NCBI GenBank assembly: GCA_029212405.1
Contig: JARGNR010000026.1
Coordinates: 1-64,000, forward strand
Length of the DNA stretch: 64,000 nt
Reading direction: 5' to 3'
From: Saprospiraceae bacterium
GTDB taxonomy: Bacteria > Bacteroidota > Bacteroidia > Chitinophagales > Saprospiraceae
The notes under the pieces were generated by a model. It was not told the DNA's origin, ran no database searches, and saw only the letters and a list, made by a program, of their open reading frames with translations. Position 1 is the first letter of the stretch; every line of letters starts with the position of its first letter. This document shows positions 1-64,000 of this stretch, piece by piece. The position numbers were made by a program, and so were the translations under genes.

Positions 1-1587
1 CTCGCCTTCATGTGCGCCGCTGTAAATTGGGAAAAATTGAGCATCGTGGTCAAAGATGGAAGGATCCCACACATCTTGGGTATGGCACTGGGTACAATCC
101 GTTGAGAAATTGGCGGCTGAGTGATTCGGATCAGTAGTCGCGTTGAACTCCTCCAAGTGGCATCCGATGCAGTCATTCGGAGTATTGATATAATCACCAT
201 TGTGGCAGGCAGCACAATCATTGGAGATGATGGCATGTGCTCCTTCCAATACATAAAAATCGTCGTGGATGTCAAATGCAGCCGGCATCCAATCGGGTTC
301 TGTGGTGTGACAGTTGATACAGTCATTCGACAGATTTAAAGCAACGTGATTGGGATTGATGCTGCCTTCAAAATCTAGGGTGTGGCAGTCTACACAATTG
401 GTAGATGTACCTTCAAATCCCGCACTGTGACAGTCGATGCATTCCACACCGATATGGGATCCGGTCAGAGGGAAGTTGGTATTATCATGGTCAAAGGCCA
501 TGTCTGCATCTCCATTCGGATGGCACGCCAGACAGGCATTGTCTTCATAGATATAACCGGAAATGCCCTCATGTTCTTCGTCGGTTTCAGGATTGATATG
601 GCATCCAATACACTGGAACTCCTGGTAGTTATTGGCATTGGTGTGGCACTCGATACAGTCATTCCAAACGCCTTCATGTGCTCCACTGTAAATAGGGAAA
701 TGTTGCGCATCATGATTGTTGAATTCTGCAGGAGTCCATCCCGGTTGGGTAGTGTGGCACTCCGTACAATCTACACTGAAGTTCACTAATTCATGATCAG
801 GGGATGAAGTTGCTGTAAAATCATTTTGGTGGCAGGAAATACAATCAGGAGAGAGGTCACTAAAAGAATTTGTAGTGTGACATGTGGCGCAATCCTGAAT
901 GTCATGCCCCAGTGTTAATGGGAAAAATGAATGATCGACAACATCTGTATTCCATGAATCTCCTTCGGGGGAGTGGCAATCCAAACAATTCATTGAGAAA
1001 TTAGCGTCAATATGATTCGGACTTTCGGTCGTCTCAAAGTCCATTTGGTGACACGCATAACAATCGTTGCCGATTCTATCAAATCTCAAATTGGTTTCTG
1101 AGGTATGACAATCTACACAGGAAAGTACGGCATGCTGCCCGATAAGTGGAAATCCATTTTCTTCGTGGATTTCTAGGATGTCATCAACCAACCAATTATC
1201 AGGCGTATGACAACGGATACAATCATTTCCTACCGTCATAGAATGAACATCCAAGTGACAATCGATGCATGCTGAAGTAGTTTGATTGAAAACTAAGGTA
1301 GGGTGGCAATCCAGACAATTTACCGTTTCATGCATTCCCGTGAGTGGGAAGTTGGTATTAAAATGATTGAAACTTGTGTCTGGAACAACCGTCTCATTTC
1401 CAATAGAATCTATTTTGATAATAAATTTTTCTACTTGGAAATTCCATTGATCGTTTGGTATTTCCCAGCCTGATGTTGTATGACATGCAATACAATCCAT
1501 CTTCAATTCATCCCCATGAGGCGATTGAGCGAGTGATTCGAAAACTCCGAACACTACAATGGATATTATAAATGACAGTCTATACAT
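1..1587 (-). CDS. multiheme cytochrome c (at least 19 hemes), 3' end missing
   Basis: The minus-strand frame is open from ATG at 1587 to the window edge, giving 529 residues without a stop, so the C-terminus lies outside. The N-terminus is a signal peptide (MYRLSFIISIVVFGVFESLAQ), and the first CxxCH follows about 10 residues after it. I count 19 CxxCH heme-c motifs, for example CIACH, CLDCH, CIRCH, CYACH, CATCH and CINCH. They alternate with segments of the type FxHxxTNFPLxGxH that supply extra His ligands. This is the cytochrome c3/c7-like repeat architecture of periplasmic or surface electron carriers. The start codon overlaps the end of the preceding 23-heme gene by 22 bases, so the two are translationally coupled. 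The product is exported; its substrate or redox partner is not visible. The heme count is a direct count; the electron-conduit role is inferred from the operon. Confidence 0.9.
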   Translation of the reverse strand, partial: MYRLSFIISIVVFGVFESLAQSPHGDELKMDCIACHTTSGWEIPNDQWNFQVEKFIIKIDSIGNETVVPDTSFNHFNTNFPLTGMHETVNCLDCHPTLVFNQTTSACIDCHLDVHSMTVGNDCIRCHTPDNWLVDDILEIHEENGFPLIGQHAVLSCVDCHTSETNLRFDRIGNDCYACHQMDFETTESPNHIDANFSMNCLDCHSPEGDSWNTDVVDHSFFPLTLGHDIQDCATCHTTNSFSDLSPDCISCHQNDFTATSSPDHELVNFSVDCTECHTTQPGWTPAEFNNHDAQHFPIYSGAHEGVWNDCIECHTNANNYQEFQCIGCHINPETDEEHEGISGYIYEDNACLACHPNGDADMAFDHDNTNFPLTGSHIGVECIDCHSAGFEGTSTNCVDCHTLDFEGSINPNHVALNLSNDCINCHTTEPDWMPAAFDIHDDFYVLEGAHAIISNDCAACHNGDYINTPNDCIGCHLEEFNATTDPNHSAANFSTDCTQCHTQDVWDPSIFDHDAQFFPIYSGAHEGE

Positions 1588-3395
1588 TCATGTTTTTCTA
1601 TTTGATAAATAATAGTGGATTGACCATTTATCTGGGCAGAGGAAGTATGACACGCATTACAATCTGCTTCCAGGTGTTTTCCCTCCAGAGGAAAGTTTGT
1701 GTTGTTATGATTAAAATTAGTAGGAAACCAAGATGCTGTAACGTGACATCTTCTACAGTCTGTGATTTGTTCTATGGCAAATTGATCTCCATGTATATTC
1801 GCATGACATGAGATGCATTCGGATTCGAGATTTGAAAACTGTTGTTTGATCGTAGTTGAATTTTCTACAGATTCAAAATGGCAGGTTCGACATTCGATGT
1901 TGGAATGTTGCCCTGTCAGATCCCATTGCGTTGTACTGTGGTCAAAACTTATATCCCTCCAAGATTCGCTGGTGTGGCAAACCGTGCAATCTTGATTGGG
2001 ATAATAGATAGCGTTGATTTCATTTTCATGAATATCATCATGACAATCTACACAAGATTGACCTATGTTTCTAAATGACCAATGTTCTTCATCTACATGA
2101 CAAGCAAAACATGGAGTGGCCAGATGCGCACCTTCCAAAGGGAAGAATGATGCCTGATGTTCTGTTGGGCCAAAGGTCGTATAGGTAAATTTTTCATTTA
2201 CGGTATGACATGCTATACAATCGGGACTTTGCCCATCCTTCTTAAATTCTCCATGATGATAATCTTGGTGACAATTTTTACATTCATGGTGATCAATAGG
2301 AGCTGTAAATCGGTCTGTATGACACAATTTACAATCCACCAACACATGTTGGCCTATTAAGGGGAAATCGGTTATGCTGTGGTCAAACGAATTCATTTCT
2401 TTAAGGGCAAAAAAGCTCTCTTCTGAGTGGCATTGAATACAATCGGTTCCAAATTTACCTTCGTGGACATCTGCATGGCATTCTATACAATTGGTTTCCT
2501 GGATGGTGAGCTTGTCCTGGAAAATCGTGGTTGCATTTGCAGTGGAGGTGTGGCATTCAAAACATCCCACTTTTATGTGACTCCCTTTCAATTCAAATGA
2601 GGTCGTATTGTGATTGAATTTGGACTGACCTACAAAACGACTAAATGACTGCTCAGTATGACACTGGGTACACGCTCCTTCCAAATTGCCTTGATGTGCA
2701 TCGGAGTGACAATCCGTGCATGCAGCATGAGGTATATCGGTAAATCGCTGGAATTCCTGACCATTTTTCAGGGACTTCGGATGGCATTCGAGGCAACTTA
2801 CTTGTGCATGTGCTCCGTTCAATTGAAAATTTGCTGTTGTATGATTAAATTTTTGTGCTGGATCGAATTGGTCAAAGTTGTGGCATTGTAAACAATCATT
2901 TCCCAATGTGTTTTGGTGGTAATCCGAATGACAATCCAGGCACGCCGTTCCCATTCCCAGATAGGTATCTTTTCTTTGTTTGAGTTTTTGGTCCTGAATA
3001 TTATCCGGTTGGTGGCATGCTCTACAATCAATTACGGCATGTTGACCTTCTAAGGGATATCCTGCAAGTGTGTGGTTAAATGCTTCTTCATCCCATCGTA
3101 CCATGTCAAATTTTTCTCCATGGTGGTCGTTGTGGCAATCCACACATTCTTTCGTTTTAACTTCCTGTGAAACGTGAAAGCCTCTATTGGATTGAATGAG
3201 CTGATCAATTTCAATATGGCAGTTCAGGCATTTTTGATCGGGTACTTTGTTGCCGAGATCGTGACATTGGGTACAGTTGCTTATTCCTTCCAAATGAGAA
3301 TGAGGCAGAGACAGCTTTCCAGGTGAGATCTGACTCAACGCGAAAACGGCAGTTGTGCACATCAAAATAAGGCTATATGTCCATTTTTGTATCAC
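1566..3395 (-). CDS. 23-heme cytochrome c, exported
   Basis: This 609-residue protein has an N-terminal hydrophobic export signal (about residues 5-22) and 23 CxxCH motifs; the last (CIDCH) lies one residue before the stop. A repeating unit of roughly 90 residues contains FxHxxTxFxLxGxH, a CxxCH, and then a CxxCHxDxHxG-type pair. This is the cytochrome c3-family pattern, in which the additional His residues act as distal heme ligands. The start is GTG at 3395, directly after the TAA of the upstream flavoprotein gene. A GGAG about 7 bases before it supports this start, which is notable because Shine-Dalgarno sequences are usually weak in Bacteroidota. It sits third in a four-gene operon with membrane redox proteins, so it probably takes electrons from, or delivers them to, the heme-b protein. 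Periplasmic or cell-surface location is inferred; no lipobox or T9SS tail is seen. Confidence 0.92.
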   Translation of the reverse strand: MIQKWTYSLILMCTTAVFALSQISPGKLSLPHSHLEGISNCTQCHDLGNKVPDQKCLNCHIEIDQLIQSNRGFHVSQEVKTKECVDCHNDHHGEKFDMVRWDEEAFNHTLAGYPLEGQHAVIDCRACHQPDNIQDQKLKQRKDTYLGMGTACLDCHSDYHQNTLGNDCLQCHNFDQFDPAQKFNHTTANFQLNGAHAQVSCLECHPKSLKNGQEFQRFTDIPHAACTDCHSDAHQGNLEGACTQCHTEQSFSRFVGQSKFNHNTTSFELKGSHIKVGCFECHTSTANATTIFQDKLTIQETNCIECHADVHEGKFGTDCIQCHSEESFFALKEMNSFDHSITDFPLIGQHVLVDCKLCHTDRFTAPIDHHECKNCHQDYHHGEFKKDGQSPDCIACHTVNEKFTYTTFGPTEHQASFFPLEGAHLATPCFACHVDEEHWSFRNIGQSCVDCHDDIHENEINAIYYPNQDCTVCHTSESWRDISFDHSTTQWDLTGQHSNIECRTCHFESVENSTTIKQQFSNLESECISCHANIHGDQFAIEQITDCRRCHVTASWFPTNFNHNNTNFPLEGKHLEADCNACHTSSAQINGQSTIIYQIEKHECIDCHL

Positions 3396-4748
3396 TTATA
3401 CTCCATGTTTTTTCATGATGTAACCAAATCGTTTTTTGACTTCTATTCCCGCATTGGATAAAAAATTTGTAGGCAGTTCTCCTCCAGCAAAAATGTACAC
3501 CAGATCATTCTTCATTTTCCGTATTTGATCTTCCCCTTTTACATTTAAACGAATGGAATTATCCTGAATGGCCTCAAGGTTTGAATTATATATAATTGTA
3601 ATTTTATTGGCCTTTTCAGCCTCAATAATTTTCTCTTTATTTTTGGGTTTTAATCGGGCGAATACGTCTTTACGGTAGGAAAGAGTGACTTCATTTTCAT
3701 CCATTAAAAGCATGGCTGATTCAATGGCAGAATCTCCTCCACCTACCACCAGGATATGTTTATTTTGAATCAATTCAGGTTCTAATAATCGGTAAAATAC
3801 TTTTGGCAATTCCTCTCCTGAAACCCCTAATTTTCTTGGTGTTCCTCTTCTACCAATAGCAATAAGGACATGCTTGCAAATGAGAGCTTCTTTAGAAGAA
3901 GTCATTACTTTAAACGTACCATCCTCCAAAGGGATTATGTTGTCCACTTTGGTGTTTTCCCTAATGGTTATATCATTTTTAGAAAGCGCTTCATTCCAAA
4001 TTTGCAATAATTCATCTTTGGAGGTGTCGTAAAGATTGACTTTCCCATAAAGGGGAAGATCCATTGGATTTGTCATTACAATTTTGGCTCTGGGGAAGGA
4101 ATATACGGTACCACCGAGTGTATCCTGTTCTAAGACTTCAAATGAAAGTCCATGTTTTTTTGCGGTCAATGCACCCGATATTCCCGCAGGCCCCGCTCCG
4201 ATTATTACCAGGTCCAAAATTGAATTGTTCTTGTGCGTCAGTCCTTTAATTATGTTTTCAACGGCCTGTTTCCCTTGTTCGACACTATTCTTGATTAAGC
4301 CCATCCCTCCCAGTTCGCCAGCAATAAATATCCCTTTAATATTGGTTTCGAACGTCTGATTTACATGGGGCAATTCAACGCCTCTGGTTTCCGTACCTAT
4401 TCGTAAGGAAATGGCTTCGACCGGACAGGTATGAAAGCATGCACCATGTCCCACACAACTGGATGCATTAATAGCAGCCGCTTTCCCATCTACAATTCCC
4501 AATATATCTTTTTCTGGGCAAGCACTGATACAAGCGGCACTACCGATACAGGTATTGAGATCAATGTAGGGATGTAATGAAATTGGTTCAAAGCTTCCTT
4601 CTTCTTTTGCTAAAGCAATTTTAGCCGTTGTCGTTGCGGTTACCTTATTTTGCTTTCTTAAATAGAAAAATATAATAAGTCCACACAAGATGAAGACACT
4701 GCCATAAATTACTATTTGCTCTATCAATACTTCCATTAGAATATCCAT
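3396..4748 (-). CDS. membrane-anchored iron-sulfur flavoprotein (NAD(P)/FAD oxidoreductase)
   Basis: The 450-residue protein starts with one membrane helix (about 13-30). A ferredoxin-like part follows with two motifs, C67-x5-C73-x3-C77-P and C98-x5-C104-x3-C108-P. Both lack the second Cys of the usual CxxCxxC, with Ser70 and His101 in its place. A thioredoxin-reductase-like region comes next: the FAD-binding element GIFIAGELGG (139-148) precedes the first Rossmann motif GAGPAG (184-189), and a second nucleotide motif GGGDSA lies at 336-341. The order looks circularly permuted relative to thioredoxin reductase, where the GIFIAGE-type element is last. The likely reaction is NAD(P)H oxidation with transfer through FAD and Fe-S centres to a membrane partner. 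It overlaps the heme-b gene by 13 bases and abuts the 23-heme gene. The electron donor and direction are inferred. Confidence 0.85.
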   Translation of the reverse strand: MDILMEVLIEQIVIYGSVFILCGLIIFFYLRKQNKVTATTTAKIALAKEEGSFEPISLHPYIDLNTCIGSAACISACPEKDILGIVDGKAAAINASSCVGHGACFHTCPVEAISLRIGTETRGVELPHVNQTFETNIKGIFIAGELGGMGLIKNSVEQGKQAVENIIKGLTHKNNSILDLVIIGAGPAGISGALTAKKHGLSFEVLEQDTLGGTVYSFPRAKIVMTNPMDLPLYGKVNLYDTSKDELLQIWNEALSKNDITIRENTKVDNIIPLEDGTFKVMTSSKEALICKHVLIAIGRRGTPRKLGVSGEELPKVFYRLLEPELIQNKHILVVGGGDSAIESAMLLMDENEVTLSYRKDVFARLKPKNKEKIIEAEKANKITIIYNSNLEAIQDNSIRLNVKGEDQIRKMKNDLVYIFAGGELPTNFLSNAGIEVKKRFGYIMKKHGV

Positions 4749-5578
4749 TTATATCCAAGAGCAATAGTTACTCCTACGTGAATAAGTACAATGACGACCA
4801 TAATTATTGCAAACGGCATATGGACCACATGCCAGTACTTGAACAATTTTTGCATCTTTTCCAATCTGCCAATTTTGCTGGATAGTGCTATTTCTTCTGA
4901 AACCAATCTTAATATTTTGGTTGTTGTCCCTTTCGAAATATTTTTATTGCCTAAAAATTTCTTGATCTCCCTTGCTTTCTTGCGTTTTTCAAAGAGGGAC
5001 AATAATCCATTTGTTACCTGGGATTCGCTGGAGAAAATGGTTTCTACGATTGTTTGATCGATAGATTCTAAACGTAAAACTTGTTGTGTGATCTCCTGCC
5101 GTTTCTTTTGGATGTCTTGCATACTGAGTTCTTGGCCTTCAATACTTCTGGGAATTTGAATATAAATGAACCTTCCAATAATCCCACTTAACACTACTGC
5201 TACCATGCTCCAAAACGCAATAGATACAATCCCTCCAAACTTAAAAGTGGTATGAAATAGAATAAGAATTGGACCTAATGTGCATAGAAATATGTGAAAT
5301 TCTAATAGATATTTGAGTCGGATCCAATTTTTTAGAAATCCGTATCTTTTTCGCGCAATATAAATCGCGACTCCAAATGTAATCATTGCAGTTCCTATTA
5401 CACCGAGTCCTTGCCCCATAATTCCAGAGGGTTTGAACCAATCATAATTTTCATGATAGAATCGTTCTTCAATAGGAAGACTATAATAGGAATAACCACT
5501 AGCGGCCACATAGTATGTTATCGCAAGAACTGTGAGCGTCATAGTTCCGATATATATAGTATGTGCTTCTTTAGTCAT
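4736..5578 (-). CDS. membrane heme-b type electron-transfer protein
   Basis: This 280-residue integral membrane protein has helices at about 10-30, 55-75, 90-112, 116-140 and 252-275. A charged, helical cytoplasmic or periplasmic loop (about 145-248) separates the last helix from the rest. His95 and His109 lie in one helix and His253 and His267 in another, each pair 14 residues apart; His250 is a further candidate. Two His per helix at this spacing is the arrangement that binds two stacked b hemes in ferric-reductase- and NADPH-oxidase-type proteins. I do not recognise a named family with certainty. It is the first gene of the operon, upstream of the Fe-S flavoprotein and the two multiheme cytochromes, and would be the transmembrane step. 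Family-level assignment is moderate; membrane nature is clear. Confidence 0.75.
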   Translation of the reverse strand: MTKEAHTIYIGTMTLTVLAITYYVAASGYSYYSLPIEERFYHENYDWFKPSGIMGQGLGVIGTAMITFGVAIYIARKRYGFLKNWIRLKYLLEFHIFLCTLGPILILFHTTFKFGGIVSIAFWSMVAVVLSGIIGRFIYIQIPRSIEGQELSMQDIQKKRQEITQQVLRLESIDQTIVETIFSSESQVTNGLLSLFEKRKKAREIKKFLGNKNISKGTTTKILRLVSEEIALSSKIGRLEKMQKLFKYWHVVHMPFAIIMVVIVLIHVGVTIALGYKWIF

Positions 5579-5889
5579 GTATAATTTAATTATGCATAGT
5601 TGAAAATAGTGTAGGGGATAGACTACTATTTTTAGAAAATTTTACTAAAAGGGTTACTGTATATTATGGGATTGAAACTTAAATATTGCTATAAGAATCA
5701 GTTGAATTGACAATGCTTTGTAATTGTTTGTGAGTACAAATACTGTCGAAATTCAAGATGTAATCCTAAACATACGATTGACTGATTTTTAAATACGTTG
5801 GAATTGAAATTGACTGCCCTCAGCTTGTTCATTTGCTCCGAAAGCAAATCCAACAAAAATATGTAATCGAATAGAATGGATTACTTCAA
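5579..5889. other. intergenic region upstream of the multiheme operon
   Basis: About 310 bases separate the first gene of the minus-strand electron-transfer operon from the end of the next minus-strand gene. It should hold the operon promoter. I looked for the Bacteroidota TTTG / TAnnTTTG pair and saw no convincing match. I see no coding frame, strong hairpin or RNA gene. Confidence 0.5.
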
Positions 5890-6255
5890 TTAGGCAAATA
5901 TAGGAGGTCCCCGGAAAGTGTTTTTTCTGAAATAGTCACGCCTTATAATCGGGACATTATCAATTAAGTATGGCTCCTGGGTGTTAGAAACTTTTTGATT
6001 TTGGAATGCGACCATATGAATGGAAGGAGGAGGTGCTGGGTTTGATTCAAATTGAATATTATAATCAAAATCGAAATCTTTTGATTGCTCAAAACATTCC
6101 ATATGGCCTTCTCCTAAATCTGTAAGAAACAGTAATTCAATATAGTCTATCAGATGCTCAGCATCCGAAAAAGTAGCTTGTTTCTCATACTCATCCAATT
6201 CGTCATAGTGCTTGTGAGGCACAATGCTGTGCAAGATTAATATACTTGCTGACAA
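5890..6255 (-). CDS. small secreted or membrane-anchored protein, unknown function
   Basis: The frame is closed by a stop at 5890 and stays open up to 6294. From the TTG at 6255 it gives 121 residues. The upstream part encodes VPIKAIKLILVYLSASIL, which looks like the rest of an export signal, but no ATG, GTG or TTG precedes it before the in-frame TAA at 6295-6297. The true start is therefore uncertain: the TTG, a rare start codon, or a lost start. After the hydrophobic N-terminus comes LHSIVPHKHYDE, resembling the HxxxPHxH motif of small Bacteroidota proteins near metal-resistance genes. The middle is acidic and the end is rich in Pro and aromatic residues. It is the last gene of the copper island, so a metal-related role is possible but unproven. 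Confidence 0.5.
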   Translation of the reverse strand: MSASILILHSIVPHKHYDELDEYEKQATFSDAEHLIDYIELLFLTDLGEGHMECFEQSKDFDFDYNIQFESNPAPPPSIHMVAFQNQKVSNTQEPYLIDNVPIIRRDYFRKNTFRGPPIFA

Positions 6256-6473
6256 ATAGACTAATATGAGTTTAATTGCTTTGATAGGTACTTTTTATAT
6301 TAAAAAATAACGATCGGAATACATTACTTACTTCATATAAAGTGAGTTTCATAAGTAATTTTGATCTAATATATAAATATTTTATATGGGATGCAAAAAT
6401 CAATAAAAAAAATAATGACATGGTAAGCAAGCATGCAAACATGATTCACGTTTAACGGTCTTACCTATTTATC

Positions 6474-7571
6474 CTAAAATGGATCACTATACGCAGGATC
6501 AGCAAGCATAGTTTGATCCGTCAAAGTTTTCAAGAAATTGAGTAAATCCACTTTGTCTTCATCGTTCAGAAACAATCCAGTTTCAGAAGTTGCCAATAGG
6601 GCAGGGTCGATGGTTGTGGATGGATGAATGCCTTCATTATAGTGGTCAATGACTTCTTCCAAGGTTGCAAACCTACCGTCATGCATGTACGGGGCGGTCA
6701 ACTCTATGTTTCGTAAAGAGGGAACCTTGAACTTGGCATTGTCTGAAGGATCCATGGTGACTTTTGCTCTACCCATATCCATGAAATTTTCATCAGAGTC
6801 CAAGCCATTATTCATATATTGATCATTCTCAAAATTTGCACCTCCATGACAGTGAGCACAGTCTGCACCGGAAAACTGTGGAAAAAAGGGATTGTATTCT
6901 GTCTCATAAAGCAACCGACCTCTCTCTTCACTTTCTGTTAATTCTACCAAACCGGCTTTCCATTGGTCAAATTTACTATCGTAAGACACAATTGAAAACA
7001 TAAATTGCTCCATCGCTTTTGCCATTTTATCCACCGTAATCTCATCATCCCCAAATGTCCTCGTGAATTGATCTCTATAGGTTTTGCTATCGGCTAATTT
7101 TGCAATGACATTATCCAAGGTTTCATCCATTTCCAATTCGTCTTGAATGGGTAAGATGGCTTGGTCACGCAATAAATGTGCTCTTCCATCCCAAAAGAAT
7201 TCATTGGTATTCCACGCCATATTGAAGACGGACATTGCTTGTCGTTTGCCTGGTAAACCTTGAACCCCTATGGAAAATTTAGTGGTATCCGAAAAAGCAT
7301 GTTCTTGTCTATGGCAACTTGCACAAGATTGAGAATTGTCGCTGGAAAGCATTTTTTCATAGAACAACATCCTTCCCAATTGTACTCCTTGAACTGTCAA
7401 CACATTGTCTTCTGGTAAATTGGGAGCAGGAAGTGCCCCATAGGCCAATTCATAAGGGGTGGTATCAATTTCGATTACCTCTTCCGGGGGTTCCATGGTA
7501 GGGTTATCACTGCAGGAGTAAATGAGGGCTATTGAAAAGAGAAACGCACAGATGTATATATATTTATTCAT
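6474..7571 (-). CDS. diheme cytochrome c peroxidase (MauG/MbnH-like), lipoprotein
   Basis: This is a 365-residue protein with a lipoprotein signal (LIYSC, Cys20) and two heme-c motifs, CASCH (Cys83/Cys86/His87) and CAHCH (Cys238/Cys241/His242). The C-terminal block with VPSLRNIELTAPYMHDG is typical of the bacterial diheme peroxidase superfamily (CcpA, MauG, MbnH). Length fits the family. Members either reduce H2O2 or use a bis-Fe(IV) state to modify a partner protein. The neighbour two genes upstream is MbnP-like, whose known partner MbnH belongs to this superfamily, so protein modification is more likely than simple peroxide removal. It overlaps the preceding paralogue by 8 bases. Which of the two paralogues does which job cannot be told from sequence. 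Confidence 0.88.
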   Translation of the reverse strand: MNKYIYICAFLFSIALIYSCSDNPTMEPPEEVIEIDTTPYELAYGALPAPNLPEDNVLTVQGVQLGRMLFYEKMLSSDNSQSCASCHRQEHAFSDTTKFSIGVQGLPGKRQAMSVFNMAWNTNEFFWDGRAHLLRDQAILPIQDELEMDETLDNVIAKLADSKTYRDQFTRTFGDDEITVDKMAKAMEQFMFSIVSYDSKFDQWKAGLVELTESEERGRLLYETEYNPFFPQFSGADCAHCHGGANFENDQYMNNGLDSDENFMDMGRAKVTMDPSDNAKFKVPSLRNIELTAPYMHDGRFATLEEVIDHYNEGIHPSTTIDPALLATSETGLFLNDEDKVDLLNFLKTLTDQTMLADPAYSDPF

Positions 7572-8586
7572 TACTAAAATTCTTGTTAGTTATAAAGTTT
7601 TGATCCGTCAGTGAGTGCAAAAATGCAAGGAGGTCGTCCTTTTCTTGCGAACTCAATTCTAAAGGGCGAACGAGAGCACTTTGGTTAAAATGTGAATGCC
7701 CTCCGCTATCATAATGTTCGATTACTTCAACTAGGGTTTGAAAAGAACCATCGTGCATATAAGGTGCAGTCAATTCTATATTCCGTAATGAGGGCACTTT
7801 AAACAAGGCGATATCTTCTTCTTTTTGTGTCAATCTTGCCCTTCCTTCATCTGGATATTCCGCATACAATCCATTATTCTGAAATGTGTAATTGGTAAAA
7901 TTAAAGTCGGCGTGGCAGGAGGAACAAGAGGTCCGATCACTTTCAAAAAGGACTTTTCCTCTTTTGGCGGAAGCACTCATGGAACCGGTTATTTGATAGT
8001 TGTATTCCATATCGTACAGGCTTTGACCGCTGATGAGACTACGTTCAAATTGAGCTAAGGCACGGGTGATCACAAATGAATTGGGTTCCTGGTCATAAGC
8101 ATCCAGAGACAGGGTGATATATTCCTCTATTTTTGATAGCGTATCGGCAATCAATACAATATTATTGTTGAATTCATTGTGTTCTTGAATGGGGACCAAT
8201 ACCTGCATTTCCAAGGTAGGAACTCCACCTTCTCTTGTGAAATAAGGATGAAAAGCAACGTTAGCCAACGTAGGTGAGTTTCGACTTCCTTCCAATTCAT
8301 CTGAACCAAAGCTCACTTTTTTATCGTCAGAAAATGCCAATTTGGGATCGTGACAAGATGCGCAACTGATTTGGCCGTCTTTGGATAAAATAGGGTCGAA
8401 AAACAATTTCTTTCCAAGTGTCCATCTTTTTGGGGTATATTCATTACCCGTAGGATGTTCTACCGAGGGGAACCCTGGTGGAGATTCCATCAACATCAAA
8501 TTATCTACTTCAATACTATCCACTTCTTTTGAACAAGAAAGAATGCAAATGGAAAGTAAAATGATATACCAATTTCTATAGGTCAA
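7564..8586 (-). CDS. diheme cytochrome c peroxidase (MauG/MbnH-like), second copy, lipoprotein
   Basis: The 340-residue product has lipobox ILSC (Cys18) and two heme-c motifs, CASCH (Cys75/Cys78/His79) and CSSCH (Cys221/Cys224/His225). The C-terminal signature VPSLRNIELTAPYMHDG is nearly identical to that of the downstream paralogue, so the two arose by tandem duplication. It begins 3 bases after the MbnP-like gene on the minus strand and overlaps the next peroxidase gene by 8 bases, which gives a tight three-gene transcription unit. By analogy with MbnH it may oxidise a Trp of MbnP to kynurenine to build a copper site. Anchoring by lipid at the inner or outer membrane is inferred from the lipobox. 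Confidence 0.88.
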   Translation of the reverse strand: MTYRNWYIILLSICILSCSKEVDSIEVDNLMLMESPPGFPSVEHPTGNEYTPKRWTLGKKLFFDPILSKDGQISCASCHDPKLAFSDDKKVSFGSDELEGSRNSPTLANVAFHPYFTREGGVPTLEMQVLVPIQEHNEFNNNIVLIADTLSKIEEYITLSLDAYDQEPNSFVITRALAQFERSLISGQSLYDMEYNYQITGSMSASAKRGKVLFESDRTSCSSCHADFNFTNYTFQNNGLYAEYPDEGRARLTQKEEDIALFKVPSLRNIELTAPYMHDGSFQTLVEVIEHYDSGGHSHFNQSALVRPLELSSQEKDDLLAFLHSLTDQNFITNKNFSNE

Positions 8587-8589
8587 TTC

Positions 8590-9540
8590 TTATTGTATCA
8601 ATAGTTTGCGAGTCGCAAGAATGTCTCCATTTTTATCAAGTAGGGAAACAAAGTAGATGCCTGATTGTGTGATGTTGATCGTACCTTGTGCAGTCAATGA
8701 AGCGTCTATTTTTCTACCCAATACATCAGAAACCGATACTTTGAAATCTGTAATTTCTACATCTGTTCGTACACTAATTTGTCCTTGAGAAGGATTAGGA
8801 TATACGATAAACGTGTTCACCAAATCACTGTCTGTCGTACTAGATACTTGCTTGGATGTAAATACGTTATCTTTCAGATTATTAGCCAAAGTCTTGATGT
8901 GACCCAAATTTCCATGAAGTATTAAGCCACCACTGATATCGATATCGGCGAGTAATTCAGTGTATTCAGCATCAATTTCTACCACATATGAATCCGATCC
9001 ACTCATTTCTGCAGGAAAACTTAATTCTTCGTAAAACTCATCTCCTATACAGTGAAATTGTAGTTCTTGATCTACACTTTCCCCACTTTGTCCTTCCAAG
9101 GCAATAAAACGATATCCAGATGCCCAACCCCAGTGCATAGAAGGAAATTTAGGTGCAAGGGGATGGTCGCTTGGCCATAAAGACGGATCTGCATGATTTG
9201 CCTCTTCGTCAATACCGAAATAAAATTGAACGCTCTCTAAATTTTGAATATCAAATGTACCCAGATCAATTTCTGTCGGAGCTTTTTTATCATCCATAGT
9301 GATTAGGACATATAAATCTTCAATTGGAGTCACTTGTCCTCCATCATGTGTAATGGAAAAAGTAGATAGGTAATATTCCAAACGCTCCAACATAAATTTG
9401 TTTTCGAGGTTGTTTTTCGAAACCATACCCAGTTCAAATTCTGCCTCTTCCAGGAGATGATTGATTTTTAGCGTTACATTACTCTGCGACGTCATTGAAA
9501 ATGCACAAAAAAGAAGTAAAATGGGTAGAATTGTTTTCAT
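8590..9540 (-). CDS. MbnP-like copper-binding protein with T9SS sorting domain
   Basis: The 316-residue protein has a signal peptide (1-20), an MbnP-like domain (about 21-215) and a T9SS type A C-terminal sorting domain (from about 243, TFIVYPNPSQG, to the end). The MbnP hallmarks are the N-terminal strand NVTLKIN, the ITxDD-like central strands, and MHWGWASGYRF at 135-145 with Trp137 and Trp139. In studied MbnP proteins one Trp is converted to kynurenine by MbnH, creating a Cu(I) site. Two MbnH-like genes follow directly. The T9SS tail implies export through the outer membrane and surface attachment or release, unlike a plain periplasmic MbnP. Which Trp is modified is not visible. Confidence 0.85.
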   Translation of the reverse strand: MKTILPILLLFCAFSMTSQSNVTLKINHLLEEAEFELGMVSKNNLENKFMLERLEYYLSTFSITHDGGQVTPIEDLYVLITMDDKKAPTEIDLGTFDIQNLESVQFYFGIDEEANHADPSLWPSDHPLAPKFPSMHWGWASGYRFIALEGQSGESVDQELQFHCIGDEFYEELSFPAEMSGSDSYVVEIDAEYTELLADIDISGGLILHGNLGHIKTLANNLKDNVFTSKQVSSTTDSDLVNTFIVYPNPSQGQISVRTDVEITDFKVSVSDVLGRKIDASLTAQGTINITQSGIYFVSLLDKNGDILATRKLLIQ

Positions 9541-9755
9541 AATAATCTATGTTTTAATAGTCAGTGATCTTGTAGTAATTAGAAACTTTTGCTAATATAT
9601 GGTTTTATATAGAAGATAAATTGCTGTTTTTTGATATTACTTTGATTAACTCAATAAATAGGGTGAATCGATTAAATAAAATATACGTTTTGCATGCCTA
9701 TCGTTCCTGTTTAGTATGCCTTCCGTTTTCTAGAGGAAGTTACACCTATAGTGCA

Positions 9756-10469
9756 TTACAGCAGAAGTAGCAGTGCCATTCCAATCATTAAAATATTTTC
9801 TATCAACGTGGCTTCTGTCATCGGAAGTTGGAGTACAGTGCCTAAACATGCACATTTTATTTTGCGTTTGGAAAGTAAAATTTGTGCTACCCCAAAAGTA
9901 GTAACACTCAAAACAATGATGGTTACAAATAGTGCTACAAGGATGTTCCATCTGAATAGAAAAAGTAAGCCCAACACAACTTCTATAAAAGGGTAGACTG
10001 TTGCATACGATGGAATAAATTTAGCGAGTGGGTCGTACATTGAAAACGAGATGCTAAATCCTTTTAGATCAAGCAGTTTAAAAAAGCTGAAAACGATAAA
10101 GAATATTCCCATAAAATCGATCATCATTTCTTCTACATTGAAGGATTCAATGTGTAGTAAAATGCTTGTTGAAAAAATATATCCTAGAATAAGAAATAGA
10201 GGTTTTAATTGGGATAATTTTGATGTAGATGGGATATCATTTGACTCTTCGAAGGAAGCTGATTTTTGGCGTTGTAGAATGGTGTATTTTGATGGCAATC
10301 TTTTCTGAAGTGCTTCTATCGGGATGTTTTTTGAGAGCACTACCTTTACTTCTTCCTTTTCAAGGTCGATGGTTGCCTCTATTACTTCTTGGATGGCTAA
10401 AAGTGCTTTTTGAACTTGGGTCACACAGTTCTTACATGTCATCCCTTTTATGGAGTAGATTCGATTCAT
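9756..10469 (-). CDS. HMA metal-binding domain fused to MauE/DoxX-like membrane protein
   Basis: The 237-residue protein begins with a heavy-metal-associated domain (1-65) with GMTCKNC (Cys12, Cys15), the CxxC copper-binding motif of CopZ and Atx1. A membrane domain with four helices follows (about 85-237), of the MauE/DoxX type. It has a second Cys pair, KCACLG (Cys206, Cys208), near the last loop, as is common in MauE-like redox proteins. A combined role in binding copper at the cytoplasmic face and handling redox or thiol chemistry in the membrane is plausible. It lies 100 bases downstream of the AraC regulator and upstream of the MbnP set, in a same-strand copper island. The exact activity is unknown. 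Confidence 0.82.
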   Translation of the reverse strand: MNRIYSIKGMTCKNCVTQVQKALLAIQEVIEATIDLEKEEVKVVLSKNIPIEALQKRLPSKYTILQRQKSASFEESNDIPSTSKLSQLKPLFLILGYIFSTSILLHIESFNVEEMMIDFMGIFFIVFSFFKLLDLKGFSISFSMYDPLAKFIPSYATVYPFIEVVLGLLFLFRWNILVALFVTIIVLSVTTFGVAQILLSKRKIKCACLGTVLQLPMTEATLIENILMIGMALLLLL

Positions 10470-10569
10470 AATTTTTATACAAATTTACTAGGAACCCATA
10501 TCGAATTCTTATCAGATTTTGATTCAATCATGATGAATATTGATTCAATGACACGATTTAGAGGTCGAC

Positions 10570-11130
10570 TCATAGATTCTCTAAAGACGTTCTAGTTTCT
10601 GGATTTTTCCTAAACTCGCTTGGAGAGACTCCTACCAATTTTTTGAACTGTCTAGAGAAGTGAGGGACGCTAGCATATCCTAAATTATAGGCAATTTGGC
10701 TAATGTTTAATTCTGCATAACTCAATAGTTCCTTAGCTTTTTCAATTCTAAGTTGTATTGCGTATTGTTCAATGGTATTTCTTTCATTTTGTGAAAACAC
10801 CCGACTTAAATGGGAATAATCGTAGGGGAACTTTTGAGTTAGAAAAGTGGATAATTTGAAATCTTCAGGGATGTCTTCTTTTCTGTACAACTCAATTAAT
10901 GCACTCTTTATATTTGAGACGAGTATAGGAGACTTTTTATCAATGATTTGAAATCCGATTTTTTGTAGGTCTTGATTAATTTGTCCCAAAACATGCTCTT
11001 CAAGGGGTTGATCAACTTTTACGGTGCCAAGATCTACATGCCTGGGGATAACATCGTATTTTTCAAAAATGGCTTTTACTGAAAGGATACACCTGGCGCA
11101 CACCATATTTTTAATGTGTATTGTTTTCAT
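10570..11130 (-). CDS. AraC-family regulator with N-terminal CxxC metal-binding head
   Basis: This 186-residue protein has an HMA-like N-terminal part (1-65) with MVCARC (Cys11, Cys14) and a C-terminal AraC-type double HTH (about 75-178). The second helix block carries the family signature GYASVPHFSRQFKKLVGVSP. It is short for AraC because the ligand-binding cupin is replaced by the metal-binding head. This fits a cytoplasmic copper or silver sensor that switches on the adjacent RND efflux genes. It starts 1 base after the adaptor gene ends, so it is co-transcribed with the pump it presumably regulates, which suggests autoregulation. Metal identity is inferred from the neighbours. Confidence 0.87.
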   Translation of the reverse strand: MKTIHIKNMVCARCILSVKAIFEKYDVIPRHVDLGTVKVDQPLEEHVLGQINQDLQKIGFQIIDKKSPILVSNIKSALIELYRKEDIPEDFKLSTFLTQKFPYDYSHLSRVFSQNERNTIEQYAIQLRIEKAKELLSYAELNISQIAYNLGYASVPHFSRQFKKLVGVSPSEFRKNPETRTSLENL

Positions 11131-11131
11131 G

Positions 11132-12907
11132 TTAATTGAGTTCTAGTTTGATGAAACCACATTTCATCATTTTATCACCGAAGTAAGGATTTTGAATTTC
11201 TTTTTCTCTAGATATCCAATCTGCTCCTTCATTATTCTCTGCCATCGGACAATGTTGAATGAAGTATGTTTTCTCGCTAGTACCAAAGGCTTTAATGGTT
11301 TGTATCATTTCATCCGAAAGAAAGTTGAATTGCCTTCGCTGATCTTCAATGGAATTTCCATTTTTAATTTTAATGGAATGAGATCGCAGGGACTTTTCTT
11401 TCGAAAGCCAATAGTTGGAAACCTCTTGACTGACCGCCGACATGTCGATCTGGTCGAGCGATTCTTCAAAGAGGGCTGCTTCCCTACTTGCATTATCCTG
11501 ATTGGTAGCAACCAAAGCATCTTTTAAGGTTAGGTACTTTGAAATAATACCATCCAGTTTTAACTTTAGCTCATCGGGGATAGAGTCTGTGAAGTTTGGA
11601 ATACTTTCAATGAGCGCATCTTCTTTAATTTGAACTTGCCTGTTCATCATGCTCAATTTATTGCTGAGTTGAGCCGAAGCATCAACGGCAAAAGCACCAT
11701 GAACTACAATGTTATCTCCAATGGAAAGACCGCGTTCAATGGTTGAAAATTCCTTTCCACGATCGCTCACTTCCACTTCATTAAATTGAAAGGTGGGTAC
11801 ATCTACATCAGGAAGTTGAGTATACACAACCGATCTTTCTCCTGTCCATAAGATAGCTGTATTGGGAATCGTTATTTTTTGGGATGAATTCGAAGCGCTT
11901 TGTCGTTCTATATGGCCTCTCAACACCATCCCAGGTTTGAGGAAGTTATTTCTATTGTTGATTTCTGCTCGAACGGAGACTGTTCTAGTTTTTTCGTTGA
12001 GTGTTGGATTAATGTAAGAAATCACAGCCGTCATTGTTTTATACGGTGAAGAGGAGGTCGAAAATGTTATTTTACTTCCCACATGTACTGAGCTAATGTC
12101 GGATTCAAAAATTTGAAAAACGAGCCATACTGTTGCAGTGGTTCCGACGGTATACATAACATCTCCCTGAGTGAGGTAGTCTCCCTGGGCAACCATTTTA
12201 CGTAAAACATATCCACTTTGGTCTGCAAAAATATCAAGTGTAGTTATTGGTTTTTCAGTACGTAATATTTCATTTATCAGGTCCTCTGATATCTTCCAAT
12301 TTCGAAGTTTTTGCATGGACGCCTCTAAAATTCCATTCATACTATTTTTATATTTTGATGCAGTGATGAGTTCTTGACTTGCCGCTAATACGTCAACGGA
12401 ATACAACTGAGCAATTTTTTGCCCTTTTTTCACATATTGCCCTTCGAAAGTGATATTCATTGTCTCTATTCGTCCTGCCAAATGTGCGGTTTGGGATTGG
12501 ATAGTCCTTTCATCTAATTCTACCGTTCCATCTGCATAAATATCGGATTTGGTGACTCGAGTCGAGCTGTTGTCTTCAATCAAATATGTCTCAATTTGAG
12601 CTAGTTTGGAGGCCTCTTTGCTCATCTTTAAGATGGAAGGGTCCTCATTTGGTGTGCTGTTATCTAAAGGGATCAAATCCATCTCGCAAATTGGACAGAT
12701 CCCTGATTCATTTTGTCGAACCTGAGGATGCATGGAGCAGGTCCATATTTCATTACTTTGGTTCTGTTCTTCTGTCGTACTATGTACATGGTTTTTGTTC
12801 ACCTCAGGATTCAATTGTAGGGATGACTTTCCCAGCCATCCTATGGCCAACCCCATTAAGAAAACACTACCCACAATGATGTATTTATTGTATTTCTTCA
12901 TCTTCAA
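11132..12907 (-). CDS. CusB-like RND efflux periplasmic adaptor with metal-binding and DUF3347 domains
   Basis: The 591-residue adaptor has an N-terminal membrane anchor (about 9-26) and a heavy-metal-binding segment (55-80) with WTCSMHPQ and CPICEMDL. The HlyD/CusB-type hairpin, lipoyl and beta-barrel core spans about 100-420. A C-terminal DUF3347-like region (about 455-590) contains YFIQHCPMA and a Met/Cys-containing end. In CusCBA systems this protein passes Cu(I)/Ag(I) to the RND pump and links it to the outer-membrane channel. It starts 1 base after the RND-TolC fusion gene ends. The extra Met- and Cys-containing domains point to copper or silver rather than Co/Zn/Cd. Confidence in the role is high; substrate is inferred. 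Confidence 0.9.
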   Translation of the reverse strand: MKMKKYNKYIIVGSVFLMGLAIGWLGKSSLQLNPEVNKNHVHSTTEEQNQSNEIWTCSMHPQVRQNESGICPICEMDLIPLDNSTPNEDPSILKMSKEASKLAQIETYLIEDNSSTRVTKSDIYADGTVELDERTIQSQTAHLAGRIETMNITFEGQYVKKGQKIAQLYSVDVLAASQELITASKYKNSMNGILEASMQKLRNWKISEDLINEILRTEKPITTLDIFADQSGYVLRKMVAQGDYLTQGDVMYTVGTTATVWLVFQIFESDISSVHVGSKITFSTSSSPYKTMTAVISYINPTLNEKTRTVSVRAEINNRNNFLKPGMVLRGHIERQSASNSSQKITIPNTAILWTGERSVVYTQLPDVDVPTFQFNEVEVSDRGKEFSTIERGLSIGDNIVVHGAFAVDASAQLSNKLSMMNRQVQIKEDALIESIPNFTDSIPDELKLKLDGIISKYLTLKDALVATNQDNASREAALFEESLDQIDMSAVSQEVSNYWLSKEKSLRSHSIKIKNGNSIEDQRRQFNFLSDEMIQTIKAFGTSEKTYFIQHCPMAENNEGADWISREKEIQNPYFGDKMMKCGFIKLELN

Positions 12908-12908
12908 T

Positions 12909-15900
12909 TTATCTATATTTTTGTAAAATGGACCATGCCATATTTTTATCTCTCTCAGCTTTTATACGCTCCTGATTGTAATTTATTAATTCCATTTCAA
13001 GCCGAAGTAACTCATCAAACCGTGTTCCTTCTGAAGCATATTCTGTACGCATGAGGGTTAAGGTCTCCTTGGTAATGTCTTCAAGCACTACAAATTTTTG
13101 TAGAAGTTGCTCAGCATATTCCAGTTGCGACATTGCCATATTAATTTCAGCTAAAAATAGTTCTGTTGTTTCTTCTCGATAGGCATCAATAGCTTCCTGC
13201 CGAATGGTTTCTTCTTGACGCTTTGCTTCAAATCTGCTTTTGTGAATAGGAATGGATAGGGTACCCATCGGCATCAATACGTCTCTTCCATTTTGGTCAA
13301 TGGTAATATCATCCCGTGCTTCGATATAAGCATAAGAGAGGCCTACACCTATTTGCGGCTTTGATTCATAGTTGATATATTCTTTTCTTGCCTGCGAAGC
13401 CAATTTCTGTTTGGATAAAATGGATTGCTTTGGATGATTTTCCTGCGCATATTTCACGAGTTCATCTTTTAAAAAGGGTTTGTTTTCTGGAGTAATGATG
13501 TTAATGGGAGCAGTCAAATCGCTTCCTGTCCATCGATTGATTCTAATCGTCGGTTGTTCTTTTTTCTTCTCAATTAAACGTTGATCGATTAATAATTCCT
13601 CTCTTTTCCGTTGAATCAAAAGCACATCACTTAACTTTCCTTTGCCAGATCTGACTGCGGAGGTTGCGATGTCCTCCAATGCATCCAATACATTTAATTT
13701 TTCAGTAATGACCTTACTTTGTTCCTGAAGGTAGGTCAGCATGACATAATTGGTACGAATGGCATATTCAATTTCAATTTCTTGTAATTCATCCATTTCT
13801 GCTTTTACCTCCGCTTGGGCATGTAAAGATTTTTGTTTTGCCTCTAACTTTCCTTTCCAGGGAATCTTTTGGGAAATACCAATATTTAACAGCTGTGCAC
13901 CCAATCTAGTCTCAATGGGTAGTACCCCAATCCCAAGATTAATGATGGGGTCCGGCCAATCTTTTGCCTGGTTTTCTTTCTGGAGGTCAGCTTTGTATTC
14001 AAGTTGAAGTGCTTTAAGTCCAGGGTTGTATGTTCTGGCTTTTTCGATCAATTCGTCTAGAGATTGTGCTTGTATTCCTACACTTAGGATCATAATAAAC
14101 GAGAACAGGAAGGTATTTCTATTCATTTTATTCCATTTTTTATCCACTATTAATTTTCCTTCTTTCCACATTGAAAAGAGAATGGGTACAGTAAACATGG
14201 TGACAACTTGAAGCGCCATGCCACCAAAAGAAGGTATGGCCATTGGGATCATTATATCTGACCCTCTTCCTGTGCTAGTGAGTACAGGCAACAGAGCAAG
14301 TAAGGTGGTTGCTGTAGTCATCATGGCTGGACGTACTCTACGCAAACCACCTTGTACAACGGCATCTCTGATTTCTGGAATGGTTGTGGGATTATTTTTC
14401 TTAAAACTATCTTTTAAAAAAGTAGCGACCAAAACTCCATCGTCCGTTGCAATGCCAAAAAGCGCTAAAAATCCTACCCAGACCGCTACACTAAGATTGA
14501 TGCCTTGAATGTGAAATAGATCTCTCCCATTAATTCCCATTAGGGCGAAATCCAAAAACCAATCGGTATTATATAATCCAATCATTATAAATCCTCCAGC
14601 AAACGCAACAAAAACACCTAAAAAGACCATTAGAGCAATGACAACAGATCGAAATTGTAAGTAGAGAATGATAAAAATCAGCGCCAAGGCTACTGGAATC
14701 ACTAATGCAAGTCGTTTGTTGGCTCTCAATTGTTGTTCATAATTTCCAGAAAAATGATAATTTATTCCCTTTGTAATTTCTAATTCTCCTACATCAATCT
14801 GGTCCTGAATATACTTTTTAGCATTAAGGACCACATCGACTTCAGCAAATTCTTCTTGCTTGTCAAAAAGTACATACCCAACCAGAAATCCATCCTCACT
14901 TTTGATGGATTGCGGACCTTGCTCATACTTAATATCTACCACTTCACTTAGAGGAATGGGCCCATGAATTGGAGTGTCGATGTAGATATGTTGGATGTTA
15001 AAAATATCACTTCGCGCGTCTAATGGGTATCGAATCCGAATCGCATATCGTTCTCGACCTTCCACAGTAGTACTCATCGTCATGCCTCCTATAATACTTT
15101 GAATTTGATTTTGAATGGAAGCCATAGTAAGTCCGTAGGTCGATAGTGCTTCTCTATTGATATCCAATAATAAATACGGTTTTCCGACAATTTTTTCTGC
15201 AAAAACTGTGGAGGATTTGACCCCATCTACCCTTTTTAAATGGTTCTCTAGCTCTCTTCCGATCCGTTCAATTTCTTTAAGATTTTGACCTTTTACTTTA
15301 ATGCCCATCGGCGCTCGCATTCCAGTTTGTAGCATGATCAATCGTGTCTCAATAGGCTGTAATTTAGGTGCTGAAGTTACTCCAGGTAGTTTTGTAACTT
15401 GGATAATTTCATTCCAAATGTCATCTGGAGAATGTATGTGATCCCTCCATTGGCGATAATATTTACCATTGGGGTCTGGGATAAGATTTCCATTCTTATC
15501 TTTTTGAAATTCCCCTTTTTCGTATTTGAATCTTTTCCTATGTCCTTTTTCATCGACCCGATATTCTGACTTGTAATTGATGATGTTTTCGTACATGGAC
15601 AATGGAGCGGGATCCAGTGGACTATCCACACGACCTGCTTTCCCAAGAACTGATTCTACCTCGGGAATTGCGGTAACAGCCATATCCAGCAATCTTAAAT
15701 TTTTAATATTTTCAGCGATTCCGGAATGAGGCATAGAGGTCGGCATCAATAAAAAAGACCCCTCATCTAATGCAGGCATGAATTCTTGTCCGGTCCTCTG
15801 AAATATATAAAATCCAGAATAGATGAGCACTCCAATAATCAATAGAAAGAGGAGCTTTACTTTTAATAGAAACCGAAGGATGGCTTCATAAAATCGAATA

Positions 15901-17792
15901 ATCAACCAGAAAAAGGACAGTAATGCGGCAATGAGTAAAACAACAAAAAATGTATTGGTGAACAAGGAGTTGTTGACTCCCAAGGGCATCCATTCGTGGC
16001 TGAGAAAGATAGAAATTAGTAGGGCGTATATAAAAATAGTGCTTCTTCGGAATAGTTTACTTCCTTTTGAAAAATAAAGATCAATGAGGCTTTGGAGCAG
16101 TAAAAAACCACTGATTATAGTTACGATCAGAATGAATGAGTGATGAATAAATAAGTAAAAAAGGATGGAAGCAACAAAGGCAAGGCCACTTAGAGAAAGC
16201 GATAGCTTTTTGCGATCCACTTTAATTTGTAACATGGAATGGGCCAAGGGGGGAATGAAGGCCAAAGCAACCAAAACGGCTGCAATCAATGCAAATGTTT
16301 TGGTATACGCAAGAGGCCTAAATAGTTTGCCTTCTGCGGCCTCCATGGCAAATACGGGTAAAAAGCTGATTACCGTAGTCGCCACAGCCGTTAATACGGC
16401 AGATCCTACCTCCATGGTGGCTTCATAGACCGTAGTGAACAAAGATTCATCCGGAGAAGCTTTTCGATTTCGATCTATGATACTTTCAGTCAGCACAATG
16501 CCCATGTCTACCATGGTGCCGATTGCAATTGCGATGCCTGACAAAGCGACAATATTTGCATCCACACCAAAGTACTTCATAGCAATAAAACACATCATGA
16601 CGGCAATCGGAAGAGATCCTGCAACCAATAGGGAAGATTGAAGGTGAAACAAGAGTAGGATAACCACAATAATGGTGATCAATATTTCTAGTGTAAGTGC
16701 TTCTTCTAATGTACCAATGGTTTCGTTGATGAGTTGTGTCCGATCATAAAAAGGCACTATGGTAACTTGTGATTTTGTTCCGTCCGCTAGGATTTTCGAA
16801 GGTAGGCCAGGACCTATTTCATTTATTTTTTTCTTTACATTGTTGATCACTTCAAGAGGGTTTGCACCATACCTTGCCACGACAACCCCACCAACAGCTT
16901 CTGCGCCCGATTTATCTAAAATGCCTCTCCTTGATGCTGGCCCAAGATATACGGTTGCAATATCTCCAATGACAATTGGGGTGCCATCCACCTGATTAAT
17001 GACGCTAGAAGAAATATCATCAATAGACATCACGTACCCTAATCCACGTACGAAATATTCTGCTTTATTGATTTCTATCGTTTGAGCACCTATATCAAGA
17101 TTGCTCTCTTTTAATGCCTTCATCACCTGTGACAAGGTGATATTTTTCGCTTTCATCTTCAGCGGATCAATGTCCACTCGATACTCTTTAACATAGCCAC
17201 CAATGGAAGCCACTTCTGCCACACCTTCTGAGGCAAGTAATCCATATTTCACATAAAAGTCTTGAATAGATCTCAACTCTTCAGGGTTCCATTCGCCAGT
17301 TGGATTATTATTCTCATCTCTTCCTTCTAAGGTATACCAATAGATTTGGCCCAAGGCTGTGGCATCTGGACCTAGAGATGGAGATACTCCTTCTGGAAGT
17401 AAATTTGAAGGAAGGGCATTGAGCTTTTCCAAGATTCTACTCCTACTCCAATAAAACTCTACGTCTTCTTCAAAAATGAGGTAAATACTAGAAAACCCAA
17501 ACATACTATTACTTCGTACACTCTTTACGCCAGGAATTCCCAATAAAGAAGAAGTGAGTGGGAAGGTGATTTGATCTTCAACATTTTGTGGGGACCTCCC
17601 TTCCCATGAAGTAAACACAATTTGTTGGTTTTCTCCAATATCTGGAATGGCATCAATCGAGACTGAATTTCGAGGAAGCCAGTCAATGCCCAGATTAAAT
17701 GGGGCCACAATAGCACCCCAGCTCAATATGAAAATGAGACAAAGCCACGTAAGCAGCTTATTCTTTAGGAAAAATGTAACAAAGCTTTTCAA
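12909..17792 (-). CDS. CusA/CzcA-family heavy-metal RND pump fused to TolC-type outer-membrane factor
   Basis: This 1627-residue protein contains two units. Residues 1-1218 are a heavy-metal-efflux RND pump: TM4 motif GTMVDMGIVLTE with Asp429, ATDDGVLVATFL near 1115, porter-domain sequence MLQTGMRAPMGIK (820-832) with Met residues expected in Cu/Ag pumps, and extra hydrophobic helices at about 530-665. Residues 1244-1627 are a TolC-like outer-membrane factor. Between them lies a signal-peptide-like stretch (MNRNTFLFSFIMILSVGIQA, 1223-1242). An in-frame ATG at 14126 could serve as a separate start for TolC. RND-TolC fusions are known in Bacteroidota. Export of the TolC part would need the internal hydrophobic segment, possibly followed by cleavage. 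Upstream is the HYC_CC_PP gene; CusB follows after 1 base. Confidence 0.92.
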   Translation of the reverse strand: MKSFVTFFLKNKLLTWLCLIFILSWGAIVAPFNLGIDWLPRNSVSIDAIPDIGENQQIVFTSWEGRSPQNVEDQITFPLTSSLLGIPGVKSVRSNSMFGFSSIYLIFEEDVEFYWSRSRILEKLNALPSNLLPEGVSPSLGPDATALGQIYWYTLEGRDENNNPTGEWNPEELRSIQDFYVKYGLLASEGVAEVASIGGYVKEYRVDIDPLKMKAKNITLSQVMKALKESNLDIGAQTIEINKAEYFVRGLGYVMSIDDISSSVINQVDGTPIVIGDIATVYLGPASRRGILDKSGAEAVGGVVVARYGANPLEVINNVKKKINEIGPGLPSKILADGTKSQVTIVPFYDRTQLINETIGTLEEALTLEILITIIVVILLLFHLQSSLLVAGSLPIAVMMCFIAMKYFGVDANIVALSGIAIAIGTMVDMGIVLTESIIDRNRKASPDESLFTTVYEATMEVGSAVLTAVATTVISFLPVFAMEAAEGKLFRPLAYTKTFALIAAVLVALAFIPPLAHSMLQIKVDRKKLSLSLSGLAFVASILFYLFIHHSFILIVTIISGFLLLQSLIDLYFSKGSKLFRRSTIFIYALLISIFLSHEWMPLGVNNSLFTNTFFVVLLIAALLSFFWLIIRFYEAILRFLLKVKLLFLLIIGVLIYSGFYIFQRTGQEFMPALDEGSFLLMPTSMPHSGIAENIKNLRLLDMAVTAIPEVESVLGKAGRVDSPLDPAPLSMYENIINYKSEYRVDEKGHRKRFKYEKGEFQKDKNGNLIPDPNGKYYRQWRDHIHSPDDIWNEIIQVTKLPGVTSAPKLQPIETRLIMLQTGMRAPMGIKVKGQNLKEIERIGRELENHLKRVDGVKSSTVFAEKIVGKPYLLLDINREALSTYGLTMASIQNQIQSIIGGMTMSTTVEGRERYAIRIRYPLDARSDIFNIQHIYIDTPIHGPIPLSEVVDIKYEQGPQSIKSEDGFLVGYVLFDKQEEFAEVDVVLNAKKYIQDQIDVGELEITKGINYHFSGNYEQQLRANKRLALVIPVALALIFIILYLQFRSVVIALMVFLGVFVAFAGGFIMIGLYNTDWFLDFALMGINGRDLFHIQGINLSVAVWVGFLALFGIATDDGVLVATFLKDSFKKNNPTTIPEIRDAVVQGGLRRVRPAMMTTATTLLALLPVLTSTGRGSDIMIPMAIPSFGGMALQVVTMFTVPILFSMWKEGKLIVDKKWNKMNRNTFLFSFIMILSVGIQAQSLDELIEKARTYNPGLKALQLEYKADLQKENQAKDWPDPIINLGIGVLPIETRLGAQLLNIGISQKIPWKGKLEAKQKSLHAQAEVKAEMDELQEIEIEYAIRTNYVMLTYLQEQSKVITEKLNVLDALEDIATSAVRSGKGKLSDVLLIQRKREELLIDQRLIEKKKEQPTIRINRWTGSDLTAPINIITPENKPFLKDELVKYAQENHPKQSILSKQKLASQARKEYINYESKPQIGVGLSYAYIEARDDITIDQNGRDVLMPMGTLSIPIHKSRFEAKRQEETIRQEAIDAYREETTELFLAEINMAMSQLEYAEQLLQKFVVLEDITKETLTLMRTEYASEGTRFDELLRLEMELINYNQERIKAERDKNMAWSILQKYR

Positions 17793-17922
17793 AGATGTTC
17801 AATTAATGGTTAGCAGGAACCCTATGGTTATATTCAACGCAAGTAGAATTATAGAAGGATCAATGAATACGGACCAGACAATGCATCGCGTCTGTCAACA
17901 AAAAAGCAGCGAATAATAGATT

Positions 17923-18357
17923 TTAAATGAGAAACCGTTCCAACAGGACATAGATATCCCTTGAAGATACGCGTACTTGGTCGTTTGTGAAAGGGGAAAT
18001 GTAATTACGAACAGATGAAATAGGAATCGAAATAGACCATTCACTTATCTGAATCTGAACGTGCTTTTTAACAATTGTGGAAGGAATAGAAAAATTAAAG
18101 TCTTCATCAAGATCATCTACAATAATTGTTTTATTTGAACAACAATTGTTTTTTTCTTTATCTATTTGAGTTGGTTCTGTTTTGTGTCTGGGACAAGTCT
18201 TAGCTTTGTCATGACACGATTTAGCTTCACCAATTAAATTAAAAGATTTTAAGTTTCCTTCACAGTAATGTGCATTTACCGTAAATCCCATAGATGAACC
18301 AAACATCAGAAATGCAAGTGTTAAAGCAGTGATTCTATATTTTATTGACAACTTCAT
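17923..18357 (-). CDS. HYC_CC_PP family small secreted protein
   Basis: The 144-residue protein has a signal peptide (about 1-28) followed at once by AHYCEG (His30, Tyr31, Cys32), then Cys48 and Cys55, a paired Cys (NNCCSNK, Cys72-Cys73), and Pro-containing C-terminal segments. These match the features for which the HYC_CC_PP family is named. Such proteins are frequently encoded next to CusA-type pumps in Bacteroidota; their function is unknown, but the conserved Cys and His suggest metal binding in the periplasm. It is the first gene of the copper island, 130 bases before the pump gene, and may share its promoter. ATG at 18357 gives a good signal peptide. Confidence 0.85.
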   Translation of the reverse strand: MKLSIKYRITALTLAFLMFGSSMGFTVNAHYCEGNLKSFNLIGEAKSCHDKAKTCPRHKTEPTQIDKEKNNCCSNKTIIVDDLDEDFNFSIPSTIVKKHVQIQISEWSISIPISSVRNYISPFTNDQVRVSSRDIYVLLERFLI

Positions 18358-18366
18358 CTATGTGGA

Positions 18367-18404
18367 CAAATATACACAATTGTGGGAAGAGGTTTCTTGC
18401 CAAA
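18367..18404 (-). promoter_or_regulatory. possible promoter with palindromic operator for the copper island
   Basis: On the minus strand TATATTTG (18374-18367) matches the Bacteroidota -7 consensus TAnnTTTG, and TTTG (18404-18401) could be the -33 box. The 26-base gap is longer than the usual 17-23. The perfect palindrome CACAATTGTG (18375-18384) lies between them, directly next to the -7 box. Transcription would start only a few bases before the ATG at 18357, so the message would be nearly leaderless. Weak evidence. Confidence 0.3.
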
Positions 18405-18769
18405 TTTTGATAATTACATGACAGATGAAGATTTATGAATGAAAATGGATCATTTTAAAATAAGAGGATTGGAAGATTTACATTAAATGATTCAATTGGA
18501 GGTATGGGTTGATTGTTTGAATCAGAAAATCATTTTTTGAATCGTATGCTTCGTATTCATTGAACTATTACCTTTTATGTAGTATGCTAATTGGATATGA
18601 AGGCAACGCGAACATGACATGGAGTAAAAGATTCTAAATCCTTTAAAAATATCGACATACAGTTTAAGTTCAAGACCCTATATTAGCATACTTTAAAGAA
18701 TTGTTCATCTTTGATTTATTTACGATTATAAATGCTATGGAAGATTTTAGAAATAGGAATATGCGATTT
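18405..18769. other. divergent intergenic region between copper island and RND operon
   Basis: About 365 bases lie between the copper-island promoter candidate and the plus-strand TolC gene. The frame upstream of 18770 is open to a possible ATG at 18701, but the sequence there does not resemble a signal peptide. I see no convincing plus-strand TTTG/TAnnTTTG pair, hairpin or RNA gene. Confidence 0.45.
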
Positions 18770-21094
18770 ATGAAGTATTTACTGTGTCTGCTTTATATAG
18801 GATTGGCCTCAATCGGTGTACATGCACAAACATCTTCAAGTATTACGATCGTACTTGATGGAGATCGAGGATCCAGTGAGTTATTAGAACAGATACAAGC
18901 AGAGGTAGCGATCCTATTGCCAGAGTATGATCTGACCTACAATGTCAAGCGTTTGGATCAATCGGATAATACCATGGCTGAATTAATTGAAGAAGGATTA
19001 GAAGATGAATCTATGGTATTGATCACCTTGGGTTTCACGTCCTCTTCTTCTTTAATTTCAAGAAATTCATACCCAAAACCAAGTATAGCAGGATTCTCTC
19101 TTCAAAGACTGGACGCCGAAAGCACAGGGATTGAAAACTTCACATTTATACAAAGTCCTTTTTCTATTCAGCAAGATTTTGAGACCTTTCAATCCATATT
19201 TCCTTTTCAACATTTAGGTGTTTTTATTCTTCCTTCGATGCAAGCTCAAGTAGCACCTTTTGTAAGATCATTTTCTAAAGGATTTGACATTCAATTTATT
19301 CCGATTTCGGATGATGTAGATTATGATATGGAGCAGTTGAACCCCAATGTCGATGCCATTTATGTACTTCCCAATTTGTACAACAAGCAAGAACAATATC
19401 AGGCATTAATCAATAAGATCAATGAAGCCAATCTTCCCTCATTCAGTTTAATCGGCAGAGATGATGTAGAAAAAGGAGTATTGGCTTCTGTAGCTCCTTC
19501 CAATTTCCTGTCAGTTTACGCAAGGAGAATTGCATTAAATGTGATGAAGGTTTTTGATGGAGAAAACCCCAAAGACTTTCCGATTCAGATCAGTGGTGTA
19601 GAAAATGACTTTGTGATTAATGTAGAAACCATGGAACGTCTTAAGATATTTCCTCCCTTTGAAGTCTTAAGTCAAGCTTCCTTGATCAATCTTGAACCAA
19701 AAATTGGAATTGAATACAGCCTTGAATCTGCTATAGCACAAGCGATACAACATAATCTTTCGTATCAATCGGCATCACAAAATGTGGACCTCCAAAATAC
19801 AGAAATCGGAATTGCGCGATCCAATGTATTGCCGGACGTAACCGCAAATTCTAGTGTCGTAACCTTGGATGGAAGTTCAGCGGAGTTTTTAAAAGCGGCA
19901 AATCAATTGACTCCCCAAACGGAGTGGACCGCAAATCTACAGCTTACACAATTGATTTATTCTCAACCTGCATGGGCCAATGTAGCCATACAAAAATCAC
20001 TGCTTCGATCTGAAGAATTGGGATTGTTATCTCAACAATTGGATTTGGTGCAGGATGTGTGTAGTAGTTACATAAATCTTCTGCTTGCTCAAGCCAACCT
20101 AAATATCCAAAATTCGAATATTCAGACGACACTCAGTAATTTAAATATTGCAAAGACAAAGGCTAAAATAGGTACAGTCAGTAATGCGGATGTCTATGGT
20201 TTTGAATCTCAATTGGCTCAAAATAAAACCTTGATGAATGATGCAAGAACAGCTAGAGAGCAAGCGCGAATTGCATTCAATCAATTGTTGAATCGTCCCT
20301 TGGATGAGGAATTTGTATTGTCGGATATCAAAAACAAAACCGACTTATTATTCCTTCAGGATAAAAGAATATTTGATCGGATTAATAACCACTATGATTT
20401 TAGGAAGTTTGCTGATTTTTTAATCAATTATGCTTTTGAAAATGCGCCTGAAATCGAACAACTGGATTGGGTAATCCGAGCTCAAGAGCAATCGTTACAA
20501 TCCAACCAACTGAGTCGATTTTTACCGCAAATTGGTATGCAAGGTTCCTGGAATAAGAGTATGGGAAGATATGGTACACGAACTTCAGATGAAACCTTTC
20601 AGGCCTTGGGGGTAGATCCCAAACAAGCCACCTGGAATGTTGGAGTAAATGCATCATTGCCTATTTTTCAAGGATTCTTACGAAATAAAAGAATTCAAAA
20701 AGATAAAATTAGTTTAGAGCAATTGAGAATAAACAAAGACTTGTTGAAGCAAAGTTTTGCCACCAATATTCGGATTTCTCTTGAGAACCTCGGAAACTCA
20801 TACAATGATATTCAGTTTACCCAGCAAGCAGAAGAAGCTAGTGGGAAATACCTGAAAATGGTGCAGGATCTGTATCGGGAAGGAGCCATCAATATTGTTA
20901 CACTGTTGGATGCACAGAATAATGCATTGGGTGCTCAATTGGGAGCCATTTCATCCCGATATCAATTCATCAATGATGCCATCATAATTGAACGATTATT
21001 TAATAACATATACATTCTGAAAAATCAAGATGAGCGTGAATCGTTTATCAATGAATATTTGACCTACCTCATTAAAAAAGATAACAATGAATAA
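18770..21094 (+). CDS. TolC-like outer-membrane factor with N-terminal ABC_sub_bind-type domain
   Basis: From ATG 18770 the product has 774 residues: a signal peptide (MKYLLCLLYIGLASIGVHAQ), a periplasmic-binding-protein-like domain (about 22-302) and a TolC outer-membrane efflux domain (about 315-757). The first domain carries YARRIALNVMKVFDGENP, matching the signature of uncharacterised ABC-type substrate-binding proteins (ABC_sub_bind). TolC hallmarks include paired helical repeats such as LLAQANLNIQNSNIQTTLSN and GVNASLPIFQG. An in-frame ATG at 18701 would add 23 residues, but the later start fits the signal peptide best. It overlaps the adaptor gene by 8 bases and is the first gene of a TolC-adaptor-pump operon. 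The binding domain may sense or capture substrate at the channel entrance; that is inference. Confidence 0.85.
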   Translation: MKYLLCLLYIGLASIGVHAQTSSSITIVLDGDRGSSELLEQIQAEVAILLPEYDLTYNVKRLDQSDNTMAELIEEGLEDESMVLITLGFTSSSSLISRNSYPKPSIAGFSLQRLDAESTGIENFTFIQSPFSIQQDFETFQSIFPFQHLGVFILPSMQAQVAPFVRSFSKGFDIQFIPISDDVDYDMEQLNPNVDAIYVLPNLYNKQEQYQALINKINEANLPSFSLIGRDDVEKGVLASVAPSNFLSVYARRIALNVMKVFDGENPKDFPIQISGVENDFVINVETMERLKIFPPFEVLSQASLINLEPKIGIEYSLESAIAQAIQHNLSYQSASQNVDLQNTEIGIARSNVLPDVTANSSVVTLDGSSAEFLKAANQLTPQTEWTANLQLTQLIYSQPAWANVAIQKSLLRSEELGLLSQQLDLVQDVCSSYINLLLAQANLNIQNSNIQTTLSNLNIAKTKAKIGTVSNADVYGFESQLAQNKTLMNDARTAREQARIAFNQLLNRPLDEEFVLSDIKNKTDLLFLQDKRIFDRINNHYDFRKFADFLINYAFENAPEIEQLDWVIRAQEQSLQSNQLSRFLPQIGMQGSWNKSMGRYGTRTSDETFQALGVDPKQATWNVGVNASLPIFQGFLRNKRIQKDKISLEQLRINKDLLKQSFATNIRISLENLGNSYNDIQFTQQAEEASGKYLKMVQDLYREGAINIVTLLDAQNNALGAQLGAISSRYQFINDAIIIERLFNNIYILKNQDERESFINEYLTYLIKKDNNE

Positions 21095-22262
21095 ATTAAT
21101 CATAGCGTGCAGTGTGTTCTGTGTTCTGTTCTTATTTGCGTGCAGCGGTTCGGAAAAAAATGCAAACTCAACTCAGTCAATTCGACCTGTGAAATACATT
21201 AATGTGGGGCAATCGGATAGAATAGGGCAACACAGTTATACCGGCTTAGCTAAAGCGCAGCAAGAAGCCAATCTTAGTTTTAAAGTGGGAGGTACCATAA
21301 ATAATATCCCTGTAAAAGTGGGGGACTTGGTTAGAAAAGGACAAGTTCTGGCTCGTTTGGATGCAACGGATTATCAAGTAAATTATGATCAATCTGTCGC
21401 AAACGATCAGAATTCCAAAGCGCAAATAGGAAGTGCTGAAGCGCAATTGGAAAATGCCAAATCCAATCTGAAAACGGCACGTTCCAACTATAAAAGGTTT
21501 GAGAAGTTGTATGAAAACAATAGTATATCTATCAGCGATTTTGAACAAGCGAAATCCTCTTTTTTGAGTGCTGATGCATCTTTTAAAGCAGCAGAAAAGC
21601 AAGTGGAAGCCGCCAAAGCAGGAGAAAGGTCTTCATCCAGCATGGTGAGATCCGCTTCAAATCAAGTGAATTATACCCAATTGAAAGCTCCGTTTTCAGG
21701 AATTATTTCTCGTATTAATGTAGAAGAAAATGAAGTGGTAGGGCAGGGTAGCCCAGTGATTGAAATTAATTCTGTTACAAATCCTGACGTTGAGGTAGGT
21801 GTGTCTGAAAATGCAATTTCAGAGATCAAAGCTCAGCAAAAAGTGAAGGTGCAGTTCAGGACCTTACACGATAAAATGTTTGAGGGTGTAGTCCATGAGA
21901 TTGGATATAGTTCGAATGCAAGTACCTACCCTGTGACTATCCGACTTATAGAGAGTGATGAGAGAATCCGCCCGGGAATGCCAGCGAGTGCAGTGTTTTC
22001 GTTTGACGATCATCATTCCAATGCATCGGCTTTATTAGTGCCGCCAAGTTCAGTGGGTGAAGACAATGAAGGGAACTTTGTGTATACGTTAGTAGAAGAA
22101 GGAGAGCATTATCGATGTAAAAAGAAAAATGTGAAAATTGGAGAATTGTCAGATAATGGGTTTGAAATCATATCTGGCCTGAGCAATGGTGAAAAAGTGG
22201 CTGCTGCTGGATTAAATGTACTGCGGGATGATATGCTCGTGAGTCTGTATCAAAAGAAATAG
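21087..22262 (+). CDS. RND efflux periplasmic adaptor, lipoprotein
   Basis: The 391-residue protein has a lipobox (LFACS, Cys19) and the HlyD/AcrA layout: barrel-sandwich strand GLAKAQQEANLSFKVGG, an alpha hairpin (about 100-190), the second lipoyl half (YTQLKAPFSGIISRINVEEN), a beta-barrel and a membrane-proximal domain. It links the RND pump encoded 6 bases downstream to the TolC partner encoded upstream. The typical HAE1 partner set suggests drugs, bile-like compounds or other amphiphiles rather than metals. No His/Met/Cys-rich extensions are present, in contrast to the CusB-like adaptor of the neighbouring copper island. Confidence 0.9.
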   Translation: MNKLIIACSVFCVLFLFACSGSEKNANSTQSIRPVKYINVGQSDRIGQHSYTGLAKAQQEANLSFKVGGTINNIPVKVGDLVRKGQVLARLDATDYQVNYDQSVANDQNSKAQIGSAEAQLENAKSNLKTARSNYKRFEKLYENNSISISDFEQAKSSFLSADASFKAAEKQVEAAKAGERSSSSMVRSASNQVNYTQLKAPFSGIISRINVEENEVVGQGSPVIEINSVTNPDVEVGVSENAISEIKAQQKVKVQFRTLHDKMFEGVVHEIGYSSNASTYPVTIRLIESDERIRPGMPASAVFSFDDHHSNASALLVPPSSVGEDNEGNFVYTLVEEGEHYRCKKKNVKIGELSDNGFEIISGLSNGEKVAAAGLNVLRDDMLVSLYQKK

Positions 22263-22268
22263 GTCACC

Positions 22269-25200
22269 ATGAATTTAACAGAATTTACAATAGAAAGGAG
22301 TCGAATTGCGATATCGGTTTTTGTGCTGCTTGCTGTCATGGGGATGGCGAGTTACTTTACACTTTCTCAAAATTCCATGCCTCCGTATGCGGTTCGGGTA
22401 GCCTCCGTTGTTGCTCCTTTTCCTGGTGCAAGCCCCGAGCGAGTAGAGAATCTGGTGTCTCGAAAAATCGAAGAGAAGATACAGGAAATTCCAGAGTTAA
22501 AGGAAATCAATACCCAATCACGATCTGGACTTTCTGTGGCTACTATAATCCTAAAGGACGAAGTGGCTCCTGAGAAATTACAAAGTATTTGGGACAGAGT
22601 GAGGCGTAAATTGAATACAATTAAGTTTCCAGACGGTGTCAAATACAACTTGAGGGATGATGACATAGGTGAAGTGTATGGAATTATGTTGGGGCTCGTT
22701 TCAGAGAATGATCTGAACGGGCAAATGGACTTTTCTTATGCCGAAATGAAGAAAATTGCAGATGATATCAGAGATGAGATTATTGCACTCAACGAAGCAG
22801 CAAAAGTGGAGATTGGAGGTCATCAGACAGAGCAAATTTTCGTTGAGTTTGACAATGCTCAAATGGCCAGTCTCAATATTACAGCAGCTCAAGTTCAGGG
22901 TATATTGGCGGGTACAAATATTCTCTATTCAGGGGGTGAACTCAATATTGGAGATGAACGAATTATTATCGAACCTACGGGAAATTTTGATAATGTAAAT
23001 GATATTAAGAATACGATTATTCGGGTACAAAATGGACAAGCATTATTATTGCAGGATATTGCAAAAATAACCCGTGGCTACGAACAACCTGAAAGCCAAA
23101 TCATCAAGGTAGACGGGAAAAGGGCATTATCGTTGTCGATTGCGTTAAAAGATGGAGCCAATGTGGTCAATTTGGGAATCGTTATTGATGAAAAAATAGG
23201 TGAGATCAATCAGACGCTACCCATTGGATTGGAGTTAAAAAGACTTTCTTCTTTAGATAAATATGTAGATGCTGAAGTCAGTAACTTTGTTAGTAATTTG
23301 ATTCAGACCGTAGGGTTAGTTTTAATCGTAATGTTGATCTTTTTAGGATTTAGAACGGGATTGATCATTGCGTCCTTGGTGCCTATGGTCATTTTGGCAA
23401 CGTTCTTATTTATGGGCATGTTTGGTCAAGGCATTAATCAAGTAACATTAGCTGCATTGATCATGGCTCTTGGTTTGATGGTGGATAATGGAGTAGTCGT
23501 CGCTGAAACCGTTTTGGTGAAGATTGAAGACGGACTTAGTAAGCTGCAATCGGTAAAAGAAGCATGTGATGAGTTGATTATTCCCTTGTTGATTTCTACG
23601 CTTACTACTTCTGTTGCATTTATGTCATTCTACTTGGCAGAAGGCACTATGGGCGATATTGTGGGTCCTTTGTTTGTTGTCATATCTATCGCTTTAGTAT
23701 GTTCCTGGGTTTTGTCCATGACTATGGTTACGATGATGTGTTTTTACTTTCTGAAAGTGCAGAAACAAGCAAAAGAAAAGCAAAGTATTGTAGATCGATC
23801 TATTGATTATTTGAAGGATCAATATGAGAAATTGATCAATGTGGCACTTCGGCATAAAGTCGTTTCTTTGGTATCCGTATTTGGTCTCTTTTTTGGATCA
23901 TTGATGCTGTTTGGTCAGATTCCTTTTCTATTTTTTCCAGATTCAGAACGGAACTTGATTACGGTAGATATTAAGCTGCCTCAAGGTACTCGATTAGAAA
24001 CGACATCAGCACTAGTTGAAGAGTTAGAGGCGTATATTTTGGGGGCTCTTCAAGTTAATGAGAATAGAAAGAGAGGGGTGTTGGATTGGTCAGCTTTTGT
24101 TGGCAAAGGACCAGAATCATATGATTTGGGATATTCTCCAGATGAGGCCAATGCAAATTATGCGCACATGTTGGTCAATACTTCCTCGGGAGATCATAAT
24201 GGATATGTCATAGCCAAATTGGATAGTTTTTCATTTGCTAGTTTTCCTACCGCTGACATCAAAGTGAAAAGATTAAGTTCAGGAGGTGGAGGAACTCCAA
24301 TAGAAATTAAGGTATTCGGAAATGATGGAAATGTGCTCTCCGAAATTTCAAAAAATATTAAAACCAAATTGAATGACCAGACTGGATCAAAAAATGTCAA
24401 AGACAATTGGGGACCTAAAACCAAAAAGATTGTTATTGATATAGATCCGCTTAAAACACAAAATGCGGGGTTGACCAATCAGGATATTGCCATCTCTTTA
24501 AAGACGGCGTTGAATGGTTTTGATATTGGCAATTATCGAGAAGGAAAGGATAATATCAGTATCATCATGAGAGATATCAACCACGATAGAGTTAAGATTG
24601 AAAATATCGAAAGCATAAATATTTATTCACAAAATACAGGAATCAACGTGCCTTTATCTCAAGTGGCTGAACTTGAAGTAGTTTGGCAATTTGCCAATAT
24701 TTTAAGGTCGGATCTTAAACGAAGTATCAACATTTCATCTCAAGTGAGAGAAGGTGGGAATGCGAGTGAAATAATGGGAGCAGTCACTCCTTGGCTCAAA
24801 GATCAACAAGAAAATAATTGGCCTCGTGGGTATACGTATAAGTTAGGTGGTGATGCTGAAAATTCCGCTGAATCCATGGGTGCAGTTGCAGCTTGGTTAC
24901 CGATGGCTTTTTTCATTATAATAATGTTATTGATTATTCAGTTCAACTCCTTCCGAAAAACATTTATTGTTTTGATGACCATACCATTAGGTGTGATAGG
25001 GGTGATTTTTGGTCTACTCATATTACGATCCTATTTTGGATTCTTCGCCTTTTTAGGAATAATATCCCTTGCTGGAATTATAATAAATAACGCCATTGTT
25101 CTCATTGATCGAATAGAAATTGAATCTAACTTGAATGAAAATTTAGTAGGAGCCATCAAAACCGCATGTTTGCAACGATTTAGGCCGATTATGTTGACGA

Positions 25201-25382
25201 CCTTTACTACTGTGTTAGGGATGATTCCACTGTATCTTGGAGGAGGAATTATGTGGGAACCTCTTGCTGCGGCTATTATGTTTGGACTGCTATTTGGGAC
25301 CATCGTTACATTGATTTTTGTTCCTGTATGTTATGTCTTATTTTATAATCGTAAAAAGAAAGCAGTCATTGTAGAATCTTAA
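22269..25382 (+). CDS. RND efflux permease (HAE1-like)
   Basis: The 1037-residue inner-membrane pump has the duplicated RND layout of 12 helices and two large periplasmic loops, and its length is normal for the family. The TM4 proton-relay region reads GLMVDNGVVVAE with Asp406; the second Asp of AcrB is replaced by Asn407, as in many Bacteroidota homologues. TM10-11 carries GIIINNAIVLIDRIE. It uses proton influx to drive efflux through the adaptor and the TolC fusion encoded just upstream. The operon order is TolC, adaptor, pump, with an 8-base overlap and then a 6-base gap, so all three are co-transcribed. Substrate unknown. Confidence 0.92.
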   Translation: MNLTEFTIERSRIAISVFVLLAVMGMASYFTLSQNSMPPYAVRVASVVAPFPGASPERVENLVSRKIEEKIQEIPELKEINTQSRSGLSVATIILKDEVAPEKLQSIWDRVRRKLNTIKFPDGVKYNLRDDDIGEVYGIMLGLVSENDLNGQMDFSYAEMKKIADDIRDEIIALNEAAKVEIGGHQTEQIFVEFDNAQMASLNITAAQVQGILAGTNILYSGGELNIGDERIIIEPTGNFDNVNDIKNTIIRVQNGQALLLQDIAKITRGYEQPESQIIKVDGKRALSLSIALKDGANVVNLGIVIDEKIGEINQTLPIGLELKRLSSLDKYVDAEVSNFVSNLIQTVGLVLIVMLIFLGFRTGLIIASLVPMVILATFLFMGMFGQGINQVTLAALIMALGLMVDNGVVVAETVLVKIEDGLSKLQSVKEACDELIIPLLISTLTTSVAFMSFYLAEGTMGDIVGPLFVVISIALVCSWVLSMTMVTMMCFYFLKVQKQAKEKQSIVDRSIDYLKDQYEKLINVALRHKVVSLVSVFGLFFGSLMLFGQIPFLFFPDSERNLITVDIKLPQGTRLETTSALVEELEAYILGALQVNENRKRGVLDWSAFVGKGPESYDLGYSPDEANANYAHMLVNTSSGDHNGYVIAKLDSFSFASFPTADIKVKRLSSGGGGTPIEIKVFGNDGNVLSEISKNIKTKLNDQTGSKNVKDNWGPKTKKIVIDIDPLKTQNAGLTNQDIAISLKTALNGFDIGNYREGKDNISIIMRDINHDRVKIENIESINIYSQNTGINVPLSQVAELEVVWQFANILRSDLKRSINISSQVREGGNASEIMGAVTPWLKDQQENNWPRGYTYKLGGDAENSAESMGAVAAWLPMAFFIIIMLLIIQFNSFRKTFIVLMTIPLGVIGVIFGLLILRSYFGFFAFLGIISLAGIIINNAIVLIDRIEIESNLNENLVGAIKTACLQRFRPIMLTTFTTVLGMIPLYLGGGIMWEPLAAAIMFGLLFGTIVTLIFVPVCYVLFYNRKKKAVIVES

Positions 25383-25447
25383 ACTAAAAATTTGAATTGA
25401 AAGTACGTTTTTAGGATTCTTCAATTTCTTAGTATAATCAGTTAACA

Positions 25448-26116
25448 ATGAAAGTAATCATCACAGGTTCAACAGGTATGGTTGGAAAAGCAGTAGTAAT
25501 CGAATGTTTGGAAGATGAAGAGGTCCAAGAAGTCTTGGTAATCAATCGAAACAAAATCGATATCACACACTCAAAATTAAAAGAGGTGATCGTAACGGAT
25601 TTTGACAACATCGCAGATATTAAAAACGTATTACAAGGCTATGATGCCTGCTTTCATTGTATGGGTATTTCTGCAATTGGAAAGTCAGAAGAGGATTATG
25701 ACAAAATAACTTTTGGATACACCAAATCCTTGGTAGATTTATGTTTTGAATTGAATCCCAATATGGTGTTCAATTATGTTTCTGGAAAGGGGACAGACAG
25801 TACGGAAAAAGGAAATACCATGTGGGCCAGAGTAAAAGGAAAAACTGAAAATTACATTCTAGGAAAGGGTTTTAAAGATGCATACATGTTTCGACCTGGA
25901 GCCATTTTACCTGAAAAAGGAGTAAAATCTAAAACTGGATGGTACAATGCAATTTATGTAGTAATGCGTCCATTTTTTCCTTTAATGTATAAAATGAATT
26001 CTATTACATCCAGCTCTAACTTGGGCAAAGCCATGATTAATAGTCTTAGATTTCCCCAAACAAATAAACACCTGGAGAACCCGGAAATTAACTCTTTAGC
26101 GAATAGAAAACAGTAA
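25448..26116 (+). CDS. NAD(P)-dependent epimerase/oxidoreductase-like protein
   Basis: The 222-residue protein begins with a Rossmann nucleotide motif (TGSTGMVG, residues 6-13) and has the strand pattern of atypical short-chain dehydrogenases of the HTATIP2/NmrA-like type. YVSGKGTDSTEKGNTMWARVKGK contains the catalytic-like Ser and Lys region but no clear Tyr-x3-Lys. It lies 65 bases after the RND pump gene and may or may not share its transcript. It converges with the molybdenum hydroxylase gene. The substrate cannot be predicted. Confidence 0.8.
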   Translation: MKVIITGSTGMVGKAVVIECLEDEEVQEVLVINRNKIDITHSKLKEVIVTDFDNIADIKNVLQGYDACFHCMGISAIGKSEEDYDKITFGYTKSLVDLCFELNPNMVFNYVSGKGTDSTEKGNTMWARVKGKTENYILGKGFKDAYMFRPGAILPEKGVKSKTGWYNAIYVVMRPFFPLMYKMNSITSSSNLGKAMINSLRFPQTNKHLENPEINSLANRKQ

Positions 26117-26137
26117 GCGTTTTATAGGTTTTAAACC

Positions 26138-28312
26138 TTACAGCTTCAAGGGCAAATCGGTCAATCGTTTACCTGTAATTCTCCGTACTGCATTTCCAAT
26201 TGCAGCTCCAATTGGTCCCAATGGAGGTTCACCTACAGGAAGAGGAATATCCACTCCTTGAATCAAGTGCACATCTATTTCTTTTGGCGCATCTTTCATC
26301 AAAGCCATGTCGTAAGCACCATAAATGATCGGGTAGAGACGACCATCTTTCAAGGTCATTTTTTCATGCAATACTGCACTGATGCCCATAATAATAGATC
26401 CTTCACATTGTGCTTTTACTTGATCTGGATTCACGGCAAAACCACAATCCAACACACAGGTAACTTTCTCAACTTTTATTTTTTGGTCAGTGACAGAAAC
26501 TTCCACTACATGCGCACAAGGCGAACCTGCATCAATTGAGGCTGCCAGTCCCATTGCTCGATTATTACTTACATCGGAGTGGAAATCAGTCATTGCTACT
26601 GCTTTTTGGATGACATTTTTTATTCGTTCTCCCTTTTCATCGTTGGACAACATCTCCAATCTGAATTCAACTGGATTTCTTTCTGCTTTAATAGACATCT
26701 CATCAATGAAGCTTTCAATTGCAAAGGTGTTGGCCAATAATCCCAAACTTCTCCACCAGCTCGTAGCAAAAGGCAATGTGGTGTGCCACTGAACAGCTCT
26801 ATAGTTAGGGATTGCATTGTACATGATGTTGCCCCCTCTCATTGCCCCTACATCCGTGCCAAGAACGGAATGCATTGCAGCTGGCATGAGGACAGAATTT
26901 ATAGCTACATCCCCACTAGCATAATGATGTTCCAGATGTTCTAATGACCCATTTTCAGTCAACCTACCTTTCATGATATGATGGGTAGGTGGTCTGAATG
27001 TATCGTTTTGAAACTCTTCTTTTCGTGTGAAAAAATATTTGACGGGTCTTCCTACTTCTCTAGACATGATGGCTGCTTGCACCGCATGACTCGTGTTTAA
27101 CCTTCTGCCAAATCCACCTCCTAGATACGTACATATAATATTCACATTTTCAGGTTCTAAGCCTAAAGCCTCAGCGACTTGTTTCTGTGTTATGCCGATT
27201 ACTTGCGTGGATAAAATGACCGTAGCTTTTCCGTCTTTTACGGAAGCTACCGCTCCATTAGGTTCCATTTGTGCGTGAGCTCCAATCGGACTAGTAAATT
27301 CATAAATTGTTGCATTTGGATCATCGGAATCTATAGTAGCACCCTCTTTTTGGGTAATCATTTTATTTCCGTTCCCTACTTTCAACAAGTCCCGAATGCC
27401 CTCTTCTGTCCATTCTTTTGATTTTTCCCACTCTACTTTTACTTTTCTTTTGGCTGCCAATGCTTCTGGGAAACTATTGGCGATAATCCCAACCCAGCCT
27501 TCTTGCTCTATGATTTTTACTACGCCAGGCATCGAAATGGCATTGGTTGTGTCAACGGACTTTAGTGTAGCTCCCACATGTTCAGGACGAATTACAGTAG
27601 CATGAAGCATATTGGGCAAAGAGGCATCCATTCCAAACACGGGTTCTCCTTTGATCTTAGCCAATTGATCGATTCGTTTTACAGGTTTACCGACGTATTT
27701 ATAGCTTGAAATAGGTTTCAATTCTGGTGTCTCTGGTAGCTTCCATTCCTTGATTTTTGACGCCACTTCTGCGTAGGTTAGGTTTTTACCGCCTCCTGAA
27801 AATACGCCATTGGATATACTTACTGCTTCAACGGCAACTCCAAGTAATCCAGCTGCTTCCTGGTGAATCATTAGGCGCATGGTAGCGGCCATTTCCCTTA
27901 ACGGCTGGAAGAGCTGAGCGATAGAAAGACTGCCTCCGGTACTCATTCCATCAACTATTCCCGTATCTGTTGCGGCTGCTTTCACCATTACCTGATTCAT
28001 ATTGACTTCCATTTCATCCGCTACAATCTGAGCAAGTCCAGTAAACGTACCTTGCCCCATCTCTACTTTGGGTGAATGCAAAATGATGGAATTTTCGTTC
28101 GTGATTTCAAACCAAAGGTTGGCTTCTGTTCCAGAACCTGAATAAGGAGGAACCAGAGTTTCAGCCATTTCTAGTACTGTTCGGCGGAGTGGATTTCGGA
28201 ATACATACGTACCCAAAGCCAATACACCGATCGTTCCTATGCTTCCACGGATTAAAAATTTCCTTCTGGAGCTACTTTTTGGGTTTTTATTTGCGTTGGA
28301 TTGTAGTGTCAT
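26138..28312 (-). CDS. molybdopterin-binding subunit of an isoquinoline 1-oxidoreductase-type enzyme
   Basis: The 724-residue protein starts with a Tat-like signal (SSRRKFLIRGSIGTIGVLAL) and has the xanthine-oxidase-family molybdenum subunit layout. Features include the MPT-binding Gly-rich loop (YLGGGFGRRLNTSHAVQA, about 400-420) and a C-terminal GEPPLGPIGAAIGNAV carrying the catalytic Glu (about 695). IorB/periplasmic aldehyde dehydrogenase subunits have this split arrangement. The enzyme hydroxylates aldehydes or N-heterocycles using water and passes electrons to the 2Fe-2S subunit encoded just upstream (4-base overlap) and then to a cytochrome c. Tat export places it in the periplasm. Substrate unknown. 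Confidence 0.9.
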   Translation of the reverse strand: MTLQSNANKNPKSSSRRKFLIRGSIGTIGVLALGTYVFRNPLRRTVLEMAETLVPPYSGSGTEANLWFEITNENSIILHSPKVEMGQGTFTGLAQIVADEMEVNMNQVMVKAAATDTGIVDGMSTGGSLSIAQLFQPLREMAATMRLMIHQEAAGLLGVAVEAVSISNGVFSGGGKNLTYAEVASKIKEWKLPETPELKPISSYKYVGKPVKRIDQLAKIKGEPVFGMDASLPNMLHATVIRPEHVGATLKSVDTTNAISMPGVVKIIEQEGWVGIIANSFPEALAAKRKVKVEWEKSKEWTEEGIRDLLKVGNGNKMITQKEGATIDSDDPNATIYEFTSPIGAHAQMEPNGAVASVKDGKATVILSTQVIGITQKQVAEALGLEPENVNIICTYLGGGFGRRLNTSHAVQAAIMSREVGRPVKYFFTRKEEFQNDTFRPPTHHIMKGRLTENGSLEHLEHHYASGDVAINSVLMPAAMHSVLGTDVGAMRGGNIMYNAIPNYRAVQWHTTLPFATSWWRSLGLLANTFAIESFIDEMSIKAERNPVEFRLEMLSNDEKGERIKNVIQKAVAMTDFHSDVSNNRAMGLAASIDAGSPCAHVVEVSVTDQKIKVEKVTCVLDCGFAVNPDQVKAQCEGSIIMGISAVLHEKMTLKDGRLYPIIYGAYDMALMKDAPKEIDVHLIQGVDIPLPVGEPPLGPIGAAIGNAVRRITGKRLTDLPLKL

Positions 28313-28803
28313 TTGTCAGCGTTTACAGATGAGGAAGAAATGAATTCAGCTTGAATTTCTGCTGCTCGATGTATGGCTTTTCGCATTCTATAATAGGTGC
28401 CACATCGACAGACATTGATGATGGCATTGTCTATGTCTTCGTCTGTAGGATTTGGTATTTGTTTTAGCAAGGCAGCTGTTGACATAATAAAACCCGGTTG
28501 ACAGTAGCCGCATTGAGGAACTACAAATTCTTCCCAGGCTTGTTGAACAGCATGCAATTCTGATCCATTGGATAGACCTTCAATGGTGGTGATTTTTTTT
28601 CCCTCTGCATATTTTACTGGATAGGAACATGATCGAACTTGTTGTCCATCTACATGGATAGTGCAAGCCCCGCAAGCAGCTTTTCCGCATCCAAACTTTG
28701 TTCCTTTTAGATCTAAAACATCTCTTATTGCCCAGAGCAAGGGTGTATTGCCATCCACCTCCAGGGTTTCATTTTTTCCATTGATAATGAAAGATATCTT
28801 CAT
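28309..28803 (-). CDS. 2Fe-2S subunit of the molybdenum hydroxylase (IorA-like)
   Basis: From ATG 28803 the protein is 164 residues long, the normal size for the small subunit. It carries a plant-ferredoxin-type cluster (Cys39, Cys44, Cys47, Cys59 in GCGKAACGACTIHVDG...SC) and the second helical 2Fe-2S cluster (Cys98, Cys101, Cys132, Cys134 in CGYCQPG and CRCG). An alternative start at 28836 would overlap the upstream cytochrome gene and adds no homology, so I reject it. It relays electrons from the Mo site to the acceptor, probably the diheme cytochrome encoded 10 bases upstream. There is no signal, so it is probably exported together with the Tat-bearing partner. Confidence 0.92.
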   Translation of the reverse strand: MKISFIINGKNETLEVDGNTPLLWAIRDVLDLKGTKFGCGKAACGACTIHVDGQQVRSCSYPVKYAEGKKITTIEGLSNGSELHAVQQAWEEFVVPQCGYCQPGFIMSTAALLKQIPNPTDEDIDNAIINVCRCGTYYRMRKAIHRAAEIQAEFISSSSVNADK

Positions 28804-28813
28804 GGTTGTTGAT

Positions 28814-29428
28814 TTATTTGTTTGGTATAATAGCACCTTTGTTGATCCATTCTTTCACAGCTGCTATATATTCGTCTTTAGATACAGGAGGGGTTTCTCG
28901 AGGTGTGCCTTCTGCATCTACGCCTGGGTCCCAAGCCCACAGAACCAGTTCATGTTCCGTCAAGTGTTCCATGATTTCTTTAGCAGAACGACCTCCATTT
29001 AGTTTGGGGTCCATCATTTGAGTTGCTATTTCTACTCTGGTCTTTCCTTCCCATGCCATGCTTTTAGGTGCCAAAGCCCAATGGGGCGCACCCGGCACAC
29101 CAGAAAAATCATTATTCTCGTCGGTATGACAGGTTTGGCAATTAATACTTTTTAGCCCATGTCCTTTTTCACCTCCAGATATACCAAGCGAACGAGTCAC
29201 GTGACTGTCTTCACCTTTTATGGGAACATCTCCCGCGGGATGACAATTGACACATCGTTGATGCATGAGCACTTGCATCATTTTATCAAATGCTTCATTG
29301 GATGAATCTTGTGGACTTGTCTTAAGTTCCGATTTTTGTCCTTCTGATAAATCTGGAGGCATCGATATTGAAAAAGCAAGAAGGGATATTAATACGGCAA
29401 GTAAAGAGAATATGGACTTTTTCATCAT
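28814..29428 (-). CDS. diheme cytochrome c, electron acceptor of the molybdenum hydroxylase
   Basis: The 204-residue exported protein has a signal peptide (1-22) and two heme-c sites, CVNCH (59-63) and CQTCH (97-101). It is the first gene of a three-gene unit with the 2Fe-2S and molybdopterin subunits. Similar cytochromes accompany periplasmic IorAB-type dehydrogenases and take their electrons to the respiratory chain. The C-terminal half (about 120-204) holds helical sequence that may complete the fold around the second heme. Function is inferred from the gene order; the heme sites are directly visible. Confidence 0.87.
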   Translation of the reverse strand: MMKKSIFSLLAVLISLLAFSISMPPDLSEGQKSELKTSPQDSSNEAFDKMMQVLMHQRCVNCHPAGDVPIKGEDSHVTRSLGISGGEKGHGLKSINCQTCHTDENNDFSGVPGAPHWALAPKSMAWEGKTRVEIATQMMDPKLNGGRSAKEIMEHLTEHELVLWAWDPGVDAEGTPRETPPVSKDEYIAAVKEWINKGAIIPNK

Positions 29429-29529
29429 AAAGTAAGTTTACGCAGGTAAATTAGTAAAGTTGATGGAATTCAATGGCAGCTATTTGTGAAATGATTATAA
29501 CTTTTTTTCTTAAGGTTTAGTCTGTACGC

Positions 29530-29736
29530 ATGTCTCTATCAATTATTCTGATGTTTTATTTCCTAATTTTAGTCCTCTTCTTTTGGTTAAGTTACTATGA
29601 TTTAAATGTTCCATCTGCTTTAACGATCTCTTTGGTATGTTTTGTTTTATTTATTTTTAGTCTTTTTGCCTTTTGGGAATTGCATCATACTTTTTATGGA
29701 TTACTAAAAATGTATTTAATAGACGAAGTAAGTTAA
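29530..29736 (+). CDS. possible small membrane protein
   Basis: A 68-residue frame starts with ATG and encodes two hydrophobic segments (about 3-22 and 28-50) and a short polar tail. It stands alone between the divergent cytochrome gene and the sigma-factor gene. I do not recognise it. T-rich DNA often yields hydrophobic frames by chance, and no ribosome-binding site is seen, so it may be spurious. Confidence 0.3.
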   Translation: MSLSIILMFYFLILVLFFWLSYYDLNVPSALTISLVCFVLFIFSLFAFWELHHTFYGLLKMYLIDEVS

Positions 29737-29756
29737 TTTTAATCCAAATGAATAGT

Positions 29757-29793
29757 TTACTAAACGGATTGATTTAGTAACGTAAAATTTACG
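29757..29793. promoter_or_regulatory. two adjacent inverted repeats upstream of the ECF sigma gene
   Basis: TTACTAAA (29757-29764) and TTTAGTAA (29773-29780) form a perfect inverted repeat with an 8-base spacer. The 13-base palindrome CGTAAAATTTACG (29781-29793) follows at once. The set lies 36 bases before the sigma-gene ATG and has no T tract, so it looks more like a protein-binding site than a terminator. The binder is unknown. Confidence 0.35.
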
Positions 29794-29829
29794 CATAGAA
29801 CTCTTTCCATTTATTATATTCGCTTCTGA

Positions 29830-30339
29830 ATGAGTTTTAGCAACGATACCTGTAATAAAATAATTTTCCAAAAATTCTATCAAGATCAATCGGAAGGGTT
29901 ACTCAATTATGTCTACTATAAAAGTGGGAATACTGGTTTTGCAGAGGATACGGTTCAAGAATCGTTTATTCGACTTTGGAAAAATTGTGCTAGGGTACCG
30001 TTAGAAAAAGCCAAAAGTTTTTTATTTACTACAGCAACAAATTTATTTCGTGATCGGCTAAAGCATAAAAAAGTTGTTCTGAAATTTAGAGAACGACCCG
30101 TACAAACTCAGACGAACCAAGATCCTGAATTTTTGATGCAAGAAAAAGAGTTTAAGGCTAAGTTGGATAGAGTGATCAGTGCACTTCCTGAAGCACAACG
30201 TATCACATTCTTGATGAATCGGATTGATAAATTAAAATACAGAGAAATAGCTGAAATATTGGGAGTAAGTCAAAAGACTGTGGAGAAGAGAATCCATCAG
30301 GCACTTTTAGTATTGAGGAAGGAAATTGGGAAAATTTAA
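29830..30339 (+). CDS. ECF sigma factor (FecI-like)
   Basis: The 169-residue protein has sigma-70 region 2 (about 10-75, with AEDTVQESFIRLWKN) and region 4 (about 115-165, with FLMNRIDKLKYREIAEILGVSQKTVEKRIHQA, a helix-turn-helix). It lacks other regions, as expected of ECF factors. The following genes encode a FecR-type anti-sigma protein and a TonB-dependent receptor with an STN signalling domain, which gives a cell-surface signalling set. When the receptor binds its ligand, FecR should release or activate this factor, which then transcribes the receptor gene and possibly genes nearby. Confidence 0.92.
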   Translation: MSFSNDTCNKIIFQKFYQDQSEGLLNYVYYKSGNTGFAEDTVQESFIRLWKNCARVPLEKAKSFLFTTATNLFRDRLKHKKVVLKFRERPVQTQTNQDPEFLMQEKEFKAKLDRVISALPEAQRITFLMNRIDKLKYREIAEILGVSQKTVEKRIHQALLVLRKEIGKI

Positions 30340-30415
30340 ATGACCAAAGTAGGGTAAAACTGCAATGGGTCGTTATATAAGTGCAATAGTACAATACACC
30401 ATTTAAGTATAAAAA

Positions 30416-31357
30416 ATGAGTGATTTATTTAAAGATGATGATACATTCTTGGCCCGTTGGTTAAGCGGTGAGTTGAGTCCACAGGAGTTGGCTGAATTTG
30501 AGAAATCGGATGCGTACAGGGAATATCAAAAAATAGCGAACCATACTTCGAATTTAGATACTCCTCAATGGGATACACAGAAGATTTGGAATCAAATTGA
30601 AGGGGATGAATCAAATATTGTCGCTAAAAAGGAAACAAAATTAGTTCGAATGGGATGGATAACGTATGCAATAGCCGGGTGTGCTTTACTAGTCCTTGGT
30701 TACCTTACCTTATTCAATACTAATTCGATCCAGCTGCATGAAACATTTGCCACACAAAATGAAACGATCCATTTACCAGATGGTTCAGTTGTCTATTTAA
30801 ATGCAGGGTCTTCATTGCAGTACAATACAAAGACATTCCCGGAGCAGCGAAACTTGGATTTGAAAGGAGAAGCATTTTTTGAAGTCACCAAAGGAAGTGC
30901 ATTTAAAGTAAAAACGGACCATGGAGATGTCCGTGTATTAGGAACTAGTTTTAATATTAAGTCTAGAGTCGAACGTTTTGAAGTACAATGTTTTACAGGG
31001 AGCGTTGGAGTATCATCTTTGGGTAGTGCAGAAATCCAACTTTTAAAAGGTGAAAAAGTGGAAGCTCAAAAGGGTAAGCTGCAAAATAAATCTCAATTTA
31101 ATGCATTGGAAGGAACACCAGTTTGGAGAAATGGACAATCTAGATTCAATAATGTTTTGGTGATTGAAGTACTAAATGAAATGGAGCGACAGTTTGATAT
31201 AGAAATCAAAGCGAATCCAACTATCGAAAATATTGAAAATTATAGTGGAGGCTTTGATCACAACAATCTAGAAAGTGCCTTGCAAATTGTTTGTTCATCC
31301 ATTAATTGTACGTATGTAATTGATGGGACTTCTGTTCGCATAACACAAAACGATTGA
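30416..31357 (+). CDS. FecR-family anti-sigma/signal relay protein
   Basis: The 313-residue protein has a short cytoplasmic N-terminal part (1-75) that should contact the sigma factor. One membrane helix follows (about 81-100), then a periplasmic FecR domain (about 108-210, with LPDGSVVYLNAGSSLQY) and a C-terminal DUF4974-type domain (about 243-313) that resembles STN/secretin-like folds. It relays the signal from the TonB receptor to the sigma factor. It lies 76 bases after the sigma gene and 41 bases before the receptor gene. Confidence 0.92.
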   Translation: MSDLFKDDDTFLARWLSGELSPQELAEFEKSDAYREYQKIANHTSNLDTPQWDTQKIWNQIEGDESNIVAKKETKLVRMGWITYAIAGCALLVLGYLTLFNTNSIQLHETFATQNETIHLPDGSVVYLNAGSSLQYNTKTFPEQRNLDLKGEAFFEVTKGSAFKVKTDHGDVRVLGTSFNIKSRVERFEVQCFTGSVGVSSLGSAEIQLLKGEKVEAQKGKLQNKSQFNALEGTPVWRNGQSRFNNVLVIEVLNEMERQFDIEIKANPTIENIENYSGGFDHNNLESALQIVCSSINCTYVIDGTSVRITQND

Positions 31358-31398
31358 TTTAAATAAATACGGCGAACAGTAGCTTAGGATTAAAATAG

Positions 31399-33966
31399 AT
31401 GAAATTACGATTTACTCTTCTAGTCTTACTTTTACCATACTTCTTGGTAGCACAAAAATCTATGGATGTTTCTTATAAGAATGCAGAATTAGAATCAGTA
31501 TTGCAAGATTTAGAGACGAAGTATGGTGTTGTTTTTTCATATACTGGAGATTTGGGACTAGAACAGAAAGTCAACTATTCAGTGGAGAACACATCGCTGG
31601 AAGATGTGCTTACTAGATTATGTCTTGAATTGAATTTGAATTATAGAAATGTAGATAGTACGTACATCGTTTTGACCCGAAAGCCTAAAAGCCAGTTCGC
31701 ATTATGTGGTTCTTTTACGAATGACGTAGGAGAGCCTCTATCATTTGTAAGTGTCTATTGTCCCTCGTCTCAAATTGGAACCAGTGCAGATGAAAACGGG
31801 ACGTTGAACTGGAGTGAAGTATTCTACGAAAATGAGAAAATTGAAATAAGTTATATCGGGTATGAATCTTTGATTTTGGATGTGTTAGAATTGGTGCAAT
31901 GTCCTACGATAGTCCTGAAAACCAAGCAGTTTTCTTTTGAAGAAATCATAGTAAAGGAATATGTCACCTCTGGAATTGAACAGTCGGTGGATTTTGATCA
32001 CATGATTTTGAATCCAGGGAGAATTCAGATGGTGCCTGGGTTGACCGATGCGGATGTGCTTCAAATGGTTCAATTACTTCCAGGAGTTCAAAGTATGGAT
32101 GAATCTGCAACTGGAATTCATGTGAGAGGCGGCACACCAGATCAGAATTTGATTTTATATGATGGAATTCCGGTGTATAACGGAGGGCATTTCTTCGGTA
32201 TGATTTCAGGCTTTAATCCCAGTTTAATTGAAGATGTTAATGTATATCGAAGTGGCTTCAGTCCAAAATTTGGTGGGAGAGTTGCCAGTGTAATTGATAT
32301 ACAAAGTAGAAATACCATTCCAGATCGAGTGACATCCGAAGCAGGTTTGAATTTCACCCATGCTGATGTTTCGTTGGCAGTTCCATTCTTCAATAAAAGA
32401 GCAGCCTTGGTGGTTGGTGCCAGAAAGTCATATACGGATATTGTGGAGACACCAACTTATCGAAAGCTTTCTCAACGGGTGTTTAGAAAAGGAAAATTGG
32501 AGCAAGTGATGGAAGAAGATGAACCTGATGTCATTGATTTTGGACTGGCCTTTGATTTTAATGATTACAATATGAAGCTACTCATTGAACCTTCGGAAAG
32601 AGATCATATTTCGTTAAGTTTTTTTCAAATAGATGATAAGCTCAACTTTGATTTTACTGAAGAAGAAGAATTTGCAACTAATGATAAATTGGACCAAAGT
32701 TCCACTGGGATAGGTTTTCAATGGAAAAGAAACTGGCATGAAAAGTACAGTAGTTCGATCAATATTTCCCATACTCAATTGTCGAATTACTACGAATTTA
32801 GTGTGCTAGATGGGGACGATCCGTCAGTTGAAATTCAAGAAGTTCAAGCTAATACGATTGAGGACAACACTGTGGTGTGGAACAATACGTTACTGTTCAA
32901 TACAAATCTTCATTTAGATTTTGGAGCACAATTCTCGGATTTAAATGTAAATAGGAGGTGGCAGGTTGATCAAGAAGATCCTGAGGATACGGAATTGGAT
33001 AAGAACCAAATCTTTTCAGGTTTTGTGTCCCTGAATACTTCCATGAACAATACAATTAAAACTCAAGTAGGGTTGCGATACAATTATGCGAGTGCAACAC
33101 AAGAAAACTTTTTAGAGCCCAGGCTTTCGATACAGTATGTTCCCTCTCCTGTATTTCAAGTAAAGGCTGGAGGTGGTTTCTATCGCCAGTTTATGAGTCA
33201 AGTTTTAGAATTTAATGATCTTGGAATCAATCAAGATTTCTGGGTATTGTCTGACGATGATGAAAATATTCCAGTTGTCCTGAGCAAGAATGTTTCACTA
33301 GGGATGATATATCACCCTAAGTCTTTTATGTTTGAAATAGAAGGATATGTTAAAAAACAGGAAGGATTGACTTCAAATCTTTCGAGGTTTCAATCTGGTA
33401 CGGAAGCATTTTTCGAATCTGGAACAGGGCAAAATTGGGGTTTTGACGTGATGCTCAAAAAGAAGTGGAGTACATCACAGTCTTGGATTTCCTATTCATA
33501 TAGCAGAAGTCAATATGAAGCAGATACTGATGATGAAACTGTTTCTTTTAGAGCTCCTCATGATCGACCCCATTCATTTCAGATCGTTCATCAATATCAC
33601 CGAGGAAAATGGAATATTTCATTAAGTTGGCAAATTGCTTCTGGTTTGGTATTTACTGAATCTGTTGGTTTGGATATGGAAGATGAAGATGCTCCTCCTG
33701 TTTATAATTTGTACAACATCAACTCCGAGCGGTTGCCTATTTCACATCGATTGGATGCTTCCCTCATGTATAAAGTATTTCAGCAAAATGGATTTCAAGG
33801 AAAGTTGGGATTTTCTTTACTTAATATGTACAATAGAGAAAATCTGATGAGTCGGGAATATTTCACCGAATACAGCGAAGAAGACGATCAATATGAACTT
33901 CAAGCCAGAGATAGAGCCATGTTGAGATTCACCCCCAATATCGTATTTAGAATCAAGTTTGAGTAA
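31399..33966 (+). CDS. TonB-dependent receptor with STN signalling domain
   Basis: The 855-residue outer-membrane protein has a signal peptide (1-18), an STN domain (about 22-93), a carboxypeptidase-regulatory-like domain (about 101-175), a TonB plug (about 205-310, with GIHVRGGTPDQNLILYDGI) and a 22-strand-type barrel ending in Phe-Glu (FRIKFE). The STN domain would contact the FecR protein. No SusD-like gene follows, so it is not a classical glycan SusCD pair; the length is also below that of SusC. The ligand could be a siderophore, a peptide or a small polymer. Expected regulation is by the sigma/FecR pair just upstream. Confidence 0.92.
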   Translation: MKLRFTLLVLLLPYFLVAQKSMDVSYKNAELESVLQDLETKYGVVFSYTGDLGLEQKVNYSVENTSLEDVLTRLCLELNLNYRNVDSTYIVLTRKPKSQFALCGSFTNDVGEPLSFVSVYCPSSQIGTSADENGTLNWSEVFYENEKIEISYIGYESLILDVLELVQCPTIVLKTKQFSFEEIIVKEYVTSGIEQSVDFDHMILNPGRIQMVPGLTDADVLQMVQLLPGVQSMDESATGIHVRGGTPDQNLILYDGIPVYNGGHFFGMISGFNPSLIEDVNVYRSGFSPKFGGRVASVIDIQSRNTIPDRVTSEAGLNFTHADVSLAVPFFNKRAALVVGARKSYTDIVETPTYRKLSQRVFRKGKLEQVMEEDEPDVIDFGLAFDFNDYNMKLLIEPSERDHISLSFFQIDDKLNFDFTEEEEFATNDKLDQSSTGIGFQWKRNWHEKYSSSINISHTQLSNYYEFSVLDGDDPSVEIQEVQANTIEDNTVVWNNTLLFNTNLHLDFGAQFSDLNVNRRWQVDQEDPEDTELDKNQIFSGFVSLNTSMNNTIKTQVGLRYNYASATQENFLEPRLSIQYVPSPVFQVKAGGGFYRQFMSQVLEFNDLGINQDFWVLSDDDENIPVVLSKNVSLGMIYHPKSFMFEIEGYVKKQEGLTSNLSRFQSGTEAFFESGTGQNWGFDVMLKKKWSTSQSWISYSYSRSQYEADTDDETVSFRAPHDRPHSFQIVHQYHRGKWNISLSWQIASGLVFTESVGLDMEDEDAPPVYNLYNINSERLPISHRLDASLMYKVFQQNGFQGKLGFSLLNMYNRENLMSREYFTEYSEEDDQYELQARDRAMLRFTPNIVFRIKFE

Positions 33967-34296
33967 TTTTTATCTATTTTTTATACTGTTTCATATATTG
34001 TAGTTATGTAATGTGTAATTAGTTATTAATTAGATATATATGTTGTTTTCATTCTTTTTTATCTCTTTTCTTCACATCATATTAATAGAATTTCAAGTTA
34101 TTTTAAAAATAATATCTCATTGAGGTAGGGTATTTCTGTCTCTGCTCTTTTTATCTACAAATGGGGCAATTGTCCATTCTACATGAATCATTAAATGAAG
34201 TGCTTATAGCGATTTTTCTACACTAATAAACAGAACAAAATTCGTTCAGATTTCCGATTTGTCGGTTTGAAGATCTTACTACTTAAATGTAAAATT
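33967..34296. other. AT-rich intergenic region before the transglutaminase cluster
   Basis: About 330 bases without a gene. Two Ts-rich stretches follow the receptor stop, but I see no hairpin strong enough to call a terminator. A short imperfect palindrome around CAATTG near 34168 is the only structure. The frame before ATG 34297 is open to a TTG at 34267. Confidence 0.45.
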
Positions 34297-35838
34297 ATGT
34301 TGTTAAAAAAGTCATTTTTTATTGCTTCAATGCTTCTTTTGCTTCTACCAATTCTATTTTCTGCATTCAAATATTCACAGAATAATTTTGAAATATCCGA
34401 CATTATTCCTAGAGAAATCTATACCGTTTCTTTAGAATTAGAAATGTCTGATTTGCCTAAAAAAGCTGTGGTGAAATCCTATTTGCCAGAAAGTAATCAA
34501 AGACAAGAAATTCGCAATCATACTTGGTATGGTGATTCCATTACCGTAACGACAAAAAAGAATGAATTTGGCACTCAAATAATATGGGATGTTGCTGATT
34601 TTAATGATGTACTGTATACTTACGAGTATGAAGTAGAGGGGAAATATGTTCGTTTTGATTTGCCGCTTGATTCCCCGTTTGAAGAGCATTCATCCATAGA
34701 ATTGCAGCAGTTTTTGTCAAGCGACCCCTTTATTCAAACATCTCATGTTCAAATTGAATCGAAAGCCAAAGAATTGAAGAAACATTCCGTTTTGGCCACA
34801 TTGCGATCTAACTTTGCATATGTAAAATCAATCCGAAGTTCGAATACACGATTGTTGACCGATGCAGTAAGTGTTTTACGATTGAATAGAGCTTCTTGTA
34901 ATGGGAAGAGTCGGCTTTTTACAGCATTATGTAGAGCACAAGGAATACCTTCTAGAGTTGTTGGGGGTACCATTTTAGAGAATGTACAGAAGAGAACTTC
35001 ACATCTTTGGTCAGAGATATATTATGGGGGTTCATGGATTCCTTTTGATGTGATGAATGATCATTTTGCCATGCTCCCCGCCAATTATTTGCAATTGTAC
35101 ACAGGAGATGTTTATTTATTCAATTACACCAAAGATCTCAATTTTGATTATCAATTTGACATCAAGAAAAAGTATCAGTCTCTCAATGAAAAGCGGATCG
35201 AGGGATTAAGTTTATGGCCCTTACTCAATGAATTGCATCTTCCGATGGATTTATTGAGATCATTGTTGCTACTTCCTCTGGCTGCACTATTAATTGCAAT
35301 TTTTCGAAATGTGGTAGGGATAAATTCCTTTGGGATTTTGTTGCCTGCGTTGATTGGACTTGCCTTGGTCAACGTCGATTTAGTCACTGGGTTGACAGCG
35401 TTTGGTATTGTTATAGTGTTAGTGGCCTTGCTGCATTTATTGTTGGAAAAATGGTCATTGCTTCATGTACCAAAAGTTGCCATTATCTTGACCAGTGTTA
35501 TCATCACCTTATTGACGTTTGGAATTGCAGGAGTACTATTGGATTGGGAAATGGGTGAAATGATGATTTATCTTCCTATTGTAATCATCTCTATAACCGC
35601 CGAACGTTTTGCAAAAGTTTTGAATGAAGAAGACTTGTCTGAAGCGTTGAAAATGCTATTAAATACGGCACTAATCTCCCTTTTGACCTGTCTGATTTTT
35701 AGATCCAAACTTCTGATAGGCGTATTCTTGACGTTTCCAGAATTGTATTTGCCTTTGATCGTCATCTTGTTGTTTTTAGGTAGATGGATCGGTATGAGAA
35801 TTTCAGAATATAGGCGGTTCTCTCCTACATTGAATTGA
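34297..35838 (+). CDS. transglutaminase-like domain fused to seven membrane helices
   Basis: From ATG 34297 the protein has 513 residues: one N-terminal helix (about 8-24), an extracytoplasmic region with a transglutaminase-like core (about 130-270) and seven helices (about 315-500). This is the Transglut_i_TM/7TM_transglut architecture that Pfam describes as an inactive transglutaminase fused to seven helices. Here the triad residues seem present: Cys201 (NRASCNGKS), His236 (TSHLWSEIYY) and Asp251 (WIPFDV), with normal spacing of 35 and 15 residues. The following gene encodes the RimK-like ligase that usually accompanies this family. A TTG at 34267 would add ten residues. The domain may bind, cleave or cross-link peptides in the periplasm; function is unknown. 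Confidence 0.85.
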   Translation: MLLKKSFFIASMLLLLLPILFSAFKYSQNNFEISDIIPREIYTVSLELEMSDLPKKAVVKSYLPESNQRQEIRNHTWYGDSITVTTKKNEFGTQIIWDVADFNDVLYTYEYEVEGKYVRFDLPLDSPFEEHSSIELQQFLSSDPFIQTSHVQIESKAKELKKHSVLATLRSNFAYVKSIRSSNTRLLTDAVSVLRLNRASCNGKSRLFTALCRAQGIPSRVVGGTILENVQKRTSHLWSEIYYGGSWIPFDVMNDHFAMLPANYLQLYTGDVYLFNYTKDLNFDYQFDIKKKYQSLNEKRIEGLSLWPLLNELHLPMDLLRSLLLLPLAALLIAIFRNVVGINSFGILLPALIGLALVNVDLVTGLTAFGIVIVLVALLHLLLEKWSLLHVPKVAIILTSVIITLLTFGIAGVLLDWEMGEMMIYLPIVIISITAERFAKVLNEEDLSEALKMLLNTALISLLTCLIFRSKLLIGVFLTFPELYLPLIVILLFLGRWIGMRISEYRRFSPTLN

Positions 35839-35899
35839 ATCAACTAAAGTAGATAAAGAGCCAATTTCAATTAATTGATTACTAAAAATTAGAATAAAA

Positions 35900-36775
35900 A
35901 TGTTTGACAAATGGAAGAATAGAATAATCGGTTCAGAGATTCTTGGGATCAATGAACGTAACATGGATTATGTGTATCAGTTGAATCCTAAAAAGTATTT
36001 CACATTAGCTGATGACAAAGTCAAGTGCAAAGAGCTCCTGCATGCCAATAACATCGCATGTGCAAAAACCTATGGTGTAGTGCGAAGAATAGGTGATATA
36101 TCTCGTATGTGGTCCAATTTAAATCATTATAAAAAAATAGCCATTAAGCCTGCGAATGGGTCCGGTGGAGGTGGCATTCTCATTCTCAAGAAAAACGCAG
36201 AAGGTTATTGGGTTAGTGGCGGTGAGATTTGGTCTGAACAGAAAATTTTTACCCATATGGCGAGAATCATTATGGGCATGTATTCATTCGGGAGTTCTGA
36301 TCATGTGCTGGTCGAACAATGTATTGAACCTCACCCATTTTTTGCTGAAATCTATGCTGCAGGGGTGCCTGACTTTCGAATTATTTTGATCAAGGATGAA
36401 CCCGTAATGAGCATGTTGAGAGTGCCGACCGATAAATCAGGAGGTAAAGCAAATTTGCATCAGGGAGGATTGGGCATTGGGATTGATATGGAAAAAGGAA
36501 CCTTATTGGATGCATTTGATGGCCATACTTATTACACTCATCATCCAGACAATGGAAATAGTATTGCTGGAAAGGAAATTCCAATGTGGAATACTTTAGT
36601 GGCGCTTTCAATAGCTACATCGAAGTGTTTTCCTCTTGATTATTTGGGGATAGATATTGTAATCGATGCAGAACTTGGACCCCTAATAATGGAAATCAAC
36701 GTTCGTCCAGGTCTTGGAATCCAGTTGGCCAACAAATCAGGTTTAAAATTATTATTAAAAGCTAAATTAAATTAA
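35900..36775 (+). CDS. RimK-like ATP-grasp ligase (alpha-L-glutamate ligase homologue)
   Basis: The 291-residue cytoplasmic protein has the ATP-grasp fold: nucleotide-binding strand and loop IKPANGSGGGG (82-92), VLVEQCIEPHPFF (136-148), GVPDFRIILI (155-164), and the metal/ATP end region DIVIDAELGPLIMEINVRPG with Asp252, Glu265 and Asn267. It matches the RimK-related glutamate-ligase homologues that sit next to 7TM-transglutaminase genes. Such enzymes use ATP to add an amino acid to a carboxyl group of a peptide or small molecule; the acceptor here is unknown. It lies 61 bases after the transglutaminase gene, and its TAA overlaps the ATG of the small protein gene that follows (TAATG). Confidence 0.88.
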   Translation: MFDKWKNRIIGSEILGINERNMDYVYQLNPKKYFTLADDKVKCKELLHANNIACAKTYGVVRRIGDISRMWSNLNHYKKIAIKPANGSGGGGILILKKNAEGYWVSGGEIWSEQKIFTHMARIIMGMYSFGSSDHVLVEQCIEPHPFFAEIYAAGVPDFRIILIKDEPVMSMLRVPTDKSGGKANLHQGGLGIGIDMEKGTLLDAFDGHTYYTHHPDNGNSIAGKEIPMWNTLVALSIATSKCFPLDYLGIDIVIDAELGPLIMEINVRPGLGIQLANKSGLKLLLKAKLN

Positions 36776-36993
36776 TGACTATGAAACATCAAAAATCCGC
36801 TTTCCCATATCTTATGCTATTGGTTCTACTGTTGATAGGATTGCCCATTTTGGATTACCAAATTGAAGGAGATTTGGGGATAGAAATACAGGTGAAGACT
36901 GAATGTGCAGAATATAATATTGACGTATCAGAGAATAGAGATAACGATAAGTTGATAACGCATTCTATTGATCCCGCAATGATACCAAATTAA
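36775..36993 (+). CDS. 72-residue membrane-anchored protein in the ATP-grasp cluster
   Basis: The gene starts at ATG 36775, overlapping the ligase stop by one base, so translation is coupled; a second ATG at 36781 is possible. The product has one hydrophobic helix (about 11-28) followed by an acidic tail of about 45 residues with one Cys (ECAEYNIDVSENRDND). The helix could be a signal peptide or a membrane anchor. I recognise no family. The position suggests a partner or substrate of the ligase or of the transglutaminase; the tail is rich in Asp and Glu, which such ligases could extend. That is inference. Confidence 0.65.
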   Translation: MTMKHQKSAFPYLMLLVLLLIGLPILDYQIEGDLGIEIQVKTECAEYNIDVSENRDNDKLITHSIDPAMIPN

Positions 36994-37018
36994 CGAAGTG
37001 ACCAAAATTTTTAATTAA

Positions 37019-38158
37019 ATGAAATCAAAGCAAGCGTTTTATAGATTACTTTTCCTTTTTATGCTTTTCTCTTCTGAATTCTATGGGCAACAGTTTTTTA
37101 CGCTCGATTTTGGAACTAGAAATGGCTATGAGCACAATGTGTTTAATGGCAATGAGTCAAGGCGATTGATTCAAGACGGGGATACGATATCATCGATACA
37201 AAGTGGTTATTTTTATTCTTTAAGTGCAATGGTCAATTGGAAAATTAAATCTGAAAGGCAGGAATTGCAATTAATGGGTAAATGGGGTAAAGACTATTTT
37301 CCTAGATTGAATGAAGCCGACTTGATTCGACCACAAGCCAGAATAAAATATGTACTCAAGATGCATAAACGGCATACGGTATATGCAAGCGCCCAACACA
37401 GTCAATATCTGACCAACAGACCTGAAGATGATACAGAGGTGTTAAGGCCACCTAGAGCATATAAAAAGAATACGGTTGATCTTAAATACAGCCTAAAACC
37501 GTTTCAAGGAAATAGAATGAGTTTCGAGACTGGCTATGTTCAGAAATTATATCAAACTGATGATACACGAGAATTTCATTATCATGGAATGAACTATGAA
37601 TTTTCAATGAGTCAACGTATTAAGAAATCAAAACGATGGAGTCATTATTTCAAAGTTGATGCTACGTATTCTATTCGAAATTACGAGGATATTACATTTG
37701 TCAATGATTCGGAGGAAGACATAGAAAGGTTCAGAGATTGGAGATATTCCAGCCTTACAGGGACTTATGAGGTCAAATATAGAAAGCAGTTCAAATGGGT
37801 GTTAGGTGCACGTGTATTGGATCGAAGAGATGTATTGCAGAATCGATTCAGTTATTTTCAGTACCAACCGTTTTCAAGAATATTGATCAAATCAAAGAAC
37901 GTGGAATATTCAATGAAGGCATCTGTTGTGCATCGGGTATACGACACTTTAAAAGCGCAAACTAATTTGACGACTCCATTGAAACATATTTATTTCAGAA
38001 TGTCAGCCAGTTTGAATGTTCAATTCAATGAAAGAATACGTATGCTGAGTAGAATTTCATGGGTAAAAAGAACAAGAAATCTAGAAGAAGGAGCACGCTC
38101 ATTTTTAGGGTATGAAAATCTATTAGCATCTATAGGATTAAACTTTCGATTGTTTTGA
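37019..38158 (+). CDS. outer-membrane beta-barrel protein
   Basis: The 379-residue protein has a signal peptide (about 1-22, ending FYGQ) and a long run of alternating polar/hydrophobic strands with aromatic girdle residues, ending in LNFRLF with a C-terminal Phe. This is the pattern of outer-membrane beta-barrels. No conserved enzyme motif is seen. It begins 25 bases after the 72-residue protein gene, probably in the same transcript as the transglutaminase-ligase pair, so it may export or expose the cluster's product at the surface. Exact strand number cannot be given from sequence alone. Confidence 0.75.
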   Translation: MKSKQAFYRLLFLFMLFSSEFYGQQFFTLDFGTRNGYEHNVFNGNESRRLIQDGDTISSIQSGYFYSLSAMVNWKIKSERQELQLMGKWGKDYFPRLNEADLIRPQARIKYVLKMHKRHTVYASAQHSQYLTNRPEDDTEVLRPPRAYKKNTVDLKYSLKPFQGNRMSFETGYVQKLYQTDDTREFHYHGMNYEFSMSQRIKKSKRWSHYFKVDATYSIRNYEDITFVNDSEEDIERFRDWRYSSLTGTYEVKYRKQFKWVLGARVLDRRDVLQNRFSYFQYQPFSRILIKSKNVEYSMKASVVHRVYDTLKAQTNLTTPLKHIYFRMSASLNVQFNERIRMLSRISWVKRTRNLEEGARSFLGYENLLASIGLNFRLF

Positions 38159-38274
38159 ATAGGATCGACTGACAAATTCTAGACAGTAATCCAATACCTA
38201 TTTCAATTCATCAAATTATTCTAGCCGAAAGGGTAGGGTTAGAATTCTATTCGTAAAATTAAAAACAAAATATC

Positions 38275-39369
38275 ATGAAGTATTTAAATGAGTTTTTTAA
38301 AAGGGTAATTATTGCAGTGGTTCTATTTGTTATAGGACACTTTTCCAATGCTCAGCTAGCACCCACGAATTACAATGCAGAATATGTCAAAACGGCAAAG
38401 GAAATAAAAAAGAAATATCAACGAAACGCCTATAAATTAAACCCTGCTAAATCTGGGCATATGGGACTCCGACTTTGGAGGAATTATAAAGATGACTCCT
38501 ACAAATATTTATTATTAGAAGGTATCCATTATACTTCCAACGCTTTGGATAAATTAGTGTTGAGGGGTTTGGATGCAAGATCTCTTCAGCAATATGTCAC
38601 ACAGAAGAATAAATCCTACAAGGCTTCAACTCAAAAAAAGAAGCGAAGAAAGAAGACCTTTGAGCGATTCCCAATGTATCGGTTGATGGGTGTAAAAATA
38701 TTGCGTCATGTTGCTCGATTAGATGAGTTAGGATTAAGGCACAATGAACATGCACAGTTTATGGATTTATTACGATCCTATGATTTCAAAAAGGCTTTTA
38801 CAGATCGAGAAATGATCAAAGCCTGGGGAGCACAATTGGCCAATCAAGTGTACTGGTTATACAACTTAGGCATAGCCGACTATCGACCAGATTTTATTGA
38901 AGCTGTACAGAACACTTATCCTCAGGAAAAAGATGCATTCCTCTCCAAGGCTCAATTTGGAAACAAGATCTATACATTGACACACATCATCATCGCAGCT
39001 TCGAGTTACTATTCCCAAGAAGTGAATTATGAAGAACACCAATCTACGATTGATTATTTGCGAACCAATACGGATCTAATACTAGAAAGGGCAAAAGAAG
39101 ATATTGTAATTGAGGTGGGTTTGTCCTTATTATTAGTCGATGAAACATATCCAGAAATTACCAGAATAAAATCATTTATTCATAGTAAGGTAGACCTTAA
39201 AAAGGATATGATTCTATCCGTAAATGGGAATTCCAAAATAGCGCAAGGTGAGCATCGGAATATAATTGCCGTATTGCTATTGGATTGGAAAGGATGTTCT
39301 CCGGTGCCAAACTCAAAAAGTATGGAAATGATACAAAGCCTGTTACCAACGAGCTTATCACTTATATAG
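38275..39369 (+). CDS. secreted, mostly helical protein of the transglutaminase cluster
   Basis: The 364-residue protein has a signal peptide (about 1-26, GHFSNAQ). A helical body contains a very basic patch at 120-128 (QKKKRRKKT) and well-formed blocks FGNKIYTLTHIIIAASSYY (228-246) and QGEHRNIIAVLLLDW (324-338). It may belong to the DUF3541 type, but I recall that family only loosely. It starts 116 bases after the barrel gene and ends the same-strand cluster. A periplasmic or surface role is likely, perhaps acting on the cluster's substrate. Confidence 0.7.
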   Translation: MKYLNEFFKRVIIAVVLFVIGHFSNAQLAPTNYNAEYVKTAKEIKKKYQRNAYKLNPAKSGHMGLRLWRNYKDDSYKYLLLEGIHYTSNALDKLVLRGLDARSLQQYVTQKNKSYKASTQKKKRRKKTFERFPMYRLMGVKILRHVARLDELGLRHNEHAQFMDLLRSYDFKKAFTDREMIKAWGAQLANQVYWLYNLGIADYRPDFIEAVQNTYPQEKDAFLSKAQFGNKIYTLTHIIIAASSYYSQEVNYEEHQSTIDYLRTNTDLILERAKEDIVIEVGLSLLLVDETYPEITRIKSFIHSKVDLKKDMILSVNGNSKIAQGEHRNIIAVLLLDWKGCSPVPNSKSMEMIQSLLPTSLSLI

Positions 39370-39417
39370 TGGAGAGCATATCTTTTGAAGTATAATATAG
39401 ATAACGGGTATTATGAG

Positions 39418-39467
39418 ATTGAATCGAGTAAAGAGCAGATAATTACATCACTTTTCCTCGATTCAAT
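39418..39467. terminator. hairpin between convergent genes
   Basis: ATTGAATCGAG (39418-39428) pairs perfectly with CTCGATTCAAT (39457-39467) across a 28-base loop. The hairpin lies between the converging helical-protein gene and the T9SS protein gene. The tail TTCATTTATT gives a weak T tract on the plus strand. It may end transcripts from both sides. Confidence 0.5.
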
Positions 39468-39512
39468 TTCATTTATTAGCCTCATTTCTTAGTTCATATT
39501 CACTTCCTCTTA

Positions 39513-41765
39513 TTATAGAATGTGGACGATTTTTTGCCCGTAAGTGCGCCCTTGGCTCAAGCTATTTATTCTCAAAAAATATACTCCAGGGATCAATGCG
39601 TTTATATCAGAAGAGTAGATTGATTCTTCTTTATCCAGATTCCACTTTTTGATCTCTATTCCGTTAGATGCGAGTAGGCTAATGTTCAAACGTGCTTCTT
39701 TTGCCTGAAAAGACCAATTTTGACCATCATTTTGAAATAGGTAGGGTTTGATTTCAGGAAGGGTTTTGCTCGAAAGTACCAGTTCTGAATTGACAGCCTT
39801 TACTCCACATGAACCTTGCAAATACGGGTATTGTTGCCCAGTTTCTGCGATTGAGTCGAAAGTCGCATAGTTGTTATGCGCATATGAAACAGCTACAAAA
39901 TAATAAGGCTTGCCGTCTATTATAGGAAGATCTTCAAGTATGTCGTAATCAAAAGTGAATTGTTCTAGAATGCCAGAGTTTTGACCTTCCACTTTTTGAG
40001 TAGGTACATAGCTCTTTACTCCAGCATTGAATTCTACCATAGTGTTAAAAATATTATCAATAGAATTGTCTATATCCCCTTGGTAAACGAGCGCACTCAA
40101 TTCTGGATTATCTAATTCTGTTAAATCAAAATTCGAACTTTTAACTTGATAAATTTTAATGCCTTCAAAGACATAGGAATTATCTTCAAACGCATAGGCT
40201 TCTGGAATCATTTCTTTGTAGTCGTATGGAATAGCGTGGATTGAAATTTCTAAACCTGCTGTAGTTTTTGATATATCCAGTAATGGAGGATTAGGACCAG
40301 TGTAATGAAAGAAATTGTTCTCATAAAATTTTTGAGCCTGATCTTGGCGGTATTGGAGGGCACTAATATCTGGACAACCATCCACCCCATCTGTAGCATG
40401 ACAATAAGCCAATAAAATTTCATTTGTTGCACCAGGATTAAGTAATTGTGATTTTGAGGAGGTTATGACGGTGGTTTCCGGCGTTTCATTTTCAGCACAT
40501 AATGTCCAAGATGCTGCATCAGTTGGATTGCCTGTAAACATTTTAAGAGTAGGTTGTCCGTCAGGCCCAAGAATTGAAGAACCATCGGTATTTAATCCTT
40601 TAAGAATGTTGTGAAACTCAGTTGGGTTTTCAGGTTTACATGCATTGGGTTGTGATGTATTCTTACAATCATAAGGAATCACAGAGGTGGACATTTTGAC
40701 TCTTACAAGAGTGTCCAGTAGACCACTACCAATGGGCGGGGTAACCAGCGAATCTACACCATTATTATCCACGATGATATAGGGTTGAAACATGCCGTTT
40801 AGGTAGGAAACTCCGAATTGACTATTGGGTAAAGGAGTGTTGCTATCCACACACGGACCATCGACACTAGAATTGTATGCATAGACCATATTCCGACCAT
40901 CATCGGTACCCATTAAATCATTTTCTTTGCAACCAAGATCAAAGTCAAACCAATGCCCTAAATGAAAATCGATCAGGTCATCATACCCATAATAAGTGGA
41001 TTTGTATTTTGTGAATATAATATCTTTAGTCTCTTCTGTGTCGTATGAAAACACATAGACCCATACTTTTAAAGGAACTGCAGCACCGTTTGAATAATTA
41101 TGGGGCCTGCCTGCATCATTCAACATATAAAATGAAATTTTAGAAGGCAGTTTTGCGAAATAATCTACAATACTTAAAGGCTCACTACCACGAATTGTGA
41201 CACCTGGGAGATCTCCATTGCAAGGGTCATATTGAGCAGTCCCATCAAAATCAAAAAAGTCGGCTAATCGAGTATCACTTAATTGAGGTAGAAAAGGATT
41301 ACCTCTTGCAGGCCAATTTAGAACAGATTCAGGGATGTCATCGCAAGGTCCTTCATTTTTATACACTTTCCATGCCTCATAAATCTCCTCTTTGGTCACA
41401 GTGAAAACTTGATCCCAGAAGTCGCATTTTTCTGGTGTAGTCATTCCGAACTCGTCAAGAGGACCAGTTGCCCAATCTCGATCTGTATAACCACCAGCAG
41501 CTAATACTAAATTGGCATTTGGGTCTATTCCCCCTGCCCAGATATCGCTGGCATAAATAATTGGTGAATACGATCGACTGTTCAAGTCTCCGTCGGAACC
41601 TATTCCCACTTTGTAATTTAACGCATTAAAGGTTTGTCCTCCATTTAATAATTTGAATTCCATGTTTCCATGAATGAAGGTAGAATTGGCTGTAATTGGA
41701 TCGCAATCTTGACTGGATGCGATGCTTGAAATTATTAGGAATAATAGTAAAATTCTTTGTTTCAT
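39513..41765 (-). CDS. secreted protein with T9SS C-terminal sorting domain
   Basis: The 750-residue protein has a signal peptide (1-18) and a large central region without a motif I recognise. A C-terminal T9SS type A sorting domain (about 675-750) ends GVYFLRINSLSQGRTYGQK. The central part has beta-rich segments, several Asp/Asn/Gly clusters and paired Cys typical of secreted Bacteroidota proteins. The T9SS tail directs it through the outer membrane to be released or attached to the surface. No catalytic site is identified. Confidence 0.85.
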   Translation of the reverse strand: MKQRILLLFLIISSIASSQDCDPITANSTFIHGNMEFKLLNGGQTFNALNYKVGIGSDGDLNSRSYSPIIYASDIWAGGIDPNANLVLAAGGYTDRDWATGPLDEFGMTTPEKCDFWDQVFTVTKEEIYEAWKVYKNEGPCDDIPESVLNWPARGNPFLPQLSDTRLADFFDFDGTAQYDPCNGDLPGVTIRGSEPLSIVDYFAKLPSKISFYMLNDAGRPHNYSNGAAVPLKVWVYVFSYDTEETKDIIFTKYKSTYYGYDDLIDFHLGHWFDFDLGCKENDLMGTDDGRNMVYAYNSSVDGPCVDSNTPLPNSQFGVSYLNGMFQPYIIVDNNGVDSLVTPPIGSGLLDTLVRVKMSTSVIPYDCKNTSQPNACKPENPTEFHNILKGLNTDGSSILGPDGQPTLKMFTGNPTDAASWTLCAENETPETTVITSSKSQLLNPGATNEILLAYCHATDGVDGCPDISALQYRQDQAQKFYENNFFHYTGPNPPLLDISKTTAGLEISIHAIPYDYKEMIPEAYAFEDNSYVFEGIKIYQVKSSNFDLTELDNPELSALVYQGDIDNSIDNIFNTMVEFNAGVKSYVPTQKVEGQNSGILEQFTFDYDILEDLPIIDGKPYYFVAVSYAHNNYATFDSIAETGQQYPYLQGSCGVKAVNSELVLSSKTLPEIKPYLFQNDGQNWSFQAKEARLNISLLASNGIEIKKWNLDKEESIYSSDINALIPGVYFLRINSLSQGRTYGQKIVHIL

Positions 41766-41932
41766 AATGATGATTTAATTGGTAACGTGAATTCTATTCA
41801 TCTTGAAACTAGTTTAATTTGAGTTGTAAAAGAAAAATGTAAATTTAAAATGTCTTTAAAGACATACGAAGATTCAATTTATGTCTTGTTCGTTACTTGC
41901 TCTTTATTGCTTATTTTTACTTAAAAAGGAAT

Positions 41933-42340
41933 ATGCAACCAAGAATAAGTATGATCACATTAGGCGTAAAGGATTTAGCTGTTTCAAAATCTTTTTATCA
42001 AAATGGCCTGGGTTGGCCAGCGTTAGATTCACCACCAGAAGTAGCTTTTTTTAATTTGAATGGGACTTGGTTGGGTCTCTATAATGTAGATGCTCTAGCT
42101 GAAGATGCAGCGATGAAAAATGATGGGACTGGTTTTGGTAGATTTAGTATGTCTCATAATGTGAAGACGGAAGAAGAAGTTGATGCAATTATGGAAAAAG
42201 CCAAGAATGTAGGTGCTATAATTGTAAAACAAACACAAAAGGCAGCTTGGGGTGGATATCATGGATATTTTCAAGACCCTGATGGTCATTTATGGGAGAT
42301 TGCATATAATCCATTTATGTGGATAGGACCCGAAGATTAA
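41933..42340 (+). CDS. VOC-superfamily (glyoxalase/bleomycin-resistance-like) protein
   Basis: From ATG 41933, preceded by AAAAAGGAAT, the protein has 135 residues and the VOC fold: strand ISMITLGVKDLAVSKSFY, a central VAFFNLNGTWLGLY and the C-terminal metal-ligand-type block GGYHGYFQDPDGHLWEIAYNP. The His and Glu of DPDGHLWEI are usual metal ligands. The family includes glyoxalases, dioxygenases and drug-binding proteins; the activity is not predictable. An upstream start at 41897 would add 12 residues and is less likely. Confidence 0.9.
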   Translation: MQPRISMITLGVKDLAVSKSFYQNGLGWPALDSPPEVAFFNLNGTWLGLYNVDALAEDAAMKNDGTGFGRFSMSHNVKTEEEVDAIMEKAKNVGAIIVKQTQKAAWGGYHGYFQDPDGHLWEIAYNPFMWIGPED

Positions 42341-42412
42341 TTTTTAATTAGAGCCCTGACACTCCTCTGTCACTGTTCAATACTATTTTGTGATGAATTA
42401 AAGCGTAAAGTT

Positions 42413-43060
42413 ATGACAAAAAAATATGAGTGGAGGAAATCGGAGAAACAACTCTACTTACCAAAACAGAAACCTGAGGTCGTTGAAGTGCCACCGTTCA
42501 AGTTTGTGACGATTAAAGGGAAAGGGAACCCAAATAGTGCTCATTTTTCAGAATGTATCCAAGCGTTATATGCTATTTCTTATGGAATAAAAATGATTCC
42601 CAAAAAAGGAGAAATGGTTCCAGATGGATATTATGATTTTACCGTATATCCATTGGAGGGAGAATGGGACCTAAGTGAAACAGCAAAGCAAAATTTTAAT
42701 GGTAAAATCAATAAAGATGATTTTGTATATACATTGATGATTCGACAACCAGATTTTGTAGATCATTCATTCTTTGAAGAGGTTTTGAAAATTGTAAAAA
42801 GTAAAAAGAGTAGCGCATTGTTGGATTCAGTGAAATTTGAAGTAGTTTCAGAAGGGAAATGTATACAAATGTTGCACGTAGGGAGTTACGATGACGAACC
42901 TCAATCTTTTGCAAAGATGGAAGAGTTTGCCAAAGAGACTTATCATCGGCGGTTGAGTAAATCTCATCGTGAAATTTATTTATCCGATTTTCGAAAAGTT
43001 GCAGCAGAGAAATTAAAAACAGTTCTGCGTTTCAAAGTGAGTCCATTAAATGAAAACTAA
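42413..43060 (+). CDS. GyrI-like domain protein
   Basis: The 215-residue protein has the GyrI/Rob C-terminal-like SOUL-type fold: VPPFKFVTIKGKGNP near the start, an ISYGIK block, and a C-terminal CIQMLHVGSYDDEPQSFAKM that matches the ligand-binding half. Such proteins bind small hydrophobic or drug-like molecules or inhibit gyrase; stand-alone versions are common near regulators. There is no helix-turn-helix. It follows the VOC gene by 72 bases on the same strand and may share its message. Confidence 0.87.
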   Translation: MTKKYEWRKSEKQLYLPKQKPEVVEVPPFKFVTIKGKGNPNSAHFSECIQALYAISYGIKMIPKKGEMVPDGYYDFTVYPLEGEWDLSETAKQNFNGKINKDDFVYTLMIRQPDFVDHSFFEEVLKIVKSKKSSALLDSVKFEVVSEGKCIQMLHVGSYDDEPQSFAKMEEFAKETYHRRLSKSHREIYLSDFRKVAAEKLKTVLRFKVSPLNEN

Positions 43061-43075
43061 GTAAGCCAAATAAAA

Positions 43076-43101
43076 AAGGCTTACCAAATTAGGCAAGCCT
43101 T
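43076..43101 (-). terminator. rho-independent terminator for the Spy-like gene
   Basis: AAGGCTT (43076-43082) pairs with AAGCCTT (43095-43101), and the stem continues with CC/GG inside after one mismatch. On the minus strand the hairpin is followed by TTTTTTATTT, so it should end the sigma/anti-sigma/Spy transcript. On the plus strand there is no T tract. Confidence 0.75.
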
Positions 43102-43142
43102 CAAAATCTCATCAATTTAAATGCATGTTTTTGTGAGTGAGT

Positions 43143-43616
43143 TTATTCTTTCCTTTGTTTCGAACGAGGAGGTTTAGGTCTCTTTGGTCCAATGAGGTGT
43201 TTGATAAATTGATCCAATTCAGCCATTTGATTGGGTTGACAAATTGCTTTTATTTCTTGGAAGTGAAGATGATTTGCCTCATAGATATTATTTGTTAATA
43301 GATTAATCTCGGAGAGGAGACTGTCTTTTTGCATAGAGCTTGTTGATTGCATATAATACGTACTACTCATTGCATTAAGCGCTGGTTTTATCTCTTCCAT
43401 GCTTGTTCTGTGTTTATTTTTACTAGCCAAAAAAGTTGCCATTTGTTCATCCGTGAAATCAAACCGCTCTTTGATTATTTTATTTGCATGTTGATCATTG
43501 CGTGGTTGAGGGTGATTACCTGCTCGTTTACCCATGAATAAAGCAGATACCAGACCAATGTTTAGCAAAAGAAGAATGCCTATTATTCCTATAAGTATGT
43601 TTTGTTTATTCATCAT
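43143..43616 (-). CDS. Spy/CpxP-like periplasmic protein with membrane anchor
   Basis: The 157-residue protein has an N-terminal hydrophobic helix (about 6-28) and a helical, charged periplasmic body. The ERFDFTDEQMATFLASKNKHR block and a basic Pro-rich tail recall Spy/CpxP and metal-sensing CnrX-like proteins. Spy-type proteins act as periplasmic chaperones or stress sensors. It overlaps the anti-sigma gene by 11 bases and is last in a sigma/anti-sigma/Spy operon, so it probably helps sense envelope stress. Confidence 0.75.
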   Translation of the reverse strand: MMNKQNILIGIIGILLLLNIGLVSALFMGKRAGNHPQPRNDQHANKIIKERFDFTDEQMATFLASKNKHRTSMEEIKPALNAMSSTYYMQSTSSMQKDSLLSEINLLTNNIYEANHLHFQEIKAICQPNQMAELDQFIKHLIGPKRPKPPRSKQRKE

Positions 43617-43905
43617 AAAGTATTTGTACAGGGATTAAGTCATAAGAATCATTTTCTGAAATGGTATTGGAAGCCACTGAACTTTCATTGTATTGTATCA
43701 ATGCATACCCATTTATGAAAACAACAAAAATTAATGAAGCTGCAATACCAATAATGGATTTCCATTGAAAAGGAGACGCTTGATTTTTCTCCCATTCGTG
43801 AACGGTAACCTCCTCCATCTTCAATAAAAATTCTTCTGAAGGCATTTTTTTACGGAATCCATCAAGAGATTCGTAAAGCTCAGTTGCTAATTCTTTATTT
43901 TCCAT
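43606..43905 (-). CDS. small membrane anti-sigma factor
   Basis: The 99-residue protein has a cytoplasmic N-terminal part (1-48), one membrane helix (about 50-70) and a short periplasmic tail. It is directly preceded by an ECF sigma gene (11-base overlap) and followed by a Spy-like gene, the typical place of an anti-sigma protein. No zinc-binding HxxxCxxC motif is present. The role is inferred from size, topology and neighbours. Confidence 0.72.
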   Translation of the reverse strand: MENKELATELYESLDGFRKKMPSEEFLLKMEEVTVHEWEKNQASPFQWKSIIGIAASLIFVVFINGYALIQYNESSVASNTISENDSYDLIPVQILYDE

Positions 43906-44530
43906 GTGGTTTTCTTTTTAATTGTTCCAAACCTTCGTTTTCCAAGTAGTTCAGTAGGTTTTTTTTTCCTCTTGATAATAGGCTCTCTACAGCCTTTGGA
44001 GTGACATCCATTATCCCCGCGACTTCTTTCATGCTCAAGTACTCCAATTTTGTCAATGTCAAGGCTTTCTTTTGATTCTCAGGCAATTGGTTAATTCCCG
44101 AAAATAGAATTTCCACTTTTTCTTTACTTATCAATTTTTTCTCTGGGTGATCATATGTACTGCAACTTATGGTCATATTTCCTTGGTTTTGAGTTGATTG
44201 TAGTGAAATGACATTCCCGGCTCTTTTACTACGGTTTTTAAATTTAATAGCATCAATCGATTTATTTATTGCTATCCGATACACCCAAGTTTTGAGAGAT
44301 GATTCACTTTTGAATCCATTTATTTTTCTGAGTGCACTTAGTATCGTATCTTGAATAATCTCTTCCGCATCTTCTTCATTTTTAACATAACTCATCACGA
44401 TGGAATAGGTCCATTGAGAAACTTGACGTGCCATTTTTCGAATCTCAGCCCTGTCCTTCTGTTTTAGTTTTACTATGTCAATCGGTGTTGTTATAATACA
44501 AAATTTAGTATTCCATAAAGGTAGCTGCAT
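43895..44530 (-). CDS. ECF sigma factor
   Basis: From ATG 44530 the protein has 211 residues: sigma region 2 (about 28-95, YVKNEEDAEEIIQDTILSAL and SSLKTWVYRIAINKSIDAIK) and region 4 (about 145-198, with LTLTKLEYLSMKEVAGIMDV and TPKAVESLLSRGKKNLLN). The frame is open to 44647, but the added 39 residues do not resemble a sigma region, so the later ATG is preferred. It forms an operon with the anti-sigma and Spy-like genes and probably directs an envelope-stress response. Confidence 0.9.
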   Translation of the reverse strand: MQLPLWNTKFCIITTPIDIVKLKQKDRAEIRKMARQVSQWTYSIVMSYVKNEEDAEEIIQDTILSALRKINGFKSESSLKTWVYRIAINKSIDAIKFKNRSKRAGNVISLQSTQNQGNMTISCSTYDHPEKKLISKEKVEILFSGINQLPENQKKALTLTKLEYLSMKEVAGIMDVTPKAVESLLSRGKKNLLNYLENEGLEQLKRKPHGK

Positions 44531-44795
44531 TTTTTCTATCTGCGGATTACTACTTTTTTTGTGACTATAGAGGCACCGCATGAAACTTCCACAAAATATT
44601 CTATAGTAGATGTGGTCAGCTTCATTGGTATAGACTTTATTTTTCAAGACATCCTTCGGTAAACATGAATCTTTTTCTTAATTCTAAATTAAAAGATGAA
44701 GAGAAATATTATGTTACAGCTAAGTCAATCTAGATTAATTATAGTACATAAGTCCTACTTTTACTACCTTTAGCTTCAAGTCAAACAGATTCAAA

Positions 44796-47700
44796 ATGCG
44801 AGTATTCATTTTTTTAATTCTTACTGCCTTTTCATGTGAATTGATAGTAGGACAACAACAATTTACAAAATACGATGAGGTGCCAGGAAATATTAAATCC
44901 TATAAGCCTCATTTTCAAAATGAGTATCCATACTGGGCAAAACAGATGTATGCAGAAGAGGTCAACTTTTTTGATGTTATGGAGAGTTTTGACAAGTGGG
45001 AAGCTCAAAATACAGGGGAGTTTAGACCTATTCGACGATATTTCAAAAATTGGTCAAAGCACGTATTGCCCTATGTTGCAGAGGATGGAACGATATCTCT
45101 TCCTTCTCCACAAGACTATGTGACAAACTTATTGAAGGTGCAAAAACAACAGAAAACAACTTCGCAAGAACGGAATGGTTCAGATTGGAGTTTTTTAGGA
45201 CCTAAGGAGACTTTTTGGCTGAATGAATCCGGGGCACAGCTTCCTCCACCTGCTGCTCCCTGGCAGGTCAATATCTATTCCTTTGATGTGGCAAAGACCA
45301 ATGAAGATGTTTTGTATTGTGGCACAGAGACTGGGTATATGAATAAAACTGTAGACAAAGGATCAACCTGGCAACAATTGGGTTTGGATTATAATTTTGG
45401 AGGAGGGATTACTGCTGTACGTATTGATCCAGAAAATGAAAATGTTGTGTATGCTTCTGGTGGGGCACAAATGCACAAAACAGAAGATGGTGGTATGACA
45501 TGGACACCGCTTTTAGGGGCTTCTGGTAACTTTCCTTCGGATCGACTAGAAATTGATAAATCTAATTCTAATAAAATATATTCTGCAGGAAATAATGGAA
45601 TCCACATCAGTGAAGATGGAGGGGTGAATTGGCAACGAACTTTACTGTCCAAAAGTTATGATGTACATCGACATCCTACACTAGAAAATGTAGTGTATGG
45701 ACTTACGAAGGTGGGAAGTTTTTTTAGAGTAATGATATCAGAGGACGGAGGAAGTACATTTATGGAATCCGCTAATTTTCCTACCAATGTAAGTGATGCC
45801 TCAGGTGGATTAATTGCAGTAAGTGAAGATGATGCCAATTCAATTTATGTCATTTGTCTCACATCAAACAATACACCTCAGATCTATAAAGGGGATTATT
45901 TGACAGGAGATTGGGATATTCTATCTGTAGGAAATACAAATTCCCTGGGATTGAATAATGGCCAAGGTTATTTCGATTTGGTCTTTGAGGTGTCAGATCA
46001 GGATGCACGAATCATCTATGCTGGAACTTCTTCATTATATATTTCCAGGAATGGTGGGAATACCTTCTCTTTAATCGGAGGTTATGGAGGAAACTTTCCG
46101 ATTCATCCAGATATTCAGGATATGAAGATTTTGGACGATGGAGAAGTTTGGGTATCTACAGATGGTGGGATGAATTATAGTAGTGACAATTTTTCTTTTA
46201 CGGATAATCATCAAGCAAAGATAAATGGTATCATAGGTTCAGATATGTGGGGGTTTGACCAAGGATGGAACGAAGACATTATAGTGGGAGGTCGTTATCA
46301 TAATGGGAACACCAGTATTGCTGATTTTTATGGCTCAAAGGCACTTAGAATGGGTGGTGCAGAATCCCCAACAGGCTGGATTTTAAAAGGAAAAAGTCGG
46401 CATGTAGCATTCAACGACTTAGGAGCAGGATGGATATTGCCTAGAACTGCAGAAGGACAGCCAGAAGGAAGGTTTTTATTTAGTAAGTACCCTAATATGG
46501 ACGAATATGGTGGACGAAGAGGGAATATTGCTACGCATCCTAATTATTCAGGTACGTTGTTTCTTGGAGAAGGAAATGTGCTGTGGAAAAGTGAAGATTC
46601 AGGGATGAGTTACGATATGATGTATGATTTTGGGGCAAAAGTAAGATACTTAGATGTTTCTTACTCCAATCCGAATGTGATGTATGCAGATGTGGTGGGC
46701 CGAGGATTATATAAAAGTGAAGACGGGGGTGTAAGTTGGGAAAGAAAAAATGCATTAACTACTGCACCTAATGGCAACTCTTCCTGGGGAGGGAGATTGT
46801 ATTTTGCTATTTCACCGACCAATGAAAATGCAATTTATGCTTGTTTGCAAAATGGTACATGGTCTTCAGATATCGGCCGAGTGTTTAAATCGGTAGATGG
46901 CGGAGATTCTTGGCAAGATTGGACTGGGCAGTTGTCTGAATACACAAAGAATTTAGTAGTTCAACCCGATGCAAATGGACATGATGTTGTCTACTTATTT
47001 ACGAATGCAAGAGATAAAAAAGCGAAGGTTTTTGTCAGGATGGAAGACGGTGATAATTGGGATGAATTTAGTAATGGTTTTCCAGCAGGATTTCAAGTCA
47101 ATCAAGCACTTCCATTTTATAGAGATGGGAAATTGCGAGTTGCTGGGAATTCTGGAATTTGGGAATCACCATTAATGGTGCATGATTATGAACCTATTCT
47201 TAATCCATGGGTAGAAAAGTCGGTTTATCCATGTGTATTGGATTCTGTTTATTTTGAGGACCATTCAATAATTAATCATGAAGGATGCTCCTGGAAATGG
47301 GAAATAACGCCAGAGCCTGTTTATATGTCAGATGCGAGTGCCAGAAACCCAGTTGTTGTCTTAGGAAATGTCGGAAGCTATGATGTGAAAATGACAATTA
47401 CAAAAAATGGAGTAGACTATTCAAAAACCATGATTGGACTCATTTCAGCTACTTCTTGTCCTTCTATTGAAGATTGTTCAAATCCTGATCAATTGCCAAA
47501 AGATATTTGGAGCTTGGTATCCGTTGATAGCGAGGAGACGATTTATCCAGGTCTGGCAAGGATGGCATTTGACGATGATGCTGCTACAATTTGGCATACT
47601 CGATGGACAAGTGGAAACGATGATTATCCTCATGAGATGGTGGTAGATATGGGGGATGTGTATTTAGCAAACAGTTTTACCTATTTGCCAAGACAGAATG

Positions 47701-48200
47701 GAACCAATGGAAGAGTGAAAGATTATGAGCTATATGTAAGCAACGAACCCAATGAATGGGGAGAAGCAGTAAGTTTTGGTCAATTTGATAATTCATTTGC
47801 ACCATCAGTGGTTCCATTTTCAGAAGCAGTGGAAGGTAGATATTTTAAACTGGTATGTTTATCTGAAGTGAACGGGAATATTTGGGCATCCGCAGCTGAA
47901 TTTTCTATTCAAGGTTGTTATGCAAATAGTTTATCGAATATAAATGTAACTGTTGAAGATGCTCAGGTGTTTCCAGTACCAACAGATGGTGTGTTTACCT
48001 TGTCATTGCCAAAAGGCAGTCCATATAGTTATATCATGTATTCGGCTAATGGAAAAATAGTAAATGAAGGGCAATTAGTCGGAAATGGAGATGGGTATTA
48101 TAGATTTAATTTGAATAAGGAAGATTCCGGAATTTACATTATTGTTGCACAAAACGAAAATGGACAGGTATTTAGATCAAAAGTAATCGTATTGAAATAA
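44796..48200 (+). CDS. T9SS-secreted BNR-repeat protein with discoidin domain
   Basis: The 1134-residue protein has a signal peptide (about 1-19). A beta-propeller region follows with many BNR/Asp-box motifs (TEDGGMTW, SEDGGVNW, SEDGGSTF, SRNGGNTF, SEDGGVSW, SVDGGDSW). Next come a PKD-like segment (about 815-890), an F5/8 type C (discoidin) domain (about 905-1045) and a T9SS sorting domain (about 1065-1134). This is the layout of sortilin/exo-sialidase-like surface proteins of Bacteroidota. The propeller may bind or cut glycans, but no sialidase active-site set is clear. It is exported by T9SS. Confidence 0.88.
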   Translation: MRVFIFLILTAFSCELIVGQQQFTKYDEVPGNIKSYKPHFQNEYPYWAKQMYAEEVNFFDVMESFDKWEAQNTGEFRPIRRYFKNWSKHVLPYVAEDGTISLPSPQDYVTNLLKVQKQQKTTSQERNGSDWSFLGPKETFWLNESGAQLPPPAAPWQVNIYSFDVAKTNEDVLYCGTETGYMNKTVDKGSTWQQLGLDYNFGGGITAVRIDPENENVVYASGGAQMHKTEDGGMTWTPLLGASGNFPSDRLEIDKSNSNKIYSAGNNGIHISEDGGVNWQRTLLSKSYDVHRHPTLENVVYGLTKVGSFFRVMISEDGGSTFMESANFPTNVSDASGGLIAVSEDDANSIYVICLTSNNTPQIYKGDYLTGDWDILSVGNTNSLGLNNGQGYFDLVFEVSDQDARIIYAGTSSLYISRNGGNTFSLIGGYGGNFPIHPDIQDMKILDDGEVWVSTDGGMNYSSDNFSFTDNHQAKINGIIGSDMWGFDQGWNEDIIVGGRYHNGNTSIADFYGSKALRMGGAESPTGWILKGKSRHVAFNDLGAGWILPRTAEGQPEGRFLFSKYPNMDEYGGRRGNIATHPNYSGTLFLGEGNVLWKSEDSGMSYDMMYDFGAKVRYLDVSYSNPNVMYADVVGRGLYKSEDGGVSWERKNALTTAPNGNSSWGGRLYFAISPTNENAIYACLQNGTWSSDIGRVFKSVDGGDSWQDWTGQLSEYTKNLVVQPDANGHDVVYLFTNARDKKAKVFVRMEDGDNWDEFSNGFPAGFQVNQALPFYRDGKLRVAGNSGIWESPLMVHDYEPILNPWVEKSVYPCVLDSVYFEDHSIINHEGCSWKWEITPEPVYMSDASARNPVVVLGNVGSYDVKMTITKNGVDYSKTMIGLISATSCPSIEDCSNPDQLPKDIWSLVSVDSEETIYPGLARMAFDDDAATIWHTRWTSGNDDYPHEMVVDMGDVYLANSFTYLPRQNGTNGRVKDYELYVSNEPNEWGEAVSFGQFDNSFAPSVVPFSEAVEGRYFKLVCLSEVNGNIWASAAEFSIQGCYANSLSNINVTVEDAQVFPVPTDGVFTLSLPKGSPYSYIMYSANGKIVNEGQLVGNGDGYYRFNLNKEDSGIYIIVAQNENGQVFRSKVIVLK

Positions 48201-48209
48201 AATATTGTG

Positions 48210-48923
48210 CTAAGAAGTCCGATCCTTAACATAGGATTGGACGATTTGGGTGTAGGCTCTGCTTATGGGGATATAATTGCCATTTATAATGATTCTGTTG
48301 TTTTCTATGTATTCTACTTTATCCATGTTGCAAATAAAAGAACGATGACACCTTAAAAAATTGTTGGATAGTCTTTGAATAATATCTTTTAGATTCTCCA
48401 AGGTTTTTATAGGTTCATCTCCCGTAAAAATATGTAGATAATCACCTCTACTTTCCAAATATCTAATTTCATTCAGTTCTATTCGAACCATCTTATGTCC
48501 ACTTTTGACAAATAGAGAATTAGACGAGAGGGAATCTTCTTTCTCTGTTATGTTTTCCGCTGAAGGATTTAATTGAAACGATTGAAACTTATCAATTGAT
48601 TTGGCAAAGCGATCATAACTTATTGGTTTTACAAGGTAGTCGATGACATGATGGTCATAACTTTCTAGTGCATATTCATTGTACGCTGTAGTGAGAATGA
48701 CAGGAATACGGTTGTTTAATAGTTGTAGAAATTGCATTCCTGAAAGTTGTGGCATTTGTATATCTAGAAATATGAGATCCGCTTGATGACTGTCCAATTC
48801 ATGAAATGCTTTTATCGGATTGTTGAAAGATCCAGCAAGTTCTAGGTCCGGATGATCATTTACATAGTTGGAAAGAAGACGGACTGCTAAGGGTTCGTCA
48901 TCGATTACAATACATCGGATCAT
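48210..48923 (-). CDS. LytTR-family response regulator
   Basis: The 237-residue protein has a receiver domain (1-120) with the acidic pair Asp8-Asp9 and phosphoacceptor Asp54 (LIFLDIQMPQLSG), and a LytTR DNA-binding domain (about 137-237). It overlaps the kinase gene by 4 bases. The pair likely regulates local targets, which cannot be named. Its last codons overlap an inverted repeat (48217-48242) shared with the converging T9SS gene. Confidence 0.92.
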   Translation of the reverse strand: MIRCIVIDDEPLAVRLLSNYVNDHPDLELAGSFNNPIKAFHELDSHQADLIFLDIQMPQLSGMQFLQLLNNRIPVILTTAYNEYALESYDHHVIDYLVKPISYDRFAKSIDKFQSFQLNPSAENITEKEDSLSSNSLFVKSGHKMVRIELNEIRYLESRGDYLHIFTGDEPIKTLENLKDIIQRLSNNFLRCHRSFICNMDKVEYIENNRIIINGNYIPISRAYTQIVQSYVKDRTS

Positions 48924-49987
48924 TGTGTTGGAATTGATAAGTTTACACTAAAAGTACCATCTTTTTCTTGTACATCAAAGTTCATCGCATTTCCATAAAT
49001 AAACGCTAATCGTTTTTTAATATTAACTAATCCGATACCCTGTTGTCTATCTTTTTGAATAGTGCTAGAAATTGAATTTTGAATCTGCACATTGATTATA
49101 TTTTCATACAAAGAGATATTGATTTTGGGAGAAACAGCTGGTTTCTGGACATCACCGTGTTTAAATATGTTCTCAATCAGTGGAAGTAGTAAAATTGGAG
49201 GTATCAATTTTGGGTAAACTGTACGTTCAATGGTTATTTCAAATTCAACGGGATCAATCAATCTAAGTTGTTCAATTTTGATCAATTGTTGAATATGGGT
49301 CCATTCTTTTTCAAAGGGAACAAAATCGGATTTTTCGTAGAGAGAATACCGCAATAAACCAGAAAGACCTTCTATAGCACCAAGGATTTTATCTGATTTT
49401 TCATAGGCTAAGGAATAGATATTATTTAAACTGTTGAATAAGAAGTGAGGATTTATTTGAGATCTCAAATGAGATATTTCTGCTTCGGCTCTTTGACGTT
49501 CGGCTTCAATTCTAGCACTTTGCAATGCCTGATTTCTTTTGTAAAAATAATAGATGATTCCAGAGGGAATATAGTAAACAGCAAAGTATAAATTATCAGA
49601 AAAGTAAAAGCTAAATGAGGCGTCGGGAAGGTAGTTGGTCTCGCCAAAAATCCAAAAAAATACTCGTTGATCTAATAGGAATCGCAAGCAAATGGGTAGA
49701 ACAAGTGATAACAAGAGGCTCAATGAAAGAGCTATTTTTCGAATTGGGTAAAATTTATAGAACGATAGATAGGTACATATCATAAAGAGGAAGAAGCATG
49801 AAAGTGAATTCATCTTTATGAATAGAATTACAAGGTTTATGTCAAATGGGTTAATAGGTATTAAAGAAGAGAGTGAATAATTTTGTAAAAAATTCAATAG
49901 CATTCCAAAAATAAAATAGGTAGATAAAAACCAAAGTATCATTCCTCTGAAAGAATGCTGAAATGACATCTGTTTATTACTATTCAT
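48920..49987 (-). CDS. LytS-like sensor histidine kinase
   Basis: The 355-residue protein has four to five N-terminal helices (about 15-150), a coiled linker and a His_kinase domain with NPHFLFNSLNNI (His181 is the phosphoacceptor). An HATPase-like end includes LLPLIENIFKHG and GIGLVNIKKRL. This is the LytS/YehU type that works with LytTR regulators, here encoded immediately downstream with a 4-base overlap. The signal is unknown; no periplasmic sensor domain is seen. Confidence 0.92.
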   Translation of the reverse strand: MNSNKQMSFQHSFRGMILWFLSTYFIFGMLLNFLQNYSLSSLIPINPFDINLVILFIKMNSLSCFFLFMICTYLSFYKFYPIRKIALSLSLLLSLVLPICLRFLLDQRVFFWIFGETNYLPDASFSFYFSDNLYFAVYYIPSGIIYYFYKRNQALQSARIEAERQRAEAEISHLRSQINPHFLFNSLNNIYSLAYEKSDKILGAIEGLSGLLRYSLYEKSDFVPFEKEWTHIQQLIKIEQLRLIDPVEFEITIERTVYPKLIPPILLLPLIENIFKHGDVQKPAVSPKINISLYENIINVQIQNSISSTIQKDRQQGIGLVNIKKRLAFIYGNAMNFDVQEKDGTFSVNLSIPTQ

Positions 49988-50112
49988 GATTCAAATATAC
50001 TAGACTAGACCGCTCCAAAGAGCACAAATCGGTGAATAAACATGAATTATCGGTAGAAGGTAATAGGGACTGAAAATTCATCACTGACACTGAATATAGA
50101 GCCATCATTGTT

Positions 50113-50150
50113 GTCCACCGATTTTGCTTTGCTCAAAGGAGGCGGTGGAC
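50113..50150. promoter_or_regulatory. inverted repeat upstream of the esterase-like gene
   Basis: GTCCACCG (50113-50120) and CGGTGGAC (50143-50150) form a perfect 8-base inverted repeat with 22 bases between, 50 bases before the ATG at 50201. A third copy in direct orientation (TTGTCCACCG, 50252-50261) lies inside the coding start. It may be a regulator site or an RNA hairpin. Confidence 0.4.
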
Positions 50151-50200
50151 TAGGTTTGTACCATCATTATTTGCAAACACCACATTTAAATTGAAGACAC

Positions 50201-51454
50201 ATGAAAACTCCTACTCTAGTTATTTTTACGATTCTACTTTCATTTTTATCCTTGTCCACCGTTTGGACTCAAGACTCTTTGTCATTTCAAAATCTATCTG
50301 AAATAAGTTATGCATTTACGATTGAAGAAGGCAAATTGATAGGTCCAGGAGCTGAGTTTTTACAACAAAAAGTTAAGAAGTCTCAGTTTACTTTGTTGGG
50401 AGAGTTTCATGGATCTAAGAACATTTCTCAATTTACTAAGGCATTACTTCCAACGTTAGCTAATGAAGGCTATCAAAACATGATACTAGAAGTCGGCCCG
50501 TATACAGGAGAATTCCTCGATACACTTTCGGACAATTCAACGGATATGGTAGCTAAGCTCAAACGCCTTAATCAAAAATACATCATGATAGATGAAGAAA
50601 AAACCAGGTTGCCCATTCCTTTCTTTGAACATGTAGAAGATGGAGAATTTTTAGGAACTGCTAAATCTTTGGGTTGGAAAATTATTGGCATTGATCAAGA
50701 GTTTATGCACGCCTATATTTGGTTGGTGGATTGTATGTTTGAAAATCTACCTGTCCTTGATCAGTATGCATACAAAAATGAATTAGAGGAAGTGAAGAAG
50801 AGTATTCGGGCTATGTACTCTGTGCACACAGGTAGAGGGACACCTGTCTATTCTTCTATGCTAAGTTCAAAGAACGTTCAAAACTTTTTAAATGTATTAG
50901 GAGCATGTCCTCAGAATACTGAATTGAGAAAAAGTATTCAAAAAAGTCTTGAATTATATCAGTTGAATGCAGCAGGAAGATGGTATGACAATAACAAACA
51001 ACGGGTAGCCTTGATGAAAGAAAACTTACGGACTAATTTGAATGCGAGTGGGTTTGATATTGCCAAAGAAAAGTTGTTTGTAAAAATGGGTGCTTATCAT
51101 TTGTCTCTTGGTTTTTCTCCAATGAGTTTTTATGAAGTGGGGAATATGTTGAATGAAATAGCAGAATTTAATGGAAACAAGGCATTGAATATGGGTTTTA
51201 AAAATAGGTATTGGGAAGAAGATGGAAAAGTCCTAGACGAATTAGATGACGCTTGGAATCTATCTAACAAGAAAAATATATTCGGGATGGGTCGAAAAGA
51301 GGAATGGATTGTGATCAATCTAGAACCCATCCGAGCAGGGTATTATTATCATCCACAAAAGTATATTATCAATGAATGGGAAGAGAAATTGATTCAACAA
51401 TACGATGTTTTAATTATCACTCCAACTGAGTCTGAAGGTCAAAAGAATTATTAA
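50201..51454 (+). CDS. erythromycin-esterase/ChaN-clan secreted protein
   Basis: The 417-residue protein has a signal peptide (about 1-23) and motifs of the Ere/ChaN/TraB clan: LLGEFHGSKN (Glu68, His70), GIDQEF (Asp165, Glu167), NNKQRVALMKENL (about 264-276, the R..x..N helix of Ere enzymes) and KMGAYHLSLG (His300). These residues build the active site in erythromycin esterases. The real substrate of environmental homologues is usually unknown, and antibiotic resistance should not be assumed. A small lipoprotein gene follows 34 bases later. Periplasmic location follows from the signal. Confidence 0.8.
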   Translation: MKTPTLVIFTILLSFLSLSTVWTQDSLSFQNLSEISYAFTIEEGKLIGPGAEFLQQKVKKSQFTLLGEFHGSKNISQFTKALLPTLANEGYQNMILEVGPYTGEFLDTLSDNSTDMVAKLKRLNQKYIMIDEEKTRLPIPFFEHVEDGEFLGTAKSLGWKIIGIDQEFMHAYIWLVDCMFENLPVLDQYAYKNELEEVKKSIRAMYSVHTGRGTPVYSSMLSSKNVQNFLNVLGACPQNTELRKSIQKSLELYQLNAAGRWYDNNKQRVALMKENLRTNLNASGFDIAKEKLFVKMGAYHLSLGFSPMSFYEVGNMLNEIAEFNGNKALNMGFKNRYWEEDGKVLDELDDAWNLSNKKNIFGMGRKEEWIVINLEPIRAGYYYHPQKYIINEWEEKLIQQYDVLIITPTESEGQKNY

Positions 51455-51488
51455 GAAATAAATATCAATAACACTAAACGAATTAGAA

Positions 51489-51737
51489 ATGAAAACAAGT
51501 AACGTATTACTTTTTATTGCATTGAGCGGAATTTTATTGTCAAGCTGCATGAAAGAAGAAATGGAGACAGTTTTGGAGCCCTGTTCTTGCTCTACATCTA
51601 TTCGTGCATCCAATGGGGAGATTATCTCAATCATCAACACTGCAGAAGATGCTCCTATAACGGGGAAGTGCAGTGATCTTGATTTTGTTATTATCGATCA
51701 GGAAACAGGGGAAGTAACCAATAAACGATGTGGATAG
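51489..51737 (+). CDS. small lipoprotein
   Basis: The 82-residue protein has a lipoprotein signal with lipobox LLSSC (Cys19) and a short body with four further Cys (EPCSCS and KCS, and a C-terminal RCG) that could form disulfides. No family is recognised. It follows the esterase-like gene by 34 bases and may be co-transcribed. The lipobox and compact size support a real gene. Confidence 0.65.
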   Translation: MKTSNVLLFIALSGILLSSCMKEEMETVLEPCSCSTSIRASNGEIISIINTAEDAPITGKCSDLDFVIIDQETGEVTNKRCG

Positions 51738-51774
51738 AATAGAATGTATGGGGGCAATCTATCAATAAGAGAAA

Positions 51775-52698
51775 TCAGTACTTTTCAAACCAATCAAAAG
51801 AGTTGTCTATAATATCTTGCTTTTTTTGTTCGATAAAGTTGGTAAAAGCTTCAGCCGTTGGAGATAGCTTTTTGGATTGCAACCAGATTAAATTCCAATT
51901 TGTAGTTATGGGTAATCCTTTGGCAGGAATAATTTGAATGTCTCCAGTTTCCAGTTCGTTTTTAATACCAATAAGCGGCATGATAGAAAATCCTAAACCT
52001 GCAATAATCGCTTGCTTGATCGCTTCATTACTGGTCAGCTCTAGACGTTTTACTAAAGGAATGCCTTGGGATTTCAAATGTTTCTCCATGATCTGTCGAG
52101 TGGCCGAACCGTTTTCTCTGAAAAGCATGGGCAATTGTGATATTTTCTTTTGTGAAATATTGGTTTTTTGGTTCTTAAATTGCTTGCCTCCAACTAAAAA
52201 CATTTTGTTTTTCATCAGAGAGATTTTTTTTATTTTTAAGTTGTCTGGAATAACTGAAACCAAAGCAAAATCTACTTGGTTTTTTTCCAAACTCTGAAGC
52301 ACTGTAGCTTTATTGGTTACATCAATGGAAAGAGTAACCCCTGAATTTTCCTGTATAAAGTCTGTTAGAAAATAAGGCATCACATATTTTGCGGTAGATA
52401 CCAAAGCAACTTTTAATTTTCCAGCAAGTTGACCATTAAAAGTCAATGTACGGGTATTTAAAGCCTCTACTTCGTTTAGTATTTTTTCAACATAGTTGGC
52501 TACTTCTTTGCCAAAATCAGTAATGTACAATTGTCTACCAATAACTTCAAATAATGGTTGGGGGAATTGATCTTGCAATTTTTTCAACTGGATAGATATG
52601 GCCGGCTGAGTTAAGAATAGAGCTTCTGATGCTCTGGTTACACTTTGTAGCTCAGCTACTTTTTTAAAGATCTCTAATTGGTGTAAGGTATACTCCAT
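51775..52698 (-). CDS. LysR-family transcriptional regulator
   Basis: The 307-residue protein has an N-terminal winged helix (about 1-60; SVTRASEALFLTQPAISIQL) and a C-terminal periplasmic-binding-protein-like effector domain (about 90-295). Length and layout are normal for LysR; the sequence resembles CysB/CbbR-type members. It is transcribed away from the prohibitin-like gene, and the shared 397-base gap contains a palindrome that could be its site. Effector and targets are unknown. Confidence 0.92.
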   Translation of the reverse strand: MEYTLHQLEIFKKVAELQSVTRASEALFLTQPAISIQLKKLQDQFPQPLFEVIGRQLYITDFGKEVANYVEKILNEVEALNTRTLTFNGQLAGKLKVALVSTAKYVMPYFLTDFIQENSGVTLSIDVTNKATVLQSLEKNQVDFALVSVIPDNLKIKKISLMKNKMFLVGGKQFKNQKTNISQKKISQLPMLFRENGSATRQIMEKHLKSQGIPLVKRLELTSNEAIKQAIIAGLGFSIMPLIGIKNELETGDIQIIPAKGLPITTNWNLIWLQSKKLSPTAEAFTNFIEQKKQDIIDNSFDWFEKY

Positions 52699-52973
52699 AA
52701 ATTTTGACTAATGTGTTTATGTACTTATATAAAGATAAATTTATGTTTATAATTTGAGATAAAAAAACATTTGTTCTACTATTTTTAAATTGAGTGATGC
52801 AGGAGAAAGCGAATGGTTTGTGATGCTTTTGTGGTAATTGAATCAATACTGTTTTAGATTAAGTGGATGTAAGTAATTGATATGTAGTAGAGTGTATCTG
52901 TTGTGTGGTCATTTTGTGCCATTTAGAAGCTGTAATGAGAACTAAGAAATAAATTACCAAAGCTAATATAAAG

Positions 52974-52990
52974 CATTAATAATATTAATG
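52974..52990. promoter_or_regulatory. 17-base perfect palindrome in the LysR-prohibitin gap
   Basis: CATTAATAATATTAATG is a perfect palindrome around a central A, 106 bases before the prohibitin-like gene and about 280 bases before LysR. LysR proteins bind AT-rich palindromes of the T-N11-A type, so it is a candidate operator. The rest of the gap (52699-53095) is AT-rich and holds no gene or strong hairpin that I can see. Confidence 0.35.
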
Positions 52991-53095
52991 TAAAATAAGT
53001 AATGCATTAAGAACAATTTAAGGGTTGTGTCGGTTTATCTCATAGAAATCAATACGAAGTAAAAATAATATTAGATCACACAAAAAATAACAATT

Positions 53096-53911
53096 ATGAA
53101 CAGATTAGTAAATTTTGCAGCCTTAATTATATTAAGTTTAGCGATCACATCTTGTGCTACCGTCAGGCAGGGGGAAGTAGGAGTAAAAAGGACTTTAGGG
53201 AAGTATTCTGATAATACATACACAGAAGGATTACGATTTTTCAATCCATTGACTTCAAAGATTGAGAAAATTTCAACAAGAACCGAAAATCTGGAATTAG
53301 CGTTAATGATTCCTAGTAAAGAAGGGTTAAACATTCGTTCAGAAGTATCTATATTATATAATATTCAACCAAAGAAAGCACCTTACATATTAAGGAATTT
53401 GGGTAAGAATTTTGAGGAAAATGTGATTCTGCCAGTTTTCAGATCGGCAGTAGCGGATGTGTCTGCTCGATTCTTCGCCAAGGATATGCATACAGGGGAA
53501 CGATCAACAATAGAAAGAGAAATTAAGGATCACATGGATAATACCTTGTCTGGGAAGGGAATCAATATTGAGGCAGTTTTATTAAAAAGTATTCAATTAC
53601 CAGCTAGTTTATCCACTGCGATTGAAGCTAAATTAGAAGCAGAGCAACAAGCCCAAAGAATGGAGTTTGTACTAGATCAATCAAGAAGACAAGCAGAACA
53701 AAAAAGAATTGAAGCGGAAGGAATAAGAGATGCACAACAAATTATTGCAGAGGGATTGAGTCCTGCAGTCTTGCAATTTAAGTCAATAGAAGCATTCTTA
53801 GAATTAGCAAAATCACCGAATACTAAAGTTATTATTTCGGATGGTGATCTACCTGTTATGTTGAATGATTCAGAAGGAGTTACCCCTTCAACCGTCAAAG
53901 TCAGGAATTAA
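53096..53911 (+). CDS. prohibitin-like (SPFH) lipoprotein
   Basis: The 271-residue protein has a lipobox (LAITSC, Cys20) and an SPFH/prohibitin domain (about 25-190; VRQGEVGVKRTLGKY, FEENVILPVFRSAVADVSA). A coiled-coil region rich in Gln, Arg and Glu follows (about 190-225; EAEQQAQRMEFVLDQSRRQ). Such proteins form membrane scaffolds or rings. Attachment by lipid instead of a helix is unusual for bacterial prohibitins but frequent in Bacteroidota. A terminator hairpin follows (53924-53966), so it is a single-gene unit. Confidence 0.88.
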   Translation: MNRLVNFAALIILSLAITSCATVRQGEVGVKRTLGKYSDNTYTEGLRFFNPLTSKIEKISTRTENLELALMIPSKEGLNIRSEVSILYNIQPKKAPYILRNLGKNFEENVILPVFRSAVADVSARFFAKDMHTGERSTIEREIKDHMDNTLSGKGINIEAVLLKSIQLPASLSTAIEAKLEAEQQAQRMEFVLDQSRRQAEQKRIEAEGIRDAQQIIAEGLSPAVLQFKSIEAFLELAKSPNTKVIISDGDLPVMLNDSEGVTPSTVKVRN

Positions 53912-53923
53912 GATTTAACAATT

Positions 53924-53966
53924 GAGGTGCCAGAAACTATATTAATTTTCATTCAGATGGCACCTC
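53924..53966 (+). terminator. rho-independent terminator after the prohibitin-like gene
   Basis: GAGGTGCCA (53924-53932) pairs perfectly with TGGCACCTC (53958-53966) and one further T-A pair, across a 25-base loop. ATATTTTTCC follows. It ends the prohibitin-like transcript. Confidence 0.7.
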
Positions 53967-54005
53967 ATATTTTTCCAATTCACACACACTAATAAATTGA
54001 GATTT

Positions 54006-55172
54006 ATGAGAAATTTACTAGCAATTTTATTACTATCGATTAGTACGCTTCTTTCCGCACAACAAATGAATCCAGGGATTCTTATCGCTCCTAATAATTC
54101 GAGTGTCCATGCAAATGCCATTAAGTTTTACTCTGGTCAAATAGAAAGAAACCCTTCAGATGTCAAGTCTATACTTCTAAGGTCAGAGCTTTATAAGGCG
54201 TTGAATATGAGGGAGGAAGCAAATGCAGATATAGATCTCGCAATGGCGATCAATCCCTACAGTTATTTGTACATGAATAAGGCTGAACGAAATAAATTTT
54301 TTGCAAGAAGAAATTATAGCTATTTCGATTTAAAGGATATGACCAACGATATTAGTTTTGAGAAATCTTATATTTTATTAGATGAGTATAATCGATTAAT
54401 GGATGGAAATCATGTTCCTTCCAAGACAAAGTCTCTATTTGAATTGGCCCTCATTGCGTTAGACAAAAAAGACTTTGATGTAGCAGAAAAAATGTTGTCT
54501 GCTGTAAGTTCAATCGATAACAATTTACCGCTATACCATGATATTAAAGGCATAATCTACTTAGAGAATGGGGATGCTGAAAAAGCCATACAAAGTTTTA
54601 CAAAAGCTATACAAGCAGACTCTTTGTTTACAATTGCATTTCACAATAGAGCCGTTGCCTATAAAATGTTAGGCGATTACGAGGCAGCTGAAAATGATTT
54701 CAATACGGCTCTAAGTCAAAGAGTGGACATGGCAAAAGTAGCTTTTAGTAAAGCCAAATTATTGGAGTTGAAAGGAGACATTGCGGGAGCACGATATTTT
54801 TATCAAAGTGCCATATCGAGGCAAGTTGATTATCCCGAAGCAAGATTAAATTATACGGTAATGCTCAAGGCGGCAGGTGAATACACAAGAGCATTGATTG
54901 AAATAAACGAGTTAATCAAGGAGTACCCAGATAATGTAGAGAATTATTATGTACGAGCAGGCTTACATTTCATTTATGGAGAATATGCTAATGCAGTAGA
55001 TGATTTTGATACCTACTTATTCAGTAATCCAAATGATGTTGATGTATTATTCTACAGAGGGTTGTGTTTGGTGATGGATGGAAACGTAACACGGGGATGT
55101 CAGGACATCAATGTAAGCATCGAAAATGGGTATGACAATTACGATGATATTTATCTTTTCATGTGTGAATAA
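54006..55172 (+). CDS. secreted TPR-repeat protein
   Basis: From ATG 54006 the protein has 388 residues with a signal peptide (about 1-18, ending LLSAQQ) and several tetratricopeptide repeats, for example IKGIIYLENGDAEKAIQSF, NRAVAYKMLGDYEAAENDF and RAGLHFIYGEYANAVDDFD. A TTG three codons upstream is an alternative start. TPR repeats serve protein binding; a periplasmic scaffolding role is likely. A terminator follows at 55203. No enzymatic domain is seen. Confidence 0.85.
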   Translation: MRNLLAILLLSISTLLSAQQMNPGILIAPNNSSVHANAIKFYSGQIERNPSDVKSILLRSELYKALNMREEANADIDLAMAINPYSYLYMNKAERNKFFARRNYSYFDLKDMTNDISFEKSYILLDEYNRLMDGNHVPSKTKSLFELALIALDKKDFDVAEKMLSAVSSIDNNLPLYHDIKGIIYLENGDAEKAIQSFTKAIQADSLFTIAFHNRAVAYKMLGDYEAAENDFNTALSQRVDMAKVAFSKAKLLELKGDIAGARYFYQSAISRQVDYPEARLNYTVMLKAAGEYTRALIEINELIKEYPDNVENYYVRAGLHFIYGEYANAVDDFDTYLFSNPNDVDVLFYRGLCLVMDGNVTRGCQDINVSIENGYDNYDDIYLFMCE

Positions 55173-55202
55173 TAGTTGGATATTTTTTTAAAGCATCTTG
55201 GG

Positions 55203-55236
55203 AGGTTGTCTTGTAGTGAGGCAGCCTTCTTTTTTG
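55203..55236 (+). terminator. rho-independent terminator after the TPR gene
   Basis: AGGTTGTC (55203-55210) pairs with GGCAGCCT (55220-55227) using two G-U pairs across a 9-base loop. TCTTTTTTG follows. It separates the TPR gene from the downstream orphan transcript. Confidence 0.7.
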
Positions 55237-55724
55237 TTTGCAAGAGAAGACATATGGTATGTATGACAAATATTATGTTTTACTTTTTTTACACATGAAG
55301 GTTACATCTAATCATTAAACAACTAGATGGGCATTAATTAAATAGCGAAATCAATGTCAAGAACAATTTTCTTTAATTCATAGATGATTAATATATGTTG
55401 GTCGAGAAATCGACAATTTCATGCCATTTAGGTTAGAATTTTTTTTGCATGCGAAACTAATTTATGTGTAAATGCTTTGTAATGTGTGTGTTGTGATTCT
55501 TAAATCATGGAAACACTTTCAAAGTAAGCGGATTTTAGATCCATTTGTAAGAACCAAAAAACGAAAACCGATTTAAGAAAGTTGCAAAAGTGCAATCAAA
55601 CAGTAATCAACAATCAAGATAGGTTAAGCCTTGATTCCAAACCAATTTTTCAAGCTGGAATCATGTGTATCTCGCTCATGGCGACTATTTCAGTCGCTCT
55701 TTATTAACCTAAAACACATTGATT

Positions 55725-55790
55725 ATGATTACTACGGTAACAGTAATAGTGATTCTTCTCGGAATAGTAATCGAGGAAAGCGGAATCTAG
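55725..55790 (+). CDS. 21-residue hydrophobic peptide
   Basis: ATG at 55725 begins a frame for MITTVTVIVILLGIVIEES-type peptide ending at TAG (55788-55790). Residues about 3-16 form one hydrophobic helix. It lies between a stable hairpin and a terminator on the same strand. Size and composition recall type I toxins or small membrane regulators, but no family match is known to me and no ribosome-binding site is obvious. Confidence 0.35.
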   Translation: MITTVTVIVILLGIVIEESGI

Positions 55791-55831
55791 ATTGCAACTT
55801 GAACACACCTAAAAGTTATTAACTCACTGCC

Positions 55832-55860
55832 CCCAGCCATGCACAATGGCTGGGTCAAAA
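55832..55860 (+). terminator. terminator of the orphan transcript
   Basis: CCCAGCCAT (55832-55840) pairs perfectly with ATGGCTGGG (55846-55854) across a 5-base loop. TCAAAATTTTTC follows on the plus strand. It lies directly at the stop codon of the converging gene (55855), but on the minus strand no T tract follows. Confidence 0.7.
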
Positions 55861-57237
55861 TTTTTCAGTGATTTTTGATTTTAGCCACCGAGCCCCAAAT
55901 AGTGCAGGCTCACTCTCTAAGAAATTTTTTAGCTTCTTTTCTTTATTTACACCTATCAAAAGTTCCATTACTCTTACACTGTTGGTCATACTGGAAGCGG
56001 TACTGCTAGTTATACTTACTTTGTTACTTTTCAAGTAAGACAAAAAAGAAGTGAATATTGATTTCATAACTGGGTAATCGTTTTTATAGGTTTCAAAGCT
56101 AGCACATAAATGCAACCAACGAGACCTTACTTTTAGTGCGTGAGAAGGGTGTTCATAGGTATACATGAATTGGATTACATGATCGAAATTCCCTCTATAA
56201 AAATTAATGTATCCTTCACCTAATTGAACAATGGCCTTTTTATTTTTAGGATCTACTCTTGTTGCCCATTTTTCAATAAATTTTTGACTCCATTCAAATT
56301 CTTTTGCATTGCAGGATGCATCTAATACGTTGAGATAAAGTCGATACGACATAGATTTTCCATTGGTAATAAAGTCTTCCTCGATGGCTGTGTTATATAA
56401 TTGAAACGACTCCATCATACGTTCTGTACCATTCTCTTTGATATCATATAATATGTAAGACATGACGTAGGTGAAAAGTATGTATTTTATATTATTGGAA
56501 ATGTTGTTAGAAGAACAAATTGCCTCATACAACAGATCAAAACCATTATCATTCTTATATTCTATTAAATGAATGAGTGCATCCATATAAATAGAAATTT
56601 CAGTTTCTTGGTCATAGATCGGATCAAAAAAAGTAATGTACTTTTTCCATTTTTCTTCTTTTAATAGAGAACTTCGATTTAGCATTTCAAGACTGTATAC
56701 CTGTGAAAGTTTTCCTATGAATCTTTTAAAGTTTAGGATGACCTCTTCAAATGTCTTACTGGAATGGTTGGGGTCGGATCTTAGATTATAGTAGTAATCA
56801 AAATGCGCGGCTTGCATTTTATGTAATTCAGACCATAAGGTGATTTTACTGTTTTTCGAAATGGTATTTACCAATTTTTTGTAGTGAAGATCATACGATT
56901 TTTCCAAGCCCCTTCTGGCAGTTGCTTTCAATATGTACAAGTCACGAATAGATTTTTCTGAAAGAAACTCTTGGTAGGCGATAAAGTCATCTGAATGGGT
57001 AGTCACCTTGGTCATCAAATTGGTAAATGTTGAACTTTTAAGCTTAGGGTCAAATGCATGCCTTACTTCTTCATAGTGGGTGCATTTTAGGACTGTTTTC
57101 TTGTTGTTTATAATCCAATGGAGTAGAGTATGCATAGGACTCGACTCTGGAAATGTACTACAAGAATAGCGCGAAAATTGTTTCCAATCCTCTGAACTAA
57201 AAGAAGAAAATGTGTCAAAAACTCTTGGGATATTCAT
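55855..57237 (-). CDS. helical cytoplasmic protein of unknown function
   Basis: The 460-residue protein has no signal peptide or membrane segment and is rich in alpha-helical, TPR-like stretches with many aromatic, Lys and Ser residues. The N-terminus reads MNIPRVFDTFSSFSSEDWKQ. I do not recognise a named domain. It diverges from a LytTR-only regulator gene 140 bases away, and such pairs may be functionally linked. A shared regulatory gap with AT-rich sequence lies between. The reading frame is complete with normal codon use. Confidence 0.7.
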   Translation of the reverse strand: MNIPRVFDTFSSFSSEDWKQFSRYSCSTFPESSPMHTLLHWIINNKKTVLKCTHYEEVRHAFDPKLKSSTFTNLMTKVTTHSDDFIAYQEFLSEKSIRDLYILKATARRGLEKSYDLHYKKLVNTISKNSKITLWSELHKMQAAHFDYYYNLRSDPNHSSKTFEEVILNFKRFIGKLSQVYSLEMLNRSSLLKEEKWKKYITFFDPIYDQETEISIYMDALIHLIEYKNDNGFDLLYEAICSSNNISNNIKYILFTYVMSYILYDIKENGTERMMESFQLYNTAIEEDFITNGKSMSYRLYLNVLDASCNAKEFEWSQKFIEKWATRVDPKNKKAIVQLGEGYINFYRGNFDHVIQFMYTYEHPSHALKVRSRWLHLCASFETYKNDYPVMKSIFTSFLSYLKSNKVSITSSTASSMTNSVRVMELLIGVNKEKKLKNFLESEPALFGARWLKSKITEKF

Positions 57238-57377
57238 TGGGGTAAATAATTAAGTAGTTGATTATCAGATGTTTGTTGTTTTTGTAGTCTATTTTGGACT
57301 AGGTTTTAGCATGAAAAATAGCAATTTATTTGAAGCATGTTATTAATACATTTGAATTAAATAAAAATGAACCCTTT

Positions 57378-57812
57378 ATGAAAGCTAGACCTTCTCCTCG
57401 ACTCACGCCAATGAATACCAATACCATACAAAATATGACCTCCAGCTATGCACCAGTACAAAACGAATTACAAACTCAGCATTCTTGCATTTTTTTAAAG
57501 AATGGCAAGACCTATAAGAAAGTAAATTTTGATGATATAATCCATGTGAAAGCATTAGGGGCGTATTGTATTGTAAAGACTAAAACTCGTGATTTTACGA
57601 TTTCAGCAAGTTTGAAAAGTGTCTTAGATCAATTACAATATTCTGATATCGTACGTTGTCATCGATCGTATGCCATCAATATCAACCATATCGATTCATT
57701 TGATGATACGGGAGTGACACTTGTGGTGAAGGGTAGGGAAGTGGAAGTACCGGTGAGTGTTTCGTATAGAGGGGAGTTGATGGAGAAGTTACCGAGGATG
57801 AAGAGTTCGTAA
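57378..57812 (+). CDS. LytTR DNA-binding protein without receiver domain
   Basis: The product has about 144 residues from ATG 57378. A polar N-terminal region (about 1-45) precedes a complete LytTR domain (about 55-140; KVNFDDIIHVKALGAYCIV, IVRCHRSYAININHIDSF). There is no receiver, so it is not a phosphorylation-controlled regulator; its activity may follow protein level or another partner. The frame is open upstream to a TTG at 57330, but the ATG is better supported. It diverges from the helical protein gene and ends at a terminator (57857-57886). Confidence 0.85.
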   Translation: MKARPSPRLTPMNTNTIQNMTSSYAPVQNELQTQHSCIFLKNGKTYKKVNFDDIIHVKALGAYCIVKTKTRDFTISASLKSVLDQLQYSDIVRCHRSYAININHIDSFDDTGVTLVVKGREVEVPVSVSYRGELMEKLPRMKSS

Positions 57813-57856
57813 AAGAACTTGAGTCTATCTAAAATTCAGCGTTTTAGAAAATCTAA

Positions 57857-57886
57857 CTTCACAATTAGTGAAGGAATATTTTTTTC
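57857..57886 (+). terminator. rho-independent terminator after the LytTR gene
   Basis: CTTCAC (57857-57862) pairs with GTGAAG (57868-57873) across AATTA, followed by GAATATTTTTTTC. A second hairpin (AGCACC/GGTGCT, 57894-57919) lies just beyond, nearer the end of the converging tricorn gene, but lacks a T tract on the minus strand. Confidence 0.75.
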
Positions 57887-57954
57887 TTATAATAGCACCC
57901 CATTTCTCAATGAGGTGCTCTAGTTGTTTCATTTAATCTTCTTTTCTTCCCCTT

Positions 57955-60900
57955 CTACGGCTTTATCGCCCGTTCCTTCTCCTTCATCTCTTTCACCGTC
58001 TTCAACATTTCTTCCACCGCAGCCTCAATCTGCTGATCTTGGCCTTTCAATACTTTCTCGGGGTCATTCGCTACTTTAATGTCCGGCTCCAATTGCTTGT
58101 TTTCTAAATAGTCGCCTTCGTTGTCTACCATCCCGACTTGTGGAATTCCGAACACCATGCCGTTTTGAAGGCGCTCCCACCATACAGCAGTACCCGTTCC
58201 TGGGACAGGCATTCCAATCAATTTTCCAATGCCTAGAGCTCTATAGGTATACGGAAACATATGCGCATCGGAATAATTACTTTCACTCATCAAAACACAA
58301 GAAGGCTTGGACCATTTGAACTGTGGCTCATTACCAAGATCTTGACCTCTCGGCTTGAATCCAATGTAATTTTTTCCATTTAAGAAGGTAGCCAAATCAT
58401 CGTGCAACCAACCTCCTCCATTAAATCGAGTATCTACAATAAGAGATTCTTTATTGTTGTTTTTACCAAGTACTTCATCATATACCGTTCGGTAACTTCG
58501 GTCATTCATCGAACGAACATGGACATAGCCCACTTTACCACCAGATAATTTTTCAACCATCTCTCGATTTTGTTTCACCCACCTTTGGTAACGTAATTGA
58601 CCTTCTGCTCCCAATGATATCGGCTTAACTGTCTGCTCCCATCGTTCACCCGTTTTTGGGTCATGTAAAGACAATAACGTATTCTTTCCTTCTTTACGAT
58701 CTAGGAAGTCGTAATGATTCGTTTGAGGCGTGATTTCCTTGCCATCAATTTTTTCAATGATAACTCCCGCTACGATTTTCGAACCTTTCTTCACGGTAGG
58801 GCCTTTGTCAATTACTTCTGAAATTTTTAGGCCATTCCCAGTATGTGTGTGATCGTAGAAAAGTCCCAAACTTGCCGTTTTGGCCCCATTTTCATTTCTT
58901 GGACGGTATCGAGCACCAGTGTGAGAAGCATTCAATTCTCCCAACATCTCACTGAGCATTTCTGCAAAGTCGTAGTTATTGTTGATGTGAGGAAGGAATC
59001 TTGCGTATTCACTCTTATAAAAATCCCATTTTACTTCATGTAGATCAATTTTGTAAAACTTCTTTTCTACTTGCCTCCATACATGTTCAAAAAGATATTC
59101 TCGCTCCTTGGCCTCCGCTAATATCATCTCTCCATTTACACCAATTGGTGTCTTTTTGCCATCTTCAATTCCAATTTTATACATTTTACCACCAGATAAA
59201 ATGAATAGGTTTTTATCGTCTTTATCTGCTACAATTCCTCCTCCACTTTGAGCACCTAACTTTGTGTGCATTTTTGTTTCCTTTGTCCGTAGGTCAGTTT
59301 TCCAAAGGTTATATCCTTTTTCAAATCTTGCCAAATAAAATAGACTCTTTCCATCCTTGGTAACATAGGCATCAGATAGAGAAGATGAATGAATGGTGAG
59401 CTTCACCCTTCGATCTTCCAATCCTTCTAATTCTATTGTGATTGGTTCAACTTTATCTTTATCTTTTTCTTTGTCGTCTTTTTTCTTTTCCTCCTTTTCA
59501 TCGCTTTTCTTTTCTTTCTCTTCCTTCTTACTCTCTTCCTCACTTTCTTTTAGTATCTCATATTCCTCTTTCGAAAGCGTAAATTTGTCGTAGGCGTCTT
59601 GCGTGAAAAAAGATGCATACACATCCATTTGCCCACCCCAACTGGCATGATTTTTCATTCCATCTCTCGAAGAAAACCACATCATCATTTCACCATTCAT
59701 CATCCATCGAGGACTGTATCCTCCATATCCACTTTCTGAAAGGTCCTTGATTTCACCACCACTGGCAGATACCAATCCAATTTGATCGGTCCATCTTTTC
59801 TCTGGTAAAAAATTAACCAAAAACCACTTGCTATCTGGTGACCATTCGTAATGCTGGTCGCCATCAGAATATGAATAACTTTGATCTTGCTGCGTAATTG
59901 ATCTTACTTCTTTAGTCGCCAAATTCACTACCTTCAGAGCTGTTCGCTCTTCAAGGAAAGCCACTTCTTTCCCGTCGGGAGAGTAGGATGGTTGAAACGT
60001 CTCTTTATCAGATTCTAATACCGTCGTTTCATCCAATAGGGTAGAGTTGAAGAAGTATTTTTCTTCTTCTCTTTTGATCGTACTTTGATACAAATTCCAA
60101 CTCCCATTTCGCTCGCTAGCGTATAATATTGACCGTCCATCAGGACTAAAATCTACTGTTCGTTCTTGCTCAGGAGTTTCTGTAATTCTTCTTGTAGTTC
60201 CTTCTTTTACAGAACTTACAAAGACTTCACCTCTGGTGATGAAGGCAACTTCTTTTCCGTTGGGGGACAAAGACATATGCGTCACATCCCCTTTGATAGA
60301 CTTAATAACTTCTTCGTTGTATCGATCTCCTACATTCAAGGTGATCTCCAATTTTTGAGCGTCTGCCCCTGCTTTTTTAGTATAAATTTCACCATTGAAA
60401 CTGAAACATAAGGTACCATCATTACTCATGGTAAGGTATCGAACTGGATGATGAGTAAATGTGGTGATTTGTTCAGAAGATTGACCTTTCAAATCCGTTT
60501 TGTGAACGTTTAAACTTCCACTGGACTCTGATAAGTAGTAGATTGATTTTTGATCGGAACTAAACAATGGATTTCTGTCTTCACCATTAAATGTGGAAAT
60601 TTGTGTATACTTTCCTGTAGACACATTAAATGTCCATATATCTCTTGTGACAGAGGAAGTATGATGTTTACGGAATGAATCCTCATATCCCTTTCGATCA
60701 TGAAATACAATCATTGAACCATCCTTAGAATATCGTGCATTTTCAGCGGGTGTGCCTATGATTTGATTAGGCATGCCTCCATTCACTGAAACGGAATATA
60801 ACTCTGGTAATACACCAGAAGGAAACTGCTGGTTGGATGCAATGTCTAATCTGCTTGAAGTGAATATCACACTTGAATTGTTGGTAGAAAAGTCTGATGG

Positions 60901-61239
60901 GAAATCTCCAGCAGAATGGTAGGTGACCCGTGTTGCCTTTCCACCTGATGCATCCATAACAAATACATCAAAATTGCCATATCGATCTGATGCAAAAGCA
61001 ATTTTTTGACCATCATGAGACCAAACAGGCATGAAATCATGCGCATTGTGTAAGGTCAATGTTGAAGTTAAACCAGAAGCAATATCAGTCTTATAAAGAT
61101 CACCTTGGTAACTGAATACAACAGTCGAACCATCTGGTGAAATTGCAGGGTAGCGCATCCAGAGTGGTGCATCCTGTGCAATCAGAGGCAAACACATTAA
61201 GGTGATGAAAAAAGAGAGAATTGTTGTTTTGAAATTCAT
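57955..61239 (-). CDS. tricorn protease homologue (S41 family)
   Basis: The 1094-residue protein has a signal peptide (about 1-21) and two WD40/tricorn-like beta-propellers (about 25-550, with repeats such as PVWSHDGQKIAFASDR and AISPDGSTVVFSYQG). A Lys/Glu-rich low-complexity linker follows (about 555-590), then the tricorn C1 region with catalytic ELNASHTG (Ser-His about 771-772), a PDZ domain and the S41 core with SNYSDAHMFP (nucleophile Ser about 989). Tricorn degrades peptides handed on by larger proteases; a signal peptide suggests periplasmic peptide breakdown here. Length and motif order match the family. Confidence 0.92.
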   Translation of the reverse strand: MNFKTTILSFFITLMCLPLIAQDAPLWMRYPAISPDGSTVVFSYQGDLYKTDIASGLTSTLTLHNAHDFMPVWSHDGQKIAFASDRYGNFDVFVMDASGGKATRVTYHSAGDFPSDFSTNNSSVIFTSSRLDIASNQQFPSGVLPELYSVSVNGGMPNQIIGTPAENARYSKDGSMIVFHDRKGYEDSFRKHHTSSVTRDIWTFNVSTGKYTQISTFNGEDRNPLFSSDQKSIYYLSESSGSLNVHKTDLKGQSSEQITTFTHHPVRYLTMSNDGTLCFSFNGEIYTKKAGADAQKLEITLNVGDRYNEEVIKSIKGDVTHMSLSPNGKEVAFITRGEVFVSSVKEGTTRRITETPEQERTVDFSPDGRSILYASERNGSWNLYQSTIKREEEKYFFNSTLLDETTVLESDKETFQPSYSPDGKEVAFLEERTALKVVNLATKEVRSITQQDQSYSYSDGDQHYEWSPDSKWFLVNFLPEKRWTDQIGLVSASGGEIKDLSESGYGGYSPRWMMNGEMMMWFSSRDGMKNHASWGGQMDVYASFFTQDAYDKFTLSKEEYEILKESEEESKKEEKEKKSDEKEEKKKDDKEKDKDKVEPITIELEGLEDRRVKLTIHSSSLSDAYVTKDGKSLFYLARFEKGYNLWKTDLRTKETKMHTKLGAQSGGGIVADKDDKNLFILSGGKMYKIGIEDGKKTPIGVNGEMILAEAKEREYLFEHVWRQVEKKFYKIDLHEVKWDFYKSEYARFLPHINNNYDFAEMLSEMLGELNASHTGARYRPRNENGAKTASLGLFYDHTHTGNGLKISEVIDKGPTVKKGSKIVAGVIIEKIDGKEITPQTNHYDFLDRKEGKNTLLSLHDPKTGERWEQTVKPISLGAEGQLRYQRWVKQNREMVEKLSGGKVGYVHVRSMNDRSYRTVYDEVLGKNNNKESLIVDTRFNGGGWLHDDLATFLNGKNYIGFKPRGQDLGNEPQFKWSKPSCVLMSESNYSDAHMFPYTYRALGIGKLIGMPVPGTGTAVWWERLQNGMVFGIPQVGMVDNEGDYLENKQLEPDIKVANDPEKVLKGQDQQIEAAVEEMLKTVKEMKEKERAIKP

Positions 61240-61340
61240 AGTATAGTTTTTTGTAAATGAAGCAATTGTAGAAAGCGTTTTAGTGCCTCATTAATTAAGC
61301 TTTGTAAATATAGGAGTTATAAATTAGAATTTGAATTGAA

Positions 61341-61620
61341 ATGGACAAGGGAATAGCATTAAATGGAACCTTTGATCCATCTTTATGATTTCTGGGTGAG
61401 CACACAAATGACAAAGGAGTAAAAAATGATTGGCCGCATTGGACAGGGGTACCCAATGAAGCGCTTTCAGATGTCAACCTATATGGAAGCACAAAAAACA
61501 ATTTCCAATTCGGTGGAATACATAATTATTAGGTAGGGGTAAATCATTTTTACTCATTAATTCATTGGTCTGAATTAACACTAAGTGGATCACAATTTTG
61601 GTGTAATGGACTAAGTTGAA
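61341..61620 (+). pseudogene. possible decayed coding sequence
   Basis: In the frame beginning at ATG 61341, protein-like sequence continues past two in-frame stops (TGA at 61386 and a TAG after IHNY). It includes GVPNEALSDVNLYGSTKNN and FQFGGIHNY, then VGVNHFYSLIHWSELTLSG. The Asn/Gly/Tyr composition resembles Bacteroidota secreted proteins. I recognise no family. The 391-base gap (61240-61630) otherwise holds only a short ORF on the other strand and a 36-codon ORF at 61426 with a strong AAAGGAG before it. Weak evidence; it could be chance. Confidence 0.25.
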
Positions 61621-61630
61621 AGGGCGTTAA

Positions 61631-62233
61631 TTATTCAACAGCACCAATAATTTGTGAGAATACCCATTCATTTGGAATCATATCTATAGACATGTTTATT
61701 CTTTGAGTAGACCCTTCATTTGTTATGCTGTGAGGATCGGTCAGTTTTAAATACCAGCACTCACCAAGTTCCATTTCTACAGGTTTTTTATTTAAGTAGA
61801 AGGTGACATTATCATTGGTGAGAATGGGAATGGTTAAACGAATAACGGATTTGTGGATCTGTATGCCTAAGGTTGGATCCGTGTGTTCTTTTACCACAGA
61901 TCCCTGTTCTAATCGCAATAGGCGTACTAAGGTGACCTTGGTTTTCTTTTTGAAAAAATCAACCACTTCTTTGAGGTACGCACTTTTTTCAAGTAAAGAA
62001 TTATCTTTCCAATCGCACCAAGAACCATCAGCATAATCATCCGCAGGAGGTGGAAATGGAATAGACGGATCTATCACGTGGGCAGGACCTCTTAATACTT
62101 GAACATCATAATAAATGAAATCCCTCAATGTCATATTGGATATGTCATTTTGAAGTTTTTCTACATCAAAGGTAAAGGGTAATTTGATGCGATCCGGAAA
62201 AGCGTCGAGTTGTTTTTGAGTGTACTTTGTCAT
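61631..62233 (-). CDS. aspartyl/asparaginyl beta-hydroxylase-like protein
   Basis: From ATG 62233 the protein has 200 residues and a jelly-roll iron/2-oxoglutarate dioxygenase-like core. EHTDPTLG and IQIHKSVIRLTIPI (about 121-145) supply candidate metal ligands, and the second half of the barrel follows (KLTDPHSITNEGSTQRINMS). This matches the aspartyl/asparaginyl beta-hydroxylase superfamily. Bacterial members hydroxylate free amino acids or peptides; the substrate is unknown. An earlier start at 62281 would add 16 residues and is less likely. It stands alone on the minus strand. Confidence 0.82.
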   Translation of the reverse strand: MTKYTQKQLDAFPDRIKLPFTFDVEKLQNDISNMTLRDFIYYDVQVLRGPAHVIDPSIPFPPPADDYADGSWCDWKDNSLLEKSAYLKEVVDFFKKKTKVTLVRLLRLEQGSVVKEHTDPTLGIQIHKSVIRLTIPILTNDNVTFYLNKKPVEMELGECWYLKLTDPHSITNEGSTQRINMSIDMIPNEWVFSQIIGAVE

Positions 62234-62444
62234 GAATAAGCGTTTATTCTCAATTTTTCGTTGTAAAAATGAATCTTGCAATTTAATTAAAATAGAGTAT
62301 TTATACCTAATAAATATTCAATGAATGATTTCCATTATTTAAGAGATGACAAATCCCTGTCTTACCCATTATGTATGGGTCTAAGTACTTGTTTCTAACA
62401 TGTATTGTTGGTTCAAAATAAAACATTAGATTTCACTCCAAATT

Positions 62445-64000
62445 TTAGTTATTGCATCCCGCTGCTTTTGCGATAAATCCATTGTTAAATTTTGCATGGA
62501 ACCCTTCTTTTAAATCTAAATAATTACCTGCCTGATACAATACATCTGTATCCACTCCTCCTTGGATAATGCGATCAGAAGTCAATACATTAGAAACCTT
62601 GTGAATTTGGAATCCTGATGCATTCCCATTTGTGGGATCATTACCTTGAGTAAGTATTGCATTTGAATTACACGTTTTGAATGGCTTACTTTTCCAAATT
62701 CCTCTACCGTACGTCGCCGCATAAATGTGTGTATCCGTAATATTAAGATCCATTACCTGTACTCTTGGCAAATATGTATTAAATGGAATCCATTCGCTCA
62801 TAATGCTGGATCGGTAGAATATGCCCAGCTCTGTTCCTATGTAAAAAGCGTTTCCATTGGCAGAATCATAGTAGATGCAATAGACAGGAATATTTTCTAA
62901 ACCTTGGTTATAAACTTCCCAGGTCGTACCACCATCAATCGATTTGTAGATCTGTTCCTGATTGTATCCTGCCAAGGTCACATAGACTTCATCACAATTT
63001 GTAGGGTGAACCAGAATATCTCTGAAGATTAGGCTGCTATTGATAGGAAAAGTAATGTCCGTCCAATCAGAATTGTCAAATTGATCTAGATTTGAGGTTT
63101 TAACCAGTTGTTTGTCGGCAGAAGCGTAGGCTACATTGGGATTTGTTGTACACTGACTAAATCCTGACAATAGATAGGCATCTGAATTATCAAATATATC
63201 TATAGAATCTGGCCAAGTATCTCCATTGTTATAACTAAACCTAAGATCTTCTTTATCAAAGGTGATTACAATGGAATCATTTCCTTCCCAATGGACAATG
63301 GGTGCAGCCCAGAGGTGTGGGATAGATTGCGAATTGTTTTCACCATTGTTGTTACTTATATATAGAAAATATTGATTTGTGGTAAGGACACGATCTTCAA
63401 TAGTAGGGTGATATTGACAATCAAAACCATCTCCAGCAATTTTTCTAATTCCTAATGCATCTCCTTCATCCCAAAAAAGCACACCATTGTCTTGTGTGCC
63501 ACCGACCAATTTATTTCCTTGTTTATCCATCTTGTAAAATTGTGTAACAAGGAGACCATTGTTGATATCCAACCAATCCGTATCGCCTATAATACGGTAA
63601 GAAATACCACCATCAGTGCATACATAATGTCTACCGTTTTGGAATACTATATCATGAGCATCAGGATGCATTCCCTCATTATCTTGAATAAAAGTGACTC
63701 CACCATCATTTGATTGAGAATATTTTACCGAACCTACAAATACACTTTCTTCATCATTAGGGGCAATGGCAAGATTTAAATTGATAGAAATCTGATCTAG
63801 AAATGCTGGATCCGTGCTTGTTGAATTATCATAGGGTTTTGTAAACGTATTTCCACCATCAACAGATTTATATAGCGCATAATTGTTACTTGAGATAGCA
63901 TTGAGATAATAAATGTAGTCAGAGTTTGAAAGGGAGATTGCAATTTCTCCTCTTGTCGAAGTGATGGGAAGAATACCACTTGAAACAATTGAAATATTCT
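62445..64000 (-). CDS. secreted BNR-repeat protein, 5' end missing
   Basis: The frame is open from 64000 to a stop at 62445, giving about 518 residues; the start lies beyond the window. BNR/Asp-box motifs occur in this part (SVDGGNTF, SNDGGVTF, NNGDTW, SIDGGTTW), with beta-propeller strands between them. The C-terminal part (about last 60 residues) reads RIIQGGVDTDVLYQAGN and DLKEGFHAKFNNGFIAKA, a terminal domain typical of Saprospiria surface proteins that here replaces a T9SS tail. An internal Met at 63671 is not the true start. The role is probably surface binding or glycan-related, similar to the BNR protein at 44796; no catalytic site is identified. Confidence 0.85.
   Translation of the reverse strand, partial: NISIVSSGILPITSTRGEIAISLSNSDYIYYLNAISSNNYALYKSVDGGNTFTKPYDNSTSTDPAFLDQISINLNLAIAPNDEESVFVGSVKYSQSNDGGVTFIQDNEGMHPDAHDIVFQNGRHYVCTDGGISYRIIGDTDWLDINNGLLVTQFYKMDKQGNKLVGGTQDNGVLFWDEGDALGIRKIAGDGFDCQYHPTIEDRVLTTNQYFLYISNNNGENNSQSIPHLWAAPIVHWEGNDSIVITFDKEDLRFSYNNGDTWPDSIDIFDNSDAYLLSGFSQCTTNPNVAYASADKQLVKTSNLDQFDNSDWTDITFPINSSLIFRDILVHPTNCDEVYVTLAGYNQEQIYKSIDGGTTWEVYNQGLENIPVYCIYYDSANGNAFYIGTELGIFYRSSIMSEWIPFNTYLPRVQVMDLNITDTHIYAATYGRGIWKSKPFKTCNSNAILTQGNDPTNGNASGFQIHKVSNVLTSDRIIQGGVDTDVLYQAGNYLDLKEGFHAKFNNGFIAKAAGCNN

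Follow-up and report, generated by a model that had tools for sequence, protein, structure and literature searches.

Genes for an Fe-S flavoprotein, a membrane protein and two multiheme cytochromes conserved in Bacteroidota: a candidate NAD(P)H-linked porin-cytochrome conduit

The window analysed here, a stretch of 64,000 nucleotides at the start of contig JARGNR010000026.1 of a Saprospiraceae bacterium, contains at its very edge an operon which we interpret with moderate confidence, on the basis of sequence comparisons, as coding for an NAD(P)H-linked trans-envelope porin-cytochrome conduit, similar to the predicted porin-cytochrome c complex 3 (PCC3), from which a constant Fe-S flavoprotein and a different barrel set it apart. 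The same gene set is present in many Bacteroidota, where it probably conducts electrons from the cell interior through both membranes over a very long series of hemes, the number of which changes between species in steps of three. According to this model, the flavoprotein (FLAV) would oxidize NAD(P)H on the cytoplasmic side and split the electron pair via FAD and two Fe-S clusters, and two stacked b hemes of the membrane protein (MEMB) would relay these electrons one at a time across the inner membrane. The first cytochrome (CYTA, with 20 or 23 hemes) would then span the periplasm, while the second (CYTB), located at or running through a 22-strand outer-membrane barrel encoded by the next gene in relatives, would deliver the electrons to or past the cell surface, presumably to an extracellular acceptor.

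The four genes of the window and their products

The preliminary description of this DNA reported four co-oriented genes that overlap or abut each other, and all four open reading frames (ORFs) were indeed found on the minus strand (Table 1). The overlap between the end of CYTA and the start of CYTB makes translational coupling of these two genes possible. The start of the contig coincides with the window edge (G000:C139:1), so CYTB is truncated by the assembly. Two di-heme CCP/MauG-like genes are located directly upstream of the operon, and the MbnH/MbnP-like genes upstream in the window are of interest for a possible link to copper handling.

Table 1. Coordinates of the operon genes in the window
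Feature	Position	Strand	Description
MEMB	4736..5578	-	280 aa, inner-membrane di-heme cytochrome b-like protein (predicted)
FLAV	3396..4748	-	450 aa, anchored Fe-S flavoprotein (predicted); shares 13 bp with MEMB
CYTA	1566..3395	-	609 aa, 23-heme c-type cytochrome; GTG start; abuts FLAV
CYTB (5' part)	1587 to base 1	-	at least 19 c hemes; open at contig end
CYTA end/CYTB start overlap	1566..1587	-	22 bp

MEMB exhibits five hydrophobic stretches (judged by eye), and the two spaced His pairs noticed earlier correspond to two H-x13-H motifs, one formed by H95/H109 in the third stretch and the other included in W249-x3-H253-x13-H267 in the fifth, with SGxxG at positions 131-135 in the fourth. The residues H95, H109, H250, H253 and H267 are unchanged across 16 aligned MEMB rows. 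A motif scan of 89 distinct proteins revealed W-x3-H-x13-H near the C-terminus in 88, SGXXG in 85 and HX13H in the helix 3 region in 84; among these 84 motif-bearing proteins, the residue four positions before the first helix 3 His is Trp in 49 and Leu in 31, Leu being present in the window protein. The match to DUF4405 (PF14358) reached 21.6 bits, which is below the Pfam gathering cut-off of 26.7. Based on these motifs, MEMB appears to be a di-heme b-type protein, its heme loading and topology being those suggested by the positions of the histidines and of the hydrophobic stretches.

FLAV starts with a hydrophobic N-terminus (judged by eye), followed by two Fer4 motifs and a Pyr_redox domain, in agreement with its earlier description as an anchored Fe-S flavoprotein; however, the Fe-S motifs are not classical, with the second Cys of each replaced by another residue (Ser70 and His101 in the window protein). 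His at position 101 is kept in all 116 distinct FLAV sequences, and GGGDSA is present in 111 of them. The atypical character of the motifs leaves the type and the potential of the clusters uncertain. On inspection, the FAD/NAD(P) domain resembles YpdA and thioredoxin reductase, but it is devoid of CXXC. FLAV also differs from YpdA/bacillithiol-disulfide and thioredoxin reductases by the extra Fer4 region and by scores below the thresholds of the respective NCBIfam equivalogs (155.9 bits vs 339.9 for YpdA and 86.9 vs 343.45 for thioredoxin reductase).

The heme counts claimed for the two cytochromes were reproduced: 23 CXXCH motifs occur in the 609 aa of CYTA and 19 in the 529 aa of the available part of CYTB, compared with means of 0.32 and 0.21, respectively, and a maximum of 3 in composition-matched shuffles (2000 each). 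CYTA has a signal-peptide-like N-terminus (by eye) and is predicted to reside in the periplasm; a lipobox-like pattern was found in none of its 80 orthologs searched. The complete orthologs possess mostly 20 or 23 hemes, and the score of CYTA against the nanowire_3heme profile (19.8 bits) is below the threshold of 40. The triheme modules of the window CYTB can be labelled 1-2-3-4-3-3, and 60 of the 63 complete CYTB genes encode 3n+1 hemes, with a range from 10 to 94 and about 25-29 aa per heme in the proteins compared. Judging from these sequences, the modules at the two ends of CYTB are fixed, while the number of triheme modules in between can grow. The one solved sequence matched by a profile of the 13-heme CYTB alignment is that of a sixteen-heme cytochrome, with 54 positions covered. 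An AlphaFold model of the CYTB heme chain, built from 13 aligned 13-heme homologs, had a pLDDT of 42 and was discarded.

Conservation of the gene set and the outer-membrane barrel

The conservation of the genes was counted in the 80 closest named loci, with denominators comprising the loci with enough sequence. MEMB is present at 77/77 and CYTA at 66/66 of such loci, while CYTB (distinct ORFs counted, 18 of the 80 loci being not assessable) was found at 61 of 62, the exception being L109. The barrel gene occurs at all 43 loci with at least 1.5 kb beyond a closed CYTB; the 37 loci outside this count include L113, in which CYTB is still open where the stretch ends, and L109, which has neither CYTB nor the barrel. 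The gene set reported for the window recurs across Bacteroidota, and the barrel is the partner that the preliminary description proposed to look for after the last cytochrome. The five genes are kept together even when FLAV moves to the end, an arrangement seen in 14 of the 28 regions read, compared with 10 in which FLAV lies between MEMB and CYTA. That the homologs might never be neighbours, a possibility raised earlier, is contradicted by nearly all assessable loci, with the exceptions of L109 and L045, where the sequence read contains CYTA but neither CYTB nor the barrel. In L083 and in L077, which shares its contig with L035, CYTA is preceded by a short CYTB. Of the 80 rows, 20 show a CcsBA-like cytochrome c maturation gene (family assigned from a Pfam match of one member) in the vicinity of the operon.

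The constancy of the barrel bears on the possibility that the cytochromes store electrons or supply reductant in the periplasm, acting as a capacitor or feeding peroxidases and metal reductases, with the barrel playing another role. We consider it very improbable, given the presence of the barrel gene at every locus where it could be judged. The MauG-like genes next to the operon in the window would suit such a function; however, they do not look constant, since no ORF with two CXXCH was found among the displayed neighbours (one listing with up to three upstream genes). A capacitor-like role has been suggested for many-heme proteins of Saprospiraceae (PMC11495043).

The barrel of the L036 ortholog was modelled with a pLDDT of 77 and is predicted to comprise 22 strands in residues 143-535, its top structural match being an outer-membrane receptor (Z 19.6, rmsd 4.5 over 332 residues). 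The structural matches listed are general outer-membrane barrels, and MtrB and OmbB are absent from the 50 listed per comparison, families outside these lists being possible as well. No Pfam match was obtained for the three members scanned. A profile search found no barrel gene in the window's own assembly, and the same profile matches 3 of 345 genomes of the class; a CYTB protein search for the rest of this gene in that assembly led back to the contig of the window alone. Genome G377 has two contigs of this kind, one terminating in CYTB and the other in CYTB plus the barrel gene, and CYTB is interrupted by a contig end in both the window and G377. In the light of the split CYTB in G377, the absence of the CYTB remainder and of the barrel from the window's genome presumably reflects an assembly or binning gap. 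CYTB-type genes may themselves account for assembly breaks.

Comparison with known systems

PCC3 has been predicted in Alpha-, Beta- and Gammaproteobacteria (He et al. 2017, PMC5566968). It comprises a barrel, a large repeat-rich cytochrome with a median of 34 and up to 85 hemes, a second large cytochrome with a median of 21, and a five-helix membrane protein of ~300 aa that carries HX13H on the third and fifth helices and SGXXG on the fourth; these authors drew it as quinone-linked. The number of aa per heme is low in PCC3 (median 26), as it is in CYTB. The Bacteroidota set shares with PCC3 a barrel, two large cytochromes and the HX13H/SGXXG membrane protein, and MEMB mostly retains the inner-membrane signature of PCC3 and PCC4, with the helix 3 Trp in 49/84 proteins. 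However, PCC3 is described in the relevant parts of that paper without a flavoprotein, whereas FLAV is constant in the Bacteroidota set, and we therefore call the system PCC3-like rather than PCC3. For PCC3 porins, likened here by description only, as many as 42 transmembrane regions are predicted, compared with 22 strands in our barrel.

PCC4 (PMC5566968) also combines a porin and large periplasmic cytochromes with a five-helix HX13H/SGXXG membrane protein, which in one subgroup is adjoined by an Fe-S gene, but it has three periplasmic and no extracellular cytochromes, and a FLAV-type flavoprotein is not mentioned in the sections concerned. The porin-less sets outlined in the same source, composed of a redox protein, a five-helix HX13H protein and a periplasmic multiheme cytochrome, resemble the plasmid triads discussed below; they are presented there without a giant cytochrome, and none of the plasmid reductases scanned here is related to FLAV. 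In Burkholderiales (PMC7399161), a porin is preceded by two large cytochromes, which in one genome carry 24 and 49 hemes, and the number of hemes differs among close relatives, as here, but the porin is described as OmbB-like and the passages on this cluster mention no flavoprotein. Giant many-heme proteins of Saprospiraceae have already been reported as heme counts in secreted proteomes (PMC11495043), with no operon, porin, flavoprotein or module rule given in the corresponding parts; they are probably of the same kind as the long CYTB.

Tandem triheme modules as in CYTB are known from the c7-type (nanowire_3heme) cytochromes of Geobacter, to which the similarity of CYTA is weak. The triheme-repeat cytochromes of Geobacter have about 12 hemes, compared with up to 94 in CYTB. 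Multiheme cytochromes and an outer-membrane porin are also shared with MtrCAB/MtoAB and OmbB-OmaB-OmcB; conduits of the MtrCAB and OmbB type are, however, fed by quinol via CymA-, CbcL- or ImcH-type proteins and not by a flavoprotein of the operon.

A different Bacteroidetes cluster, consisting of six cytochromes and a barrel, has been reported (PMC8258643). We found no description of the five-gene Bacteroidota set in the full-text literature searched (subscription papers, preprints and supplements lie outside this scope), including the parts examined of PMC12442390, PMC13374861 and PMC11334425; it may be listed in the supplement of a survey of about 60,000 genomes that looked for neighbourhoods of this type (PMC11475568). 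The earlier view that no characterised Bacteroidota system has this gene order needs qualification, since PCC3 of Proteobacteria contains the same parts except the flavoprotein.

Electron donor, direction of flow and implications

Of the route envisaged in the preliminary description, from cytoplasmic NAD(P)H to a large heme array, the architecture is strongly supported, with the set conserved and followed by a barrel in the loci where this could be seen, while the donor is supported rather than established by the nucleotide-binding fold of FLAV and by unrelated reductases encoded on plasmids. There, distant homologs of MEMB (20-25% identity) adjoin 2Fe-2S/FAD reductases and 7-heme cytochromes; the two reductases scanned contain FAD_binding_6, NAD_binding_1 and Fer2 and are unrelated to FLAV. 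Alternatively, menaquinol could be oxidized by MEMB, with FLAV serving as a regulatory or alternative entry. Di-heme cytochromes b often possess a quinone site, and a link to quinone was postulated by He et al. for the membrane protein of PCC3, whose cluster is described without a flavoprotein (PMC5566968). We find this unlikely, because FLAV accompanies the other four genes in both arrangements and NAD(P)H-type reductases of unrelated origin take a similar place beside the distant MEMB homologs. What donates electrons to HX13H membrane proteins was left unanswered for PCC3; the constant flavoprotein points to a possible donor.

With NAD(P)H as the donor, the flow would be directed outward. 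Cytochrome wires are able to conduct both ways, and electrons from Fe(II), Mn(II), reduced humics or another cell might instead enter through CYTB/CYTA and MEMB/FLAV into the quinone pool or NAD(P)+. However, the presence of a flavoprotein of the NAD(P)H type dedicated to a b-heme relay suits downhill outward flow, and transfer to NAD(P)+ would oppose both the membrane potential and the redox potential unless the donor were very reducing. Many hosts are organoheterotrophs. Inward flow therefore seems improbable to us here, even though it is the direction proposed for PCC3, which has been drawn and discussed as possibly serving iron oxidisers for electron uptake (PMC5566968, PMC12442390).

The genome of the window encodes heme-copper oxidases, and the named isolates with the gene set are mostly aerobic heterotrophs, which makes a poor fit to anaerobic mineral respiration. 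Only tentatively do we suggest that the set represents a phylum-wide, quinone-independent outlet in Bacteroidota, including presumed aerobes, for electrons from NAD(P)H that the Fe-S flavoprotein oxidizes directly, with the length of the wire set by tandem triheme duplication (3n+1). If so, such an outlet would be redox-balancing or dissipative rather than a form of classical mineral respiration. It would also provide Bacteroidota with a common, recognisable system of extracellular electron transfer, with its own barrel family and marker genes. Cultivated hosts are available (e.g. Emticicia oligotrophica, Aequorivita antarctica and Ulvibacter antarcticus), and the 3n+1 heme ladder offers a natural length series for relating conduction to the length of the wire.

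The gene set has also been identified on a plasmid, as a complete, unbroken copy in pEMTOL02 of Emticicia oligotrophica, and a tblastn search of plasmids with the barrel yielded matches in Emticicia only. Several of the distant plasmid homologs of MEMB are located near copper-resistance genes.

The operon and its gene order in other genomes

The window starts where contig C139 starts (the assembly comprises 6.8 Mb in 222 contigs), and the four genes at this end are, as the preliminary description stated, co-oriented, each overlapping or abutting the next; all four lie on the minus strand. They encode a di-heme b-type membrane protein (MEMB), an anchored Fe-S flavoprotein (FLAV) and two c-type cytochromes, CYTA and the giant CYTB, for which the 23 and at least 19 hemes originally proposed agree with our counts of 23 CXXCH motifs in the 609 aa of CYTA and 19 in the visible 529 aa of CYTB. 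CXXC patterns other than CXXCH were absent from the motif counts of both proteins, and their shuffled sequences contained at most 3 CXXCH.

Genes of the operon, with coordinates in the window
Gene	Coordinates	Strand
MEMB	4736-5578	minus
FLAV	3396-4748	minus
CYTA	1566-3395	minus
CYTB	1587-1, open at contig end	minus

Immediately upstream, positions 6474-9540 harbor two genes for CCP/MauG-like di-heme proteins, of which one resembles MbnH with a score under the MbnH family cut-off, and a third gene for an MbnP-domain protein that carries a T9SS sorting tail. A 1627-aa reading frame (12909-17792) comprises an AcrB-type RND pump fused to an outer-membrane efflux protein (OEP); the product of the next gene (11132-12907), judged by eye, resembles its metal-efflux adaptor.

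MEMB was matched in 21 of 119 relatives and, in samples of 345 genomes each, in 5 drawn from the class and 37 drawn from the phylum, the window's own genome being counted every time; four of the 37 gave weak or partial matches only. The profile of the barrel, a predicted outer-membrane β-barrel gene following CYTB in relatives, matched three of the 345 class genomes, all with MEMB, while the two genomes with MEMB and no barrel match are the window's own and G295, whose contig terminates within CYTA. Among the 20 regions read first, one (L045) has CYTA and lacks CYTB and the barrel, and another (L048) has only a distant MEMB-like protein and a 10-heme protein.

GTDB species genomes were scanned with an alignment of FLAV; this yielded at least 549 relatives, of which the best 80 were kept, and the counts therefore describe this closest group rather than FLAV relatives overall and include only loci with enough sequence to judge. 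The titles among the best 80 include Saprospiraceae, Flavobacteriaceae, Aequorivita, Ulvibacter, Yeosuana, Arenibacter, Hanstruepera, Luteirhabdus, Bacteroidales, Maribellus, Lacihabitans and Ignavibacteriales. In this best 80 of at least 549, the four-gene order that was to be sought elsewhere recurs: MEMB lies upstream of FLAV in 77/77 loci, CYTA at most 4.5 kb downstream of FLAV in 66/66, and CYTB is present in 61/62, the exception (L109) being devoid of both CYTB and the barrel. A candidate for the outer-membrane partner envisaged after CYTB, the barrel, was found in 43/43 loci of relatives; the search of the window's own assembly found none. The gene after the barrel is lipoprotein-like in 22 of 37 loci of the same 80. 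CYTB is short in L077 and L083 and precedes CYTA there.

A further 28 regions were read, which belong to 27 of the 37 genomes positive in the phylum sample. Ten exhibit the order MEMB-FLAV-CYTA-CYTB-barrel, in which a small TPR gene often comes next to MEMB on its downstream side, and 14 the order MEMB-CYTA-CYTB-barrel-FLAV (in one of them, L168, MEMB is known from the genome search, not the gene map); one is cut off, one is a different cluster, and two had neither MEMB nor FLAV at the threshold used. The product of the gene after MEMB has ~200-250 aa and a hydrophobic N-terminus in L155, L157-L159, L162, L167, L171, L173, L175 and L177; that of L155 is a TPR protein with weak similarity to the CcmH/CycH TPR domain (26.9 bits vs a cut-off of 42), and such proteins perhaps have a role in cytochrome maturation. 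In another phylum relative (L178), a divergent MEMB (25%) shares one cluster with a 10-heme protein, a kinase, a phosphatase and a FLAV-like protein that by eye seems to contain FHA domains.

Heme numbers of the cytochromes

In 60 of 63 distinct complete CYTB proteins the number of CXXCH motifs equals 3n+1, ranging from 13 to 94, plus 10 in the divergent protein of L048; the remaining three have 21, 21 and 42. With one third expected to obey, the chance of such a result is 3e-25, although the proteins, being related, are not independent; in the phylum sample the rule is obeyed by 27 of 29. The motifs in the repeats are spaced by medians of 34, 15 and 25 residues. Across 38 proteins with at least 6 modules, identity between proteins is 0.51-0.59 for the outer two modules of either end vs 0.42 for middle modules, and most of the long proteins whose modules were labelled read as fixed caps flanking repeated 3 or 4-3-3 blocks. 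The expansion seems recent in places, since module pairs inside one protein reach 100% identity. The visible modules of the window CYTB, 1-2-3-4-3-3, resemble the start of a long member. The heme number of CYTA is close to constant: of 80 proteins, 48 have 23 hemes and 29 have 20.

The membrane protein, the flavoprotein and the barrel

MEMB matched no Pfam family above cut-off (DUF4405 scored 21.6 vs 26.7 bits). H95, H109, H250, H253 and H267 are invariant in an alignment of 16 proteins, an arrangement that would accommodate two b hemes between helices 3 and 5 (assigned by eye), and by the positive-inside rule the long loop 143-245 would be cytoplasmic.

FLAV combines a pair of Fer4 motifs with a nucleotide-disulphide oxidoreductase domain, which is nearest to YpdA, yet far under that family's cut-off. 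The window protein has C-x2-S-x2-C-x3-CP as motif 1 and C-x2-H-x2-C-x3-CP as motif 2. At the second position of motif 1, the 116 distinct proteins compared have S (78), T (22), C (14) or G/A (2); the corresponding position of motif 2, Cys in the ferredoxin motif, is His in every one of them, which points to a 3Cys-1His or 3Fe cluster. Of the same proteins, 111 contain GGGDSA. The Fe-S motif tracks gene order, with S or T in 10/10 FLAV-second regions and C in 13/14 FLAV-last regions.

Three barrel members scanned had no Pfam match. An AlphaFold model of the L036 barrel (11 aligned sequences; mean pLDDT 77, pTM 0.61) has 22 strands within residues 143-535, besides a small N-terminal β domain. 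VIA-align matched it to outer-membrane receptors, porins and ushers, the highest Z being 19.6 (rmsd 4.5 over 332 residues). These matches show that the predicted fold is a barrel and say nothing on function.

Described systems, plasmid homologs and the electron donor

PCC3, a predicted porin-cytochrome c complex of Proteobacteria, has, as described by He et al. 2017 (PMC5566968), the same components minus the flavoprotein. According to the same paper, PCC3/PCC4 membrane proteins have five helices, helices 3 and 5 carrying WX3HX13H and helix 4 SGXXG; the helix 5 motif occurs in 88, the helix 3 HX13H in 84 and SGXXG in 85 of 89 MEMB proteins. Of those 84, 49 have the helix 3 Trp, which is replaced by Leu in the window protein. 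Heme b spectra of purified DUF4405 and FezC proteins (PMC11334425) and Saprospiraceae proteins with very many heme sites (PMC11495043) have been reported. The operon's cytochromes are therefore not new as objects; the main texts of the literature searched yielded no account of this operon and its constant flavoprotein, the barrel family or the 3n+1 heme rule. The host genome also encodes heme-copper oxidases, and the proposed conduit is therefore probably an additional outlet alongside them.

A tblastn search of plasmids with MEMB returned 22 records, the best being a complete operon on Emticicia oligotrophica pEMTOL02 (CcsA, MEMB, FLAV, 23-heme CYTA, 40-heme CYTB, barrel, lipoprotein-like gene). 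In seven (L182-L187 and L189) of eight further records read, from Bradyrhizobium, Methylophaga, Alteromonas, Pontibacter, Qipengyuania, Variovorax and Acetobacter, a distant MEMB homolog is flanked on one side by a gene for a 2Fe-2S or FAD-binding oxidoreductase (in Bradyrhizobium short and adjoining a transposase) and on the other by a small gene, annotated as a cytochrome in 6/7 and with 7 CXXCH in each of five counted; a Roseomonas record has reductase genes without an annotated cytochrome. These triads may be small electron export units. They resemble smaller porin-free clusters mentioned in PMC5566968, in which a membrane protein of this type accompanies a periplasmic cytochrome and a further redox protein. 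The two triad reductases scanned both comprise FAD_binding_6, NAD_binding_1 and Fer2 and are unrelated to FLAV. The best evidence for a pyridine-nucleotide donor is that a single membrane-protein family has NAD(P)H-type reductases of two unrelated kinds as its neighbors. Some of the triads are located near copper or heavy-metal genes.
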